A stretch of 64,000 bases of DNA from Synechococcus sp. SynAce01 (GTDB lineage: Bacteria; Cyanobacteriota; Cyanobacteriia; PCC-6307; Cyanobiaceae), in the NCBI RefSeq assembly GCF_001885215.1, contig NZ_CP018091.1, positions 2,170,001 to 2,234,000 on the forward strand, written 5' to 3'. Shown piece by piece: positions 1-64,000 of the stretch. Made by a program: the position numbers and the translations under genes. The notes beneath the pieces were generated by a model. The model saw only the letters and a program-made list of their open reading frames with translations. It was not told the DNA's origin and did no database searches. The stretch's first letter is position 1. Each line of letters opens with the position of its first letter.

Positions 1-1227
1 GGCAACGGCCGGCCGGAGGCCCAAGCCACGGTGCAGCGCGGCAACGAACGGGTGCTCAGGGCCCGCTTGGCCGATGCGGAGTTCTTCCTGGCGGCAGATC
101 GGGCCATCCCCAGCGCGCAACGCCGCTTGCAGCTGGCCAGCGTCACCTTCGCCGAAGGGTTGGGCAGCCTGCTGGAGCGGGCCGAGCGACTGGAGTGGCT
201 GGCTGGGTTGCTGCTCGAGCATCTCGCCCTGGCGGAGCCCGAAACGGCAGCGGCACGGCGGGCCGCCCACCTCTGCAAGCACGACCTCGTCAGCCAGATG
301 GTGGGCGAATTCCCCGAACTCCAGGGCGTGATGGGGGCCAAATACCTGCTGGCTGAAGGCGAATCCCGGCCGGTGGCCCTGGCCGTGCTGGAGCATTACC
401 TGCCGCGGGGAGCCGGTGATGCCTTACCCAGCTCCGAGGCCGGCGCCGTCGTCGCGCTTGCCGAGCGGCTTGAGTTGTTGCTCAGTGTCTATGCCAAGGG
501 TGATCGGCCCAGTGGCTCCTCCGATCCCTACGCCCTGCGGCGGGCAGGAAACGGGCTGGTGCAGATTCTCTGGGAGCGGGGCTGGGCCCTGGATCTGATC
601 GCGGTGTTGCGTCAGGCCACCGTGCAATGGCAGCAGCTGTTGCCGGCGCTGGGGATCGAGCCGGCGGCCCTGGCCACGGAGCTGGCTGAATTTCTGCGGT
701 TGCGGCTGATCAGCTTGCTCGAGGAGCGCGGTTTTGACGCCGACTTGGTCCAGGCCGTGGCCGGCAGCAGCGTGGCGGCCGAGCGCCTGCTGGCTGACCC
801 TGCCGATGCCCGCCAGCGGGTGGAACTGCTGGCCGAGCTCCGGGCCAGCGGGGCCCTGGCGCCAGTGCAGGCCGTGGTGCAGCGGGCCACTCGCCTGGCC
901 GAGCAGGCAGATCTGGCTGCAGGAATCCTCAGCCCTGCGGGTGTGGTCGACCCCAGCCTGTTCAGCGCCAGCAGTGAGCAGGCCATGCTGACGGTCCTCC
1001 AGACCCTGGAGCCCCTGGCCAATAGCTCCAGCTACGAAGCCCTGGCTTCCAGCCTGGCGGCAAGCTCAGGAGCCCTGGCGGCCTTCTTCGATGGCGACAG
1101 CAGCGTGATGGTGATGGCCGATGACCCGGCCATCCGCAGCAATCGTCTCAACCTGCTGGCCCTGCTGCGCAACCAGGCCCTGGTGCTCGCCGATTTCAGC
1201 CAACTGGCCAGCAAAGCCGGCAATTGA
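1..1227 (+). CDS. glyS: glycyl-tRNA synthetase beta subunit, 3' part
   Basis: The frame is open from base 1 and gives about 408 residues; the 5' half lies outside the window. This is the beta chain of the bacterial heterotetrameric glycyl-tRNA synthetase, which charges tRNA-Gly in the cytoplasm and contributes tRNA binding. The visible part covers the middle HD-like region and the C-terminal anticodon-binding region. The typical GlyS signature SSDPYALRRAGNG lies around 520-555. The stop codon sits in the loop of a long perfect inverted repeat (1201-1248), and chlP converges from the other side. The family assignment is secure from the signature and overall composition; the true start cannot be seen. 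Confidence 0.9.
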   Translation, partial: GNGRPEAQATVQRGNERVLRARLADAEFFLAADRAIPSAQRRLQLASVTFAEGLGSLLERAERLEWLAGLLLEHLALAEPETAAARRAAHLCKHDLVSQMVGEFPELQGVMGAKYLLAEGESRPVALAVLEHYLPRGAGDALPSSEAGAVVALAERLELLLSVYAKGDRPSGSSDPYALRRAGNGLVQILWERGWALDLIAVLRQATVQWQQLLPALGIEPAALATELAEFLRLRLISLLEERGFDADLVQAVAGSSVAAERLLADPADARQRVELLAELRASGALAPVQAVVQRATRLAEQADLAAGILSPAGVVDPSLFSASSEQAMLTVLQTLEPLANSSSYEALASSLAASSGALAAFFDGDSSVMVMADDPAIRSNRLNLLALLRNQALVLADFSQLASKAGN

Positions 1228-1248
1228 GCCGGCTTTGCTGGCCAGTTG
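1201..1248. repeat. perfect 21-bp inverted repeat at the glyS stop codon
   Basis: Bases 1201-1221 and 1228-1248 are exact reverse complements. The six-base loop AATTGA contains the TGA stop of glyS. The element lies between the convergent glyS and chlP genes and three bases from the chlP stop. Neither strand shows a T-run after the stem, so it is not a textbook intrinsic terminator, but it could act as a bidirectional RNA stabiliser or terminator. Confidence 0.85.
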
Positions 1249-1250
1249 GC

Positions 1251-2687
1251 TCAGGGCTTGCTCGCCAGGGCCGGTTCGCGCACCTGTTTGGTCATGTCCA
1301 CGGCTGATCCGGCTTTTGAATGGCCGGCAGCGGAGTTGCCGTTGGCAGTGGAGTGCACCTCGGGAGCATCAGCTGTGCCGGTGGCTGTGCCCGCGGCATT
1401 GGAGAGATGGAGCCGCTGGGCAGCCATCTCCTCCTCGGTTCTGACCGCGCTGGGCACGGGTTTATAGCCCTGGGGAGCGAGGGCGTGGCCACGCAGTACG
1501 GAAGCGAAGGTGAGCAGCGTCAGCTTGATCTGCTGCCAGGGATTCATCATCACCACCCGCTTGTAGAGGTAGCTGTCGAAGGTGAGGCGTTGAACATCCT
1601 TGTCATCGCACATCTCGACGAAGGCTTCTCTGGCGGCGTCGTTGCGATAAAAAATGTTCTGGAGAATTTCCAACACCTTGTAGGTGGCGCCGTACTGGCG
1701 ATCCCACTTCTTGATATAAACCTTGAGATCTTTCTCCGTAGGGATTGTGTTGCCGTTGGCGCTGGCCGCAACGATCTGCTCGGCGCACATCCGCCCACTC
1801 TTAGCGGCGAAATAAATGCCTTCCCCGGAGCTCTTGGTGACGTAGCCGGCGGCATCGCCCACCAACGCCATCCGGCCCACCACCCGCCGCGGACGGGGAT
1901 GCTCGGGAATCGGGTGCGCTTCCACCTTGATCACCTCGCCACCGAGCAAACGGTCGCTGGCCCTGGCGCGAACGCCCTTCTGCAGGCCCTTGATCAGGGA
2001 CTGGTTCTTCTGCATCGTGCCGGTACCCACGGCCACGTGGTCGTACTTGGGGAACACCCAGCCGTAGAAATCAGGGGACACATCGGTGCCCACATACATT
2101 TCGGCGAGGTCCTCGTAGTAGCTCATCTCCTCCTTGGGAAGCCGAATGCGCTCCTGGAAGGCGATCGCCATGTTGTAGTCACCTGCGTCCATGGCCTTGG
2201 CCACCCGGCTGTTGGCCCCGTCGGCGCCGACGATCAGATCCACCTCCAGGGTTTTGATCTCGCCGGTGGGGCCACCAGCGGAATAATCGGCGTATTGGAG
2301 GGTGTAAGGACCCTGGCGATTCTTGCCGGTGTCGATGCTCTGCACCAAACCGTTGACCAGCTTGGTTCCCAGGCTGGCGGCGCGGTCGCGCAGGAAGCCA
2401 TCCATGACTTCGCGCCGGCACATGCCGATGTATTCGTCTTGATTGCCGAGATGAATATCAACCTCGCGATTGGAGGGAGAGATCATTCGCATGTTGCGAA
2501 CCTTCCGGTCAATGATCGACTCGGGAAGATCGAACTCATCGACCATGCAAAGCGGAATGGCCCCACCGCAAGGCTTGGCATTGTCGAGCTTGCGCTCAAA
2601 CAGCCAGGTCTGAATGCCGGCCTTGGCCAGCACCTCAGCAGCACAGGATCCGCTCGGGCCGCCACCCACTACCGCGACTCGCAACAT
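1251..2687 (-). CDS. chlP: geranylgeranyl reductase ChlP
   Basis: A 478-residue flavoprotein that reduces the geranylgeranyl chain to phytyl for chlorophyll a and tocopherol synthesis at the membrane. The N-terminal dinucleotide-binding motif VVGGGPSGSCAAEVLAKAG is clear, followed by the CGGAIPLCMVDEF segment usual for ChlP. A second FAD motif, ALVGDAAGYVTKSSGEG, lies in the middle. After the usual end of the enzyme there is a tail of about 55 residues rich in Ala, Thr, Gly and Asn. The gene starts at an ATG and is divergent from the M15 peptidase gene. Confidence 0.95.
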   Translation of the reverse strand: MLRVAVVGGGPSGSCAAEVLAKAGIQTWLFERKLDNAKPCGGAIPLCMVDEFDLPESIIDRKVRNMRMISPSNREVDIHLGNQDEYIGMCRREVMDGFLRDRAASLGTKLVNGLVQSIDTGKNRQGPYTLQYADYSAGGPTGEIKTLEVDLIVGADGANSRVAKAMDAGDYNMAIAFQERIRLPKEEMSYYEDLAEMYVGTDVSPDFYGWVFPKYDHVAVGTGTMQKNQSLIKGLQKGVRARASDRLLGGEVIKVEAHPIPEHPRPRRVVGRMALVGDAAGYVTKSSGEGIYFAAKSGRMCAEQIVAASANGNTIPTEKDLKVYIKKWDRQYGATYKVLEILQNIFYRNDAAREAFVEMCDDKDVQRLTFDSYLYKRVVMMNPWQQIKLTLLTFASVLRGHALAPQGYKPVPSAVRTEEEMAAQRLHLSNAAGTATGTADAPEVHSTANGNSAAGHSKAGSAVDMTKQVREPALASKP

Positions 2688-2806
2688 CTTGAAACCTGCT
2701 CCGCTGGAACGATCTTGAGCCCGAAGCTAACACCGTTAGAGGCCTCTGCGTTGATCCTTCGCCAGGGCGCCTCTACGATTGTTTCGAAGCTTGTTGGAGA
2801 GGGTGC

Positions 2807-3568
2807 GTGCCACCGCGAGTGCCGCCCCGTTCACTGTTCCGGGACTCGACAAAGGAGATCCCCGATGACATCCCGCTCGCCCGGCGCAGCGCCCGGCCAG
2901 CCCTGGTGTCCTCGCGGCGCTGGCCGTTCCTGCTCGCTGCTGCCCTTGGCCTGGCCACGCTGACGGCGGTGCTGGCCCTCTCCTTTCCCCAGGTCCTTGG
3001 TCAGCGCAGCACGGACCCCATGGCCGGCATCGAGGCGCGCCCCAGCCCCGATGGCCGGCTGCTGGGGCATTACCCCTATCTCGAAGCGACGCCGGAGAGA
3101 TTGGTCAGCGTCGCGCCCGGACTGCGGTTGCATGTCGATGCGGCCGAATCCCTGCTGGCGATGAAGCGCGATGCCGCCGCCGCCGGCGTTGATCTGCGGC
3201 TGCTGAGTGCCTTCCGTGACGTTGAGTTGCAGAAAGCCATCTTCTTTGAGGTGAAATCAGAGCGCAATCAGAGCGCTTCAGAGCGGGCCAAGGTGAGCGC
3301 TCCACCTGGATTTTCGGAGCACAGCACGGGCTTTGCGGTGGATCTGGGTGATGGCAGCCGGCCGGAAACGAACCTGAAGGACGTCTTCGATCGCACACCG
3401 GCCTTTCTCTGGCTGGAGCGCAACGCCAACCGTTATCACTTCAAACTCTCCTTCCCGCAAGGCAACGACCAAGGGGTCAGCTATGAGCCGTGGCACTGGC
3501 GCTTCGAGGGATCAGCCGAAGCTCTCAAGCTGTTTGAAACGACCCGGCAAGCAGCTGAGATAAGGTGA
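2807..3568 (+). CDS. M15-family D,D-carboxypeptidase, membrane-anchored
   Basis: The 253-residue frame has a cytosolic N-terminus, one hydrophobic segment (residues about 39-62) and a VanY/DacB-type M15 domain. Zinc and catalytic residues are present: [13 protein letters not shown] supplies His172 and Asp179, and EPWHW supplies Glu227 and His230. The family cleaves the terminal D-Ala of peptidoglycan stem peptides, here on the periplasmic side. The start is uncertain. GTG at 2807 gives the longest frame, with in-frame GTG codons further in and no ATG ahead of the membrane segment. Confidence 0.85.
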
Positions 3569-3588
3569 TCAATTGACCCGGCCGCTGT

Positions 3589-5397
3589 ATGAGCGCCCCA
3601 GCTAAGCGCGCACCGATTCGCAATATCGCGATCATTGCCCACGTTGACCACGGCAAAACAACTCTGGTCGATGCCCTGTTGCAGCAGTCGGGCATCTTCC
3701 GTGACGGTGAGGCCGTTCCCACCTGCGTGATGGACTCCAACGACCTGGAGCGGGAGCGGGGGATCACCATCCTCTCCAAGAACACGGCCGTCACCTACGG
3801 CGATACGCGCATCAATATCGTTGACACCCCTGGTCACTCTGACTTCGGCGGAGAAGTGGAGCGGGTCCTCGGCATGGTCGATGGGGCCCTGTTGATCGTC
3901 GATGCCAACGAGGGGCCGATGCCCCAGACCCGCTTCGTGCTGCGCAAGGCCCTGGAGCAAGGCCTGCGGCCGATTGTGTTCATCAACAAGATCGATCGGG
4001 CGCGGGTCGACCCCGAGCAGGCGGTCGACAAGGTTCTCGATCTCTTTCTGGAGCTCGGCGCCGACGACGACCAGTGCGACTTCCCCTATCTGTTCGGCAG
4101 CGGCATGGGCGGATTCGCCAAGCCGGACATGGCGACTGAAAGCGACAACATGAAGCCGCTGTTCGACGCGATCCTGCGCCATGTGCCGCCCCCGGTTGGG
4201 GATGTGGACAAGCCACTGCAGCTGCAGGTCACCACGCTCGACTACTCCGATTTTCTCGGTCGCATCGTCATCGGCCGCGTCCATAACGGTGTGATCCGCT
4301 CTGGCCAGACCGCCTCACTGATTCGTGAAGACGGCAGCATCAAGCGCTGCCGGATCAGCAAGCTGCTGGGCTTCGAAGGCCTGCAACGGGTCGAGATCGC
4401 CGAAGCCAGCGCCGGTGATCTGGTGGCTGTGGCCGGCTTTGACGAGGTCAACATCGGCGAAACGGTCGCCTGCCCCGACCATCCCGAGGCCCTGCCGTTG
4501 ATCCGGGTGGACGAACCCACCCTGCAGATGACCTTTGTCATCAACGATTCACCGTTTGCCGGTAAAGAAGGCAAATTCGTGACCAGCCGTCAGTTGCGCG
4601 ACAGGCTCCAGCGGGAGCTGCTCACCAACGTGGCCCTGCGGGTGGAAGACACCGACTCCCCGGATCGCTTCGCCGTCAGTGGCCGCGGTGAACTTCACCT
4701 GGGCATCCTGATCGAAACGATGCGGCGCGAAGGCTTCGAGTTCCAGGTGTCCCAGCCCAAGGTGATCTTCCGCACCATCGATGGCACCCCCTGCGAACCG
4801 GTCGAAACCCTGGTGATGGATGTGCCTGAGGCCGCTGTCGGCAACTGCATCGAGAAGCTCGGCATGCGCAAGGGCGAGATGCAGAACATGGAAACAGGCG
4901 CCGACGGCCGAACCCAGCTGGAATTTGTCGTGCCGGCCCGTGGTCTGATCGGCTTCCGTGGTGAGTTCGTGCGGGCCACCCGCGGTGACGGGATCATGAG
5001 CCACTCCTTCTTTGAATACCGTCCGATGCAGGGCGAGTTCGAAACCCGCCGCAATGGCGTGCTGATCGCCTACGAGGAAGGAACCGCCACGTTCTATGCC
5101 CTCAAGGGCGCCGAAGACCGGGGACAGTTCTTCATCACCCCTGGCACCAAGGTGTACAAGGGAATGATCGTGGGCGAGCACAGCCGCCCGCCCGACCTCG
5201 AACTCAATGTCTGCAAGGCCAAGCAGGTCACCAACATCCGCTCGGCTGGCGCTGAAGTGCTCGACACGCTGCAATCTCCAATCCAGATGACCCTGGAGCG
5301 CGCCCTGGAGTACATCGGCCCCGACGAATTGCTCGAGGTCACCCCCGAGTCGATCCGGCTGCGCAAGCTGGCCATGAAGAAGCCAGCCAAGCGATGA
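3589..5397 (+). CDS. typA: translational GTPase TypA/BipA
   Basis: A 602-residue ribosome-associated GTPase of the EF-G superfamily, linked to stress response and 50S assembly. The G1 motif AHVDHGKTT lies at residues 18-26, followed by DTPGH and NKID, then the EF-G-like domains III and V and the BipA-specific C-terminal domain. Length is normal. The start is ATG at 3589, 20 bases after the peptidase stop. The last four bases overlap the next gene (ATGA), so typA and the DUF309 gene are likely co-transcribed. Confidence 0.97.
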
Positions 5398-5771
5398 GCC
5401 AGGAACTGGGAGCTGATCCCCGTTTCCTGGCCGCTGTGGCCCTCTTCAACTCCGGCGATTGGTATCCCTGCCATGACGGGTTCGAGGAGCTCTGGCACCA
5501 GACCCTCGGCCCCGATCGGGATGTCCTGCAGAGCTTTCTGCAGATCGCCGTCGCCCACCTACACCTCGAGCGTGGCAATCGCCGCGGGGCCACCTTGTTA
5601 CTGGGAGAGGGGCTCGGTCGCCTGGCCCCTTTCCCCGCTGTTTGCCTCGGTCTCAACCTCGCCCCGCTGCGGGATCAGGTTCGTGACCGCTTGCAGTGCC
5701 TGCAGGGCAACGGAAACCCCCAAGACCTGCCCCTGCCCCAGTTGCAGCCAATCACATCCCTGGGTGGGTGA
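5394..5771 (+). CDS. DUF309 domain protein
   Basis: A 125-residue protein whose start overlaps the typA stop by ATGA, indicating translational coupling. It carries the DUF309 signature: a Phe-Asn-x-Gly-x-Tyr/Trp run followed by CHDGFEELW and a helix containing QIAVAHLH. The domain is a small all-helical unit common in cyanobacteria and plastids, and its biochemical role is not established. The C-terminal 25 residues are proline-rich and not part of the domain. Confidence 0.85.
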   Translation: MSQELGADPRFLAAVALFNSGDWYPCHDGFEELWHQTLGPDRDVLQSFLQIAVAHLHLERGNRRGATLLLGEGLGRLAPFPAVCLGLNLAPLRDQVRDRLQCLQGNGNPQDLPLPQLQPITSLGG

Positions 5772-5871
5772 GGTCCGGCTGTGATCTGTAGATTGGTCCT
5801 GATCTGGGGCGAGCGCTGGGCCTGGCCGCGATCACCACGCACACCCCTGCTTCCCAGTTTTGCTCCCCTTC

Positions 5872-6375
5872 ATGCGGAACCCTGAGCGGACCATTCCGGC
5901 TCAGATGACCCGCTGGCCAGCGCCGCGCAGCTTGCGCTTTGCACTGCCACTGGGCCTGTTGCTGCTCGCCGCCTTCTCGCCTCCCGTCCCGGCCAGGGGC
6001 CAGAACCCTGGCGTGGCGACCGCGCCGCCAGCGGCTGCCCCCACCGGCCTGCTCACGATTGAATCCGACAGCCAGAAGGCCGACAACGTCACAGGGGTGA
6101 TCACGGCGATCGGCAATGTGCGGATTCTTTATCCCGATCGGCGCCTGGTGGCCACCTCCCGCCAGGCCCAATACTTCACCAACGAAGGTCGCATCGTGCT
6201 GAGCGGCGATGTGGATGTGGTGCAGGAAGGCGGAAATCTGCTGCGGGCTGAACGGGTGATCTACATGGTCGACAGCGAGCAGGTGCTGGCCCAGCCCAGC
6301 AATGGTCAACAGGTGTTCAGCCAACTGCGCCTCCAGGAGACCCTGCCGGCGGCTGCCCCCTCCCTGCCGCGATGA
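5872..6375 (+). CDS. lptA: LptA/OstA-like periplasmic LPS transport protein
   Basis: About 167 residues from ATG 5872; a TTG at 5860 and an ATG at 5905 are other options. A hydrophobic signal segment (RFALPLGLLLLAAF) is followed by an OstA/LptA beta-jellyroll region with the usual pattern of GNVRILYPDRRLVA and LSGDVDVVQEGGNLL. LptA bridges the inner-membrane LPS extractor to the outer membrane. The stop overlaps the lptB start by ATGA, and lptF/G follows, so the operon context supports the call. Confidence 0.88.
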   Translation: MRNPERTIPAQMTRWPAPRSLRFALPLGLLLLAAFSPPVPARGQNPGVATAPPAAAPTGLLTIESDSQKADNVTGVITAIGNVRILYPDRRLVATSRQAQYFTNEGRIVLSGDVDVVQEGGNLLRAERVIYMVDSEQVLAQPSNGQQVFSQLRLQETLPAAAPSLPR

Positions 6376-7100
6376 GCCTCACGCTCGAAGACGTGGCCCT
6401 CAGCCTGGGCGGGCGCCCCCTGGTCAAAGGTGTGAGCCTGGAGCTCAATCCCGGCGAAGTGGTGGGGCTGCTTGGGCCCAATGGCGCCGGTAAGACCACC
6501 ACCTTTAATTTGGTGACAGGCCAGCTGAAACCCGATCGCGGCAGGGTCGTGCTCGATGGCAAGAATGTGGAAGGACTGGCCATGCCGCAGCGGGCGCGCC
6601 TGGGCATCGGCTACCTGCCCCAGGAACCCAGCGTCTTTCGCCAGCTCACGGTCCGTCAGAACCTGCAGCTGGCCCTCCAGGAAAGCGGGGCACCGATGGC
6701 CCAGCGCCGGGAGCGCCTGGACCAGCTGATCGATGAGTTCCACCTCGGCCCCTTCCAGCAACGGCAGGGTTTTCAGCTCTCCGGCGGCGAGCGTCGCCGC
6801 TGTGAGGTGGCCAGAGCCCTGGCGGTGGGTCCCAAGGGGCCCCGCTACCTGCTGCTGGATGAACCGTTTGCGGGCGTTGATCCTCTCGCTGTTGCCGATC
6901 TGCAGGCGTTGATCAGCAAGCTGAAGGAACGATCGATGGGATTGCTGATCACCGATCACAACGTGCGCGAAACCCTGGCGATCACCGATCGGGCCTACAT
7001 CCTTACCGAAGGCAGCATTCTTGCCGCCGGTCGCTCCAACGAAGTGGCGGACAATCCCCTGGTCCGCCGCCACTACCTCGGTGACGCCTTTCAGCTATGA
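6372..7100 (+). CDS. lptB: LPS export ABC transporter ATP-binding protein
   Basis: A 242-residue ABC ATPase that powers LPS extraction from the inner membrane together with the LptF/G permease. Walker A GPNGAGKTT lies at residues 35-43, the signature is LSGGERRRCEVARAL and Walker B is YLLLDEPFAGVD. The length fits LptB, and the position between lptA and the permease (both four-base overlaps) separates it from other ABC ATPases. Confidence 0.95.
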   Translation: MSLTLEDVALSLGGRPLVKGVSLELNPGEVVGLLGPNGAGKTTTFNLVTGQLKPDRGRVVLDGKNVEGLAMPQRARLGIGYLPQEPSVFRQLTVRQNLQLALQESGAPMAQRRERLDQLIDEFHLGPFQQRQGFQLSGGERRRCEVARALAVGPKGPRYLLLDEPFAGVDPLAVADLQALISKLKERSMGLLITDHNVRETLAITDRAYILTEGSILAAGRSNEVADNPLVRRHYLGDAFQL

Positions 7101-8287
7101 ACATCAGCTTGGCCATCGGCCGGCCGGCCCGTCAATTGGGGATCCAGCTGCAGCGACTGCCGCTGATGGATCGCTGGCTGGTCGGCGAACTCGTCGGTCC
7201 GCTGCTCTTTGGTATTGCCGCCTTCACGGCCGTCTCGTTGTCGGTGGGGGTGGTCTTCGAGCTGGTGCGCCGGGTGGCGGAATCCGGGTTGCCAGTGGCA
7301 GCCGCCATGCAGGTGTTAGGGCTGCGCATGCCCGGATTCCTGGTGCTGTCGTTTCCGATGGCAACCTTGATGGCCACCTTGCTGGCCTACAGCAGCCTGT
7401 CGAGCAACGGCGAACTCAAAGCCTTGCGCAGCCTGGGTGTGAGCACCTGGCGGATGGTGGTTCCAGCCCTGCTGGTGGCGGTGCTGATGAGCCTGATCAC
7501 CTTCCTGTTCAACGACCTGATCGTGCCGAATGCCAACCTCCAGGCGACCGACACGCTCCGTCAGGCGCTGGGCAAGTCAGTGGCGGCGGAGACGGGAAGC
7601 AACATCATCTATTCCCGCTTCAGCCGCAGGCAAAAGGCCGATGAGGAAGGGGAGAGCGAACGCTACCTCTCGCAACTCTTTTATTCCCGCCAGTTCAGGG
7701 ATGGTGAGATGAAAGATGTCACCGTGCTCGATTTCAGCCGCGACAGCGGAACCCAGATCCTCAGTGCCGATCGTGCCGTCTGGAGTGAGGCCGAAGGGAT
7801 GTGGGAATTTCTTGACGGCAAGATCGTGCTGGTGGGGCAGGGTGACCAGGCCACCACTTCGGCCCGCTTCAACAACTACCTCTATCCCCTCGATCAGGGG
7901 CCGATGAAGCTGGCCGAACTACCAAAAGATGCCGCCAGCATGACGGTAGCCCAGGCGATCAGTGCGGAGAAACTGCTGAGCGAAGCGGGTGATCGCAAAG
8001 AAGCCAGGCGCCTGCGGGTGCGGATCCAGGAGAAATTCGCCTTCCCGGCCATCTGTGTTGTGTTCGGGCTGATCGGCAGCAGCCTCGGGGTCAGGCCGGC
8101 TGGTCGAACCAGTCGCAGTCAGGGGTTTGGCATCAGCGTCCTGCTGATCTTCTCCTACTACCTGATGTCCTTCATCTTCAGTTCGCTTGGGGTCAAGGGA
8201 ACGGTGGGACCGTTCCTGGCGGCCTGGGCCCCGGTGCTGATCGGCCTGGCGATTGGCCTGGTGATGTTGCGCCAGGCCAGTCGCTGA
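7097..8287 (+). CDS. LptF/LptG family permease
   Basis: A 396-residue membrane protein with the LptF/G layout: three N-terminal transmembrane helices after residue 30, a large periplasmic beta-jellyroll domain in the middle, and three C-terminal helices. It forms the membrane channel of the LPS exporter with LptB, and its start overlaps lptB (ATGA). Only one permease gene is seen here, whereas Enterobacteria have lptF and lptG. A homodimer, or a second gene elsewhere, would be needed. Confidence 0.93.
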
Positions 8288-8310
8288 GGCGGGGTCAGCG
8301 GGCAGACTGG

Positions 8311-9261
8311 TTGAAACCTGTTGGCTTCTTCGACGTGCTGGCTGCCGTGAATGACCCGGTCCTCGCCCTTGGCCTCCTGGCCTTTGGGCTATTGCTGGTT
8401 GCCCTGCCGCTGGCCTTCTGGAGTGTGAGTGGGGAAGCCACCCGCAGTGTCACGGCCGTGCGCCTGTTGGTGGCGGCCGCGAATCTGAGCCTTACGGCCC
8501 AGCTCACCCTGCGCTGGTGGGAATCGGGCCATTTCCCGATCAGCAATCTCTACGAGTCGCTCTGCTTCCTGGCCTGGGCCTGCACGCTCACCCAGCTGCT
8601 GGTGGAGCGCTCCTGGCCCTCACCGCTGGTGCCAGCTGCCGCCACGCCGATGGGACTGGGCTGCCTCGCCTTCGCCAGCTTCGCTCTGCCTGATCGGCTG
8701 CAGCAAGCGGCACCTCTGGTGCCGGCGTTGCGCTCCAGCTGGCTGGTGATGCACGTCAGCGTGATCATGGTGAGCTATGCCGCCTTGCTGGTCGGCTCGC
8801 TGCTCTCCCTGGCGGTGCTGTTCACCGATCGCGACCAGGCCCTGCAACTGCGCAGCAGCTCGATCGGCAGCGGTGGTTTCCGCCAGGCCAAGCTGGCCAC
8901 CAGCGGCGGCGATCTCCAGCTGAGCAGCGTGGCGATCGGCATCAACGAGCAACTCGACAGCCTCAGCTATCGCACGATCACCGTTGGCTTTCTGCTGCTG
9001 TCCGTTGGGCTGGTGAGCGGCGCGGTCTGGGCCAACGAGGCCTGGGGCAGCTGGTGGAGCTGGGACCCGAAAGAAACCTGGGCCCTGATCTGCTGGCTCG
9101 TCTATGCGGCCTATCTGCACACGCGCCTGAGCCGTGGCTGGCAGGGCCGGCGCCCGGCGCTGGTGGCGGTGGCAGGACTGGTGGTGATCGTGGTCTGCTA
9201 CATCGGCGTCAACCTTCTCGGCATCGGCCTGCACAGCTATGGCTGGTTCCTCGGGGCTTGA
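8311..9261 (+). CDS. ccsA: cytochrome c biogenesis protein CcsA (system II)
   Basis: A 316-residue polytopic protein carrying the tryptophan-rich haem-handling motif [13 protein letters not shown] near residue 248, diagnostic for CcsA/Ycf5. It moves haem across the thylakoid or plasma membrane and attaches it to c-type apocytochromes with CcsB, which is not in the window. A TTG start at 8311 gives the longest frame; GTG at 8335 is an alternative. It lies 23 bases after the LPS permease gene. Confidence 0.93.
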
Positions 9262-9316
9262 GCCCAGGCCGGCGAATGATGACAATCGGTGACCATCCAT
9301 CCTGGCCGGTTTCCAT

Positions 9317-9356
9317 AAAAAAACTGCCGATCAACCCATCGGGGGCTGATCGGCAG
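9317..9356 (-). terminator. intrinsic terminator of rpe
   Basis: Read on the minus strand, a perfect 10-bp stem (9347-9356 pairing with 9324-9333) with a 13-base loop is followed directly by seven U residues (A-run 9317-9323 on the plus strand). It begins 22 bases after the rpe stop. The plus strand has no T-run after the stem, so it serves rpe and not ccsA. Confidence 0.9.
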
Positions 9357-9378
9357 AGCGGGTGGTCAGGGGCGCAGC

Positions 9379-10059
9379 TCAGACAAGCAGGGCTTCGCGG
9401 CGGCTGTTGCGGATGCCGCTGATCGCTTCGCGGTAGTCGGGCTGGTTGAACACCCCAGAGCCCGAAACGATCGCATTGGCGCCCACTTCGATCACCTGCC
9501 AGGCGTTGCCAGCCTTGAGGCCGCCATCCACTTCGATCCAGGGATCAAGGCCGCGCTCATCGCACATCCGCCTGAGACGGCGCACCTTCTCAACCGCTGA
9601 GGGGATAAAGCTCTGGCCGCCAAAGCCGGGGTTCACGCTCATGATCAGGACGAGATCGCAGAGCTCCAGGCAGTACTCCAGGGTGTCGAGCGAGGTGCCG
9701 GGGTTGAGCACGGCTCCGGCCTTTTTGCCGAGATCCTTGATCTGGCCCAGGTTGCGGTGCAGGTGCGGGCAGGCTTCAACCTGCACATAGATGTGATCGG
9801 CTCCCGCCTTGGCGAAATCCGCCACATACTTCTCGGGCTCGACGATCATCAGGTGCACATCGAGCGGCTTGGCGGTCACAGGCCGCAGCGCTTCGACGAT
9901 CAGTGGGCCGATCGTGATGTTGGGAACGAATCGGCCGTCCATCACGTCCACGTGGATCCAGTCGGCTCCCGCCTCATCGACGGCGCGCACCTCATCTCCG
10001 AGGCGGGCGAAATCAGCGGAAAGGATCGAAGGGGCGATCACCAGAGGCTTCGTGCTCAT
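9379..10059 (-). CDS. rpe: ribulose-phosphate 3-epimerase
   Basis: A 226-residue TIM-barrel enzyme interconverting ribulose-5-P and xylulose-5-P in the Calvin and pentose phosphate cycles. Family motifs are [30 protein letters not shown] and [13 protein letters not shown], including the metal-ligand His and Asp residues. ATG at 10059 is preferred over an upstream GTG at 10071 because homologues begin just before the APSIL strand. It is divergent from glpX, sharing a 187-base intergenic region, and is followed by a strong terminator. Confidence 0.96.
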
Positions 10060-10246
10060 GGTTGGGGCCACCGGGGCGGAGGGTGCTCAGCGATTGTAGG
10101 AATCGGCCGGAACGCCTCGCCCCGGACGCCGGGACCAAGCCAATCGGCGCTGATAGAGTATCGATTGCTTCAACCCTGAAAGGCCTTGCGGCAGCTGACC
10201 TGCCGGTCTTTCCCTTGTTGCGCTCTCTCCCCCCTGCCAGACCCAC

Positions 10247-11251
10247 GTGGATCGCACCCTCATTCAGGAACTGCTCGAAGTCGTCGAGCAGGCCGCCATC
10301 GCCTCGGCCCATCTCACCGGTCTGGGCCAGAAGGATGAGGCCGATGCAGCTGCCGTCGAAGCGATGCGCACCCGGATGGGGTCGATCGCCATGCAGGGCC
10401 GCATCGTGATCGGTGAGGGCGAGCGCGATGAGGCGCCGATGCTTTACATCGGCGAGGAAGTAGGCAGCGGCACGGGTCCGGGCGTGGATTTCGCCGTGGA
10501 TCCCTGCGAAGGCACCAATCTCTGCGCCAACGCCCAGGACGGCTCGATGGCCGTGCTGGCCGCTTCTGACCGCGGGGGCCTGTTCAATGCACCTGATTTC
10601 TACATGAAGAAGCTGGCGGCGCCCCCGGCCGCCAAGGGCAAGGTGGACATCCGCAAGAGCGCCACGGAGAACATCGCCATCCTCAGCGCCTGCCTGGGCA
10701 TGCCCGCCAGCGATCTGGTGATCGTGGTGATGGAGCGGGCCCGCCACAAGGATCTGATCGCCGAGATCCGCGCCACCGGCGCCCGGGTCAAGCCGATCAG
10801 TGATGGCGACGTTCAAGCTGCGATCGCCTGCGGCTTTGCCGGCACCGGCACCCACTGCCTGATGGGCATCGGCGCTGCTCCTGAAGGGGTGATCTCAGCG
10901 GCGGCCTTGCGCTGCCTGGGCGGCCACTTTCAGGGCCAGCTGGTCTATGACCCGGCCATCGCCCAGACCTCCGAATGGGCCGACTACACCAAGGAGGGCA
11001 ACATCGAGCGCCTCAACTCCATGGGCATCACCGACATCGACAAGGTGTACGAGGCCGAGGAACTGGCCTCGGGCGAGAACGTGGTGTTCGCTGGCAGCGG
11101 CATCACCCCTGGCCTGCTGTTCAAGGGCGTGGTGTTCGAGGCCGACTGCACCCGCACCAGCAGTTTGATCATCAGCTCGCTCGACACCAGCGCCCGCTTC
11201 ACCGACACGATCCACATCAAGCCCGGCGCCCAGAGCGTCGCGCTGCGCTGA
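10247..11251 (+). CDS. glpX: class II fructose-1,6-/sedoheptulose-1,7-bisphosphatase
   Basis: A 334-residue GlpX-type phosphatase. In cyanobacteria this enzyme hydrolyses both FBP and SBP and is essential for RuBP regeneration. Metal and substrate motifs [16 protein letters not shown] and DPCEGTNL are intact. The start is GTG at 10247, immediately ahead of [16 protein letters not shown], the usual N-terminus. It lies 11 bases upstream of hemA and opposite rpe, so two regeneration-phase genes share a divergent control region. Confidence 0.95.
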
Positions 11252-11262
11252 GCGCCCACCCT

Positions 11263-12573
11263 ATGCACATCGCCGTCGTCGGCCTCAGCCATCGCACGGC
11301 TCCGGTCGAGATCCGTGAGCGGCTGAGCATTCCCGAGCAGACCATGGAGGATTCCCTCCAACAGCTGCGCGGTGACGCCCAGGTGCTGGAGGCCTCGATC
11401 CTCAGTACCTGCAACCGGCTGGAGATCTACACCCTGCTGCGCAGTCCAGAGCAGGGGATCACGGCGGTGGGGTCCTTCCTCAGCCGCCATTCTGGCCTCG
11501 ATTTCGGCGAACTCACCCCCCACCTGTTCACGTATCACCACGCCGAGGCGGTGTCCCACCTGATGCGGGTGGCTTCCGGGCTCGACAGCCTGGTGCTGGG
11601 GGAGGGGCAGATCCTCTCCCAGGTCAAAAAGATGGTGCGGCTCGGCCAGGAGCATGGCTCGATTGGCCCGATCCTCAACCGCCTGCTCACCCAGGCCGTC
11701 AGCACCGGCAAGCGGGTGCGCACCGAAACCAACCTGGGCACCGGCGCCGTCTCGATCAGCTCGGCGGCCGTGGAGCTGGCCCAGCTCAAGGTGGGCCAGG
11801 CCCGGGGCTTAGACGAACTCGTCAGCCTTGACCAGGAACAGGTGGCGGTGGTGGGAGCCGGTCGGATGGCCCGCCTGCTGCTTCAGCATCTGCAGTCGAA
11901 GGGCTGCAAGGCCCTGGTCTTGCTCAACCGCACCGTTGAGCGCGCCGAAGCCCTGGCGGCCGATTTCCCGGAGCTGCCGGTGCAATGCCGGCCGCTCAGC
12001 GATCTCGACCACTGCCTGAGCACCTGCTCGCTGGTGTTCACCAGCACGGCAGCAGAGCAGCCGATCATCGATCAGGCCCGGCTGCAGTCGCTCAACCGGC
12101 GCTCCTCGCTGATGCTGGTCGACATCGGCGTTCCCCGCAACATCAGCTCAGGGGTCAGCGTCCTGCCGGGCGTGGAGTCTTTTGATGTCGACGACCTGCA
12201 GGAGGTGGTGAACCGCAACCAGGAGTCACGGCGGGAGATCGCCGCCGAGGCCGAGGGTCTGCTGCAGGAGGAGGCCCAGCAGTTCCTGGAATGGTGGGAC
12301 GGGCTTGAGGCGGTGCCCACCTTGAACCGACTGCGCCAGACCCTGGAGGTGATCCGCGAACAGGAGTTGCAGAAAGCGCTCAGCCGCATGGGGCCCGATC
12401 TCTCGGCGCGGGAGCGCAAGGTGGTCGAAGCGCTCAGCAAGGGGATCATCAACAAGGTGCTGCACAGCCCGGTCACCAACCTGCGGGCCCCCCAGCCACG
12501 GCAGCAACGGCACCTGGCCATGCAGGCTCTCCATGACCTCTTCGCCCTCGATGAAGGCAGCGGCGAGGGCTGA
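11263..12573 (+). CDS. hemA: glutamyl-tRNA reductase
   Basis: A 436-residue enzyme making glutamate-1-semialdehyde from Glu-tRNA, the committed step to haem and chlorophyll. The catalytic Cys50 lies in ILSTCNRLEIY. The signature VASGLDSLVLGEGQILSQVK, the NADPH-binding GAGRMA motif and the C-terminal dimerisation helix follow. The ATG at 11263 begins the normal N-terminal MHIAVVGLSHRTAP. The frame stays open upstream into glpX, but that extension is antisense-like noise. Confidence 0.96.
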   Translation: MHIAVVGLSHRTAPVEIRERLSIPEQTMEDSLQQLRGDAQVLEASILSTCNRLEIYTLLRSPEQGITAVGSFLSRHSGLDFGELTPHLFTYHHAEAVSHLMRVASGLDSLVLGEGQILSQVKKMVRLGQEHGSIGPILNRLLTQAVSTGKRVRTETNLGTGAVSISSAAVELAQLKVGQARGLDELVSLDQEQVAVVGAGRMARLLLQHLQSKGCKALVLLNRTVERAEALAADFPELPVQCRPLSDLDHCLSTCSLVFTSTAAEQPIIDQARLQSLNRRSSLMLVDIGVPRNISSGVSVLPGVESFDVDDLQEVVNRNQESRREIAAEAEGLLQEEAQQFLEWWDGLEAVPTLNRLRQTLEVIREQELQKALSRMGPDLSARERKVVEALSKGIINKVLHSPVTNLRAPQPRQQRHLAMQALHDLFALDEGSGEG

Positions 12574-12696
12574 GCCTGGCTGCCAAGCTCCCTCTTAACC
12601 AGAGATTCATGGGTTCTTGGCGGGGGCTTGGCTGTCTGGGTCAGCCGGTCCAGTACGGTTCAGGTGTGCTGCATGCAGCCCTACAAGGAGTGAGTG

Positions 12697-13992
12697 ATGA
12701 AGCGGGTTTTGGCGATCATCCTCGGCGGTGGAGCAGGCACGCGCCTCTACCCGCTCACCAAGATGCGGGCCAAGCCAGCCGTGCCCCTGGCCGGCAAATA
12801 CCGTCTGATCGATATTCCGATCAGCAACTGCATCAATTCTGGTGTCAACAAGATCTATGTGCTGACCCAGTTCAACAGCGCCTCCCTCAACCGGCACCTC
12901 ACCCAGACCTACAACCTCTCGGCCGGCTTCGGCCAGGGTTTTGTCGAGGTGCTCGCCGCCCAGCAGACGCCCGATAGCCCCAGCTGGTTCGAGGGAACGG
13001 CTGATGCGGTGCGTAAATATCAGTGGCTGTTCCAGGAATGGGACGTGGACCACTACCTGATCCTCTCCGGTGACCAGCTCTACCGGATGGACTACAGCCA
13101 ATTCGTGGACCACCACATCAACAGCGGCGCTGATCTGAGTGTGGGCGCCCTGCCGGTGGATCAGGCCCAGGCCGAAAGCTTTGGCCTGATGCGCGCCGAG
13201 CGCGACGGCCGCATCCGTGAATTCAGCGAAAAGCCCAAAGGTGCGGCGCTGGAATCGATGAAGGTGGACACCGCCAGCCTTGGTCTGAGCGAAGCCGAGG
13301 CGGCCCGGCGCCCCTATCTCGCATCGATGGGAATCTATGTGTTCAACCGGCACACCCTCTTCGACCTGCTGGCCCGCAATCCCACCGCCACCGATTTCGG
13401 TAAGGAGATCATTCCCCTGGCCCTGGAGCGTGGCGACAACCTCCAGAGTTATCTCTTCGACGACTACTGGGAAGACATTGGCACCATCGGTGCGTTTTAT
13501 GAGGCCAACCTGGCGCTCACCGATCAACCCAGGCCGGCCTTTTCCTTCTACGACGAAAAATTTCCGATCTACACCAGGCCGCGTTATTTGCCTCCCAGCA
13601 AGTTGCTGGACACCCAGGTCACACAGTCGATCATCGGCGAGGGCTCCTTGCTCCAGGCCTGCAGCATTCATCACTGCGTGCTCGGTGTGCGCTCCCGGGT
13701 CGAAGGCGAGGTGGTGTTGAAAGACACCCTGGTAATGGGTGCGGATTACTACGAATCCTCGGAGGAACGGGCCGTGCTGCGCGAGCGCGGCGGCATCCCC
13801 CTTGGCGTCGGCCATGGCACCACCGTCAAGGGCGCGATCCTCGATAAAAACGTCCGCATCGGCCGCAACGTCACGATCGTCAACAAGGACCGCATCGAGG
13901 AAGCTGACCGGCCAGAGCTGGGCTTCTACATCCGCAACGGCATCGTCGTGGTGGAGAAGAACGCCACGATCGCCGATGGCACGGTGATCTAG
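12697..13992 (+). CDS. glgC: glucose-1-phosphate adenylyltransferase
   Basis: A 431-residue ADP-glucose pyrophosphorylase, the regulated step of glycogen synthesis. The N-terminal [20 protein letters not shown] carries the catalytic Arg and phosphate loop; a nucleotidyltransferase domain is followed by a left-handed beta-helix. A clear Shine-Dalgarno AAGGAG (12685-12690) lies six bases ahead of ATG 12697, choosing this start over the GTG at 12694. About 120 gene-free bases separate it from hemA and could hold its promoter. Confidence 0.97.
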
Positions 13993-14021
13993 GGGCTTCT
14001 GAGCGCTTGCTGACACACCCT

Positions 14022-14047
14022 GCAGCGACACCCATGGGCGTCGCTGC
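14022..14047. repeat. 26-bp near-perfect palindrome between glgC and gnd
   Basis: The arms 14022-14029 and 14040-14047 are exact reverse complements and enclose the self-complementary CCCATGGG (14031-14038) with a single mismatched pair. It sits 30 bases after the glgC stop and 45 before gnd. It has no T-run, so it looks more like a protein-binding dyad or a stabilising hairpin than a terminator. Confidence 0.6.
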
Positions 14048-14091
14048 GAAGGGCACACTGGCTAGGACCGGTTCATCCAACCCAACCACAC

Positions 14092-15513
14092 ATGAGCAAA
14101 GCGCACTTCGGCCTGATCGGCCTGGGGGTGATGGGCGAGAACCTGGTGCTCAATGCCGAGCGCAATGGCTTCTCCAGCGTCGTCTACAACCGCACCTACG
14201 CCAAGACCGAAGACTTTCTGAGCGGCCGGGGCGCTGGGCTCAACATCGTCGGGGCCCACACCCTGGAGGAATTCGTGGGTGCCCTGGAGCGCCCACGCCG
14301 CATCCTGATGATGATCAAGGCGGGTGAGCCGATCGACGCCATGATCGCCACGCTCTCGCCGTTGCTCGAAGACGGCGACCTGCTGATCGATGGCGGCAAC
14401 TCCCTCTACACCGACACCGAGCGGCGGGTGAAGGAGCTGGAGAGCAAGAGCTTCGGCTTCATCGGCATGGGCGTCTCCGGCGGTGCCAAGGGCGCCCTGG
14501 AGGGGCCAAGCATGATGCCCGGCGGCACCAAGAGCGCCTACGACGCGATCGAAGGCCTGGTGCGCAAGATGGCTGCCCAGGTGGAAGATGGCCCCTGCGT
14601 CACCTACATCGGCCCCGGTGGCGCTGGGCACTTCGTCAAGACGGTGCACAACGGCATCGAATACGGCATCGAGCAGATCCTCTGCGAGGCCTATGACCTG
14701 ATGAAGCGTTCGGCCGGCCTCAGCGGCCTGGAGATGGCCGATGTCTTTGATGGCTGGAACCAACTGGAGGAGCTCTCCTCCTATCTGGTGGAGATCACCG
14801 AGGTGTGCCTGCGCACCCGCGACCCCGAGGACGGCGGCGATCTGGTCGAGAAGATCCTCGATGTGGCGGGCCAGAAAGGCACCGGCCTCTGGACCGTGGT
14901 CAGCGCCCTGGAGATGGGCATCGCCGTGCCGACGATCTATGCGGCGCTCAATGGCCGGGTGATGAGCTCCCTGCACGGCGAGCGCCAGAGCGCATCCAGC
15001 GTGATCGAAGCCCCACCGGCCCCGCCAACGGCCGATCTCGGTGCCCTCGCCGATGGGCTGCCGGCCCTGCGCGATGCCGTCATCCTGGCCTGCATCGCCA
15101 GCTATGCCCAGGGCATGGCCTTGATGGTGGAAGCCTCGGCGCTGCACGATTACAACCTGCAGCTCTCCTCGATTGCCCAGATCTGGAAGGGGGGCTGCAT
15201 CATCCGCGCCCGCCTGCTGCAACGGATCCAGAATGCCTACGACACCAATCCGCAGCTGACCAACTTGATGGTGGATCCCTGGTTCGCCGCCCAGATCAAC
15301 AGCCGACTGCCCGGCTTGCGCCAGGTGGTGGCCGCTGCCGCCCTGGCCGGCATTCCCGTGCCCTGCCTGAGCAGCACCCTCGACTACATCGACAGCTACC
15401 GCAGCGGCCGCCTGCCCCAGAACCTGCTGCAGGCGATGCGTGATTGCTTCGGCGCCCATACCTATCAGCGGGTGGACCAGCCCGGCAGCTTCCACACCGA
15501 GTGGTTGTTGTGA
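14092..15513 (+). CDS. gnd: 6-phosphogluconate dehydrogenase, decarboxylating
   Basis: A 473-residue NADP-dependent enzyme converting 6-phosphogluconate to ribulose-5-P in the oxidative pentose phosphate pathway, the main night-time NADPH route in cyanobacteria. The N-terminal GLGVMGENL nucleotide motif, the catalytic Lys in GAGHFVKTVHNGIEYG and the helical dimerisation domain are complete. It overlaps the next pathway gene, pgl, by four bases. Confidence 0.97.
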   Translation: MSKAHFGLIGLGVMGENLVLNAERNGFSSVVYNRTYAKTEDFLSGRGAGLNIVGAHTLEEFVGALERPRRILMMIKAGEPIDAMIATLSPLLEDGDLLIDGGNSLYTDTERRVKELESKSFGFIGMGVSGGAKGALEGPSMMPGGTKSAYDAIEGLVRKMAAQVEDGPCVTYIGPGGAGHFVKTVHNGIEYGIEQILCEAYDLMKRSAGLSGLEMADVFDGWNQLEELSSYLVEITEVCLRTRDPEDGGDLVEKILDVAGQKGTGLWTVVSALEMGIAVPTIYAALNGRVMSSLHGERQSASSVIEAPPAPPTADLGALADGLPALRDAVILACIASYAQGMALMVEASALHDYNLQLSSIAQIWKGGCIIRARLLQRIQNAYDTNPQLTNLMVDPWFAAQINSRLPGLRQVVAAAALAGIPVPCLSSTLDYIDSYRSGRLPQNLLQAMRDCFGAHTYQRVDQPGSFHTEWLL

Positions 15514-16256
15514 GCGCCCATCCCCCGGCCTCCTACCGGCTGGAAACAGCGGCCGATCGGGGGGCGCTCTCGCGCCTGGCCGCCGAAACGATCGCGGCCA
15601 GCATCGATCTGGCCCTGGCGGAACGGGAGCGGGCCCAGATCGCCCTGGCCGGCGGCACCACACCGGAGCAGGCCTATCACCTGCTGGCGGCCAACCACCT
15701 GCCCTGGCAGCGGGTGGATGTGCTGCTCGGCGATGAACGCTGGGTGCCGGCCGATGACCCGTCCAGCAATGCCCTGATGCTGCGCCGTTCCCTGCTGGCT
15801 GAGGGCCCCGGGGCCCAGGCCTGCTTCCATCCGGTCCCCACCGCTCTGGAGAGCCCCGAACGGGGCGCCGCCGCCTACGACGCGCTGCTGGCCCAGCTTT
15901 GCCCTGGCCAACCGCCGATCTTCGATCTGATTCTGCTGGGGCTGGGCGATGACGGCCACACCGCTTCGCTCTTCCCCGGCACCGCCGCCACCGGCGTGGT
16001 CGATTGCAATGTCACGGTCAGCGAGGGCAAGGGGCTGCCCCGGGTCACCTTTACGGCGCCGGTGCTGAGCGCGGCCCGGCAGGTGGTGATCCTGGTGAGT
16101 GGTTCTGGCAAACAGCAGGCCCTGCAACGGCTGCTCGATCCCAACGAGCCCGCAGCCCGCACGCCGGCCCGGCTGGTGCGCCCCCGCACCCCCGTGCTGA
16201 TCCTGGCCGATGCCGCCGCTGCGGCAGGCTTGGAGGATCCAACGAAGCAGCCCTGA
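15510..16256 (+). CDS. pgl: 6-phosphogluconolactonase
   Basis: A 248-residue enzyme of the NagB/Pgl fold hydrolysing 6-phosphogluconolactone to 6-phosphogluconate. Motifs GGTTPEQAYHLLA, LGDERWVPADDPSSN and LGLGDDGHTASLFPGT are present. I place the start at GTG 15510 because it gives a GTGA overlap with the gnd stop and the expected N-terminus; the longer open frame would overlap gnd by about 70 bases. Translational coupling puts two consecutive oxidative-pentose steps together. Confidence 0.95.
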   Translation: MSAHPPASYRLETAADRGALSRLAAETIAASIDLALAERERAQIALAGGTTPEQAYHLLAANHLPWQRVDVLLGDERWVPADDPSSNALMLRRSLLAEGPGAQACFHPVPTALESPERGAAAYDALLAQLCPGQPPIFDLILLGLGDDGHTASLFPGTAATGVVDCNVTVSEGKGLPRVTFTAPVLSAARQVVILVSGSGKQQALQRLLDPNEPAARTPARLVRPRTPVLILADAAAAAGLEDPTKQP

Positions 16257-16807
16257 TGGCGACCCCCTTGCTTGTGGTGAGCGGTGATGGTTTCAGCGGC
16301 TGGCTGGCCCTCAACGACACCGTCATGGGGGGCAACAGCACGGGCGTCTGCCGGGTGGGGCCCGAGGGGCTGGTGCTGGAGGCCGAGGTGGTGGAGCAGG
16401 GCGGCGGCTTTGTGAGCTGTCGCTCGCCGCTTTTCTCCCCTCCCCTGGATCTGGGTGCCTACCGGGCCCTTGAGTTTGAGCTGCGCGGCGATGGCCGCCG
16501 CTACAAGCTGGCTGTGGCCTGTGCCGACGGGCTGGCCGGCCTGACCGAGCTGATCCCCGGAGGCTTGCGCTGGGTGACGGAATTCGACACCAGCGCCGAT
16601 GGAGTCAGCCGGGTGGAGATCCCCCTGGATCAGTTGCGGCCCTCGGTGCGGGCCCGGCCGCTCAACCTGCCGCTGCGCTTCGATGCCTGCCGGATCACCC
16701 GCCTGCAGGTGCTGCACTCGAAATTCGGCGACGACGGCCAGCTCAATGCCGGCTTCCGGGCCGGACCGCTGCGCCTCGGGCTGGTGGCGATCCGGGCTCT
16801 ACCTTGA
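16256..16807 (+). CDS. CIA30-family protein
   Basis: A 183-residue soluble protein matching the NADH:ubiquinone oxidoreductase intermediate-associated protein 30 family: NDTVMGGNST near the start, then a jelly-roll pattern with FELRGDGRRYKL and a terminal strand pair. In mitochondria the family helps assemble complex I. In cyanobacteria it is often called a putative NDH-1 assembly or carbohydrate-binding-like factor. The start overlaps the pgl stop (TGATG), placing it in the gnd-pgl transcript. Confidence 0.8.
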   Translation: MATPLLVVSGDGFSGWLALNDTVMGGNSTGVCRVGPEGLVLEAEVVEQGGGFVSCRSPLFSPPLDLGAYRALEFELRGDGRRYKLAVACADGLAGLTELIPGGLRWVTEFDTSADGVSRVEIPLDQLRPSVRARPLNLPLRFDACRITRLQVLHSKFGDDGQLNAGFRAGPLRLGLVAIRALP

Positions 16808-16817
16808 GGGCCGTGCG

Positions 16818-17204
16818 TTGAGCGAGCCCGGTGCCCTCTGCAGGCGGGTGGCGGCGGCGGCAGACCTCTGCCTCAAGCCCCATCTCCATGCCGTGGTGGC
16901 TGGCGATGGCTTCGGCGAAGAGCAGCTCGATTGCACCTTGCGAATCCAGCCGCGCAGCAGCGACGGCACCCGCCTGCCGCTCGATGACATCGAACTGGAG
17001 ATCTACCGCAGCGGCGAAGACCTGCACCTGATGCTGAGCTGGCCGGCCCAGCCGCAGCAACCCATGCTCTGGCAAGGCAACCACCCGGTCTGGATGGATG
17101 GGGAGAGTGGCCTGCGCTGCGAGCGCCCCGACTGCGGCGCCCCGCTCGAAGCCCTGGCCCGGCGGCTGCGGGCCCTGCTGGGACCCTCGCTTCAGCCGTC
17201 CTGA
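16818..17204 (+). CDS. conserved hypothetical protein
   Basis: About 128 residues from a TTG at 16818, ten bases after the CIA30-family stop; the start is uncertain because the frame stays open upstream. There is no signal peptide or membrane segment. The sequence alternates polar and hydrophobic residues (DDIELEIYRSGEDLHLMLSW), suggesting a small alpha/beta fold, and has two Cys in LRCERPDCGAPLE. I do not recognise a named family. It ends 18 bases before the convergent ilvD and probably closes the gnd operon. Confidence 0.6.
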   Translation: MSEPGALCRRVAAAADLCLKPHLHAVVAGDGFGEEQLDCTLRIQPRSSDGTRLPLDDIELEIYRSGEDLHLMLSWPAQPQQPMLWQGNHPVWMDGESGLRCERPDCGAPLEALARRLRALLGPSLQPS

Positions 17205-17222
17205 TGGTTCAGGGCTGTTAGT

Positions 17223-18893
17223 TCAGGGCTGATCCGTGACCGCTCCCAGGCTGCTGCTGCTCACCTGGCGGGCGTACTTGCCCAGCACGCCGGTGCGGTA
17301 GCGGGGCTCGGGGGCGCACCAGATGGCGTGGCGGCGCTCCAGCTCGGCGGGGGTCACGTTGAGCTGGAGCAGGCGCAGGCTGGTGTCGACGGTGATCGTG
17401 TCGCCGTCCTGGATCAGGGCGATGGCGCCACCGACGGCGGCCTCGGGGGCCACGTGGCCGACCACCAGCCCATAGGTGCCGCCACTGAAGCGCCCATCGG
17501 TGATCAGGGCCACCGAATCCCCCAGTCCCTGGCCGATGATCGCGGCGGTGGGTGAGAGCATCTCGCGCATGCCGGGGCCACCGACGGGGCCCTCGTTGCG
17601 GATCACCACCACATCGCCGGCCACCACCTCGCCGGCGAGGATGGCCTCAAGGCCGCTCTCCTCACTCTCAAACACCCGGGCTGGCCCGGTGATGGTGGTG
17701 GTCTTGATGCCGCTGATCTTGGCAACGGCGCCTTCGGTGGCCAGGTTGCCCTTCAGGATCGAGAGGTGCCCCTGGTCATACAGCGGATCAGACAGGGGCC
17801 TGATTACCTCCTGGCCCGCGGGGGGGGCACTGGGCACAGCAGCGAGCAGTTCGGCCAGGGTTTTGCCTTCGATCGTCGGGCAGTCGCCGTGCAGCAGGCC
17901 GGCATCGAGCAGCAGCTTCATCACCTGGGGGATACCGCCGGCGTTGTGGAGATCCACCGTCACGAAGCGGCCGCTGGGCTTGAGATCGCAGATCACCGGC
18001 ACCCGCTGGCGGATGGTTTCGAAATCGTCGATGCAGAGCGGCACGCCGGCGGTGCGGGCGATCGCCAGCAGGTGCAGCACCGAATTGGTGGAGCCACCCA
18101 CCGCCATGATCACGCTGATCGCGTTCTCGATCGAGGCGCGGGTGATCAGGTCGCTGGGGCGGATGCTCGCGGCGATGGCGGCCACCAGCACCTCGGCGGA
18201 GCGGGCGGCGCTCTCGGCTTTCTCCGGGTCTTCGGCCGCCATGGTGGAGCTGCCCGACAGGCTCAGGCCCATGGCCTCGAAGGCCGAACTCATCGTGTTG
18301 GCGGTGAACATGCCGCCGCAGCTGCCGGCACCGGGGCAGGCGTTCTTCTCGATCGCCAGCAGTTCGGCCTCATCGATGCGGCCACCGGAGAACTGGCCCA
18401 CTGCCTCAAAAGCGCTGACCACGGTGAGGTCGCAGGGACCGAGCTTGCCGGGCTTGATCGTGCCGCCGTAGACAAAGATCGCCGGGATGTCCATGCGGGC
18501 CATGGCGAGCATGGCGCCGGGCATGTTCTTGTCGCAGCCGCCGATCGCCAGCAGCCCGTCCATGCTCTGGGCGTTGCAGGCGGTTTCGATCGAATCGGCG
18601 ATCACCTCGCGCGACACCAGCGAATATTTCATCCCCTCGGTGCCCATCGAGATGCCGTCGCTGACGGTGATGGTGCCAAACGTCTGCGGCATGGCGCCCG
18701 CCTCCCGCGCGGCAACCACGGCCCGCTCGGTCAAGGCGTTGAGGCCGATGTTGCAGGGCGTGATCGTGCTGTACCCATTGGCGATGCCAATGATCGGCTT
18801 GTCGAAGTCGCCGTCGCCGAAGCCAACGGCCCGCAGCATGGCCCGGTTCGGGGAGCGCTGGACCCCGGCGGTGATCGCGGCGGAACGGAGCAT
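17223..18893 (-). CDS. ilvD: dihydroxy-acid dehydratase
   Basis: A 556-residue iron-sulfur enzyme, the third common step of valine, leucine and isoleucine synthesis. Cluster and catalytic motifs GGCDKNMPG and [18 protein letters not shown] are intact, as is the C-terminal GRFSGG region. ATG 18893 starts at the conserved [17 protein letters not shown]; an in-frame TTG at 18920 and ATG at 18899 are less likely. Confidence 0.97.
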
Positions 18894-18956
18894 GGGCATC
18901 GGCAGGGAGGCGGATAGCAACCTAACGATTCGCCAGACCCGGCTTTGGCACTCCCC

Positions 18957-19256
18957 TCAGCTCTCGGGGCTGAGGCCTTCGAGCTGGCGGCGCACGTCTT
19001 CGATTGCCCGGTTCAGCTCCTTGACCTTGTGCTGCAGTTCGGAGTCCATCAGCGGACGTTGGCCGCCGAGCTCCCCATCCCGTGACCCTTCCTGCAGGCG
19101 GGAGAGCCGGACGCTACGGCGCTGGCGCAGGGCCAACCGTCGCCGTTCCGCTTCCGATAACAGCCACCAAGCCAGTCCTGCCGCGCCGAGCACGGCACCG
19201 CCAATGACGCTGGCCAGCAGGCCGCTCTGGGAGCCGTTATCTCTGGCCTCGGCCAT
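18957..19256 (-). CDS. small membrane-anchored hypothetical protein
   Basis: A 99-residue protein with one N-terminal transmembrane helix (about residues 12-33), a strongly basic stretch (RRRLALRQRRSVRLSR) and a C-terminal helix with coiled-coil-like heptads (LQHKVKELNRAIEDVRRQL). The positive-inside rule places the coiled-coil end in the cytoplasm. No family is recognised. It lies between ilvD and the oxidase operon and may be a membrane scaffold or accessory factor. Confidence 0.6.
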   Translation of the reverse strand: MAEARDNGSQSGLLASVIGGAVLGAAGLAWWLLSEAERRRLALRQRRSVRLSRLQEGSRDGELGGQRPLMDSELQHKVKELNRAIEDVRRQLEGLSPES

Positions 19257-19331
19257 GAACGATCACCTCTGCCAAATCCTGGGCCACCACCCTAAAGGGA
19301 ACGGCTCAGGCGATCCGATTCCAGACCCCGC

Positions 19332-20837
19332 TCAGGCGATCGCTTCAGCCAAGCGAAGGGCGTTGGCGATCACCGTCAGGCCGGGCGAGAGGCCTGGGCA
19401 GCTGGGAAAAACACTGGCGTCGGCCACGGTCAAGTTGCCCACTTCGTGACTACGGCCGTTGAGGCCCACCACGGAGATGGCGGGATCGCTGCCCATCCGG
19501 CAGGTGCCGCAGGCGTAGCCCATCACCGCCAGCGGCGCCTCGCCACGGGGATGGATCCAGGCTTTCTTGACCACCTGGGTCTGGGGGTCGGCTTCAACGG
19601 CCTGCAGGGTGTCGAGCCAGCGGTAAACCAGCCGGTCGTGGGCTTCGAGATTGTTGGCCAGGTATTGAATGCGAATCCGCTTGTTGCGCAGGGTGATGCG
19701 GTTTTCAGGGTCTGGCAGCACGGCGCTGGTGGCCCACCAACAGACCGAGCGGGAGGCGAGCTGGGCCAAGGTTGCGTTGGGCAGCAGCTTCGTGACCAGC
19801 GACAGCACCGGCGGCGATTCGGCGAAGAGCGGATCCTGAAGAACGCCGCCGCCGTTCTCGATATGGCCGAGCGGAAAACTGACGTTCTGATCGCCCCAGT
19901 AGTAGTCGTTGACGCCGAGGCTGCGGGGATAGCGAGCGGAATTGGCTGATGTGGCCAGCTGCAGAATCGCGCTGAGCTGCAACTTCATCAGATTGCGGCC
20001 CACCTGGCCTGAGCCGTTGGCCAGCCCTTCGGGATGGCGATCACTGGCCGACGCCAGCAGGATGGCGGGGGTGTTGATCGCCCCGGCGGCGAGCACCACC
20101 TGGTCGCCGCGGAACAGCCAGCTCTGGCCGTCGATCACCGCCTCCACCCCCCGCACGTCGCTGCCACTGGGGTTCACGTGCAGGCGGGTGACCTTGGCCC
20201 CGGTGCGCAGCTGGGTGGCCGGGTGCTTCAGGGCGGCGGCCACACCGAACAACTCGGCATCGCCGCTGGGATCCTCTGGATCTTCTGACCAGGTGAGTGG
20301 CAGGTCGTAGGGACGGCAACCCTGCCGCTCCAGGGCCGAGCGCAGCGGCTCGAGAAAGGGCTCGATCGCCAGGGGCCGGTGGGGAAAGTCGGTGGCCCGT
20401 GCTGGCTCGGTGGGATCGATGCCAGCCTGCCCGTGGACCCTGTACAGGGCTTCGGCCCGGTCATACCAGGGGGCCAGCTCGGCGTAGCTGAGGCCCCAGC
20501 GCGGGGCCTGACCTTCCTGCATCGCCAGGCCGTCGAACTCGGCCTCGCGCATGCGTTCAAGCACGGCGCCCCAGATCTTGGTGTTGCCGCCCAGGGCATA
20601 GATCGCCTGGGGGTTGAAGGGGTCACCGTCGGTGCCGAACCACTGTTCACTGGGGTGATAGCGATCCTTCTGAAAGAGATCGACATCGGAGACGTTCTGG
20701 TCTTCCAGGGGCAGGGAGCCGCCCCGCTCCAGGATCAGGACCCTGCGGCCTTTGGCGGCCAGGGAAGCCGCCACGGTGCCTCCAGCGGCGCCGCTGCCGA
20801 TCACGATCATGTCGTAGTGGGCGTCGTCAATGATCAT
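19332..20837 (-). CDS. GMC-family FAD oxidoreductase
   Basis: A 501-residue glucose-methanol-choline oxidoreductase. The N-terminal FAD loop is IVIGSGAAGGTVAASLAAKG; GGNTKIWGAVLERM matches the second GMC signature; the C-terminus has GYACGTCRMG and a flavin-contacting run NLTVADASVFPSCPG. No signal peptide is seen. The substrate is unknown, but GMC enzymes oxidise alcohols or sugars. Its ATG overlaps the stop of oxidase subunit III (ATGA), so it is probably the last gene of the ARTO operon and functionally linked to it. Confidence 0.85.
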   Translation of the reverse strand: MIIDDAHYDMIVIGSGAAGGTVAASLAAKGRRVLILERGGSLPLEDQNVSDVDLFQKDRYHPSEQWFGTDGDPFNPQAIYALGGNTKIWGAVLERMREAEFDGLAMQEGQAPRWGLSYAELAPWYDRAEALYRVHGQAGIDPTEPARATDFPHRPLAIEPFLEPLRSALERQGCRPYDLPLTWSEDPEDPSGDAELFGVAAALKHPATQLRTGAKVTRLHVNPSGSDVRGVEAVIDGQSWLFRGDQVVLAAGAINTPAILLASASDRHPEGLANGSGQVGRNLMKLQLSAILQLATSANSARYPRSLGVNDYYWGDQNVSFPLGHIENGGGVLQDPLFAESPPVLSLVTKLLPNATLAQLASRSVCWWATSAVLPDPENRITLRNKRIRIQYLANNLEAHDRLVYRWLDTLQAVEADPQTQVVKKAWIHPRGEAPLAVMGYACGTCRMGSDPAISVVGLNGRSHEVGNLTVADASVFPSCPGLSPGLTVIANALRLAEAIA

Positions 20838-21469
20838 GCCGGCCAGGCGTAAAGCAGAAGGAACAGCAGCACCCAGATCACATCGACGAAATGCCAGAAC
20901 AGCGAGGCGGCCACCACCCCCTGCTCGCCGCCTTCATAATTGCCGGCGCGGAAGGAACGAATCAGCATCAGCCCCATCAGCAGGACGCCGCTGGCCACAT
21001 GCAGGCCGTGGAAGCCCGTGAGCAGGTAGAAGCAGCTGCCGAAGCTGCCGCTGGTGATGCCAAAGGACAGCCCAGCCCACTCCACCGCCTGGCCATAGAG
21101 AAAGACCGTGCCCATGGCCATGCTCAGCAACCAGAAGGCACGGAATCCCCAGAGGTTGCCGCGATTCAGGAACCATTCGGCCAGGGCGATCGTGCCGCTG
21201 CTGGACACCAGCACCGCCGTGTAAGCCAGGGGCGTGCGCCACTCCAGGCCCTCCACGCCAGGGGGGAGCCAGTTGAGCGAGGAGAGCTTTAACACCGCGT
21301 AGCCGGTGAAGAAGGCGAAGAAAATAATGCTCTCGGAGCACAGAAAAATGATGAATCCCGTCAGGCTGTGGTTGGCATGGCTGCTGTGACCGGACGCGTG
21401 GCCGTCAGTCGGGCCGGCGTTCTGATCAAGGCCTGAGAGGGGATCTGGGCTGGCGGGGGTGAGGGTCAT
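20834..21469 (-). CDS. ctaEII: haem-copper oxidase subunit III (ARTO type)
   Basis: A 211-residue five-helix COX3-family protein. It stabilises subunit I and lines its oxygen-access path. Typical motifs are the glutamate-bearing helix FIIFLCSESIIFFAFF and a final FHGLHVASGVLL plus ASLFWHFVDVIWVLLF. It starts five bases after the subunit I stop and overlaps the GMC gene by four. The II suffix follows from the CuA-less subunit II encoded upstream. Confidence 0.92.
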   Translation of the reverse strand: MTLTPASPDPLSGLDQNAGPTDGHASGHSSHANHSLTGFIIFLCSESIIFFAFFTGYAVLKLSSLNWLPPGVEGLEWRTPLAYTAVLVSSSGTIALAEWFLNRGNLWGFRAFWLLSMAMGTVFLYGQAVEWAGLSFGITSGSFGSCFYLLTGFHGLHVASGVLLMGLMLIRSFRAGNYEGGEQGVVAASLFWHFVDVIWVLLFLLLYAWPA

Positions 21470-21473
21470 CGCT

Positions 21474-23177
21474 TCAGGCCTGCCCAGTGGCGAGGAAATC
21501 AGTGGCGCGGGGATAGCGCTCCTGGTGTTCCACCAGGGGAAGGCCGCTGCCGTAGCCGTAGGGGCCGCTGATCACGGTGGGTACGTTCTCCTCGAAGTTC
21601 TCGGCCGGAGGTGGCGAGGGCAGCAGCCACTCCAGGCCGATCGCGTTCCAGGGGTTGGCCGGCGCCTGCTTGCCGCGCACCAGTGAGCTGACCAGATTGA
21701 GCAGGAAGGGAATGATCGAGACCCCCAGCAGAAAGGCACCGAGGCTGGCAAGCACATTCCAGAAGGCGAATTCCGGGTCGTAGGACGACACCCGGCGGGG
21801 CATGCCCATCAGCCCGAGCGGGTGCATCGGGAAGAAATTCAGGTTGGTGCCGATGAAGGTGAGCAGGAAATGGAGCTGCCCCAGGCCCTCGTAATACATC
21901 TTGCCGGTGAATTTAGGGAACCAGTGATAGATCGCGGCATACACGCCCATGGTGGCAGCGCCATAAATCACGTAGTGAAAGTGCCCCACCACAAAATAGG
22001 TGTTGTTCACATGGATGTCCACCGGCACCGTGGCCAGCATGATGCCGGTGACGCCGGCAAACACGAAGTTGAACAGGCCGCCGAGGGCAAACAGCATCGG
22101 CGTATTCAGCCGTAACTTGCCGCCCCAGAGTGTGGCGAGCCAGGCGAACACCTTGATGCCGGTGGGCACGGCGATCAGCATGGTGGTGACCATGAACAGA
22201 TCACGCATCCACTGGGGCACGCCGCTGGGGAACATGTGGTGCACCCAGACCACCAGGCTCAGCGCCACAATCACCAACGAGGCCATCGCCACAAAGCGAT
22301 AGCCGAAGAGAGGCTTGCGGGCATAGACCGGAAACAGCTCGGAGAACACCCCGAACACCGGCAGGATGATCACATAGACGGCGGGGTGGGAATAAAACCA
22401 GAAGAAGTGTTGATAGAGCACCGGATCACCGCCGCCCTCCGGCCTGTAAAACGAGGTGCCCACCACCAGGTCAAACAACAACATCAGGGCGCCACCGGTG
22501 AGGGCCGGCAGGCCGATCAATTGAATGATCTGGGCGGAGAGCGCCGTCCAGCAGAAGATCGGCATCCGGAACAGGGTCATCCCCGGCGCCCGCATGCGCA
22601 GGATCGTGGTCACAAAGTTGATCGCCCCCATGATCGAGGACACACCCGAGAGGGCCACGGCCACAATCCAGAGCGCCTCGCCGTTGATCAGGAAGCCCAG
22701 CGGGTTCTGCAGGCTCACCGGCGGATAGGACCACCAGCCGGAGGCGGCCGGACCACCCGGCACCAGGAAGCTGGCCATCAGGATCACACCGAAGACGGGC
22801 ACAAGCCAGAAGGCCGCCGCATTCAGCCGCGGAAAGGCCATGTCCGGGGCGCCGATCATGCAGGGGATCAGGAGGTTGTTGAGCCCATTGAGTACCGGGA
22901 ACATGAACAGGAACAGCATGATCGTGCCATGCATGGTGTAGAGGCCGTTGTACACCGTTCGATCAACAAGATCAGCCTCAGGGGTGATCAATTCGCCGCG
23001 CATGATCATGGCCAGCAGCCCGCCGACCAACAGAAAGATCAGGGCGGTGGCGATGTATTGAATCCCGATCACCTTGGCATCGGTGTTGAAGCTGAAGTAA
23101 CGCTTCCAGCTGTTCGGAGCCTTGGGCTGCGGCGTGGGGGCGGCGCTGAGGCCCGGATCGAAAGGGGTGATGGTCAT
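21474..23177 (-). CDS. ctaDII: haem-copper oxidase subunit I (ARTO type)
   Basis: A 567-residue twelve-helix catalytic subunit that reduces O2 at the binuclear centre. Haem and CuB ligands are visible in YTMHGTIMLFLF, WFYSHPAVYVIILP (His and cross-linked Tyr), VHHMFPSGVP and VGHFHYVIYGA. The C-terminal 60 residues are a loop-rich tail ending in LATGQA. It belongs to the leftward operon DUF2231-DUF2231-II-I-III-GMC. The catalytic core looks functional, so the oxidase should be active with a donor other than cytochrome c. Confidence 0.95.
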   Translation of the reverse strand: MTITPFDPGLSAAPTPQPKAPNSWKRYFSFNTDAKVIGIQYIATALIFLLVGGLLAMIMRGELITPEADLVDRTVYNGLYTMHGTIMLFLFMFPVLNGLNNLLIPCMIGAPDMAFPRLNAAAFWLVPVFGVILMASFLVPGGPAASGWWSYPPVSLQNPLGFLINGEALWIVAVALSGVSSIMGAINFVTTILRMRAPGMTLFRMPIFCWTALSAQIIQLIGLPALTGGALMLLFDLVVGTSFYRPEGGGDPVLYQHFFWFYSHPAVYVIILPVFGVFSELFPVYARKPLFGYRFVAMASLVIVALSLVVWVHHMFPSGVPQWMRDLFMVTTMLIAVPTGIKVFAWLATLWGGKLRLNTPMLFALGGLFNFVFAGVTGIMLATVPVDIHVNNTYFVVGHFHYVIYGAATMGVYAAIYHWFPKFTGKMYYEGLGQLHFLLTFIGTNLNFFPMHPLGLMGMPRRVSSYDPEFAFWNVLASLGAFLLGVSIIPFLLNLVSSLVRGKQAPANPWNAIGLEWLLPSPPPAENFEENVPTVISGPYGYGSGLPLVEHQERYPRATDFLATGQA

Positions 23178-23184
23178 GGCGCGA

Positions 23185-24126
23185 TCAACCGTCGTGGGGA
23201 AGGGTGTTGGAGCCGGGGACGTTCACCATCGGCGGCGGCGCAGGAACCACAGTGGCGTATCCCGACGGCCGCGTGCGGCTCTGGCGCAGGGCGTACTCCC
23301 TGGAGGCATCGCTGAGTCCGGGCTGCAGCGGCAGGCGGCTGGCCCGGCGCAGCCAGTCCTGGTAGTCGGTTTCGCTCTGGACCACCACATCCACCTGGTT
23401 GGCGGCGAACCAGGTGCCGCTGTATTCCGAATCCCGCAGCCGGTAGCGGCCCTCCCGGGTGGGTGTGAGGAAAAAGGCGATCGAGCGGCCCGGGATCACC
23501 TGCTGCTTGAGCCGGAACGCCGGCACGTAGAAGCCATGGATCACGTCCTCGCTGCGCAGCTGCAATCCCACCCGGCGATCCAACGGCAGGTGCAGCTCGG
23601 TGGCGCTGACTGCCGCACCGGGGTAGCGGAACTCCCACGACCACTGGCGGGCGATCACCTCGATCTCGGCCTGCGGGGCCACGGCGGCACCGCTGGCGGG
23701 CTGCTGATCACTGGCCAGCCGATCGCCGTGCACATGGTCCATCGGTCCGATCAGACCGATCTGGCGGTTCACATCGATCGTGTAATAGGCGATCCCCATG
23801 ACCAGCAGCAGTGGAATCACCGTCCAGATGATCTCGAGCTTGGTGTTGCCCTCGATCGGCTCTGCGTCACTGATGTCGTACTTCGCCGCCCGGTTGAACA
23901 GCATCACCCAGGCCATCACCGACACCACCCCGGCGAAGACGAAGGTGGCAACGGCTGTCTCGAAGCTGAACAGGCCATCCACCAGGGGTGCGGCGCTGGA
24001 GGCCTGCACCGGCAGCCAGCCGAAGGACTGCTGGCCCATCCAGAAGCTGAACCAGACCAGCAGCCCGATCCAGAAGACCAGCCCAGCGATGGCTGGCAGG
24101 TTGGGGCGCGACGGCGTGCTGGTCAT
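23185..24126 (-). CDS. ctaCII: oxidase subunit II lacking the CuA site (ARTO type)
   Basis: A 313-residue subunit II with two transmembrane hairpin helices and a periplasmic cupredoxin domain. It keeps the aromatic patch ARQWSWEFRYPG and the EDVIHGFYVPAFRLKQQVIPG fold marker. Where cytochrome c oxidases have Cys-x3-Cys-x3-His, this protein reads DSEYSGTWFAANQV, so both cysteines and the histidine are absent. Loss of CuA is the known hallmark of the cyanobacterial alternative terminal oxidase, thought to take electrons from quinol. The start overlaps the upstream DUF2231 gene (ATGA). Confidence 0.93.
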   Translation of the reverse strand: MTSTPSRPNLPAIAGLVFWIGLLVWFSFWMGQQSFGWLPVQASSAAPLVDGLFSFETAVATFVFAGVVSVMAWVMLFNRAAKYDISDAEPIEGNTKLEIIWTVIPLLLVMGIAYYTIDVNRQIGLIGPMDHVHGDRLASDQQPASGAAVAPQAEIEVIARQWSWEFRYPGAAVSATELHLPLDRRVGLQLRSEDVIHGFYVPAFRLKQQVIPGRSIAFFLTPTREGRYRLRDSEYSGTWFAANQVDVVVQSETDYQDWLRRASRLPLQPGLSDASREYALRQSRTRPSGYATVVPAPPPMVNVPGSNTLPHDG

Positions 24127-24722
24127 GGCAGGGCCTCGTTGAGATCGGCACCGGCCGCCAGCAGCTGGTTGGCCGTCACATGCACCCCGAACTCAACAGC
24201 CAGCTGGGCGCCGAGGGTGCCATGCCAGGCCATGGCGCCCAGCAGCAGCACGCCGGTGAGCAGGTAGCTCCACTGCACCTGACGGCCCATTTCGCTGCGC
24301 CAGTCGAAGCGCTGGAAACCGCGCCAGAGCGTCATCGCCACGATCGCGAACAGCAGGGCCACGCCGCCGGCTCCATGCCAGAGCATGGTGGCGGTGCTGC
24401 CCATGCCGAAGCTGCTGACGACGCCCGGCAACGGCACCGCCAGCTGCATCTCCACGAAGCCAGCGGCCACGGTGAAGAAGCTGATCAGGCAGCAGGCCAA
24501 CAGGTTGTACCAGCCCACATCGTGAAAGCCGGCGCGGGTCACCGGCAAGGCCAGGAAACGGAACAGCCGTTTCTCCAGGGGAAACACCGCCCCGGCGATG
24601 TCGAAGGCAATCGCGATCACGAACAGGCCGATGCTGAGATGCACCAGGTTCGGATGGATCGGCAACCGGTAGGGCAGGTTGTTGGCACCCAGGCTCAGCA
24701 GGTGCAGGTTGGCTGGATCCAT
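24123..24722 (-). CDS. DUF2231 membrane protein, second copy
   Basis: A 199-residue four-helix membrane protein of the DUF2231 family, with paired histidines in IHPNLVHLSIG at the first helix and more His residues (WHG, TMLWHGAGG) in later helices. Its start overlaps the first copy by one base (TGATG) and its stop overlaps ctaCII (ATGA). The two proteins are paralogues sharing an HPxxVH pattern. Pairs of such genes commonly precede ARTO operons in cyanobacteria. Haem binding by the histidines is a reasonable guess only. Confidence 0.85.
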   Translation of the reverse strand: MDPANLHLLSLGANNLPYRLPIHPNLVHLSIGLFVIAIAFDIAGAVFPLEKRLFRFLALPVTRAGFHDVGWYNLLACCLISFFTVAAGFVEMQLAVPLPGVVSSFGMGSTATMLWHGAGGVALLFAIVAMTLWRGFQRFDWRSEMGRQVQWSYLLTGVLLLGAMAWHGTLGAQLAVEFGVHVTANQLLAAGADLNEALP

Positions 24723-25219
24723 CACACCTGTCCTGCCCGCATCGCTTCCACCACCCTGACGGTGTGCAGCCCGTAGACCCAGATCAGCTGGTTGCCCAGT
24801 ATCACCTGGACCACCACCAGGGCACTGAGCAGCGCGCCGGCCCCCAGGAAGGCCAGGGGCAGCTTGAGCGGGTCACGGCTGCGGATCACATAACGCCAAC
24901 CGGTGAGCACCGAGAGCACGCCGGCTAGCACCCAGCCCAGGGTGCTGTGCAGGTTGAGGATGTCGCGCGAGGCGCCGTAGGGGTTGGCCAGTCCGGCCTC
25001 CACCTGGCCGAAGATGATCGCGATGAAGATCGCCGCAGTGGCGAACAGCAGATTCCAGAAGCTGACCTCGAACAGGGCCGGCCGCTTGGCCCAGACCCCG
25101 ATCAGATCAAAGACGAAGGCGATCAGGGCCATTGCGATCACAAAGTGCACCACGATCGGATGGATCGTGTCCATCCAGGGCAGGTTGCGATCGTTGAGCT
25201 GGGGCAACAGCTCGAACAT
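24722..25219 (-). CDS. DUF2231 membrane protein, first copy
   Basis: A 165-residue protein taken from ATG 25219 (an in-frame upstream start would add 24 atypical residues). It has four hydrophobic helices. The opening helix contains TIHPIVVHFVIAMALIAFVFD, split by the HPxxVH motif also seen in its downstream paralogue, and a second His lies in LNLHSTLGW. It is the first gene of the leftward ARTO operon, so the promoter should lie in the 131 bases before the divergent HdeD-like gene. Confidence 0.83.
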   Translation of the reverse strand: MFELLPQLNDRNLPWMDTIHPIVVHFVIAMALIAFVFDLIGVWAKRPALFEVSFWNLLFATAAIFIAIIFGQVEAGLANPYGASRDILNLHSTLGWVLAGVLSVLTGWRYVIRSRDPLKLPLAFLGAGALLSALVVVQVILGNQLIWVYGLHTVRVVEAMRAGQV

Positions 25220-25350
25220 GGGCGGGGATGAAGCTGTCCCCCCATTCCAGCTTGCGGAGGGGCCTTCTGCGAACCCTGCTCGCTTATCCAAACGCTCCTT
25301 GAGCTTGTTGATCAGACCCCCCTTAGCCTGAACGCACTCGTTTTTTCGCT

Positions 25351-25881
25351 TTGACGGCTCCCGCCTCCCGCCCGCTGCGCTGGCTCACCGCCGGTTTGCT
25401 GTTCGCCGCCGCCGGCCTTTCAATCGCCCTTCCCTTCGTCTCGGCCACCCTGCTGACCATCGGCATCGGTGGGGTGGCGATCGCCGCCGGGGTGGCCCAG
25501 CTGATCCGACTGACCGGTAGCGGCAGCCTCAGCGACAGGGTGTTTCGCGGCTTCTCTGCCCTGCTCTACATCGGGACCGGCGTTTGGATCTTGCTCAATC
25601 CGGTGGGCAGCGAGGTGAGCCTCACGCTCTTCGTTGGCCTGCTGGTGGCCTTCGAGGGGGTGATGGAACTGGCCGCCGCCGCTGCCAGCGCCGTTCCGGC
25701 TCGGGGTCTGGTTCTTATTGATGGGCTGATCACCACCTTGCTCGGGGGACTGCTGGTTGCCCAGTGGCCCAGCGACAGCCTCTGGGCCCTCGGCACGCTG
25801 TTCGGTGTGGCCCTGGCGCTCTCGGCCGTGAATCTGTTAACGGCGCCAGCTTCGGCTGCAGAGGCCGCTTCACCCAGCTGA
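25351..25881 (+). CDS. HdeD/DUF308-family membrane protein
   Basis: A 176-residue protein with six predicted transmembrane helices arranged as repeated hairpins, typical of the DUF308 (HdeD-like) family. In enterobacteria HdeD is linked to acid stress; its role in cyanobacteria is unknown. The start is a TTG at 25351 giving TAPASRPLRWLTAG ahead of the first helix. It is divergent from the ARTO operon. Confidence 0.8.
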   Translation: MTAPASRPLRWLTAGLLFAAAGLSIALPFVSATLLTIGIGGVAIAAGVAQLIRLTGSGSLSDRVFRGFSALLYIGTGVWILLNPVGSEVSLTLFVGLLVAFEGVMELAAAAASAVPARGLVLIDGLITTLLGGLLVAQWPSDSLWALGTLFGVALALSAVNLLTAPASAAEAASPS

Positions 25882-25910
25882 AGGTTCGTTCTGTCAGCAG
25901 CTCATTTTTT

Positions 25911-26018
25911 TTATTCTTCCTTGCGGCGTCCCACCAGCCAGAAGGCACCGAGCACGGCGCCAAGGAGCAGGGCAATCTGGATCAGCCCGCCGCTCCACAT
26001 CCATTCCTGGGAGGTCAT
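25911..26018 (-). CDS. 35-residue single-helix membrane protein
   Basis: A small open frame with an ATG at 26018 and TAA at 25911. It encodes a short N-terminus with two Trp (SQEWMWSGG), one strongly hydrophobic helix (LIQIALLLGAVLGAFWLV) and a basic-acidic tail (GRRKEE). This topology is typical of small bitopic subunits of bioenergetic complexes or transporters, but it matches no photosystem or cytochrome subunit I know. It follows ggt on the same strand after 84 bases and has no strong ribosome binding site. Confidence 0.45.
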   Translation of the reverse strand: MTSQEWMWSGGLIQIALLLGAVLGAFWLVGRRKEE

Positions 26019-26102
26019 CTCGGCGACAGGGCCCAGAGGGGCGAGGGAAGCAAGCAAGGATCCAGCTGCAAGGGCGCTACCCACAGTCTGCGGGAGTGGG
26101 CT

Positions 26103-27905
26103 TCATTCGCCGATGGCCAGGGCTCCGGAGCGGCGGGGGTCCGCCACCCCCAGGCTGCCGCCTTCCGGCAGGGCCTCAACCGAATGGGCAGAGCCCATCG
26201 CCCGTGATGGCTGCAACTGGTGGCCCAGGTTTTGCAGCAACCGCAGGCTGTCGGGGCTGAGGCCCTGCTCGTGGCTGAGCTGATCGGGCCAGAGCTGGCT
26301 GTGGATCCGGCTGGTGGCCACGGCTGAGGCCAGGTTGAGGCCGTGCTCGAGGCGATTAAGCAGCACCTGCAGCACGATGGTGATGATGCGGCTGCCACCC
26401 GGGCTGCCGGTGGCCAGGAGTGGCCCGCCGCGTCGGTCGAGCACCAGCGTGGGCGCCATCGAGGAGAGCGGCTGTTTGCCCGGCGCGATCGCGTTGGCCT
26501 CCCCTTGCACCAGGCCGAAGGCGTTGGGCACGCCCGGTTTGGCCGTGAAGTCGTCCATCTCGTTGTTGAGCAGGAAACCGGCTCCGGGCACACTCACCCC
26601 ATTGCCGAAGGCGAAGTTGAGTGTGGTGGTGGTGGCCACCAGGCTGCCGTCACGGTCGATCACCGAGAGGTGGGTGGTGTTGGGGCCTTCCTGGAGGCCA
26701 GGTGCCTGTGGCGAGAGCTGCAGGGAGGGCGTATGGCGGTTGAGCTGGATGCGGGCCCGTTGGCGGGAGGCGTAGGCGGAGCTGAGCAGCTTCTCCAGGG
26801 GCATCGCCACGAAGCGGGGGTCACCGAGCAGGGCGTTGCGATCCAGGTAGGCCAGGTTCATCGCCTCCACCATCAAGTGCAGGCTGGCGGCGCTGTTGAG
26901 CCCCATGGCCGCCAGATCGAAGCCCTCGAGCATGCGCAGCAGCTGGATCAAGGTGACGCCCCCAGAGCTGGGTGGCGGCATGGCGATGACGGCATGGCCG
27001 CGCCAATCACCGATCAGCGGAGCCATCGCCCTGGCGCGGTAAGCGCTGAGGTCGGCGGCAGTGATCAACCCGCCTTGCTCACGCATCAGGGCCACCAGCT
27101 GGTCCGCCACCGGCCCGGCGTAGAAACCCTCTTCCCCTTCGCGGGCGATGCGGCCGAGGGTGGCGGCCAGCAGGGGCTGGCGCAGCCGATCACCGGGCGC
27201 ATAGGCCAGACCGCCGGGCTTGAAGAACAGCTGGGCTGAGGTGGGGTCGGCCTTGAGCCGTGGGGCCGCCGCCTTCAAGGAGCCCGCTAGCTCGTGGCTG
27301 ACCACGATTCCATCTTTGGCCAGGGCGATCGCAGGGGCGATCACGGCGGCGAGCGGCAGGCGTCCGTAGCGGCGCTGGGCCAGCACCAGCCCGGCCACGG
27401 TGCCAGGCACGCCCGTGCTCAGCAGGCTGCGGGTGGCCTTGAGGCGATCCACCGATCCATCGGCAGCAAGGAAGAGATCGGCCCGGGCAGCCAGGGGGGC
27501 CTTCTCCCGGAAATTGATCGTCACCGCCCGCCCCCGTCCCACCCGCGTCTCCCCCCCCAGCAGGGGCGCTCCTGCCGTTGCCGTGTCGGGCCGCCACAGC
27601 ACCAGAAAACCGCCGCCGCCGATGTTGCCGGCCTGGGGCAGCGTCACCGCCAGGGCGAAGGAGGTGGCCACCGCGGCGTCCACGGCATTGCCACCCCGGC
27701 GCAGGATGTCACGCCCTACCCGCGACGCTTCAGCTTCCTGGCTCGCCACCATGCCGCCACTGGAGCGCACCGGCGAAAAGCGCTCTCCGCCTTCCTGCAG
27801 CACGTTGGCGCTGGCCAGAGGTGTCAGCAGCAGGCCGCTCCCCAGAAAGCACTTCGCCAGCAGGCCCCAACTCAGAAGGCCCAGCCGCTGTTCAGGCCTT
27901 GCCAT
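26103..27905 (-). CDS. ggt: gamma-glutamyltransferase
   Basis: A proenzyme of about 600 residues from ATG 27905 (GTG 27917 is also in frame). An N-terminal hydrophobic signal (LLAKCFLGSGLLLTPLASA) indicates export. The autoprocessing threonine lies in NTTHLSVID near residue 410, and GSPGGSRIITIVLQ and NAVDAAVATSFAL are family motifs. The enzyme removes gamma-glutamyl groups from glutathione in the periplasm. The start overlaps the 5-oxoprolinase stop, so the two steps of gamma-glutamyl salvage are in one transcript. Confidence 0.95.
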   Translation of the reverse strand: MARPEQRLGLLSWGLLAKCFLGSGLLLTPLASANVLQEGGERFSPVRSSGGMVASQEAEASRVGRDILRRGGNAVDAAVATSFALAVTLPQAGNIGGGGFLVLWRPDTATAGAPLLGGETRVGRGRAVTINFREKAPLAARADLFLAADGSVDRLKATRSLLSTGVPGTVAGLVLAQRRYGRLPLAAVIAPAIALAKDGIVVSHELAGSLKAAAPRLKADPTSAQLFFKPGGLAYAPGDRLRQPLLAATLGRIAREGEEGFYAGPVADQLVALMREQGGLITAADLSAYRARAMAPLIGDWRGHAVIAMPPPSSGGVTLIQLLRMLEGFDLAAMGLNSAASLHLMVEAMNLAYLDRNALLGDPRFVAMPLEKLLSSAYASRQRARIQLNRHTPSLQLSPQAPGLQEGPNTTHLSVIDRDGSLVATTTTLNFAFGNGVSVPGAGFLLNNEMDDFTAKPGVPNAFGLVQGEANAIAPGKQPLSSMAPTLVLDRRGGPLLATGSPGGSRIITIVLQVLLNRLEHGLNLASAVATSRIHSQLWPDQLSHEQGLSPDSLRLLQNLGHQLQPSRAMGSAHSVEALPEGGSLGVADPRRSGALAIGE

Positions 27906-30900
27906 AGCCACCGCCACCGGGAGTTTCGATGATCAGTCTGTCGCCGGCCTCCACGGCCAGCTCAATGCTGCCACCCAGCTCCTGCTCGCGGCCATCGGCG
28001 CCGATCCAGCGGTTGCGGCCCGGCTGGCCAGGACCACCGCCGGCGAGGCCGAAGGGCGCCACCTGGCGCGATCCGGAGAGGATCGCAGCGGTCATCGGCT
28101 CGAGAAAGCGGATCTCCCGCACCACCCCGTCGCCACCGGGCCAACGGCCGCTGCCACCGCTGCCCCGCCGCAGGGCGAACGATTCCAGGCGCACCGGAAA
28201 GCGTTCCTCAAGGATTTCGGGATCGGTGAGGCGAGAGTTGGTCATGTGGCTCTGCACGGCCGAGGCGCCGGCAAACCCCACTCCATCCAGCTGGCGGCCG
28301 GCGCCGCAACCACCGCAGATCGTCTCGTAGTACTGGTGGCGGCTGTCGCCGAAGCTGAGGTTGTTCATCGTGCCCTGGGCCGCGGCCATCACGCCGAGCG
28401 CTCCAAACAGGGCGTTGGCGATCGCCTGGGAGGTTTCGACGTTGCCGGCCACCACCGCGGCCTCTGGCCCCGGGTGCAGCAGGGAGCCGGGCGGCACGAT
28501 CAGCTGCAGCGGCCTGTAGCAGCCGGCGTTGAGTGGCACCTCTTTCCCCACCAGGCAGCGAAACACGTAGAGCACCACTGCCTGGGTGATCGCCAGGGGC
28601 GCGTTGCGGTTTCCGCCATCCTGGCCGGATGTGCCGCTGAAGTCGATCACGGCCCGGCGGCCGCGGCGATCGATGCGCACCGCCACCTCAATCATCAGGC
28701 CGCCATCGAGGGGCAGGCGGAACTGACCCGAAGTGAGGCGATCGATCACCTGCCGTACCGCCTCGGCGCCGTTGTCCTGAACGTGGGCCATGTAGGCCCG
28801 CACCACCCCCAGCCCCTCGCGCTCAGCCAGGGCTTGCAGCAGCCCGGCGCCCAGCTGGTTGGCGGCCACCTGGGCCTGCAGGTCGGCCAGGAGCTGCTCG
28901 GGATTGCGCACTGGCCAGGGGCCAGCCGCCAGCCGCCGCCGCCAGTCATCGGCCAGGAGTTTGCCCTGGCGCAACAGCGGCACATTGTCGAGCAGCAGCC
29001 CCTCCTGCTCAAGCGTTTGGCTGAAGGGGGGCATCGAACCTGGGGTGATCCCGCCCACATCGGCGTGGTGGCCGCGAGAGGCCAGGAAGAAATCAGGGAG
29101 TGGAAAGGGCTGCTCGTTGCCGTTGCTATTGCCATTGCCATTGCCAGTCCCGCCTGTGAACACCGGTGTGATCACGGTGAGATCGGGCAGGTGGGTACCG
29201 CCGTGGGCGGGGTGGTTGGAGACGATCCCATCGCCGGGCCGCAGCGCTGGATGGTCGCCGCGGCGCACCGCCGCCAGCAGGCCGGCGACGCTGGCCCCCA
29301 TCGAGCCCAGATGCACGGGGATGTGTGGTGCATTGGCCACCAGCTCGCCGGCCCCGTCAAAGACAGCGCAGGAGAAATCGAGACGCTCGCGGATGTTCAC
29401 CGAGCGGGCGCTCTGCTGCAGCCGTACGCCCATCTGCTCGGCCACCGCGCTGAAGCGATGGTTGAACAGCTCCAGGCTGACCGGATCGACGGCCTCGGAG
29501 CCCCGATGGGCGTGTGCATCGCCAGGCGCTTCGGTGTGGGTCAGCAGCAGGATCTCGCCGGCCTGCAGTTCCGCCCTCCAGCCAGGGGCGAGCACCAGGC
29601 TGCCGTTGGCCTCCACCACCAGCGCCGGCCCGCTCAGCCGCGCTGCCGGCGGCAGATCCTCGCGACGGTGCAGGGGAACGTCGTGCCACTCGCCTCCCCA
29701 GTAGAGCCGGATGGGTTGGTCCTTGCCCCCTTGCGGCGAGGCGGATGGAGGTGGGCAGACAGCTTCCGGTTCGGGGCCCGGGTCCACCAGCTCCACCAGC
29801 AGCCACTCCACCACCAGATCCGGACCTTCTGGCCCGTCGCCCTCGGGGCCATGGCCGAAGCGCTGGCGATGGGCCCGCTCGAACGCCTCGCGCAGGGCCG
29901 GCGCCGCAGCCAGGGGCAACGGCAGGGTCAGCTCACTGGCGGCGAGCCGCACCCCAACACTGAACTCGGCCCTGGGGGCGGGATTCGCTTCAACCAGCGC
30001 GGCGGCCCGCTGCCGCAGCCGTGCCACCAGCGCCGCATCGAGGGGTTCACGCACCACCTCCTCGCGCAGCAGCCGCTGGTCGGCCAGGCCGATGCCATAG
30101 GCCGAGAGCACTCCGGCCAGGGGATGGAGCAGCAGCCGACGGATGCCCAGCCGCTCGGCGAGGGCGCAGGCGTGCTGGCCGCCGGCGCCGCCGTAGCAAA
30201 CCAAGGTGGCACCGCGGATGTCATGGCCGCGCTGGATCGAAATCCGCCTGATCGCTTCGGCCATCCGGTCGTTGGCGATCGCCAGGGCTCCTTCGGCCAG
30301 GGCTTCAGGCGTGCTCGCCCGTCCCGTCGCCAGGGCGACCCGCTCGGCCAGCTCCTCGAACAGCTGGCTCACCAGCTCCGGATCGGGCCCCTGATCTCCG
30401 CCGGGGCCGAACACCGCCGGAAAGGCCGCCGGCTGCAGGCGGCCCAGCAACAGGTTGGCGTCGGTGATGGTGAGCGGCCCGCCGCGGCGGTAGCAAGCCG
30501 GGCCTGGATCGGCCCCGGCCGAGGCCGGCCCCACCTGCAATCGCTGGCCATCGAAGTGGAGCCGCGAGCCACCCCCGGCCGCCACGGTGTGGATCGGCAG
30601 TCGTTCCGCCTGCAGGCGGAGACCGGCGATCTCCGTCTCCTCCAGCCGCTCCAAGCCACTTCCTCTGCAAACGCCATCGCCACGTCCATTTCCACTTCCC
30701 GGCCCGGCGGCCTCGGCATGGAACACATCGGTGGAGGTGCCGCCCATGTCGAAACCGACGATCGGCGTGGACCCGCCCGCCAGCTTGACGGCGGCCACCA
30801 GGCCACCGGCGGGGCCGGAGAGGATCGTGTCCTTGGCGCAGAGCAGTTCCGGGGCGATCAATCCCCCGCTCGACTGCATCACCCGCAGGCGGCAATGCGG

Positions 30901-31602
30901 CCCCAGCTCGCGTTGCAGCCGCTCCAGATAGGCCGCCAGCACCGGGGCGACGCAGGCCTCGACGACGGAGGTCTGGGCGCGGGGCAGCAGGCGGGGGCGC
31001 AGGCCCACCCGGTGGGAGAGCACCACCTGGTGGAAGTCGAAGCGCTGCAGCCAGTCGCCCAGCTGCCGCTCCTGGCGGGGATGGCGGCAGCTGTGCAGCA
31101 GGGCAACGGCGCAGCTGCTGATTCCGCCGGTCCGGGCCTGGCTGATCGCCTCCTCCAGCTCGGCATCGAGCCGCAAGGGGGCCAGTTCCTGGCCATCGGC
31201 CGCCAGCCGCCCCTCCACCTCCAGCACCTGCCGATACAGGGGAGCCGGACGCTCGATGCCAAGGGCAAACAGATCGGGGCGGTGCTGATCGCCGATCCAG
31301 AGCGCATCGGCGAATCCGCGCGTGATCAGCAGCAGCGTCGGGGCGCCCTGGCCCTCCAGCAGGGCGTTGGTGGCCACCGTGGTGCCCAGCCGCACCTCCT
31401 CCACCGCCCCTGGCGGCAGCGGCAGGCCAGCGCCCACCCCCAGCAGCGTGCGCATGGCGGCCACGGCGGGATCTCCCGGCTGCCCGGGTTGCTCGGAGAG
31501 CACCTTGCGCACCACCAGCTCGCCGCTGGGGGCGCGACCGACCAGATCGGTGAAGGTGCCGCCCCGGTCGATCCAGAACTGCCAGCCGGAACCGGAGCAC
31601 AC
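27892..31602 (-). CDS. 5-oxoprolinase, fused HyuA/HyuB type
   Basis: A 1236-residue ATP-dependent 5-oxoprolinase/hydantoinase. The N-terminal half is HyuA-like (FWIDRGGTFTDLVG, DMGGTSTDV); the HyuB-like half begins near residue 730 (VDPVSLELFNHRF) and ends with a Gly-rich GGGGYGKA tail. It hydrolyses 5-oxoproline to glutamate. It lies 19 bases after yajQ and overlaps ggt. The start is a GTG at 31602, just before the ATPase fold. A long open frame on the opposite strand is only a by-product of high GC. Confidence 0.93.
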   Translation of the reverse strand: MCSGSGWQFWIDRGGTFTDLVGRAPSGELVVRKVLSEQPGQPGDPAVAAMRTLLGVGAGLPLPPGAVEEVRLGTTVATNALLEGQGAPTLLLITRGFADALWIGDQHRPDLFALGIERPAPLYRQVLEVEGRLAADGQELAPLRLDAELEEAISQARTGGISSCAVALLHSCRHPRQERQLGDWLQRFDFHQVVLSHRVGLRPRLLPRAQTSVVEACVAPVLAAYLERLQRELGPHCRLRVMQSSGGLIAPELLCAKDTILSGPAGGLVAAVKLAGGSTPIVGFDMGGTSTDVFHAEAAGPGSGNGRGDGVCRGSGLERLEETEIAGLRLQAERLPIHTVAAGGGSRLHFDGQRLQVGPASAGADPGPACYRRGGPLTITDANLLLGRLQPAAFPAVFGPGGDQGPDPELVSQLFEELAERVALATGRASTPEALAEGALAIANDRMAEAIRRISIQRGHDIRGATLVCYGGAGGQHACALAERLGIRRLLLHPLAGVLSAYGIGLADQRLLREEVVREPLDAALVARLRQRAAALVEANPAPRAEFSVGVRLAASELTLPLPLAAAPALREAFERAHRQRFGHGPEGDGPEGPDLVVEWLLVELVDPGPEPEAVCPPPSASPQGGKDQPIRLYWGGEWHDVPLHRREDLPPAARLSGPALVVEANGSLVLAPGWRAELQAGEILLLTHTEAPGDAHAHRGSEAVDPVSLELFNHRFSAVAEQMGVRLQQSARSVNIRERLDFSCAVFDGAGELVANAPHIPVHLGSMGASVAGLLAAVRRGDHPALRPGDGIVSNHPAHGGTHLPDLTVITPVFTGGTGNGNGNSNGNEQPFPLPDFFLASRGHHADVGGITPGSMPPFSQTLEQEGLLLDNVPLLRQGKLLADDWRRRLAAGPWPVRNPEQLLADLQAQVAANQLGAGLLQALAEREGLGVVRAYMAHVQDNGAEAVRQVIDRLTSGQFRLPLDGGLMIEVAVRIDRRGRRAVIDFSGTSGQDGGNRNAPLAITQAVVLYVFRCLVGKEVPLNAGCYRPLQLIVPPGSLLHPGPEAAVVAGNVETSQAIANALFGALGVMAAAQGTMNNLSFGDSRHQYYETICGGCGAGRQLDGVGFAGASAVQSHMTNSRLTDPEILEERFPVRLESFALRRGSGGSGRWPGGDGVVREIRFLEPMTAAILSGSRQVAPFGLAGGGPGQPGRNRWIGADGREQELGGSIELAVEAGDRLIIETPGGGGYGKA

Positions 31603-31621
31603 AGCTTTCAGGGAGCTGGCT

Positions 31622-32113
31622 TCAGCGATAGTTCTCGAACTGCAGCGGCAGCTCCAGGTCCTCGGCGCGCAGCAGCTGGATCACCTGCTGCAGGTCGTCC
31701 TTGTTTTTGCCGGTGACCCGCAGGCTCTCGCCCTGGATGGCCACGGTCACCTTCTTGATCTGGTCGCGCACGGTTTTCGAGAGCTTCTTGGCCAGCTCCT
31801 GGCTGAGGCCCTTGCGCAGCTTCACCACCTGCTGGACGCGGTTGCCGCCCACCGGCTCGGCGGTTTGAAAATCGAAGATCTTCAAGGACAGCTCCCGTTT
31901 GGTGGCCTTCTGGCGCAGCACGTCGGTGACGGCCTCCAGGGTCATGTCGCTGGCGGTGGTGATCGTCAGGCTGGCTTCCTCCAGCTCGATCTCGGTTTTG
32001 GAATCCTTGAGGTCGTAGCGCTGGCCCACTTCGCGGCGCGCCTGATCAATGGCGTTCACCAGCTCCTGCCGATCGAAATCCGAAACCACGTCAAAGGAGT
32101 AGCTGTCGGCCAT
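31622..32113 (-). CDS. YajQ-family nucleotide-binding protein
   Basis: A 163-residue protein of the UPF0234/YajQ family, two ferredoxin-like domains, with SFDVVSDFDRQELVNAIDQA at the N-terminus and AIQGESLRVTGKNKDDLQ in the C-terminal half. Members bind cyclic di-GMP or RNA in other bacteria. It is the first gene of the yajQ/5-oxoprolinase/ggt run. A link to that pathway is not established. Confidence 0.92.
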   Translation of the reverse strand: MADSYSFDVVSDFDRQELVNAIDQARREVGQRYDLKDSKTEIELEEASLTITTASDMTLEAVTDVLRQKATKRELSLKIFDFQTAEPVGGNRVQQVVKLRKGLSQELAKKLSKTVRDQIKKVTVAIQGESLRVTGKNKDDLQQVIQLLRAEDLELPLQFENYR

Positions 32114-32178
32114 GGCAAGGGAGCGCGGCGAGGGGGGCGCCCAGCTTAGAAAGAGGCCTCCGACCCTCCGCAGCCGCC

Positions 32179-32628
32179 ATGTTCGCGACCCTTTTCGCCA
32201 CTGTCTCCTTGGGCAGCCCGGCGGCAGCTCCGGCCTGGTCGTTGCTGCTCGCTGGCGCCGTGGTGGTCTTCAGCCTGGTTCCGCTCGGCATGGGCCGCGC
32301 CAAGGCCGATTTCACCCCCGCCGATCTGGCTGCCCCGCGGGCGATGTTCGAGCGGCTGCCGGCCTGGGGCAAGCGGGCCAGCTGGGCCCATCAGAACTGC
32401 TTCGAGTCGTTCAGCCTGCATGCGCCGGCCTGCCTGCTGGCGCTGCTGGCCGGCGTCGATGCCCCGCTGGCGATTGCGGCGGCCTGGCTGCATCCGCTGC
32501 TGCGTGTCGCCTACATCGGCGCCTATGTGGGCAATGTGCCGCCCCTGCGCGGGCTCTGCTGGCTGGTCGGTCTGCTCTGCAGCGCCGTGCTCTACGGCGA
32601 GGGGCTGAAAGCGGTGGTGGCGGGCTGA
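32179..32628 (+). CDS. MAPEG-family membrane protein
   Basis: A 149-residue, four-helix membrane protein of the MAPEG superfamily (membrane-associated eicosanoid and glutathione metabolism). The AHQNCFESF motif between helices 1 and 2 is the family mark. Bacterial members may be glutathione transferases. Its position next to 5-oxoprolinase and gamma-glutamyltransferase fits a thiol context, though it is on the other strand. Confidence 0.85.
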   Translation: MFATLFATVSLGSPAAAPAWSLLLAGAVVVFSLVPLGMGRAKADFTPADLAAPRAMFERLPAWGKRASWAHQNCFESFSLHAPACLLALLAGVDAPLAIAAAWLHPLLRVAYIGAYVGNVPPLRGLCWLVGLLCSAVLYGEGLKAVVAG

Positions 32629-32663
32629 AGCTGCTGAAGCCTGGCGGGCCTGGTGCTGGCCGC

Positions 32664-33539
32664 TCACCCCTGCTGCAGTCCGCGCAGGGCGGTGAGCAGC
32701 GAGGCCGGGCTCTGGGGATCCACCATCAGCACGCTGCCGCCTTTGGCGTTGCTGAGCTCTTCTCCCATGGTGATCCAGTCGCGGGCCAGCAACAAGCGCA
32801 GGGCTTCGGAGCCTGACGGGCTCGAATCGATCAGACGGGCCAGTTCGCCGGCCGCCAGGGCCCGGGCCTTGGCCAGCATCTCCTGCTGCTTGGCCTGGGC
32901 TTCGGCATCGAGCAGCACCGCCTCGGCCCGGCCTTTGGCGGCATTCACCTCGGCCTCCCGCAGCCCTTCAGAGCGCAGCACCGCCGCCCGCTTCTCGCGC
33001 TCGGCGCTCATCTGCATCTCCATCGCCTGCTGAACGCCAGGCGAGGGCATGATGTCGCGCAGCTCCACCCGGGTCACCTTGACCCCCCAGGGATCGGTGG
33101 CCTGGTCGAGTTCGCGCAGCAGCATCTCGTTGACGTCCTGGCGGGTGGTGAAGGTCTGGTCGAGGTCGAGCTTGCCCATCTCGGCCCGGATCTGGGTGAG
33201 CACCAGATTCACCATCGCCGCCTGCAGATCATCGACGGCGTAGTGGGCCTTGGCATGCTCCAGCAACTGCCAATACACCACCGCATCCACCGTGATCGAG
33301 ACGTTGTCGCGGGTGATGCACTTCTGGGGGGCGATGTCGAGCACCCGTTCCTTCAGCGACTGGTTGCTGACCACCCGCTCCAGGCCCGGCAGCACGAACG
33401 AGAGGCCAGGCTGCAGCTGGCGGTCGTAGCGGCCCAGCCGCTCCACCAGCAGCGAGCGGCCGCCGCTGGTCACCTTGACGCCGCTGGCACCGAGGACGGC
33501 GATCACCAGCAGGGCGGGAATCGAAAGCAGACCTTCCAT
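32664..33539 (-). CDS. SPFH/stomatin-family membrane protein
   Basis: A 291-residue protein from ATG 33539: a short N-terminal hydrophobic anchor, an SPFH domain (SLKERVLDIAPQKCITRDN, DAVVYWQ) and a long helical C-terminus rich in Ala, Glu and Arg (EAQAKQQEMLAKARALAAGE). Such proteins form membrane microdomain rings and regulate proteases. An NfeD-type gene is divergent at 33674, the usual partner. Confidence 0.92.
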   Translation of the reverse strand: MEGLLSIPALLVIAVLGASGVKVTSGGRSLLVERLGRYDRQLQPGLSFVLPGLERVVSNQSLKERVLDIAPQKCITRDNVSITVDAVVYWQLLEHAKAHYAVDDLQAAMVNLVLTQIRAEMGKLDLDQTFTTRQDVNEMLLRELDQATDPWGVKVTRVELRDIMPSPGVQQAMEMQMSAEREKRAAVLRSEGLREAEVNAAKGRAEAVLLDAEAQAKQQEMLAKARALAAGELARLIDSSPSGSEALRLLLARDWITMGEELSNAKGGSVLMVDPQSPASLLTALRGLQQG

Positions 33540-33673
33540 GGGGTGCCAGTGCGCAGGACAACTCCCCTCAATCGAGGAGCCGAACCAGGCTAGGGACGGC
33601 GCGTTCTCGCCCCGAGCAGGCAGTTCCTCCAGACTGGATTTCGCCGCCCTGTTTCGATGAGGCCCCTGCCCTG

Positions 33674-34111
33674 ATGATCCCCCTGATCTGGCTGGTGGCC
33701 GGAGGTGGCCTGTTGTTGCTGGAATGGATCTTTCCCAGCATCGATGGCCTGCTGATCGGCGCTGTCGCCGCCCTGTTGCTCTCGGCGCTGACCGCCCTGT
33801 GGCCGGGCCTGGCCGCCGGATTGCAGCTGGCGGGATTCCTGGTTCTGTTCCTGGCGGGCTACGGCGTTCTGCGCCGCTGGTCGTTGCGGGGTCGCCTCCA
33901 GCCCGACGCACTCAGCAGCCCCGGCAGCGAACGGGCTGAAGTGATCCAGGCCTTCAACCATCTCGGCAAGGGCCGGGTGCGCTGGCAGGGCCAGAGCTGG
34001 CGGGCCGAACTGCTTGAGGCAGCGGCCGGCAGCCTGGCTGCGGGCGATGAGGTGGTCGTGCTGCGCCGGGTCGGCACCCGACTGGAGGTGCTGGCCGCCC
34101 CTGATCCCTGA
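33674..34111 (+). CDS. NfeD-like membrane protein
   Basis: A 145-residue short NfeD protein: three transmembrane helices in the first 75 residues, then an OB-fold C-terminus (GKGRVRWQGQSWRAEL, AAGDEVVVLRRVGTRLEV). NfeD proteins pair with SPFH proteins; here the two genes are divergent with 134 bases between them and could share control. Confidence 0.88.
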   Translation: MIPLIWLVAGGGLLLLEWIFPSIDGLLIGAVAALLLSALTALWPGLAAGLQLAGFLVLFLAGYGVLRRWSLRGRLQPDALSSPGSERAEVIQAFNHLGKGRVRWQGQSWRAELLEAAAGSLAAGDEVVVLRRVGTRLEVLAAPDP

Positions 34112-34122
34112 TCGGGGGTTGA

Positions 34123-34635
34123 TCAATCGAAGAACAACAGGCTGACCACCTTGCCCATGTCCTCGGCGGTGCGGCAGCTGGAGAGCAGGGTTTCGCTGTC
34201 GTGGAAGGCGAAGCAGATCAGCTGGTCGGAGCGGCCGATGATCTCCTGGTTGCAGAGGCTGCTGGCCATCGGCAGGGGCAGGTCGTCGTGCTCGGGCTTC
34301 TCCACGAGGTGGAGCACCTGCTCGAGCTGGTCGCGGGATTCGCCTGGCTGGCGATCGAGGCTCTGGGGCAGCAGCACCGTCAGCCGGGCCGGGTCGACGC
34401 TGAGCACCCCGCGGATGACCGCCGCATTCACGCCCTGGGAGCCTGAGGTCACCAGGTTGTGCCCTTCCTGGGCCAGGGATCGCGACACCAGCTCCACCAG
34501 GTGGATCGACACCACCGGCACGTGACGACTGCCGAGGATGGCGATCCGGCGCTTGCCCGTGTCCTGAAGCAGGGCCAGCTCCTGGGCGAGGGTATCCACC
34601 CGGTCCAGCGAGGGCAGATCAAGAGACCGGGTCAC
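34123..34635 (-). CDS. DprA-like Rossmann-fold protein
   Basis: A 170-residue protein with a GTG start, resembling the nucleotide-binding core of DprA/LOG-type proteins: RRIAILGSRHVPVVSIHLVE and LVTSGSQGVNAAVIRGVLS give the phosphate-binding Gly-Ser pattern. It lacks the extra domains of full DprA. Homologues in cyanobacteria are labelled DNA recombination-mediator protein A, but function is untested. It follows the phosphotransacetylase-like gene by 27 bases on the same strand. Confidence 0.75.
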   Translation of the reverse strand: MTRSLDLPSLDRVDTLAQELALLQDTGKRRIAILGSRHVPVVSIHLVELVSRSLAQEGHNLVTSGSQGVNAAVIRGVLSVDPARLTVLLPQSLDRQPGESRDQLEQVLHLVEKPEHDDLPLPMASSLCNQEIIGRSDQLICFAFHDSETLLSSCRTAEDMGKVVSLLFFD

Positions 34636-34662
34636 CGAGATCAGGCAATCGACCGCAAGAAA

Positions 34663-35781
34663 CTAGCAGCGCCCTTGCGGGGCAAGCCCATTCGCCAGCT
34701 GCAGGCGCTCGAGCAGGCGTTCGAAGCGGCAGTGCTCCTCCACCAGACGCATCGCGTAGCTGGCCTTGACGGACTCATGCAGGCGCACATGGCCGAACGC
34801 CCGCTCGATCACCTCCACGGTGGTGAGGGTGTCGTGTTCCACCTTCAACACCGGAACGTCCAGTTCCTCCGCCCGGCTGATCAGCTGGGCCATCGGTTCA
34901 CCGACACCGGTGAGGATCAGGCACTGGGTGGACGCTTCTAAGGCCGCCAGCTGGATGTCGGTGCGATCAGCGCCGGTGACCACGGCCATGTTGCGGCGAC
35001 GGCGGAAGAACTCCATGGCGGAGTTGACGTTCATCGCCCCGATCGAGAGGGTTTCCACCAGCAGATCGAGCCGCTCGGGGCAACACAGAACCCGGGCGCC
35101 GAGGCGCTCGACCAGTTCCTCGACCGTGACGCTGCGCAGCAACGGACTGCGCGGCATCACACCGAACACCGGCAGCCCGAGCCGTTCGATCGCTGGCACC
35201 ACCTCGGCGTTCATCCCCTCGACGTCCTCAGGGTTGACCGCATTGAGCACGACCCCGGCCAGCCGCTCACCAAGCTGGGAGCGGGCCTGCAGCAAGGGCT
35301 CCACGCTGCGGCTGTCGGCCCAGAGGTGGACCAGCACCACCGGCGCTTCAAGGCCTTGGGCCAATTGGGAGAGGCTGAGCCCGTAAAGCAAGCCTTCACT
35401 GAGGCTGCCGGCGGCTTCCAGCAGGTTGATCCCATCGGGGTAGGCCTGCAGCTGCTGCTGCAGCTGGGTGAAACGATCACCGGCGCTCAATGACCCCGCC
35501 AGCAGGCGATCGCTGGCGGTGTCCGGGTGCTGCAGATCCAGGGACGGCAGCAAATTGGCCGCGGCCAGGCCCAGCATGCTGCCGATGAAGGCAACGTCAT
35601 CGTCGATCAGGCGTGTCTCGCCATCGTCTTGGCCGGAGCGACCGAGGCGAAGGCTGGTGGCCAGCGGCTTGCCGAAGCGCACGGGCACGCCCTGGCGGGT
35701 GAGCATGCGCGCCAGACCGAGCACAAGGGCCGACTTGCCGCTGAAGGGATCGCAGGACCCGATCAGCAGGGTGCTGCTCAT
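34663..35781 (-). CDS. BioD-like/DRTGG phosphotransacetylase-family protein
   Basis: A 372-residue protein related to the N-terminal half of long phosphotransacetylases. It has a P-loop near the start (GSCDPFSGKSALVLGLA), a dethiobiotin-synthetase-like NTPase domain, then a DRTGG domain (SAMEFFRRRRNMAVVTGADR). The catalytic acetyltransferase domain is absent, so it is probably regulatory or a nucleotide-binding enzyme of unknown substrate. Confidence 0.8.
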   Translation of the reverse strand: MSSTLLIGSCDPFSGKSALVLGLARMLTRQGVPVRFGKPLATSLRLGRSGQDDGETRLIDDDVAFIGSMLGLAAANLLPSLDLQHPDTASDRLLAGSLSAGDRFTQLQQQLQAYPDGINLLEAAGSLSEGLLYGLSLSQLAQGLEAPVVLVHLWADSRSVEPLLQARSQLGERLAGVVLNAVNPEDVEGMNAEVVPAIERLGLPVFGVMPRSPLLRSVTVEELVERLGARVLCCPERLDLLVETLSIGAMNVNSAMEFFRRRRNMAVVTGADRTDIQLAALEASTQCLILTGVGEPMAQLISRAEELDVPVLKVEHDTLTTVEVIERAFGHVRLHESVKASYAMRLVEEHCRFERLLERLQLANGLAPQGRC

Positions 35782-35876
35782 GAATGATCTGCGCCAGGGA
35801 GACCCAATCTAGGTGGGGGCCGCTCAGCCGATGGCAACCGGCCACCGACACTGGGTGGCCGTGTGATTCCCTGCCG

Positions 35877-36605
35877 GTGTTCCGCCCCCTTCTTCCCCTG
35901 CGCGATCGAACCGTGGCGGTCAGTGGCGCCGCTGGTTCTCTGGGTCAGGCCCTGCTGCGCCGCTTCGATGGCCAGGGAGCACGGCTGATCGGCCTGACCA
36001 GCCAGACCAGCCCCCTCAGCATCGCGGGCAGCTCCGGTGCGCCGATCCCCCTGCGTTCGGTTCAGTGGCGCTGCGGGGAGGAGCAGGCCCTGGGCGCGTT
36101 GCTCGAGCAGGTGGACATTCTGGTGATCAACCACGGCGTTAATAGCTTTGGTGACCGCAGTGCTGGAGCGGTTGAGCGCAGCCTGGAGGTGAACGCGCTC
36201 AGCGCCTGGCGGCTGGTGGAGCTGTTCCTCTCCCTGCCGGAGCGCCCGGCCGGTAGCCCGGCCCGGGAGCTGTGGGTGAACACCTCAGAGGCGGAGATCC
36301 TGCCGGCAGTGAGCCCGCTGTATGAGATCAGCAAGCGGCTGCTGGGACAGCTGCTGAGCCTACGGGCCCTCGATTGCAGCGGCGCCAACCCCTGCCGCAT
36401 CCGCCGCCTGGTGCTAGGGCCGTTCCGGTCCGGCCTCAATCCCTACGGCGTGATGGGCGCCGACTTTGTGGCCGGCCAGGTGATCGCCCAGGCACGCCGC
36501 CATCTGGGCCTGATCATCGTGACCCCCAACCCGCTCACCTATGCGCTGATGCCGCTGGTGACGGCCCTGCGCCACGGCTACTTCCGCTTGACCAGTCGGG
36601 CTTAG
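35877..36605 (+). CDS. short-chain dehydrogenase/reductase
   Basis: About 242 residues from a GTG at 35877 (start uncertain, the frame is open upstream). The Rossmann loop is [15 protein letters not shown], then [11 protein letters not shown] (the NNAG-like position) and an active-site region with [11 protein letters not shown] (Tyr-x3-Lys). The substrate is unknown. The stop overlaps the convergent map gene by four bases. Confidence 0.85.
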
Positions 36606-37465
36606 AAGTCGCGGTCGGTGAGGATCTCGCAGCCGTCACTGGTAACCACAATCGTGTGCTCCCACTGGGCCGAGAGGCTGCCATCGGCGGTGACCACGGT
36701 CCAGCGGTCGGCCAGGGTGCGGCAGACCTTGCTGCCGGCGTTGAGAATCGGCTCCACCGCCAGGGTCATGCCGGCACGCAGCTTGACGTTGGGCAGGTCG
36801 TTGGTGCGGAAGTTGAACACCGAAGGCTCTTCGTGCAGGTTGCGGCCGACGCCATGGCCGGTGTAGTCCTCCACGACGGCATAGCCGTGGGCTTCGACGT
36901 GGTCTTGAACAGCGCCAGCGATGTCGAGCAGGGTGTTGCCGGCCTTGACCTGGGCCAGGCCCTTCATCAGCGACTCCTGGGCCACCCGACTCAGCCGGCG
37001 CGCCTCCTCGGAGCTCTCACCCACGCAGACGGACACGCAGCTGTCGCCGTGATACCCCTCGTAGTAGGCGCCCGTGTCGATCTTGAGCAGGTCGCCTGCG
37101 CGGATCACCTGTTTGGAGCTGGGGATGCCGTGCACCACCTGGTTGTTGATGCTGGCGCAGATGCTGGCCGGGAAGCCGTGATAGCCCTTGAAGCTGGGGG
37201 TGGCCCCCATCGAGCGGATGCGCTTTTCGGCCTGACGGTCCAGGTCGGCGGTGGTCATGCCGGGAGCGGCCAGTTCGAGCAGTTCGCGCAGCACGGTGGC
37301 GACGATGCGGCTGGCCTGGCGCATGATCTCGATTTCGCGCGCCGACTTGATCTCAACGCCACGGCGGCCTTTCTGGATGCGCGGACCGGTCTGAACGGCG
37401 GTGGCCGTCGCCGCTTTCTTCGGTGTGGCGGTGCCCGTGGCCAGCAGGTCGGCGAACAGATTCAT
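36602..37465 (-). CDS. map: methionine aminopeptidase, type I
   Basis: A 287-residue enzyme removing the initiator Met. From ATG 37465 there is an extension of about 35 residues rich in Ala and Thr before the catalytic domain ([17 protein letters not shown]). Metal-binding motifs [27 protein letters not shown] and LAVEPILN are complete. The frame is open further upstream, but that region is antisense to the divergent small gene. Confidence 0.95.
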
Positions 37466-37520
37466 CGACGGGCGCCCTAACAATTCAGAATCACAAGCTA
37501 CCAACTTTCCGGCAGCGACC

Positions 37521-37832
37521 ATGCAGGCCATGGCAAGACTGCGGCGCTGGCACGGCCGCTTAGCCCCGCTGGTGCTGGCACCACTGTTGCTCACCGTGCT
37601 CAGCGGCATGGGTTACCGCCTGCTGCGTGACTGGGGAGGCCTGAGCCGGGACCAGGCCCACGTGCTGATGGTGCTGCACGAGGGCGAATGGCTCGGTCGC
37701 CATGGCGAAACGGTTTATGTGGCCCTCAATGGGCTGGGCCTGCTCTGGATGCTGGCGACCGGCTTCGGCATGGCGGTGCAGCAATGGCGCCGTTCAGCGC
37801 AGGCGAAGCCCAAGACAGAGCCTGAAAGCTGA
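37521..37832 (+). CDS. small membrane protein, PepSY-helix-like
   Basis: A 103-residue protein with two transmembrane helices: [24 protein letters not shown] opens the protein, with a histidine in the first helix boundary, and [19 protein letters not shown] closes it. The arrangement RxWHxxLAPL resembles the first helix of PepSY-type membrane proteins. It lies directly upstream of rplS. ATG 37521 or 37530 may be used. Confidence 0.6.
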
Positions 37833-37873
37833 GGCGTTACAGTTGTTGTTTGGCCAGAAACCTCGGAACTGGG

Positions 37874-38326
37874 ATGGCAGCGGAAATCAACGAAACCGAT
37901 TCAACGGCAGCTACTGCAACGGCAGCTCCAGAGGCAAGCCCAGAGGCTGCCAAGCCGGCTGGCCCCAAGCTTTGCGCCTATGACCTGATTAAGGCCTTTG
38001 AAGCCGAGCAGCTCAAGAGCGATCTGCCTGAGCTCTATGTGGGCGACACCGTTCGCGTGGGCGTGCGCATCAGTGAGGGCAACAAGGAGCGGGTTCAGCC
38101 TTACGAGGGCGTGGTGATTGCCAAGCGCCACGGCGGCATGAACGAAACGATCACCGTCCGGCGCATCTTCCAGGGCATCGGTGTGGAGCGGGTGTTCATG
38201 CTGCACAGCCCGCAGGTGGCCACGGTCAAGGTGGAGCGGCGCGGTAAGGTTCGCCGGGCCAAGCTCTTCTACCTGCGCGATCGGGTTGGTAAGGCCACCC
38301 GCGTCAAACAGCGTTTCGATCGCTGA
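37874..38326 (+). CDS. rplS: 50S ribosomal protein L19
   Basis: A 150-residue L19 with an Ala/Thr/Glu-rich N-terminal extension of about 45 residues ahead of the core ([49 protein letters not shown]). The ATG at 37874 is chosen; an upstream GTG would add only eight residues. It precedes tRNA-Trp and PSHCP. Confidence 0.95.
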
Positions 38327-38363
38327 AGTTTCGTTCCAACGTTTTTATTCGTCGTTTCAATTT

Positions 38364-38388
38364 CCCGGTGCTGCCCTTGGGCACCGGG
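38364..38388 (+). other. GC-rich hairpin between rplS and tRNA-Trp
   Basis: Bases 38364-38371 and 38381-38388 form a perfect 8-bp stem with a nine-base loop, 37 bases after the rplS stop and 17 before the tRNA. Only a scattered pyrimidine run follows, so it may be a weak terminator or a processing signal that lets the tRNA be read from the rplS transcript. Confidence 0.5.
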
Positions 38389-38405
38389 CGAAAGGGCCTC
38401 TTCTT

Positions 38406-38478
38406 GCGCCGTTAGTTCAGTTGGTAGAACGCAGGTCTCCAAAACCTGATGTCGGGGGTTCAAGTCCTCCACGGCGCG
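38406..38478 (+). tRNA. trnW: tRNA-Trp (CCA)
   Basis: A 73-base cloverleaf. The 7-bp acceptor GCGCCGT/ACGGCGC, five-pair anticodon stem CAGGT/ACCTG with loop CTCCAAA (anticodon CCA at 38439-38441), and T-arm GGGGGTTCAAGTCCTCC all fold. The discriminator is G at 38478. The 3' CCA is not encoded. Confidence 0.97.
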
Positions 38479-38514
38479 CTCGATGCCCTTTCCTGCACTT
38501 TCCTGGTTCCGGAC

Positions 38515-38703
38515 ATGGAGTTGGATTTACAGCCCGGTGATGTGGTCAAAGTTCTGGAGTCTGCGGCTCTTGGCTGGGTCCGTGCCCGGGTGATCCGGGT
38601 CAAATCCGGTGGTCGTGTTGTTGTCCAAAGCGACCAGGGTCGTGAGTTCACCGCCCGGGGTAACCAGGTGCGCTTGATCGAACCGGCCGGCTTCCGTCCC
38701 TAG
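38515..38703 (+). CDS. hyper-conserved picocyanobacterial protein PSHCP (Tudor/SH3-like)
   Basis: A 62-residue protein starting MELDLQPGDVVKVLES and rich in short beta-strands and Arg/Lys, which fits an SH3/Tudor-like barrel. As I recall the literature, a 62-residue protein essentially invariant in Prochlorococcus and marine Synechococcus has this start, is absent elsewhere, was reported associated with ribosomal protein L2 and PsaD, and adopts an RNA-binding Tudor fold. The setting between tRNA-Trp and tRNA-Asp/gltX, just after rplS, supports a translation-related role. The ATG is taken at 38515. Confidence 0.88.
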   Translation: MELDLQPGDVVKVLESAALGWVRARVIRVKSGGRVVVQSDQGREFTARGNQVRLIEPAGFRP

Positions 38704-38727
38704 GCTCCCTGCAGCTTTGGCGTCTTC

Positions 38728-39228
38728 ATGCTCATCCTGGCGGCCAGCAATGGCCATAACCTCGTCTTGGCGCGACGCGTCAGCTCGATTGCGGCGGAGC
38801 AGGGGCACGGCGTTGAGCTGATCGATCTTGTCGCCCTGGGTCTGTCGCTCTACACCCCGGCGGCCGAAGCGGTGGGACCAGGAGCGAATCTGGATCGGCT
38901 CGCCACTGAACTGCGCCTGCACCAGCGGCTGTGGATCTGTGCGCCTGAGTACAACGGCTCGCTGCCCCCCAGCCTCTCCAGTGCCCTGGCCTGGCTTTCG
39001 CGGACCACCAGCGATTTCCGCAGCCTCTTCAACGGCCTGCCGGTGGCGCTCTCCAGCCACAGCGGCGGCAGCGGCCAGAAGGCCCTGAGCGCGATGCGGC
39101 TCCAGTTCTCCCACCTCGGCTCCACGGTGCTGGGGCGCGAGTTGAGCTGCAGCGACGAACGGGCGGCCAATCCCGAGAGCATCGCGGCGATGTTGGTGGA
39201 GCTGCACCGCCTGCCCACTCCTGGTTGA
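38728..39228 (+). CDS. NADPH-dependent FMN reductase family protein
   Basis: A 166-residue flavodoxin-fold protein: ILAASNGHNLVLARRV at the phosphate-binding loop, then ICAPEYNGSLPPSLSSALAWL, the FMN-reductase signature. It probably reduces flavin, quinone or metal with NADPH. It starts 24 bases after PSHCP, possibly in the same transcript. Confidence 0.87.
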   Translation: MLILAASNGHNLVLARRVSSIAAEQGHGVELIDLVALGLSLYTPAAEAVGPGANLDRLATELRLHQRLWICAPEYNGSLPPSLSSALAWLSRTTSDFRSLFNGLPVALSSHSGGSGQKALSAMRLQFSHLGSTVLGRELSCSDERAANPESIAAMLVELHRLPTPG

Positions 39229-39339
39229 CGGCGGGACAGGCGGCGGTTGATACTGCCGTGGTCGCTCTGGCGGCACCGATAGCCGCACCGGCGCCGGGTT
39301 GATTCCCGTCTGCCAGTACGCTGCCGGTTCGCATCATCT

Positions 39340-39413
39340 GGGACTGTAGTTCAACCGGTTAGAGCACCGCCCTGTCACGGCGGAAGTTGCGGGTTCGAAT
39401 CCCGTCAGTCCCG
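39340..39413 (+). tRNA. trnD: tRNA-Asp (GTC)
   Basis: A 74-base cloverleaf: acceptor GGGACTG/CAGTCCC, anticodon GTC at 39374-39376 in loop CTGTCAC, T-arm GCGGGTTCGAATCCCGT, discriminator G at 39413. It lies 40 bases upstream of gltX. Confidence 0.97.
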
Positions 39414-39453
39414 TTTGGCTCTTTGAGCCCTTGTCATCAAGGAGAACGTTGTT

Positions 39454-40893
39454 GTGACGGTGCGGGTACGCCTGGCTCCCAGCCCCACCGGCACGCTTCA
39501 TATCGGCACGGCCCGAACCGCTGTTTTCAACTGGCTGTTCGCCCGCCATCACGGCGGTGCGTTCCTGCTGCGGATCGAGGACACCGACAAGGAACGCTCC
39601 AAGCCGGAATTCACCGCCAACATCCTCGATGGCCTCTCCTGGCTCGGCCTGGGCTGGGACGGCGAGCCGGTGATCCAGAGCGAGCAGATCGAAGCCCACC
39701 GCGCCGCCATTGCCCAGTTGCTCGCCAGCGGCCACGCCTACCGCTGCTTCATGAGCGAGGCGGAACTCGAGCAGATGCGCCAGGAGCAGAAGGACCTCAA
39801 CGCACCGCCACGCCACAACAATGCCCACCGCGATCTCAGCGCTGCCCAGCAGGCAGCCTTTGCCGCCGAAGGCCGCGAGGCGGTGATCCGTTTCCGCATC
39901 GACGACCAGGCCACGATCGGCTGGAGTGATCTGGTGCGGGGTGAGATGCGCTGGAGCGGCAACGACCTCGGCGGTGACATGGTGATTGCCCGCCGCGCCC
40001 CGGCAGCGGACATCGGCGATCCCCTCTACAACCTGGTGGTGGTCGTCGACGATGCCGCCATGGCGATCAGCCATGTGATCCGCGGCGAAGACCACATCGC
40101 CAACACCGCCAAGCAGCTGCTGCTCTACGAGGCGCTGGGGCTGCCCCTGCCGGTGTTTGCCCACACCCCGCTGATCCTCAATGGCGAAGGGCGCAAGCTC
40201 TCCAAGCGCGATGGGGTCACCTCGGTGGCTGATTTCCGCGACCGCGGCTACACCGCCGAGGCGCTGGTCAATTACATGACCCTGCTGGGTTGGTCGCCGC
40301 CCGAGGGCATGGCTGAACGTTTCGGCCTGGCGGAGGCGGCGGCGGCCTTTGGTTTTGAGCGGGTCAACCGGGCCGGAGCCCGCTTCGACTGGGACAAGCT
40401 CAACTGGCTCAACAGCCAGGTGCTGCATGAGCGCAGCCCTGCCGTTCTGTTGGCTGAACTGCTGCCGCTCTGGCAGGCCGCAGGCTGGTGGGATTCGAGT
40501 GCTGATGGGGCCTGGGGCGAGCAACTCGCCGCCCTGCTCGGCCCGTCGCTGGTGACCCTGCAAGACGGCCTCGACCAGGCCCGTCCGTTTTTTGAATGGC
40601 CCGGCTACGACGCGACCGCGACCGGACAGCTGGCTTCGGCGGAGGCCCGCTCGGCGCTCGCTGCCCTGCTGGAGGCGCTGCCGGCTAGCGATCAACCGCT
40701 GGCCGACGCCACGGCCCGGGAGCTGTTGGCTGTAGCCGCCAGTGGGGCTGGCGTCAAGAAAGGCGTGGTGATGAAGAGCCTGCGGGCGGCACTGCTCGGC
40801 AGCCTGCAGGGCCCGGATCTGATCACCACCTGGTGCCTGCTGCACCCAAGCGGCGAAGATCGCTCACGCCTTGAGCGCAGCCTCGCCACCTGA
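39454..40893 (+). CDS. gltX: glutamyl-tRNA synthetase
   Basis: A 479-residue class I synthetase. It charges tRNA-Glu, feeding both translation and hemA-dependent tetrapyrrole synthesis. The HIGH-type motif is [15 protein letters not shown] and the KMSKS-type motif KLSKRDG. The start is GTG 39454 with a good Shine-Dalgarno AAGGAG at 39439-39444. The 3' end overlaps the convergent antiporter gene by 30 bases. Confidence 0.96.
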
Positions 40894-42156
40894 GCCAAGC
40901 GAATCTTCGCTGGTCTCTTCGCCGTCCACTTCGTTTTCGCTGGGGGCGGGCCGCACCAGGCCGAGCAGTTTCGCCAATGGGGCCGCCGTCAGCCCCTGGA
41001 TGCCCACCGTCATCAGGATCGTCAGGAAGACCAGGCCCTGCAGCTGGCCGGCCCCGGGAACCCCGGCTTCATCGAGCCGCAGGGCGAACAGGCTGGCCAC
41101 CGCAGCGGTGACGATGCCGCGTGGGGCCAGCCAGGCCAGCAAGACCTTCTGGGGCAGGCTGAGCGGTAAGCCGGCTGTGGCGATCCCCATGGCCAGGGGC
41201 CTCACCACCAGCATCAGGGCCAGCACGCAGGCCACGCCACCGAAACCGAGCGGGCTGAGCTCCGCCCAGGAGACATCGGCGGCCAGCAGGGGGAACAAAA
41301 TGCTGACCGCCAGCTGAGCCAGCTGGCGGATCAGGGTTTCGAGCTGGGCGGAATCGAGCTGGTCACGGCGACCCACCATCCAGCCAGCAGCCACGGAGGC
41401 CGGCAAGCCCGACTCGGGCAGCAGCACTTCGCAGCCGGTGAACATCAGAAAGAGGATGCCCAGGGTGAGCTGCAGGCGCAGGCCACTGGTGGGATCCACC
41501 GGCAGGCGGCGCAGCAGCTCGGAGAGCAACAGGCCACTGAGGAGGCCGATCACCACACCGCCACCGAGGCGAATCACCAGGTCGATACCGAGTTGCTTCC
41601 AGCCGCCCAGACCACCGAGTACCAGCTCCAGCAGCAGCAGCGCCAGGACGGCCGCGAATGGTTCGAGTACCAGGCCTTCGCCTTCAAGCACCTCTCCGAG
41701 GGGCGGCGCGAGGCGCATCTGCTGCACCAAGGGGGTGACCACCGTGGGGCCGGTGCCCAGCACGATCGCGCTGAACACCGCCGCCAACGGCCAGTTCAGC
41801 CCCGCCAGCCAGTGGGCCGCCAGCAGGCCGCAGGGCAGGGCCAGCAGCAAGCGCACCAGCACGATCCGCAGCACCGCCAGCCGTGCCACCTGCTGGGGCA
41901 GGTTGAGCTTGAGGCCGCCATCAAAGAGCACCAGGCTGACCAGCAGCCCCACCACGGTTTCGAGGCCGCTGCCCAGCTGAAAGGGGTTGACCAGGCCAAG
42001 GCCGGAGCGGCCGATCACCAGGCCGGCGGAGAGCAGCAGCACCACCGCCGGCAGGCCCGTGAGCACGGCCGTCAGCTGGGCCAGAGCGCCAGCAAAAACA
42101 GTGACTCCCCAGAGCAGTTCAAGCCGCTCGGGAGCATCGGTGATCGGAAGATTCAA
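40864..42156 (-). CDS. CPA1-family cation:proton antiporter (NhaP-like)
   Basis: A 430-residue protein with about 12 transmembrane helices. The core [10 protein letters not shown] and [15 protein letters not shown] segments match the Na+/H+ exchanger fold, and [21 protein letters not shown] is the CPA1 signature. An acidic C-terminal tail lies in the cytoplasm. The start is a TTG at 42156, with no ATG upstream before a stop. It should help Na+/pH balance. Confidence 0.9.
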
Positions 42157-42288
42157 GCGTTGATCGAGGTGTCTTGGGGGTCTTTCGGTTCGATCTCAAT
42201 GGTGCTCAAACCAGAGCTGAAAGAAACCGATGGTAGGCAAGGGGATCTGCTCGCTCACAATGCCCCAGGAAGTGGCAGGCTGGCGCGA

Positions 42289-45249
42289 ATGAAGGCAGCC
42301 CCCCAGTCCCAGGCCGGTCCGCCTCAGCAGCCCCTGTTGCTGCTGGTGGATGGCCACTCGCTGGCCTTCCGCAGCTTCTATGCCTTCGCCAAGGGCGGTG
42401 AGGGGGGTCTGGCCACCAAGGAGGGGGTGCCCACCAGCGTCACCTATGGCTTCCTCAAGGCGTTGCTGGACAACGTCAAGGGCCTCACCCCCCAGGGGGT
42501 GGTGATCGCCTTTGACACCGCCGAGCCCACTTTCCGCCACGAGGCCGACGCCAGCTACAAGGCCCACCGCGATGTGGCCCCGGAGCACTTCTTCAGCGAT
42601 CTGGCCAACCTGCAGGAGATCCTCTCTGGGGCCATGGATCTGCCCCTGTGCATGGCACCGGGTTTCGAGGCCGACGACGTGCTCGGCACCCTGGCCAACC
42701 GGGCGGCGAACGCCGGCTGGCGGGTGCGCATCCTCTCGGGTGATCGCGACCTGTTCCAGCTCGTCGATGACGCGCGCGACATTGCCGTGCTCTACATGGG
42801 TGGTGGCCCGTACGCCAAGAGTTCAGGGCCGCTGCTGATCCGGAGTGAGGGAGTGGTGGCCAAGCTCGGCGTGACGCCGGAGGAGGTGGTGGACCTCAAG
42901 GCCCTCACCGGCGATGCCAGCGACAACATCCCCGGCGTCAAGGGGGTGGGCCCCAAGACCGCCATCACCCTGCTCAACGCCCACCTCAACCTCGATGGCA
43001 TCTACGCGGCCCTCGATCAGCACAAAGGTGCCCTCAAAACAAAGCTCGAAACCGACCGTGAGAACGCCTATCGCTCGCGCATGCTCGCCGAGATCCTGAT
43101 CGACATCCCCCTGCCGGCCGAACCGCGGCTGACGCTCGGCGCCGTGGATGGGGCCGCCTTGGGCCTGCGCTTAGAAGAGCTGGAGCTGTTCAGCCTGGCC
43201 CGGCAGCTGGCGGCCTTTGAGAAGGCTTTCTCGGCCGATCACCAAGCTGAGGGCTCGCCGGATTCCGCAGCGGCCAGACCGTCGTCTGCAGCATCAACGG
43301 CCGCCAGCACAGAGGAAACCGCACCAGGCCCCGCTGATCCAAGTGCGCCCAGCCTGCAGCCCCAGATCATCCAGAGCCCAGAGCAGCTCGAAGCCTTGCT
43401 GTTGCGGCTGATGGCGGCCAGCGATCCCGCCCGGCCGATCGCCCTCGACACCGAAACCACTTCCTTGAATCCCTTCCAGGCGGAGCTGGTGGGAGTGGGC
43501 CTCTGCTGGGGTGAGGCCCCCGCCGATCTGGCCTACATCCCGATCGCCCACCAGTTCGGGGAAGCCACTGATCTGCTGGAGCAGGCACCGGTGCCACCCC
43601 GGCAGTTGCCCCTCGATGGGGTGCTCACGGCCCTGGCCCCCTGGCTGGAGAGTGCCCAGCACCCCAAAACCCTGCAGAACGCCAAGTACGACCGGCTGAT
43701 CCTGCTGCGCCATGGCCTGAACCTGGAGGGGGTGGTGATGGACACCCTGTTGGCCGATTACCTGCGCGATGCCAATGCCAAGCACGGGCTGGAGGTGCTG
43801 GCCGAGCGCAATTTCGGTTTCGCGCCCGAGGGCTTCAGCGCGCTGGTGGCCAAGGGCGACACCTTCGCAGGGGTGCCGATCGAAGCCGCCGCCCGCTACT
43901 GCGCCATGGATGTGCACCTCACCTGGCGGCTGACGCCGCTGCTGCGCGGCCAGCTGCAGCAGCTGGGGGAAGCCCTGCCGCAGTTGCTCGATCAGCTGGA
44001 GTTGCCGCTGGAGCCGGTGCTGGCCCGCATGGAGGCCACCGGCATTCGCATCGACAAGCCCTATCTGGCGACCCTGAGCGAAGAACTGGCCGGCGCTCTC
44101 GCCAGCCTCGAGGCCGGTGCCCGCGAAGCCGCTGGTGTGGAGTTCAACCTGGCCTCACCCAAACAACTGGGCGAGCTGCTGTTCGACACCCTGGGGCTGG
44201 AGCGCAAAAAATCGCGCAAGACAAAAACGGGCTGGAGCACCGACGCGGCCGTGCTCGAAAAACTCGAGGCCGATCACCCGGTGGTGCCGCTGGTGCTGGA
44301 GCACCGCACCTTGAGCAAGCTCAAAAGCACCTATGTGGATGCGCTGCCAGCCCTGGTGGAGCCAGAAACCGGCCGCGTTCACACCGACTTCAACCAGGCG
44401 GTGACCGCCACCGGACGGCTCTCCAGCAGCCATCCCAACCTGCAGAACATCCCCATCCGCACGCAGTTCAGCCGCCGCATCCGCAAGGCCTTCCTGCCCC
44501 AGGAGGGCTGGCAGCTGATCAGCGCCGATTACTCCCAGATCGAGCTGCGCATCCTCACCCACCTCTCAGGCGAAGAGGTGCTGCTGGAGGCCTACGCCAA
44601 CGGCGACGACGTGCATGCCCTCACCGCCCGCCTGCTACTCGACAAAACCGAGGTGACAGCAGAGGAGCGCCGCCTGGGCAAAACAATCAACTTTGGCGTG
44701 ATCTACGGCATGGGCGCCCAGCGCTTCGCGCGCGAAACAGGCGTGAGCCAGGTGCAGGCCAAGGAGTTTCTCTCGAAATACAAAGAGCGCTACCCCAGGG
44801 TTTTCGGTTTTCTGGAGCTGCAGGAGCGGCTGGCCCTCAGTCGCGGCTATGTGGAGACAATCCTGGGGCGTCGCCGCCCCTTCGCCTTTGACCCCGGTGG
44901 CCTCGGCCGGCTGAAAGGCAAGCCACCAGAAGAGATCGAGCTGGAGGTGGCCCGCCGCGCGGGAATGGAAGCTCAGCAACTGCGGGCGGCGGCCAATGCA
45001 CCGATCCAAGGCTCATCGGCCGACATCATCAAGCTGGCGATGGTGCAGCTCGATCAGGAGCTGCGCGCCTCAGGGCTGCCCGCCCGACTGTTGCTGCAGG
45101 TGCACGACGAACTGGTGCTGGAGGCGGCCCCCGACGCCCTCGACACCGTTCTGGCCACGGTGAAACGGGTGATGGAGAACGCCGTTCGCCTCCGCGTTCC
45201 CCTGGTGGTGGACACCGGCTGGGGAGCGAACTGGATGGAGACAAAGTGA
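42289..45249 (+). CDS. polA: DNA polymerase I
   Basis: A 986-residue polymerase with all three domains: 5' nuclease (LLLLVDGHSLAFRSFYAF), a 3'-5' exonuclease that keeps the metal-binding Asp and Glu (IALDTETTSLNPF), and the polymerase with motif A DYSQIELR, motif B RRLGKTINFGVIYGMG and motif C VHDELVLE. A low-complexity Ala/Ser/Pro linker (about residues 320-355) separates the first two domains. ATG 42289 is chosen; the open frame upstream is antisense to the antiporter. Confidence 0.96.
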   Translation: MKAAPQSQAGPPQQPLLLLVDGHSLAFRSFYAFAKGGEGGLATKEGVPTSVTYGFLKALLDNVKGLTPQGVVIAFDTAEPTFRHEADASYKAHRDVAPEHFFSDLANLQEILSGAMDLPLCMAPGFEADDVLGTLANRAANAGWRVRILSGDRDLFQLVDDARDIAVLYMGGGPYAKSSGPLLIRSEGVVAKLGVTPEEVVDLKALTGDASDNIPGVKGVGPKTAITLLNAHLNLDGIYAALDQHKGALKTKLETDRENAYRSRMLAEILIDIPLPAEPRLTLGAVDGAALGLRLEELELFSLARQLAAFEKAFSADHQAEGSPDSAAARPSSAASTAASTEETAPGPADPSAPSLQPQIIQSPEQLEALLLRLMAASDPARPIALDTETTSLNPFQAELVGVGLCWGEAPADLAYIPIAHQFGEATDLLEQAPVPPRQLPLDGVLTALAPWLESAQHPKTLQNAKYDRLILLRHGLNLEGVVMDTLLADYLRDANAKHGLEVLAERNFGFAPEGFSALVAKGDTFAGVPIEAAARYCAMDVHLTWRLTPLLRGQLQQLGEALPQLLDQLELPLEPVLARMEATGIRIDKPYLATLSEELAGALASLEAGAREAAGVEFNLASPKQLGELLFDTLGLERKKSRKTKTGWSTDAAVLEKLEADHPVVPLVLEHRTLSKLKSTYVDALPALVEPETGRVHTDFNQAVTATGRLSSSHPNLQNIPIRTQFSRRIRKAFLPQEGWQLISADYSQIELRILTHLSGEEVLLEAYANGDDVHALTARLLLDKTEVTAEERRLGKTINFGVIYGMGAQRFARETGVSQVQAKEFLSKYKERYPRVFGFLELQERLALSRGYVETILGRRRPFAFDPGGLGRLKGKPPEEIELEVARRAGMEAQQLRAAANAPIQGSSADIIKLAMVQLDQELRASGLPARLLLQVHDELVLEAAPDALDTVLATVKRVMENAVRLRVPLVVDTGWGANWMETK

Positions 45250-45334
45250 TTGAAGAAGTGATCGAAGCGGCAGTCAGAGCGACCCTGCCAAGTCAGAATT
45301 TGATCCCTATTCGTGCCGCTGAGCACACCTGGTC

Positions 45335-45790
45335 TTGACGCCCTCCTTCCTGCCACCAGCTGAAACGCCGCGTCGCAACCGCCGACCACGCAAGCGGGAG
45401 TTGTTCTGCCCAGCCCACCCTGAGCAGCAGTTGCTGGGCAACGGCCGCAAGTATTTTTTGCATCTGCTCACCCCCGAAGAGCTCAAGCAACGGGGCATGA
45501 GCGACAAGAAGGCCCGCCTGCTGATCCAGGCCTACCCGGTGCTGGTGCTCAGCAACGAATGGCTGGAGCAACTGTTCTGTCCTGAGTGCGGCTGCAGCCG
45601 CTGGTGCCATGTGGCACGGCTGGATCGGGTGGAGCACACGGTGCGCTGGGCACCGCGCGAACTCTGGGAGCAGGTGGCCCATGTGGATCCGGTGGTGGCC
45701 AACCCGAGCGTGAGCGAGTTCAGCCGCCGGGAAGCAGGGCGCCAGCGTCAGAAGCGTGCCGACAACAGCCGGTACTTCGATCCTGGCTAG
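45335..45790 (+). CDS. conserved hypothetical protein with zinc-finger-like cysteines
   Basis: A 151-residue basic protein with a TTG start. Cysteines occur in ELFCPAHPEQQ and LFCPECGCSRWCH, a pattern that could bind one zinc. Between them is an aliphatic helix (KKARLLIQAYPVLVL). It is presumably soluble and may bind nucleic acid. No named family is recognised. It follows polA by 85 bases and overlaps the convergent dehydratase gene by four. Confidence 0.65.
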   Translation: MTPSFLPPAETPRRNRRPRKRELFCPAHPEQQLLGNGRKYFLHLLTPEELKQRGMSDKKARLLIQAYPVLVLSNEWLEQLFCPECGCSRWCHVARLDRVEHTVRWAPRELWEQVAHVDPVVANPSVSEFSRREAGRQRQKRADNSRYFDPG

Positions 45791-47772
45791 GGGGTGATTG
45801 CGGGCTCATTATTCGCAGTATTCGGCCCGTACTCGGGCACCAGTTGCTGCAGAACAGCCACAGCAGCTTGCTCATCCCAGACCGCCAGAGCCTGTTCCAT
45901 CTGGTCCATCAGCTCGGAGAGGCGATCGGCGGCTAGAGCGCTCTCGTGGGCCAGATGAATCAGCGGATGGGCGGTGGGACAATCTGAGTCCCCGATCAGC
46001 AGCTCCTCATAGAGCTTCTCGCCGGGTCGTAGGCCCGTGAACTGGATCGAGATGTCGCCGTCGGGATGGTTGGCGTCGCGGAGTCGGCAACCGGAGAGCC
46101 GAACCATCTGGCGCGCGAGGTCAACGATGCGCAACGGTTCGCCCATGTCGAGCAGGAAGACCTCACCGCCCTGGGCGAGGCCCGCGGCCTGCAGCACCAG
46201 CTGGGCCGCCTCCGGAATGGTCATGAAGTAGCGGGTGATCTCGGGGTGGGTCACGGTGAGCGGCCCGCCGCTGGCGATCTGCTCACGAAACAAGGGCACC
46301 ACCGAACCGGAAGACCCGAGCACGTTGCCGAAGCGAACCATCGAGCAGACCGGACCCGCTCCGGTGGCGGTGATCCTGGCCGCGGCAGCCTGAACCAGCA
46401 GTTCACAGGCGCGCTTGCTGGCCCCCATCACATTGGTGGGGCGCACGGCTTTGTCGGTGGAAATCAGGATGAAGCGTTCGAGATCGCAGGCCATGGCGGC
46501 CTCCAGGACCGAGCGGGTGCCCAGGAGGTTGTTGCACAGCCCCGCACAGATGTTGCCCTCCACCAGAGGCACGTGTTTGTAGGCCGCTGCGTGGAACAGC
46601 GCATCAACGTTGTGCTCCAGCAGGAGTTGTTGGAGGCGCGATTGATCCCGCACATCGCCCAGCAGAGGAATCAGCAACGGATGGCTGTGCAGGCCCGGTT
46701 CCGTCGCCAGCGATCCGAGTAACTCCTGCTCGATGGCGTAGAGGCCGGCTTCGCTCTGTTCCAGCAACACCAGCCGGGCGGGCTGCTGGCGCAGGATCTG
46801 GCGGCAGAGTTCCGAACCGATCGAGCCGCCGGCACCGGTGACCAAAACCGAGCGCCCGCAGACCGGAAGCCGCAGCAGATCAGGGTCAGGCGGGCTGGGG
46901 TCGCGGCCGAGCAGCTCCTCGATCGCCACGGGGCGGAGATCGGTCACGGCCTGTTCGCCCGTGGCGATCCGGGACAGGGAGGGCATCAAGAGCACGGTCA
47001 AGCCCATCCCACGGAGCTGCAGCGCCAATTCGCGTCGCCTGACCAATGGAGCTGAGGGGATGGCCAGCAGTACCTGGCGGATGCCGTAGCGATCAATCAG
47101 CGCCGCCAGATCACGGCTGGAATGGACCGGCAGCTGCTGCAGCTGCCGCCCGCTGAGCGTGGGGTCATCATCCACCGCCGCCACGAGCTCGAAGCGCGGG
47201 TGGTGGCGCAACTCAGAGAGCAGCAATGAGGCGGCCTGGCCAGCGCCGAACACCAGGGTGGGAATTTTGGGGCTCGCTGGACGAGAGGCCAACGCCACAG
47301 CCGCTGGGCCGTCGCCGCGGACGCGCAGCCAGTAACGCAACAGATCACGCAACACAATCCGGCTGGCGATCAGGGCACCTGAACAGAACAGCCAGACCAG
47401 CGGCCAGAAGGCACGGAAGGGCGGATCGTCATGGCCAACCAGGGTGCTCACCAGCAGCACCAGCAAGACGATCAAGGCCGTGCGAGGCAGCAGGGCATAG
47501 AGCGCATGACTACCCGTGTAACGCGTCAGACCCCGATACCAGCCACTGATCCCCAGCACGGCGATGCCGATGGCCACCGCCAAGGGCAACAGGAACAGAT
47601 TGCTGCGCAACATCGGCGAGAACGGTTGATTCAGCCGCAGGGCGAAGGGCAGCCAGAAGCTGAACACGAACAGGGCCGAATCAAGGGCGATCAGCATCAG
47701 GCGCCGGCTCAGCACCTCGGGGAAGGGCAGCGCCTCCAGCAGGCGCAGAACAAGCCGATCAGGCCGGATCAT
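45787..47772 (-). CDS. FlaA1/WbpM-type UDP-sugar 4,6-dehydratase
   Basis: A 661-residue membrane-bound protein: four N-terminal transmembrane helices, a Rossmann-like domain with GAGQAASLLLSEL, then a catalytic SDR domain with VTGAGGSIGSELCRQI and ISTDKAVRPTNVMGASK. The SMK triad (Met replacing Tyr) is typical of WbpM/CapD dehydratases, which convert UDP-GlcNAc to a 4-keto-6-deoxy sugar for capsule or LPS. It is the last gene of the exosortase operon; its ATG overlaps the preceding stop (ATGA). Confidence 0.92.
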   Translation of the reverse strand: MIRPDRLVLRLLEALPFPEVLSRRLMLIALDSALFVFSFWLPFALRLNQPFSPMLRSNLFLLPLAVAIGIAVLGISGWYRGLTRYTGSHALYALLPRTALIVLLVLLVSTLVGHDDPPFRAFWPLVWLFCSGALIASRIVLRDLLRYWLRVRGDGPAAVALASRPASPKIPTLVFGAGQAASLLLSELRHHPRFELVAAVDDDPTLSGRQLQQLPVHSSRDLAALIDRYGIRQVLLAIPSAPLVRRRELALQLRGMGLTVLLMPSLSRIATGEQAVTDLRPVAIEELLGRDPSPPDPDLLRLPVCGRSVLVTGAGGSIGSELCRQILRQQPARLVLLEQSEAGLYAIEQELLGSLATEPGLHSHPLLIPLLGDVRDQSRLQQLLLEHNVDALFHAAAYKHVPLVEGNICAGLCNNLLGTRSVLEAAMACDLERFILISTDKAVRPTNVMGASKRACELLVQAAAARITATGAGPVCSMVRFGNVLGSSGSVVPLFREQIASGGPLTVTHPEITRYFMTIPEAAQLVLQAAGLAQGGEVFLLDMGEPLRIVDLARQMVRLSGCRLRDANHPDGDISIQFTGLRPGEKLYEELLIGDSDCPTAHPLIHLAHESALAADRLSELMDQMEQALAVWDEQAAVAVLQQLVPEYGPNTANNEPAITP

Positions 47773-48281
47773 CGGGGCAGGCTTTCCCACAGGCAAGTGT
47801 TGGCGCGGTAAGGCCGCAGGCCGGCCAGCCAGGTCCCAATCTCCTGTGGGCTGGGCCGTTGGGGGGCCTTCCAGGCCTGCCAGGCCGCGTCGGTGGGCTG
47901 CTCGCTCAGGATCGTTCCATTCCTATCCAGCACGACGCAGCGCCCTTTGCTGCCCGGTCCGATCAGGGCCGGGCCGATCGCCTCGACAGGCATTTCGACG
48001 CCGGTGCCGCTGCTGGCCAAGGTGAGCAGACGCAGCCGAATCGGTGCCCCCCCGCCAGCGCCGGCGGGCTGGTAGTTGGCTGCTGCCACCAGGGTGAGTG
48101 CTGGCGGGGGATCGCCAGGATCGTCAGCCGCCGGCCCCCGCTGGTAGAGACGGCCCTGACGCTCGAGTTGATCCGGCAAGGCTGGCCACGGCCCGGCCCC
48201 GGGCGAGCGGAACCAGGTTTCCAGTGAGAGCAGCGTGGCCCAACCGGCCAGGGCGAAGAGAGCCCACGGTGCCCCAGTCAT
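47769..48281 (-). CDS. cyanoexosortase system-associated protein
   Basis: A 170-residue protein with one N-terminal transmembrane helix and a periplasmic domain ending in TWLAGLRPYRANTCLWESL. Position, size and sequence style match the cyanoexosortase A system-associated family, always found next to the exosortase and of unknown biochemistry. It overlaps both neighbours by ATGA. Confidence 0.8.
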   Translation of the reverse strand: MTGAPWALFALAGWATLLSLETWFRSPGAGPWPALPDQLERQGRLYQRGPAADDPGDPPPALTLVAAANYQPAGAGGGAPIRLRLLTLASSGTGVEMPVEAIGPALIGPGSKGRCVVLDRNGTILSEQPTDAAWQAWKAPQRPSPQEIGTWLAGLRPYRANTCLWESLPR

Positions 48282-49189
48282 GGCTTTGTGCCCTGCATCA
48301 GGCGGGTGTGGCGCAGATTCAGCTCCAGCACCAGCACCCACAGCAGGCAGGTCAGGGCCATGGCCGCCAGCGAGAAGAGATTCGCGCCCAGCCCCTCATG
48401 CCAGAAGCTGAAGCTGCGCCACTGGTCCAGGCCTTCGAGGCCGGGGCTGAAATCGGTGTAGGCCAGCAAGACGATACGCAGCGTATTGACAACGAACGCC
48501 ATCACAACAGCGAGCAGGCCCAGAACGATTCCGGCTGCCAGAGAACGCCATCGCGAGGGGAAGGGCGGACGGGCAGGAGGTGGCAGCAGAATCACCAAGA
48601 CCAATGCCGCCGCCAGGCAGAGCGCCATGGTGTTCACGCCCGTGCAGCTGGCATCCACCACCAGAACTTTGTCATTCAAGAGGATGTTTCTGCCCTCGGA
48701 GAAGGCAGGACGACCCAGCACCCAGAGCAGCAGCGAGGAGATCCAGGCGGTGAGCGAGGCCAGAGCATCGGTGGGCAGGAAGCGATTGATCAACACCTGG
48801 CCCGGCAGCAAAGCGCCAATCAGGCCCAGGCTGGCCAGATCAGTGGAGCGCCAGGCCAGGCCGCTGAGCAGGCCCAGCCCCAGCAGGGAAGCCAGGGGCA
48901 GCAGATGCAGCAAGGGGTCGTAGAGGCGAGCCACGCGGCTGAGCACCAGCAGGCTCCAGAGCAGCAACAGCAGGGCAGGCACCACCCTGTAGCCCGACAA
49001 CTGCTGCAGGGGAGGGTTGGAACCCTGCTCTTCGCGCTCCAACAGCAGCAAGCCCCCCGCCAGCCAGGAGAGGCTGGCCATGATGGCGAAATCAGCCAAG
49101 CCCGAGCGGACCAGCAAGGTGAGCTGGGCTGCCGCAAGGGAGCAGAGCAGGGTGAGCCGAGCCCAGCCTTCCGCCGAGGCCCGGATCAT
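48278..49189 (-). CDS. exosortase (cyanoexosortase A type)
   Basis: A 303-residue membrane protease/transpeptidase with about eight helices. The exosortase triad is visible: Cys in VVDASCTGVNTMAL, Arg in VVNTLRIVLLAYTD and His in FWHEGLGANLFSL. Exosortases cut CTERM-tailed proteins and are tied to extracellular polysaccharide. It sits between the HpsJ-like and associated genes with ATGA overlaps on both sides; a CTERM-like protein lies 3.4 kb away at 52610. Confidence 0.9.
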   Translation of the reverse strand: MIRASAEGWARLTLLCSLAAAQLTLLVRSGLADFAIMASLSWLAGGLLLLEREEQGSNPPLQQLSGYRVVPALLLLLWSLLVLSRVARLYDPLLHLLPLASLLGLGLLSGLAWRSTDLASLGLIGALLPGQVLINRFLPTDALASLTAWISSLLLWVLGRPAFSEGRNILLNDKVLVVDASCTGVNTMALCLAAALVLVILLPPPARPPFPSRWRSLAAGIVLGLLAVVMAFVVNTLRIVLLAYTDFSPGLEGLDQWRSFSFWHEGLGANLFSLAAMALTCLLWVLVLELNLRHTRLMQGTKP

Positions 49190-50004
49190 GCGGCAGTCTC
49201 GCCCGAATCTGATTCGGGCTCCAGCTCGTCGTCTTCCAAAGCCTGCCTGAGCCGGCGGGCCTCAAGCACCCGCTCCACGGTGGTCTGCAACGACCGCGGC
49301 CAGATGAACGCCGCAGCGAGGTAATACAAGGAATAGAACAGTGCTGTGAGGCCAAGCCTCACCATCTGGCGGGCCAGCTGACCGGAGGCATTGGCGCGCG
49401 CCACCTGGCTCTGGCGGCGCAGGTTGGCCTCGGCCCTGGTGAGCAGCCGTTCCACTTGCTGTCGCAGCTCCGGCAGCGTGCTGTTCTGATCCAGGGGGGT
49501 TCCCTCCTGTTGCAGGGCCTGCAGGATCTGGGGCTGGCCGGCCACCACCCGCCGCAGCCGCTCCACGCTGGTTTCCCCATCCAGCTGCCTGCGGAACTCG
49601 CTCAGGCTCTCCTGGGAGGTGCGCACCTGACCCTCAAATGAAGCCGACGCGTTAGTGGAGATCTGTTGCCCCACCCCGACCACCGCCACGGCCGTGAGCA
49701 AGTAAAGCAGGGCTGCCAGGCGCAGCAGAGGCCGCAGCCAACGCGCCAGCCAGCATTCCCAGAGGGCCGGCAGGGCGTCGCCGCTGAAACCAAAGAACAG
49801 AAACAACAGCGCCACCGCTGGCAGGGTGGAGCGCTCCAGCACCTCAGCCATCACCGCCAACAGTCGCTGGGAATCACCGAACGGGGGCGGCAGCAGCGTT
49901 GTCAGCACACTGGCCAGGAACACCAACAACAAGGTGTAGGAGCAGAGGCGTCCGAGGCTGCGAGCTTTGCGACGGCTGAAGTCGTCCTGCAACTCAATTG
50001 TCAT
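49186..50004 (-). CDS. HpsJ-like exosortase-associated membrane protein
   Basis: A 272-residue protein: three hydrophobic segments in the first 110 residues, then a long coiled-coil-like periplasmic or cytoplasmic helix (SQESLSEFRRQLDGET, LRQQVERLLTRAEANLRRQ), one more helix and an acidic tail. It resembles HpsJ of the hormogonium polysaccharide system, a form of which accompanies cyanoexosortase A. It is the first gene of the four-gene operon and is divergent from the kinase gene. Confidence 0.78.
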   Translation of the reverse strand: MTIELQDDFSRRKARSLGRLCSYTLLLVFLASVLTTLLPPPFGDSQRLLAVMAEVLERSTLPAVALLFLFFGFSGDALPALWECWLARWLRPLLRLAALLYLLTAVAVVGVGQQISTNASASFEGQVRTSQESLSEFRRQLDGETSVERLRRVVAGQPQILQALQQEGTPLDQNSTLPELRQQVERLLTRAEANLRRQSQVARANASGQLARQMVRLGLTALFYSLYYLAAAFIWPRSLQTTVERVLEARRLRQALEDDELEPESDSGETAA

Positions 50005-50149
50005 GGAGGGTGGACGACCTCAACCTGCCGCGACGTTACGACGCATGCCTGCGAATGAAGCGCGTGCGTGCGTGCGTGGAAAGACTTCAGCGGCCATGGC
50101 CTGTCCCCTGACTTGATTTCCCATACACTCAGCTCAAAGGGCTCCAGAA

Positions 50150-52531
50150 ATGGCTTCCAGCACACCGGACACCCCAGCGCCAACCGCCTATGCGCTGCTG
50201 CCGGCGGCCACGCCCCGAGAAGAAAGTGGCGGCATTGGCCTTAATGGGATTGTTCGGATGCTGCGGCGTCGCCGCCGCATTTTTCTGATCACCGCGGTGG
50301 CCGTCACGCTGGTCGCGGGTCTGCGCGCGGTCTATTTGCGCATCAACAATCCGGTGTTTCTGGGCGGCTTCAGCCTGCTGATCTCCGATCCGATCAATGA
50401 GAGCGGCGGGGCCGGCGGGGAAGCCGGTGCCGGTACCGGCGCCATCGCTTCGGTGGCCCGCAACGTCAGCCGCAACGACGTGCCCACCTTGATCCGGGTG
50501 CTGGAGAGCCCAGCGGTGCTGGAGCCAGTGGTCAGCGAACTGCAGAGCCGTTATCCCGATCAGGCGATTCCCCAGGTGGACGTGAGCCTGGTGGCCGCCG
50601 ATCCCAACCAGGCCAATCCAATCCTGGCGGCGGGTGTGCTCTCCGTGCAAGCCAGAGGTGGCAGCCCTGAGATAGTGAAGGAGACCCTGCTGCTCACAGA
50701 GCAGGCCTACCTGAACTGGGCCCTGCAGCAGCGCCGGGAGAAGCTCAACGAAGGGGTCAAATTCCTTGATAAACAGGCTCCTGATCTGCAGGCGCGCAGC
50801 ACTGAGCTCCAGGGCGAACTCGAGCGCTTCCGAACCAGCAACAACGTGTTGGCGCCTGAGGCGGAAGCGGCCTCGGTACGCGGCCAGGCCGAAACGCTGC
50901 GCCAGTCGTTGGAGAACCAGCTGGCTGAGCGTCGCCGTCTGCAGCAGGTGCGCGCCGATGTGGCCGCCGGGCGGCTGACAGCCCGCACCTTCACAAGCAC
51001 CGCTGGAGATGGAGGTGGCAGCGAATCAGCCCGATCGGGCACGAGCGTGACCCTTGATGTGCCCAACCAACCTCTGCTCAGCGAACTCAACCGCTTAGAC
51101 GCCGAGATCGCCACGGCCCGCTCGATCTACACCGCCAATTCGCCTTTCCTGGTCAACTTGATCAGCGCTCGCGAGAAGCTGCAGCCAGCGCTGCAGCGCA
51201 AGGAACTTGAAGCGGTGGATGCCACCCTGCAGCAGCTGGACGGGTCGATCGCGGCACTGCGCTCCCAGATTGGCGGCACCGACGCCCGTTTCCGCAGCCA
51301 ACCAGCGCTGCTGCGCGAATACGAAGCCCTCCAGTCCAAATTGGCCATCGCCCAGGGAAACCTGGCGAGTTACCAAAGCACCCGCGATCAATTCCAGTTG
51401 GAGATCGCCCAGAGCAACGTGCCCTGGAAGGTGATCGGCCCCACGGCGGTGAATCCAAACCCCGTGGCACCGCTGCTGGGCCAAGGGCTGCTGCAAGGCT
51501 TGCTATTCGGCGTGGCCGCCGGAGCTGGTGCGGCCCTGATTCGTGATCGCCTCGATCATGTGTTCCACTCGGCCGGTGAAGTGCGTGACGAACTCAAGGT
51601 GCCGCTACTGGGTCACATTCCCTACATTTCGTTTTTCGAAGGGGTGCGGCGCGACAAGCGCTTCCTGTTCAAAGACCTTGACGCCCAGCAGACCGGCATG
51701 GCCGGCTACCAGCGTTTCACCTATCAAGAAGCCTTCCGTAACCTCTACACAAGCCTGCGCTTCTTGAACAGCGACCGAACAGTGAAATCGGTGGCCGTGA
51801 GCAGTTCGGTGCCCTCGGAGGGCAATAGTTTGCTGATTGTGCTGCTGGCCAAAACCCTGAGTGAACTGGGCAAGCGGGTGCTGCTGATTGATGCCGACCT
51901 ACGCCAACCCCAGGTGCATCACAGGCTCGGACTGAACAACTTGAGCGGCCTTTCCAACCTGCTCACGGACCAGGGCACTGACTGGCGCTCCATGCTGCAG
52001 ACCGTGCCAGAACATCCCAGTTTGCAGGTGATCACTGCCGGCCGGCGCGTGCCGGATCCACCGCGGCTGTTGAGCTCTGAGCGAATGGGCCATCTGGTCA
52101 AGGAGATTGCCGACACCGACGCTTTCGACCTGATTCTGTACGACACCCCACCAGCCCTGGGATTGGCCGATGCCTCCCTGCTGGCCGAAAACCTCGACGG
52201 CATCCTCTTGGTGGTGGGCCTGAACAAGGTGGACCGCCAGCTCCCGGCTCAGGCGGTGGAGCGCATCAAGTCCGCCGGTGCCCCGCTTCTGGGCGTGGTG
52301 ACCAATTCGCGGATCGCCACGGGAGATCGCACCAACATTTACGGCTACTCAGGCTATGGCTATGGGAGTTACAGTGAGGGAGCTCAAGGACTTGATCCAA
52401 GCACCGCTTACAATTACTATTCCGATATCCATTCTGAGCCAAGCCCCTCACCCAGGGGGCTGGCTTCCTTGGCTCCCAATCGCCAAAATCTCAAGCGCTG
52501 GAAAAAGGGGCTTGACACCTGGCTCAAATAA
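50150..52531 (+). CDS. Wzc-type tyrosine autokinase with altered Walker A
   Basis: A 793-residue polysaccharide co-polymerase: two transmembrane helices flank a Wzz domain with coiled coils (residues about 230-310 and 370-420), followed by a BY-kinase domain. Walker A' (VLLIDADLRQPQ) and Walker B (LILYDTPPALG) are normal, and a tyrosine cluster (NIYGYSGYGYGSY) ends the protein. The Walker A loop reads VPSEGNSLL: the ATP-binding Lys is Asn559 (AAT at 51824-51826). Kinase activity may be lost, or the protein may be a regulator. It is divergent from the exosortase operon. Confidence 0.9.
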   Translation: MASSTPDTPAPTAYALLPAATPREESGGIGLNGIVRMLRRRRRIFLITAVAVTLVAGLRAVYLRINNPVFLGGFSLLISDPINESGGAGGEAGAGTGAIASVARNVSRNDVPTLIRVLESPAVLEPVVSELQSRYPDQAIPQVDVSLVAADPNQANPILAAGVLSVQARGGSPEIVKETLLLTEQAYLNWALQQRREKLNEGVKFLDKQAPDLQARSTELQGELERFRTSNNVLAPEAEAASVRGQAETLRQSLENQLAERRRLQQVRADVAAGRLTARTFTSTAGDGGGSESARSGTSVTLDVPNQPLLSELNRLDAEIATARSIYTANSPFLVNLISAREKLQPALQRKELEAVDATLQQLDGSIAALRSQIGGTDARFRSQPALLREYEALQSKLAIAQGNLASYQSTRDQFQLEIAQSNVPWKVIGPTAVNPNPVAPLLGQGLLQGLLFGVAAGAGAALIRDRLDHVFHSAGEVRDELKVPLLGHIPYISFFEGVRRDKRFLFKDLDAQQTGMAGYQRFTYQEAFRNLYTSLRFLNSDRTVKSVAVSSSVPSEGNSLLIVLLAKTLSELGKRVLLIDADLRQPQVHHRLGLNNLSGLSNLLTDQGTDWRSMLQTVPEHPSLQVITAGRRVPDPPRLLSSERMGHLVKEIADTDAFDLILYDTPPALGLADASLLAENLDGILLVVGLNKVDRQLPAQAVERIKSAGAPLLGVVTNSRIATGDRTNIYGYSGYGYGSYSEGAQGLDPSTAYNYYSDIHSEPSPSPRGLASLAPNRQNLKRWKKGLDTWLK

Positions 52532-52609
52532 GCCAATTCTGCACCGTGCCACTTCCGCGACTGTCCAGCTGATGAAGTCAAACGCTCAAGTCTTGTAATA
52601 ATCAATTTC

Positions 52610-53416
52610 ATGATCAGTCATTCGCCACGCTTCTTCTCTGCCCTTACTCTTGGGGCAGCTGTGGTTGGCTTCGGGCTTGTGGCGCCATAATCGGCTAATG
52701 CGCTTACGCCTGTTGCTCAAGAGTTGTTCATTTCAATCGATGTGTCTGGCAGCATCGATACATCCGAATATAACTTACAACTTGGTGGATATCAACTCGC
52801 TTTTCTTGACCCCGTTGTCCAGGCAAATATAGTCAACTCAGGAGGTATTGCTGTTGCTGTAGGTCAGTGGAGTACAACTGCTTTTGCTCCCTCCATTGGC
52901 TGGACTTTGCTCCAGACTAATGCTGAAATCACAGCTTTCGCTAATCTATTTCCCGGCCTTGCAAGGGAAGGTGACGATTTCACCTGCATCAGTTGTGGCA
53001 TCAACGCAGGGGTTGCTCAGATTACAAGTAATGAGTACCACTCTTCTAATCTTGTTATTGATGTTTCAGGTGATGGAGTAGCCAATAGTCCTGGCAATGA
53101 CGAAAATGCAAGACTGGAAACTGTAGCTGCTAGGAATGCTGCTGAAGCTGCTGGCATTCGGGTCAATGGCTTGCCGATTGGAGGAGGTAATGCTCTTCTT
53201 ACATATTTTCAAGATAATGTCATTACAGCAGATGGGTTTGCAGTTCAGGCAAACTCTTTTGCTGATTTCGATGATGCTGTTCGCGACAAGATCGTGACAG
53301 AAGTTGTTCCCTCTCCATTCTCTGCTGTTGCAGTTGCACCATTTTTAGCATGTCTTGCTAAGCTCAGAAGACGATACACTTCAACTAGCAGCAAAAGCTC
53401 TTACAAAATGTCCTGA
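52610..53416 (+). pseudogene. DUF1194 (VWA-like) CTERM-tailed protein with in-frame stop
   Basis: From ATG 52610 the frame encodes a signal peptide (SALTLGAAVVGFGLVAP), a TAA at 52688-52690, then SANALTPVAQ and a complete DUF1194 domain with a metal-site motif DVSGS. The tail ends VPSPFSAVAVAPFLAC followed by LRRR, a CTERM-like sorting signal (VPxP, helix, Arg cluster). A single change (CAA to TAA) would explain the stop. Without it the protein would be about 268 residues and exported. The gene is much more AT-rich than its neighbours, implying recent acquisition. No clear ribosome binding site is seen. Confidence 0.8.
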
Positions 53417-53880
53417 CCGTTTAAAGCCGGATATAGTTTTAAATTTCTCTATCTTCCGTTGGTAGACTTTTCCGGAATGGTTAAAGTCATTTACCCTTTA
53501 ATGCAACGGGCTGGCGATAATTTTTCCTGTTCCAATTGGGTTGATTATTAATGGTTTCGACAGATTTGGATTCCTTTTTTGTGGACAGATGACAGCTTCT
53601 AGTGGTATTGAGTTAAGAGCTAAAGAAGTGAAAGCTGCTGATCAGGCGTTCTGTTTTAAGTAAGCTGGTTGTTGTGAGCTTATAGACGCGAAAGTCACAA
53701 GCAGAAATGTGGCGCCACGGAGAAGCTTGATAGGAATGACAATTTCAGTGTGATCAAAAATCGAAAAGTACCAGAGTCTTGATCAGGTGAATTGATGGAA
53801 AAAAACAACAGTACCTGCTCTGATCCTTGGCTCTGACGGTTCGTTTCTGCCTTCTGTCCCTAGGTGTTGGCAGCATTTTC
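53417..53880. other. AT-rich intergenic island, no gene seen
   Basis: About 460 bases following the DUF1194 gene have the same low GC as that gene. I see no convincing coding frame, tRNA or repeat in them. Several T- and A-runs occur. The GC content returns to the local high value around 53880, where decayed transferase sequence begins, so this is probably the right-hand part of a transferred segment. Confidence 0.6.
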
Positions 53881-53883
53881 AAA

Positions 53884-54100
53884 AGGCACTGCAGTCGTGC
53901 GCTCCAGCCATCGACCCCAGCCACCAGGAGTAATCCAAGACCATCACAGGAAACCCAGCAGGGCTCCCACGAGGGGCTCGAGCCACGCCTGTCCGGAGTT
54001 GATCGCGGCTGGGGCAAAGATCAGCAGGGAACACACGTGACCAGGGCAACGGCCAGCAGCAGCCGGCTGAACCAGGCGCCGACGAACACCGCCGTGATCG
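53884..54100 (-). pseudogene. decayed copy of WecA/MraY-like transferase
   Basis: Blocks of this stretch match the intact transferase gene (56796-57734) in the same order and orientation, with parts missing between them: 53884-53930 resembles 56831-56880, 53938-54028 resembles 57205-57297, and 54042-54065 resembles 57372-57395. Frames are interrupted. This is a second, deletion-riddled copy. Confidence 0.75.
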
Positions 54101-54300
54101 AGGCGGCTGCACGTTGAAGGGCTGGGGCGGACGCCAGGGCAGATCAGCGCTCAACCGCAACACCGCTTCAAAGGCTTTCGGTGCCAGCAGCAGCGGTGCA
54201 GCCGGCAACGGGCCGCGCGCGGATTACCCGCCTGGATCCGCTCCAAGGGAAACACCTGCACCTCATCCTGGAACAGACAAGTGCGTGCGCCCATCAAGCG
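54101..54300 (-). pseudogene. decayed copy of the sugar epimerase C-terminus
   Basis: The sequence matches the 3' end of the intact epimerase (57735-57950), including the peptides RIQAGNPRAARCRL (intact: RIQAGDPRAARCRL) and FEAVLRLSADL. The reading frame is shifted and truncated. It follows the transferase remnant as in the intact operon, so the transferase-epimerase pair was duplicated together. Confidence 0.75.
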
Positions 54301-54400
54301 CCCATCCTTCAGGCTGATCCTGGGCAGGCAAGTGTCTCTAGTCGATAGCGAAGCCCCCACAGCTCAAGGAAGTGTCTTACTGAGCCATGGGAGAATTCGC

Positions 54401-54607
54401 ATGCGCATCACCAGCAAGGGCCAGGTCACGATCCCCCAGGCCATTCGTGAGCAGGCGGGCTTGCATCCCAGCTGTGGGGTGCAGTTTCGGCTGGTTGGCG
54501 ATCGGGTGGTGCTCGAGAAGGTGGAAGACGAGGGGCCTCAGCGCGCCCAGGAGGCGATGGTGGATTCCTATGTGCTGCTGGATGTGATCACCGGGCCCGC
54601 TGCCTAA
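54401..54607 (+). CDS. AbrB/MazE-type antitoxin, truncated and fused to toxin start
   Basis: A 68-residue protein with a swapped-hairpin AbrB DNA-binding domain (RITSKGQVTIPQAIREQAGL). Instead of a normal toxin-binding tail, the frame runs into VDSYVLLDVITG, the start of a PIN-domain toxin, then stops. The antitoxin tail has probably been deleted. GGGAG (54389-54393) may be the ribosome site. DNA binding could persist without toxin neutralisation. Confidence 0.75.
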   Translation: MRITSKGQVTIPQAIREQAGLHPSCGVQFRLVGDRVVLEKVEDEGPQRAQEAMVDSYVLLDVITGPAA

Positions 54608-54912
54608 CCGCTGGACCCGTAGCGATCAATGCGCTGATCGATGGCGATGTGGCTTTTGCCTATGAAAGGATCGAGGTGGTGGATGAGGCGCTGCCGCTTC
54701 ATCTTTACAACTATCGGCCGATTCCCCGAGAAGCTGCCTTTCTGGCGGCCCGCGCCCATGCCGCTTACCGCTCCAGAGGTGGCACACGCCAAATGATCCT
54801 GTCGGATGTCCTGATCGGTGCCCATGCGGTGATCGAGCGCTGCGAGCTGCTGACGCGTGATGCCCAGGGCTATCGGCAGGTCTTTCCTGTGCTGCAGCTC
54901 ATCCAAGTCTGA
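54557..54912 (+). pseudogene. broken VapC-type PIN toxin
   Basis: The N-terminus (VDSYVLLDVITG, with catalytic Asp) is in the antitoxin's frame. The rest (GPVAINALIDGDVAFAYERI to the end, including LLTRDAQGYR) is in another frame from about 54613. Roughly 15 residues and the frame were lost at the junction. The gene cannot make a normal toxin, though the C-terminal part could start at GTG 54649. Confidence 0.8.
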
Positions 54913-55096
54913 TCATCCAGCCAGCACAGGGCAATCACGAAGTGCGTCACACCTTCTAAGCGGATGCCAATTCGAAGACATGATCGCCACCTGCTGCATC
55001 GCCCGGTCGACTGGCTTGATCTATCCCTGACATGCCGTGAAGCCCTACGAGACGTCCTACAATTTGTGATACAGAAAAACTTGCAGAATGTGCTTC

Positions 55097-55411
55097 ATGG
55101 GTGCCGTCAGCCTAAGACTGCCAGAGGACTTGGTGCAAAAGCTCAGCCAGGAAGCCAGCCTCAGCGGCCAGCCCCGCTCCCAGCTGATCCGAGAGGCCCT
55201 GGAAGCTCTCCTCTCCCGTAGGGAGCGAGAGCGCCTGGAAGCGGCCATGGAGGCCGCCGCCAGGGTGCTGGCCTCCGACCCAGCGGCCTGCGCCGAAGCC
55301 CTCGCCGCCGCAGCCGACTTCCTGCCGGCCGAGAACGAAGCCCTGGAGCGGGCGGAGACAGATCCCGTAAGTGGCGATGCCGATACACAGAACGATCTCT
55401 GGTGGCGATGA
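55097..55411 (+). CDS. ribbon-helix-helix antitoxin
   Basis: A 104-residue protein: an N-terminal RHH (CopG-like) domain AVSLRLPEDLVQKL with helix SGQPRSQLIREALEALL, then an acidic helical tail that should bind the toxin. ATG 55097 (or 55088). It overlaps the MazF toxin gene by ATGA, a typical antitoxin-first pair. Part of it is duplicated at 56719-56793. Confidence 0.85.
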   Translation: MGAVSLRLPEDLVQKLSQEASLSGQPRSQLIREALEALLSRRERERLEAAMEAAARVLASDPAACAEALAAAADFLPAENEALERAETDPVSGDADTQNDLWWR

Positions 55412-55752
55412 TTCGCCGCGGCGAGATCTGGGTGGCGCGCCTCCACCCGAATCAGGGCGCAGAAGTAGGGAAAGTCCGTCCGGTGGTGGTGATCCAGGCG
55501 GATCCGCTTTCGGAGGCGGGGCTCGCCACAGTGCTTGTTGTGCCCCTCACAACCCAGCAGCGCCGCGGTGCCGAAGCCCTGCGGGTGAGCGTGCCCGCCC
55601 GTGATCGGCTCCTGCGCAACAGTTATGCCATGGCCGAACAGCCCCGCGCCCTCGATCGCACACGAATCGGTGAAGGCCCCCTCACCATCCTCACCAGAGC
55701 GGAGATGGCCACCCTCGAGCAGGCACTTAGGAGCGTGATGGGGATGGTCTGA
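55408..55752 (+). CDS. MazF/PemK-type toxin
   Basis: A 114-residue endoribonuclease of the MazF family: RRGEIWVARLHPNQGAEVGK at the N-terminus and RPVVVIQADPL, then the core VLVVPLTTQ and the basic ARDRLLRNSYAMAEQPRALDR. Its start overlaps the antitoxin stop. It should cleave mRNA when the antitoxin is degraded. It appears intact. Confidence 0.9.
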   Translation: MIRRGEIWVARLHPNQGAEVGKVRPVVVIQADPLSEAGLATVLVVPLTTQQRRGAEALRVSVPARDRLLRNSYAMAEQPRALDRTRIGEGPLTILTRAEMATLEQALRSVMGMV

Positions 55753-55776
55753 ATCGATTCAGCCTCCCCGCTCCTC

Positions 55777-55855
55777 GGCCTGCTGAACTGCCGTGGAAAA
55801 CGGCACCACCCCGGCGAACACTGCCCCCATGAACAGCCGCGCCGGGCTCCAGTAG
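55777..55855 (-). pseudogene. second short remnant of the WecA-like transferase
   Basis: Bases 55779-55807 match 56807-56835 with one mismatch, 55805-55824 match 57138-57157 with one mismatch, and 55825-55852 match a run ending at 57210. The intervening transferase sequence is missing. This is a third, tiny copy downstream of the MazF gene. Confidence 0.75.
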
Positions 55856-55957
55856 GGCGCAGAAAAGGATTCCAGCCGGACATAACCTTCACCTCATCAA
55901 GGACAGGCCTTTTCGGCTCTTAAACAGCTAGCTTGATCATCTAGCCAGGAAAAGGCC

Positions 55958-56218
55958 ATGGCATCGGAAGTCTGGACCCTGCAGGACGCCAAGAACTGCT
56001 TCAGTGCAGTGGTGAACGCCGCCATGGCCGGTCGCCCCCAACTGGTCACACGGCGTGGCAAACCCGCCACGGTGGTGTTAGGAGTTGAGGAGTACGAACG
56101 CCTGCGACGGCTGGAGCGCTCAAACCAGCCCAGCATGGTGGAGCTGCTCCTGGAGCTGCCTCAGGACGACGGCAGCATCGAGCGCGCTGAACTGGAGCCC
56201 CGGCACTGGGAGGAGTAA
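55958..56218 (+). CDS. Phd/YefM-type antitoxin
   Basis: An 86-residue protein with a Phd/YefM N-terminal fold (WTLQDAKNCFSAVVNAAMAG, QLVTRRGKPATVVLGVEEYE) and a short C-terminal acidic tail. It lies one base before the PIN toxin, on the same strand. A typical autoregulating antitoxin. Confidence 0.87.
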   Translation: MASEVWTLQDAKNCFSAVVNAAMAGRPQLVTRRGKPATVVLGVEEYERLRRLERSNQPSMVELLLELPQDDGSIERAELEPRHWEE

Positions 56219-56662
56219 GTGTTTCTACTGGATACGGTTGTCATCTCAGAACTGCGCAGGCGTGGGCGGGATCCAGGCGTGGTGGCCTGGCTCAGTGAGC
56301 AGAATTCCGATGATCTCTATCTAAGTGTGATCAGTCTTGGAGAGATCGAGCGGGGCATCGTGATTAAGCAGAAGGTTGATGCCGTATTCGCCAGGCGTCT
56401 GCAGGGCTGGCTGGAGGGATTGCTGTTGTTGTATGGCCAGCGAATCCTTCCTGTCGATGGTGCCATCGCCAGACGCTGGGGCCAGCTTTCAGCGGAGATC
56501 GGCCATGACGGCGCTGACCTGATGATCGCAGCCACGGCACTGGAGCACGGATTGCAGGTGGTGACACGCAACGTTCGCCATTTCATCCCCACAGGGGTGC
56601 AGGTGCTGAATCCCTTCAGCCCAGAATCCCCGCCAACCGTTCCACCGCTGCCGCCCAGGTGA
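56219..56662 (+). CDS. VapC/FitB-type PIN toxin, Asn-to-Val in the first motif
   Basis: A 147-residue PIN-domain ribonuclease with a GTG start. The first acidic site reads LLDTVVISELRR; nearly all relatives have LDTNVISEL. The other acidic residues are in SLGEIERG and GADLMIAATALEHGLQVVTRN. The C-terminal tail is Pro-rich. It is paired with the Phd antitoxin just upstream. Loss of the Asn could weaken metal binding. Confidence 0.87.
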   Translation: MFLLDTVVISELRRRGRDPGVVAWLSEQNSDDLYLSVISLGEIERGIVIKQKVDAVFARRLQGWLEGLLLLYGQRILPVDGAIARRWGQLSAEIGHDGADLMIAATALEHGLQVVTRNVRHFIPTGVQVLNPFSPESPPTVPPLPPR

Positions 56663-56718
56663 ACGCATGGCCCTGCTGTGCAAGGGCCTCTCTCCGGACC
56701 AGGTCGATGTCCTAGGGC

Positions 56719-56793
56719 ATCAGGCGCATCCTGAGACTGCCTGAGGACTTGGAGCAAAAGCTCAGCCAGGAAGCCAGCCTCAGCGGCCATCTC
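56719..56793 (+). pseudogene. duplicated fragment of the RHH antitoxin gene
   Basis: Bases 56743-56789 match 55124-55170 with one mismatch out of 47, and similarity continues weakly upstream to about 56719. No toxin follows. It abuts the 3' end of the intact transferase gene. Confidence 0.85.
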
Positions 56794-56795
56794 CA

Positions 56796-57734
56796 TCACC
56801 GATCCGCCTGCTGAACCGCCGTGGAAAACGGCACCGCCAGCGTGCGATCGAGCGCCACACCCCAGGCCAGCACCACGGCCGCCGCAGCCGACCCAGCCAC
56901 CCCGCCACCCGCCAGCAGCGCCGCACCGATCAGCGCGGTTGCCACCAGGTAGACCAGGCACACCCGACGGTGCGACCAGCCGGCCTGCTGCAGGCGCTGG
57001 TAGAGGTGCAGCCGATGGGCCTGGAACACCGGCTGGCCGGCCATCAGCCGCCGCAGTACGCAGATCAGGGCATCGGCCAGCAACGGCACGGCCACCAGCA
57101 GCAACGCCAGGCCATCGGCAACGCCGGGAGCCTGCAGCACCACCCCGGCGAACACCGCACCAAGGAAGGTGCTGCCCACATCGCCCATGAACAGCCGCGC
57201 CGGGCTCCAGTTCCAGATCAGGAAGCCCAGCAGGGCCCCCACCAGGGGCCAGAGCCAGGACGCTCCGGAGCTGATCGCGGCTACGGCGAACACCACGGCC
57301 GAGCAACCGGCCACAAGGCCATCGAGGCCATCCATGAAATTGAAGAAGTTGATCACTGCCGTGATCGCCACTAAGGCAACGGCCAGCAGCAGTGGCGCAA
57401 TCGGTGACGGCCCGACGGCCAACACTAAGGCGATGGCGGTGGCCAGCTGAGCTCCGTAGCGCAGGGCCGCCGGCAGATTCAGCCGATCATCAAGGAGCCC
57501 CACCAGCGCCAGGGGCGCGCAGAGCAGCGGAACCAACGGAAAGCCCCAGAGGCAGCTCACCAACACGAAGCCCACCCCACCGCCACGCGGCGTGGGCAGG
57601 CGGTGGGCGCTGCGGGCATTGGGCTGATCGAGCAGGCCCCGGCGCAGCAGGGGCAGCAGCACCAGCAGCAGCAGCCAGCAGCTCAGTGCCGCCAGCGGCA
57701 CGCTGATCCAGGCCGAGGCGAGGGGAGTGCTCAT
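56796..57734 (-). CDS. WecA/MraY-family sugar-phosphate transferase
   Basis: A 312-residue protein with about ten transmembrane helices. The DDxxD-like GLLDDRLNLP, NFMDGLDGL, WNWSPARLFMGDVGS and HRLHLYQRL motifs are those of polyprenyl-phosphate N-acetylhexosamine-1-phosphate transferases, which start a lipid-linked glycan. It overlaps the epimerase by ATGA and is the donor of two decayed copies nearby. Confidence 0.92.
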   Translation of the reverse strand: MSTPLASAWISVPLAALSCWLLLLVLLPLLRRGLLDQPNARSAHRLPTPRGGGVGFVLVSCLWGFPLVPLLCAPLALVGLLDDRLNLPAALRYGAQLATAIALVLAVGPSPIAPLLLAVALVAITAVINFFNFMDGLDGLVAGCSAVVFAVAAISSGASWLWPLVGALLGFLIWNWSPARLFMGDVGSTFLGAVFAGVVLQAPGVADGLALLLVAVPLLADALICVLRRLMAGQPVFQAHRLHLYQRLQQAGWSHRRVCLVYLVATALIGAALLAGGGVAGSAAAAVVLAWGVALDRTLAVPFSTAVQQADR

Positions 57735-58657
57735 GGCGGCGGCTGCACCTGGAACGGCTGGGGCGAACGCCCGAGCAGATCAGCAACACAAGTAAACCCG
57801 GCCAGATCCGCGCTCAAGCGCAACACCGCCTCGAAAGTTTTCGGCGACACCAGCAGCAGCGGTGACGCCAGCCACTGAAAAAAAGAGGTGGGCAGGGTGA
57901 GCAGCCGGCAGCGGGCCGCGCGCGGATCGCCCGCCTGGATCCGCGCCAGCAGGGCGTGATAGCTGAGGGTTTCGTCTCCACCCAGCGGCAGCACGGCTGA
58001 TTCACTCAGGGGCGATTCCTTCGCGGTGCTGGCCATCTCACGCCCCTGTTGAAGAGCCACCGCAGCCAGATCGGCGGCGGCAATCGGCTGGCGCAGGCCC
58101 GTCTGGGCTGGAAGGGGAAGCAGCGGCAGCCGGCGCAACAAGCTTCGCAGCGCTTCCACATTGCGGTCGGCGTGATGGGCGCTGCGGCCGTGAATCAGGG
58201 TGGGCGCCAGGATCCGGGCGGGAACGCCCAGCTGCTCGCAGGTCTCCAGAAGCAGGGTCTGGGAGTGAGCCAGACGCGCCGCCAGCTCTCGATCGAAGCG
58301 GTTGGCGGCGAAGCGCTTGGTGATCACGCTCGACGACGAGCAAGCCACCACTCCCCTCAGCTCTGCGAGTGCTTCAGGCTTGTGGCGGGCCATCGCAGCC
58401 AGGAAGGGCGCCAGCAGCCAGATGGGGGCGAAGCCGATCCAGATCTGGGGCCCCGGGGGCAGGGCAGCGGCGGCGGCCTCAAGCCCTTGCCCCGAGAGAT
58501 CGCTGAGATCGCAGTGGTGCCAGCACAGCCCGGCCACACCTGGTGGGCGGTGTCGCCCAAGCCCAACCCAGGAGGTGCCCGCCTGCAGCAGCTTGATCAA
58601 TGCCTCAGCGCAGAGGCTGTTGGCACCGAAGATCACCAGGGTTGGCGCACCGCTCAC
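57731..58657 (-). CDS. NAD-dependent sugar epimerase/dehydratase
   Basis: A 308-residue extended-SDR protein: VIFGANSLCAEALIKLL at the nucleotide loop, a substrate region with ARILAPTLIHGR and a C-terminal AVLRLSADL. GTG 58657 gives a four-base overlap with the PIN gene upstream. The catalytic Tyr-x3-Lys is replaced by FAANRFDRELA, so activity is uncertain. Together with the transferase it probably makes the first sugar of a surface glycan. Confidence 0.8.
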   Translation of the reverse strand: MSGAPTLVIFGANSLCAEALIKLLQAGTSWVGLGRHRPPGVAGLCWHHCDLSDLSGQGLEAAAAALPPGPQIWIGFAPIWLLAPFLAAMARHKPEALAELRGVVACSSSSVITKRFAANRFDRELAARLAHSQTLLLETCEQLGVPARILAPTLIHGRSAHHADRNVEALRSLLRRLPLLPLPAQTGLRQPIAAADLAAVALQQGREMASTAKESPLSESAVLPLGGDETLSYHALLARIQAGDPRAARCRLLTLPTSFFQWLASPLLLVSPKTFEAVLRLSADLAGFTCVADLLGRSPQPFQVQPPP

Positions 58658-59040
58658 CACAACCTGCGGCAGGGGAAGCTGGCCAGGGCAGGATCGACCG
58701 TGACCAGGGTGAGACCATCGAGTTCCGCCTGAGCGGCAAGCAGGCGATCGAAGGGATCACGGTGAGCCAGGGCGTAGCTGCCGGCCCGCAGGCCATGGCG
58801 CCAGGTCACCGGCAGAGCCACGAAGCCCTGAGCTTCCAGCAGCGTCCATCCCTCCTGCAGCAGGATGTCGGCGGAGGGCAACCGGCCCAGACGGTGCTTG
58901 GTGGCGATCTCCCAGGCCGATGCCGCACTGACGAAGACCTGCTGAGATGGATCGACGAGAGCAGCAAGCACCTGTGCGGAAAGTCGTTCCGGCTCGGCCA
59001 ACCACCAGAGAAGGGCGTGCGTATCGAGCAATAGCTGCAT
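58654..59040 (-). CDS. VapC-type PIN toxin
   Basis: A 128-residue PIN protein: LLLDTHALLWWLAEP at the first site, SAASAWEIATKHRLGRL, and HRDPFDRLLAAQAELDGLTLVTVD at the C-terminus, with all expected acidic residues. It starts in the antitoxin stop (TGATG) and its own stop overlaps the epimerase start (GTGA). Confidence 0.92.
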   Translation of the reverse strand: MQLLLDTHALLWWLAEPERLSAQVLAALVDPSQQVFVSAASAWEIATKHRLGRLPSADILLQEGWTLLEAQGFVALPVTWRHGLRAGSYALAHRDPFDRLLAAQAELDGLTLVTVDPALASFPCRRLW

Positions 59041-59285
59041 CAGGGAAGCAAGGAGCTCTCGAAGGTGTGCAGCTCTTCCTCAGGGAGCGGAGCCAGCAAC
59101 ACCTCCAGCCCGGGTAGGTGTAGGCGGCCCTTCAACACACCGGGCTGCCGCCTGGGCTGGGACTCCTCCAGGGGAACAAGCCTGGCCCAGGGACGCCCAC
59201 CCTTGGCGATCACAATCGTCTCGCCGGCATGGGCCGCATCGATCAGACGCGAGAAGTGGGTCTTCGCTTCATGCACGTTCACCAT
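59040..59285 (-). CDS. Phd/YefM-type antitoxin
   Basis: An 81-residue antitoxin from ATG 59285 (VNVHEAKTHFSRLIDAAHAG, IVIAKGGRPWARLVPL) with a toxin-binding tail ending ELHTFESSLLP. It is the first gene in the leftward run antitoxin, VapC, epimerase, transferase. Its promoter would lie in 59286-59412. Confidence 0.9.
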   Translation of the reverse strand: MVNVHEAKTHFSRLIDAAHAGETIVIAKGGRPWARLVPLEESQPRRQPGVLKGRLHLPGLEVLLAPLPEEELHTFESSLLP

Positions 59286-59412
59286 GCGCCTCGCTTCAGC
59301 CGGTGACTCTTCAAGTTGCATGGATTCGAAGAGACCTCTGAAATCAGGTTAGTCCACCCCTGGACCAGATCGTTCACTCCAAAGGCCAGGCGATCGGCTC
59401 CACGCCATGAGG

Positions 59413-59985
59413 TCATGGCCGAAGCCTGCCATCCCAGCCGGTGGCGCGCCAGAACTGCGAGCGGAGTTGGTCGCGCAGGCGCCGCAGCGGGTTTTCGGCC
59501 GGTTCGTCGATGGGCACCCCCAGACCCTCCACGCGGATTCCTTTGGCGCCGAGCACGATTTCAGCGATGGTCTGGGCCCTGGGGAGATGGGGCTGATCGG
59601 TCACCAGGGTGACCTGGCCCAGCGGCAGGCTGCCGCTTTGGCTGCGGATCCAGTCGGCCAGGCAGGTGAGCTGCCCCACCGTGTCGACGCCGCAGGTGAG
59701 CGTGGTGACCCGTGCCAGCGCCGCCGGTCCCGGTTGGCGAGCGGCAATCTGCCTGCGGGCGATTCCCTGCAGGTAGGGAAAGCCCTGGATCACCAGCTGC
59801 CGCGTGGGATCCTGCTGCCAGAGATCAAGGGCTGCTGTGGTGCGGCGCGGATCCTCGGAGAGCACCACGATCGCTGCGCCGCCGGCCGCGGGCCAGAGCG
59901 TTGGCGCCAGCCAGGGCCAGGCCAGCCAGCCGCTGGCCGCCACTGCAGCCAGCGCCACCAGGGCAGGTGGTTTACGCCAGCGCAC
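59413..59985 (-). CDS. YdcF/DUF218-family protein
   Basis: A 190-residue protein with one N-terminal transmembrane helix and a DUF218 domain (AIVVLSEDPRRTTAALDLW, VTLVTDQPHLPRAQTIAEIVL). The family includes ElyC-type envelope proteins of unclear activity. The GTG at 59985 overlaps the end of the glycosyltransferase gene by 14 bases. Confidence 0.78.
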   Translation of the reverse strand: MRWRKPPALVALAAVAASGWLAWPWLAPTLWPAAGGAAIVVLSEDPRRTTAALDLWQQDPTRQLVIQGFPYLQGIARRQIAARQPGPAALARVTTLTCGVDTVGQLTCLADWIRSQSGSLPLGQVTLVTDQPHLPRAQTIAEIVLGAKGIRVEGLGVPIDEPAENPLRRLRDQLRSQFWRATGWDGRLRP

Positions 59986-60778
59986 TGAGAAACCTCTGGG
60001 CGTAACGCAACAGATAGGGGAAGGGCCAGCAGCAACCAAAGGCGCGCTGGTAGGCGCGACGCACCTCTTGGAGGCGCCTGCGGTGCTGGACGCCGCTGAC
60101 GCCTCCCAGCGCCATGTGGACGAGTTCAAGATCAAGCGTCTGCACCCGCAGTTGCGGATCGCGGCAGAGCTGCAAGAAGTAGTCGAGGTCTGCGGAGAGG
60201 CGAAAGCCTGGGGCGTAACGGGACAGGCGGGAACGGGCGCCTGGCCCGATCAGGGTGGCCTGGTGGGGGGGCGTCGACCCCAGAAACAGGGAACGCCGGT
60301 AGGTTCCGCGCCAGCGAAAAGCGGTGGCACGGCCTGGGCGAGAGCCCTTCACATAGCGGCCCCTGCAAACGAGCAGATCAGGCGGTGCAGCCTGTGCAGT
60401 CAGATCTTCTATTGCTGCCATGGCTCGCTCCAACACATCCAGTGCTGGTGCCCAGTCATCGGAGCCCCAGAACAGCAGCCAGTCATGCGGGGCGGCGGCG
60501 GCGAAGCCCTGGTTCATGGCCGCGAAGATCCCAGGCTCGGCTGGATCCTGCGGCTGCCAGCGGAAGCGGGCATCCTGATGGCAAAGCTGATCGAGAACAG
60601 CGCGATGCTCTGGCCCGCTCGGCCCGTCGATGAACAGCACGCTCCAGCCCGTGAACGTCTGGCGGCGCAGCGAGTCGAGCAGCCGCGGCAACAACCGGTA
60701 GGAATCCAGCGTGGGAACAATTATCAGCAGGGTGGGCTCCAACCCATCTGCTTTCAGCCTGCTCTGTTCGTTCAGCAT
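59972..60778 (-). CDS. family 2 glycosyltransferase
   Basis: A 268-residue GT-A fold enzyme: LLIIVPTLDSYRLLPRLLDSL, the GIFAAMNQGFAAA donor-site segment and a WGSDDWAP DxD motif. ATG 60778 is preferred over an upstream GTG because the divergent gene begins at 60808. It acts in the cytoplasm on a lipid-linked acceptor. Confidence 0.9.
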   Translation of the reverse strand: MLNEQSRLKADGLEPTLLIIVPTLDSYRLLPRLLDSLRRQTFTGWSVLFIDGPSGPEHRAVLDQLCHQDARFRWQPQDPAEPGIFAAMNQGFAAAAPHDWLLFWGSDDWAPALDVLERAMAAIEDLTAQAAPPDLLVCRGRYVKGSRPGRATAFRWRGTYRRSLFLGSTPPHQATLIGPGARSRLSRYAPGFRLSADLDYFLQLCRDPQLRVQTLDLELVHMALGGVSGVQHRRRLQEVRRAYQRAFGCCWPFPYLLRYAQRFLSALA

Positions 60779-60807
60779 GCTGGCTTGCGCGCAGACCGGC
60801 TCCACGC

Positions 60808-61635
60808 ATGAGCAACCAAGCGTTCAGCTCGATCGTGATGCCCTGCCTGAATGCGGAGGCCACGATTGAGGAGGCGATCACCTCGGTGCTCGGCCAGCAG
60901 GACGCGCCACTCGAACTGATCGTGATCGATGGCGGTTCGTCCGACAACACCCTGCAGCTCTGTCGCCGCTTTGAGGATGCGCGCCTGCGGATCAGCAGCC
61001 AGAGCGATCAAGGGGTCGCCGACGCCTTGAACAAAGGCTTTGCGATGGCGAGGGGAACCATCCTTGGCTGGCTCAATGCCGACGATGTTTATGTCAACGC
61101 CAGGGCCATCAACCTCGCAGCGCGCGCTATGGCTCAGCATCAGGCCGACGCCGTGATCGGGCACAGCGCCCTGCTCGATCGTCATGGCCGGGTCAGCCGC
61201 ACCACCTACACCTGGACGACCGATCTGGATCATTCTCAGCGCGGCGCCAACATCTTCACCGGCAGCCTGTTGTTCTCCAAGGCGATCTGGCAGCGTTTTG
61301 GTGGCTTCAACGTGAATCTGAAGGTGGCTTTCGAATATGAACTGAGCGATTTTCTGTTCAGTACCACAAACCCGCAGCTTGTTGATCAACTGCTGGCGGG
61401 TCTGCGTTGTCATCCCGGCAGCTTGAGTGAGCGATTCCCGCAGCTGATGCGCGAGGAAATTGCCCGGATCCGGCCATCGGTGGCAATAGAACAGCCAAGA
61501 CTGGCCCAGCGGTTGCTGGCCCATGCCAGCGACGGAACCCTGCCGCGGGTGCTGCGCAATGCCCTGCACGACCGTTATGCCGGCACTCCCTGGCACACGC
61601 TCTACCAACGATCGATCCAGCAGCCCCTCCGCTAG
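60808..61635 (+). CDS. family 2 glycosyltransferase
   Basis: A 275-residue GT-A enzyme with SIVMPCLNAEATIEEAITSVL, LIVIDGGSSDNTL, GVADALNKGFAMARG and the metal-binding LNADDV. Its start lies only 29 bases from that of the divergent family 2 gene. The last 80 residues are a family-specific tail. Confidence 0.93.
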   Translation: MSNQAFSSIVMPCLNAEATIEEAITSVLGQQDAPLELIVIDGGSSDNTLQLCRRFEDARLRISSQSDQGVADALNKGFAMARGTILGWLNADDVYVNARAINLAARAMAQHQADAVIGHSALLDRHGRVSRTTYTWTTDLDHSQRGANIFTGSLLFSKAIWQRFGGFNVNLKVAFEYELSDFLFSTTNPQLVDQLLAGLRCHPGSLSERFPQLMREEIARIRPSVAIEQPRLAQRLLAHASDGTLPRVLRNALHDRYAGTPWHTLYQRSIQQPLR

Positions 61636-61639
61636 TGCT

Positions 61640-62782
61640 TCAGGGGTCAACTTGGCGCTCCACGAACCCAGGGCATGGCGCCTCTCCGAGCAACCAGCCA
61701 TACAGCTGGGCAGCCATGGCCGCGACCCGAGGCCAGCTGAACTGCGCTGCCACCAACGCCTGGCCGCGTGCCCCCATCGCCGCGAGCTCCGCGTCGGGAA
61801 GATTCAGCAGTTCGCGCAGACCCCGCTCGAGATCGTCGGCTGTGGGCTCCACCTTCAGCGCCGCTCCGGCGGCGTAGGCCTCAGTCAGATTGCAGGCCGG
61901 GCTGAGCAGAGCAGGCAACTGCCAGCTCATCGCCTCAAGCGCCGCTAACTGCAGTCCCTCGCTCAGCGACGGCAGCACGAAGGCTGAAGCTGCCGCCAGA
62001 CAACCCTCCTTCTCGGCAGCAAAACGGGCCCCTAAGGTGAGGCAGCGATCGAGATCCGCCGATCCATACCGGCTGAGGCGATGCAGCGGCTCTTCCGGTC
62101 CTACCACCGCCAGCCACCAACCTTTCCGGCGCGCTTCCGGCCCAAGACGGCTCCAGGCTTCCAGCAACGGGGCCACACCTTTCTTCGCGTGCAGGCGGCC
62201 CAGAAACAGCAGCACCCGCTCACCGACAGGCACGCGCTCGCTCCAGGGCGGCGGTGGACGCGGCTGGGAGCGATCAATGCTTGGGGTGCCATTGGGAAGG
62301 ATGGCGATCGGCCCGCGAAAGCCGAGGGCCCGGATCGAGCGGGCCTCCGAGTGGCTGAGCGCATGCAGGCAACGGGCCTGCTCCAGGGTCTGCTGTTCCC
62401 AGAGATGCCAAACCGGCGATTTCTTCCAGCGATGCCGGGCCAAGGCCCAGGCATCGAGCATGCCGTGGGGAGCGATCAGCACGGGCAGCTCCTGCTCCAG
62501 CAGCCGCGCTACGCGGGTGGGGAATTGCCAGAGCCCATGAACATGCAGCAGATCCGGCCGCAGGCTGCGCAACTGAGCGGCCAGGCGACGATCGCCCAGT
62601 ACGGGCAATTGGCCGCAACTGGAATACCACTCCGCGGCGACCTTTCGCTGCTGCAGAGCCTCCACCAGCTGGCCAACGGAGCTATCGACACCCCCTGGAG
62701 CAATCCCGTCGGTGCGGGAGAGATGCAGGATCGAAACCGGCTCGGAAGGCAGGTGCAAGGAATCCATTCGCTGCCGGAGCAT
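61640..62782 (-). CDS. family 4 glycosyltransferase
   Basis: A 380-residue GT-B enzyme: GGVDSSVGQLVEAL, DLLHVHGLWQFP, LLFLGRLHAKKGV and the donor-binding EX7E-like SEGLQLAALEAMSWQLP. ATG 62782 is chosen; the open frame upstream is antisense to the acetyltransferase. The downstream gene ends four bases away on the other strand. Confidence 0.92.
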   Translation of the reverse strand: MLRQRMDSLHLPSEPVSILHLSRTDGIAPGGVDSSVGQLVEALQQRKVAAEWYSSCGQLPVLGDRRLAAQLRSLRPDLLHVHGLWQFPTRVARLLEQELPVLIAPHGMLDAWALARHRWKKSPVWHLWEQQTLEQARCLHALSHSEARSIRALGFRGPIAILPNGTPSIDRSQPRPPPPWSERVPVGERVLLFLGRLHAKKGVAPLLEAWSRLGPEARRKGWWLAVVGPEEPLHRLSRYGSADLDRCLTLGARFAAEKEGCLAAASAFVLPSLSEGLQLAALEAMSWQLPALLSPACNLTEAYAAGAALKVEPTADDLERGLRELLNLPDAELAAMGARGQALVAAQFSWPRVAAMAAQLYGWLLGEAPCPGFVERQVDP

Positions 62783-62793
62783 AAGCAAGCTCC

Positions 62794-63366
62794 TCAGCGA
62801 CGTCCCACCACCAGCGCCGGGTGCCCTGCCACGATCACGCCCGGCTCGATCAGCCCGGAGGCCACCGCAGCCAACGCCACCACCGCTGCAGCCCCCACCT
62901 GGGTGCCAGGTGCCAGCACGGCCTGGGCTGCGATCCAGGCGTCGCTGTCGATCTGGATCGACGCCACCTTCAGATCGAAACCGGGCGAACGAACATCGTG
63001 GTTGCCGGTGCAGAGATAGGCACCCTGGGAAACGCAGACCCGATCGCCGAGGGTTACCAGCGCCAGGTTGTCGATCCACACCGCCTCCCCCAGCCAGCAG
63101 TGGTCGCCCACCACCAGGCGCCAGGGACATTTCACCCGCAGCCTGGGTTTGATCCGGCCACCAACGCCGATCTGCGCCCCGAACAGCCGCAGCAGCCATT
63201 GGCGCCAGGGCGTGCCCGGCAGATCGGAGGCCAGCAGCGGTTGCCCGACCAGGAGCCAGAGGGCCTGGCGCCAGCGCGGGGCTCCAGGAGTCCACCAGCT
63301 GGGGAGGCGGTAGTGGCCGAGGTCTTGCACGGGCCGGGGCAAAAGGGTGACCACTGCTAGCTTCAA
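62794..63366 (-). CDS. WcaF-type LbH acetyltransferase
   Basis: A 190-residue left-handed beta-helix protein with hexapeptide turns (IGVGGRIKPRLRV, VVGDHCWLGEAVWIDN) and the catalytic-region TGNHDVRSPGF. It acetylates a polysaccharide sugar. A TTG at 63366 opens the frame; a GTG 15 bases in is an alternative. It is 11 bases upstream of the family 4 enzyme gene. Confidence 0.88.
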   Translation of the reverse strand: MKLAVVTLLPRPVQDLGHYRLPSWWTPGAPRWRQALWLLVGQPLLASDLPGTPWRQWLLRLFGAQIGVGGRIKPRLRVKCPWRLVVGDHCWLGEAVWIDNLALVTLGDRVCVSQGAYLCTGNHDVRSPGFDLKVASIQIDSDAWIAAQAVLAPGTQVGAAAVVALAAVASGLIEPGVIVAGHPALVVGRR

Positions 63367-63389
63367 GTCATCATCACGGAGATGAAGTG

Positions 63390-63599
63390 ATGGCGACCAT
63401 CAGTGACAACACAAGGCACGAGTCGAGCGACTTGCCCCATTCCGCCTCTCACCACGATCTCGATGCCCTGATCGGCGTCTGGAGTCAGGAGGAAGCGGCA
63501 GAATTTGAAGCCGCCGTTGCCCCATTCCAGACCATCGATTCAGATTGGCAGGCAAGCGCCAGCGCCAGAAAGGCAGCCCCGCGCGGAAACCTGGGATAG
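63390..63599 (+). CDS. orphan antitoxin-like protein
   Basis: A 69-residue acidic protein (ATG 63390, GTG 63387 also possible) with the segment LDALIGVWSQEEAAEFEAAV and APFQTIDSDWQ, typical of small VapB-like antitoxins in cyanobacteria. No toxin follows. The last 15 residues are read from the antisense strand of the glycosyltransferase and look random. Probably a remnant or an orphan. Confidence 0.55.
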   Translation: MATISDNTRHESSDLPHSASHHDLDALIGVWSQEEAAEFEAAVAPFQTIDSDWQASASARKAAPRGNLG

Positions 63600-64000
63600 C
63601 CATGGGCCTGGACAACGGCTTGTTCCAGCCCACCAGCAAAAGAATCCAGGCTGAACGCCTCCAAGCGCCGTTGCGCGGCAGCCAACATCGCTAGGCGTTG
63701 AGCGGGCTGCTGGGCTTCGGCGCGGTGCAGGGCGGCGGTGAGCTGGTCGGGATCGGCTGGATCAAACAGCCAGCCTGTTTCGCTGGGGGTGATCAGATCA
63801 GCCGCGCAGCCGCAGGCCGTGCTGACGATCACGGGCAGCCCTGCCGCCATCGCTTCATTCACCACCAGACCCCAGGTGTCCTTGCGGCTGGCCAGAACCA
63901 GGGCTGAGGCCTGGCCGTAGGCGCGGGCGATCGCATCCTGGTTGAGGAAGGGCTCCACGCCAACGTGCTCCGGCTGGGGCAGCCGAGCGATCGCCTCGCC
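63485..64000 (-). CDS. family 4 glycosyltransferase, C-terminal part
   Basis: The frame enters from beyond the window and gives 171 residues of a GT-B C-terminal domain: ALVLASRKDTWGLVVNEAMA is the donor site, with GCAADLITPSETGWLFDP. The last 30 residues (after VVQAHGYP) look unlike the family and are antisense to the orphan antitoxin, so the original 3' end may have been replaced. Confidence 0.88.
   Translation of the reverse strand, partial: GEAIARLPQPEHVGVEPFLNQDAIARAYGQASALVLASRKDTWGLVVNEAMAAGLPVIVSTACGCAADLITPSETGWLFDPADPDQLTAALHRAEAQQPAQRLAMLAAAQRRLEAFSLDSFAGGLEQAVVQAHGYPRFPRGAAFLALALACQSESMVWNGATAASNSAASS

Follow-up and report, generated by a model that had tools for sequence, protein, structure and literature searches.

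Synechococcus sp. SynAce01 carries, directly behind a wzc-like gene, a DUF1194 gene with the build of an exosortase substrate that was probably inactivated recently by a single nonsense change inside its signal peptide. Judging by composition and synteny, the gene is most likely horizontally acquired cargo, and on comparison of tails and enzymes its C-terminal sorting signal is a second tail type tied to a distinct exosortase clade. All positions refer to the window, i.e., the whole 64,000-nucleotide stretch analysed (NZ_CP018091.1, 2,170,001 to 2,234,000, forward strand), in which the gene is laid out as follows.

52610-53416, plus strand: frame of the interrupted substrate gene, from ATG 52610 to TGA 53414-53416.
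52610-52687, plus strand: predicted signal-peptide coding stretch of 26 codons (MISHSPRFFSALTLGAAVVGFGLVAP), ended by the stop; read by translation, aligns with the signal peptides of homologues.
52688-52690, plus strand: in-frame stop codon TAA, which falls at -5 from the predicted cleavage site ANA/L; sense codons stand there in all readable homologues.
52691-53416, plus strand: 3' remainder, coding for the last residues of the signal peptide, the mature DUF1194 protein and the sorting tail, and open to the TGA.
52712-53308, plus strand: DUF1194 (PF06707) domain, containing a DxSGS motif of the kind found in vWA MIDAS sites; 148.4 bits against a gathering cut-off of 27, profile positions 2-203 of 206, same span in the genome search, 43 of 44 invariant columns kept.
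53306-53383, plus strand: type-2 C-terminal sorting tail VPSPFSAVAVAPFLACLAKLRRRYTS, assigned by tail profile and comparison.

Translation and alignment bear out the clean frame with a single TAA in the signal peptide described in an earlier note on this DNA, as well as the full DUF1194 domain it had proposed. The 268 codons contain one stop and no frameshift, and 241 open codons follow the TAA; among 20,000 composition shuffles of this 723-nt stretch, which average 12.6 stops, not one is stop-free, so the open frame is not a product of chance. The predicted cleavage site SANA/LTP lies four codons 3' of the TAA and lines up with AQA/LTV, AHA/VTN and AAA/ATT of homologues, placing the interruption within a predicted, homologue-aligned N-terminal signal peptide. 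Promoter and terminator scans gave results no better than shuffles, and a structure search with the DUF1194 profile returned no matching solved structure. The gene is single-copy in its genome (one contig, 2.75 Mb, 99.85% complete), and nothing therefore replaces the interrupted copy.

Within the same bacterial family, 14 of 400 genomes contain relatives of the gene. All 13 other homologous genes readable to the N-terminus are uninterrupted and encode both a signal peptide and a tail, and the alignment places a sense codon at the TAA position in every one, including those from other genera. Every one of the 14 holders has an exosortase, against 69 of 400 genomes overall (hypergeometric 6e-12, phylogeny not corrected). 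The copy in G002, a genome of the same genus, is damaged: its 5' end is replaced and its last third, together with the tail, is unrecognisable; its contig begins with 87 bases matching, at 86% identity, DNA beside the L021 tail gene of SynAce01, probably the end of a mobile element. A scan of genome contigs returned one distant relative. Plasmid and phage origins of the gene were both considered and rejected: plasmid DUF1194 hits all fall below 60% identity and come mostly from rhizobia and their relatives, and no viral relatives were found.

The domain has been kept as well as in intact genes. Only one of the 44 columns invariant in the 13 homologues has changed, within the range of 0-4 seen among intact homologues, and relative-rate tests detect no acceleration (p 0.18-0.58). 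Conserved domain, unaccelerated rate and lack of a second lesion together indicate a very young nonsense mutation, in line with the very recent origin proposed in the earlier note, which the undamaged frame, the tail and the sense codons of all homologues likewise favour. The apparent recency rests on the lack of further damage, to which the missing frameshifts add; since about 3% of single-base changes in the gene create a stop, missing further stops bound the age only loosely. Taken alone, the stop is an ordinary, very fresh gene loss.

Upstream of the interrupted gene lies a polysaccharide cluster that includes the only exosortase found in the genome, 3.4 kb away.

50150-52531, plus strand: Wzc-like polysaccharide chain-length/tyrosine autokinase (TIGR01007, 125 bits, above cut-off); the DUF1194 gene starts 78 bp behind it.
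49186-50004, minus strand: HpsJ-like exosortase-associated protein (NF038305, 75.8 bits, cut-off 60).
48278-49189, minus strand: divergent cyanoexosortase placed by the tree in the type-2 clade, with Cys (SCTG), Arg (VNTLR) and His (FWHEG) intact (PF09721, 55-57 bits; TIGR03763, about 70 bits).
47769-48341, minus strand: small protein after the exosortase, without a family hit in profile searches; order kept in the G003 cluster (27% identity to the neighbour there, E 6e-21).
45787-47796, minus strand: nucleotide-sugar dehydratase (Polysacc_synt_2, 380 bits) of the polysaccharide cluster.
53947-54245, minus strand: behind the substrate gene and outside it, in the flank, a degraded duplicate, with part deleted, of the wecA-like glycosyltransferase region 57219-57948 (blastn pieces 80-92% identical).

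The DUF1194 gene stands apart from this setting in composition. Its GC content by codon position (0.56/0.48/0.35, GC3 about 0.33-0.35) keeps a coding periodicity, and the GC3 of five neighbouring genes is far higher, at 0.74-0.83. The flanking cluster, from the dehydratase through the small protein, exosortase and HpsJ-like protein to wzc, has syntenic counterparts in G003, G101 and G164, with close similarity to the latter two (77% DNA identity to G101), and in none of the three does a DUF1194 gene follow wzc. Low GC3 and synteny without DUF1194 thus mark the gene, most likely, as exosortase-substrate cargo that would have arrived from elsewhere in the slot behind wzc. Between this slot and wecA the window also encodes a MazE/PrlF-like antitoxin and a PIN-domain VapC-like protein (54401-54607 and 56219-56662). 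The same interval of G164 holds other cargo, an AT-rich, intact type-2 tail gene beside wecA (L131 1014-1703, minus strand, GC3 0.34).

The tail has the layout VPSP-FSAVAVAPFLACLA-KLRRR, that is, a PxP motif, a hydrophobic segment and a basic cluster. It has no NCBIfam hit at E 10; TIGR04155 neither matches it nor finds a convincing tail anywhere in the genome, and the canonical tails of homologues likewise stay under the TIGR04155 cut-off. Used as a query, it matches two unrelated proteins of G003. Tails read from the neighbourhoods of 33 further exosortases, together with the G003 and window loci, fall into two types: type 1, VPGPLPxLGxxxAFGFSRKLRxRI, and type 2, VPSPFS followed by a proline about five residues later and then LRRRY, with variations. 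In a tree of the exosortases, for which the labels had been fixed from the tails beforehand, albeit not blind, all 10 loci with type-2 tails fall in one clade (support 100/100, stem 2.19) and all seven with type-1 tails outside it, a match equalled by none of 500 label shuffles. The window exosortase belongs to the type-2 clade, and G003 and G252 possess one enzyme of each kind, each adjoining its own tail type.

Twelve type-2 tails, among them the DUF1194 tail (47.7 bits), served to train a profile, which in a genome-wide search at E <= 0.001 had hits exclusively where a type-2 exosortase is present. Matches beyond the training tails lie in G164, G147, G234:C28, SynAce01 itself (G000:C1:1651294) and a doubtful 76-codon frame of G076. 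Among 20 genomes without a type-2 exosortase, of which six have exosortases outside the tree that are nearest to type 1 and four have none, the best match reaches E 0.0076. Three type-2 genomes (G101, G214 and G035) yielded no clear tail, so the pairing of tail and exosortase is not complete. The enzymes differ as well: type-2 exosortases read FxFWHxG at the catalytic His and nearly all type-1 enzymes FxFFH, with G035_C14 as an exception and G094, missed by the pattern, reading FAFWHGG. The window enzyme scores above the PF09721 cut-off of 25.7 with catalytic Cys, Arg and His present, and at 69.7 bits stays under the curated TIGR03763 cut-off of 150, and is thus an exosortase without being a cyanoexosortase A; four other type-2 enzymes (61-103 bits) and the two type-1 enzymes tried (105 and 130 bits) are also below that cut-off. 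Type-2 enzyme and tail reach no named NCBIfam subfamily model. With an adjacent exosortase, a matching tail type and DUF1194 confined, within the bacterial family, to exosortase-bearing genomes, the candidate exosortase substrate proposed earlier gains support, and its CTERM-like tail proves to be a real sorting tail of a specific, type-2 kind.

Two other SynAce01 genes belong beside these observations. The match at G000:C1:1651294 (L129 5689-6411, plus strand) is an uninterrupted tail gene with the tail IPSALSALALLPLAGLKRYRRR, and a possible further one lies at 1652681 on the minus strand (E 0.67). The intact protein at G000:C1:295030 (L051 5007-6062, minus strand), near mobile-element-like DNA, has a type-1-like tail, although the only exosortase found in SynAce01 is of type 2.

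The tail of the interrupted gene could also be read as decayed, the protein no longer being an exosortase substrate by the time the stop appeared. For this speak an invariant-column test, in which seven of 13 homologue-invariant tail columns differ (Fisher p 5e-5, compared with the domain), and a relative-rate test that shows acceleration of the tail (17 versus 3 changes, p 0.002). The same altered tail, however, is found again in unrelated proteins encoded next to exosortases of the same clade, which indicates a switch of tail type rather than decay and leaves the latter with next to no probability.

The slot behind wzc is filled differently in different species. In G003, a species of the same genus, it holds, 69 bp behind wzc, a gene unrelated to DUF1194 with a type-2 tail (L048 9316-9936, minus strand). 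A single TAG (L048 9823-9825) interrupts this gene at its signal-peptide site, where it falls between residues -3 and -1; its homologues in G063 (L071) and G094 (L077) are intact. In G177, G252 and G094 the slot is occupied by other tail genes with intact N-termini, and the N-terminus of the G002 tail gene at L084:11210 is broken. Scanning seven further loci added no tail genes, and the mature parts of the surveyed genes showed no damage. Counted by hand in a small set chosen after the fact, with the DUF1194 gene picked for its stop, tail genes broken at the signal peptide number 4 of 11 in the genus, compared with 1 of 44 outside it (Fisher p 0.004; p 0.017 without the DUF1194 gene). An automatic signal-peptide check was crude, passing the G003 and G234:C28 genes by mistaking tails for signal peptides. 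The excess is mild and at most suggestive; simple decay does not predict it. Two of the four genus lesions are not single stops, and the two stops, in the DUF1194 gene and in the G003 gene, are explained by repeated loss of surface cargo.

Against inactivation by a single nonsense change, it may be argued that the TAA stems from an error of sequencing or assembly, or from mutation during cultivation, and that the gene is intact in nature. The undamaged rest of the gene, domain and tail included, is what such an origin would leave; however, the genome is a single contig of high completeness, G003 has a similar lesion, and finished genomes seldom contain an isolated substitution error, which makes this origin unlikely. 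The true downstream start lacking a signal peptide, which the earlier note had named as its own refuter, has a candidate in TTG 52724, from which a 230-codon frame could yield a cytoplasmic DUF1194 protein. This TTG nevertheless sits within the conserved ELF(I/L)S(x)DVSGS stretch and has no well-spaced ribosome-binding site, its product would bear an exosortase tail without export, and the alignment, with a signal peptide in all readable homologues, contradicts it; such a start is highly improbable.

A different possibility is that the stop is retained for a function: a few ribosomes would pass it by readthrough, with a suppressor tRNA or through other recoding, and export of the substrate would be conditional. 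The unrelated type-2 substrate of the same G003 slot, also with one clean signal-peptide stop, and the concentration of the genus lesions at signal peptides are compatible with this. The two stops, however, are unlike each other: one is TAA at position -5 with TCG after it, the other TAG at -2 with GCG after it; further type-2 substrates, among them the one at C1:1651294 of SynAce01, are uninterrupted; and half of the lesions are of another kind in a set that is small and post hoc. Judged by stop conservation, a criterion of programmed readthrough, the TAA is missing from all 13 readable homologues, the base directly after it is T, and a literature search on readthrough inside bacterial signal peptides found nothing relevant. 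The readthrough suggested in the earlier note thus found no positive evidence, and recoding is very unlikely. There is an equally slender chance that selection keeps the stops of the wzc-slot cargo in this genus for low, switchable export, evolved independently in unrelated genes. The phase-variable silencing also raised earlier fares no better: a base substitution is not a mechanism of phase variation, and repeat-driven switching at the TAA was rejected, as neither a simple-sequence tract nor an inverted repeat lies there and 52300-54500 contains no repeat tract or invertible element of this kind.

Recent inactivation remains the preferred reading, and by analogy with known systems its consequences can be outlined. 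The signal peptide would direct the intact protein into Sec export, the hydrophobic C-terminal tail would anchor it in the inner membrane and the nearby exosortase would cut it at VPSP, after which the processed vWA-like protein may reach the surface or the exopolysaccharide. With translation ending at codon 27, within the signal peptide, the product would be no longer than 26 residues, and function would presumably be lost.

The case represents an exosortase-system variant that has a tail type of its own. The PEP-CTERM/exosortase (EpsH) system consists of a signal peptide, a PxP motif, a hydrophobic stretch and a basic cluster and is linked to exopolysaccharide genes (Haft 2006, PMC1569441); all these elements and an exopolysaccharide-linked sorting enzyme recur here, whereas the tail reads VPSPFS...P...LRRRY and the substrate is interrupted within its signal peptide. 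Cyanoexosortase A (TIGR03763) is the best NCBIfam match of the window enzyme, which also adjoins an HpsJ-family protein (NF050013, NF038305) but differs by its sub-threshold score, its separate clade and FxFWHxG. Cyanoexosortase B of Nostoc punctiforme, needed for normal PEP-CTERM protein levels in the exoproteome (PMC12188702), is likewise a cyanobacterial exosortase linked to polysaccharide genes, but belongs to another exosortase family, with 35 predicted substrates and a filamentous host. DUF1194 proteins near type 11 secretion loci are, in the part of the source available, Sec-exported and vWA-like with a MIDAS motif, as here, but proteobacterial and described there without an exosortase tail (PMC12282271). 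A vWA family occurs with GlyGly-CTERM, PEP-CTERM or LPXTG, the tail suiting the local sorting enzyme (PMC3237569), which fits DUF1194, also vWA-like, bearing a type-1 tail in certain genera and a type-2 tail in SynAce01; unlike there, the present swap is between two exosortase tail types inside one bacterial family.

As family models name neither the tail nor the clade, type-2 substrates are probably missed in annotation, and tail specificity could be tested naturally in genomes that have both exosortases. The wzc slot, with unrelated cargo in different species and two of these genes broken in the signal peptide, makes the turnover of exosortase cargo testable in small cyanobacteria.
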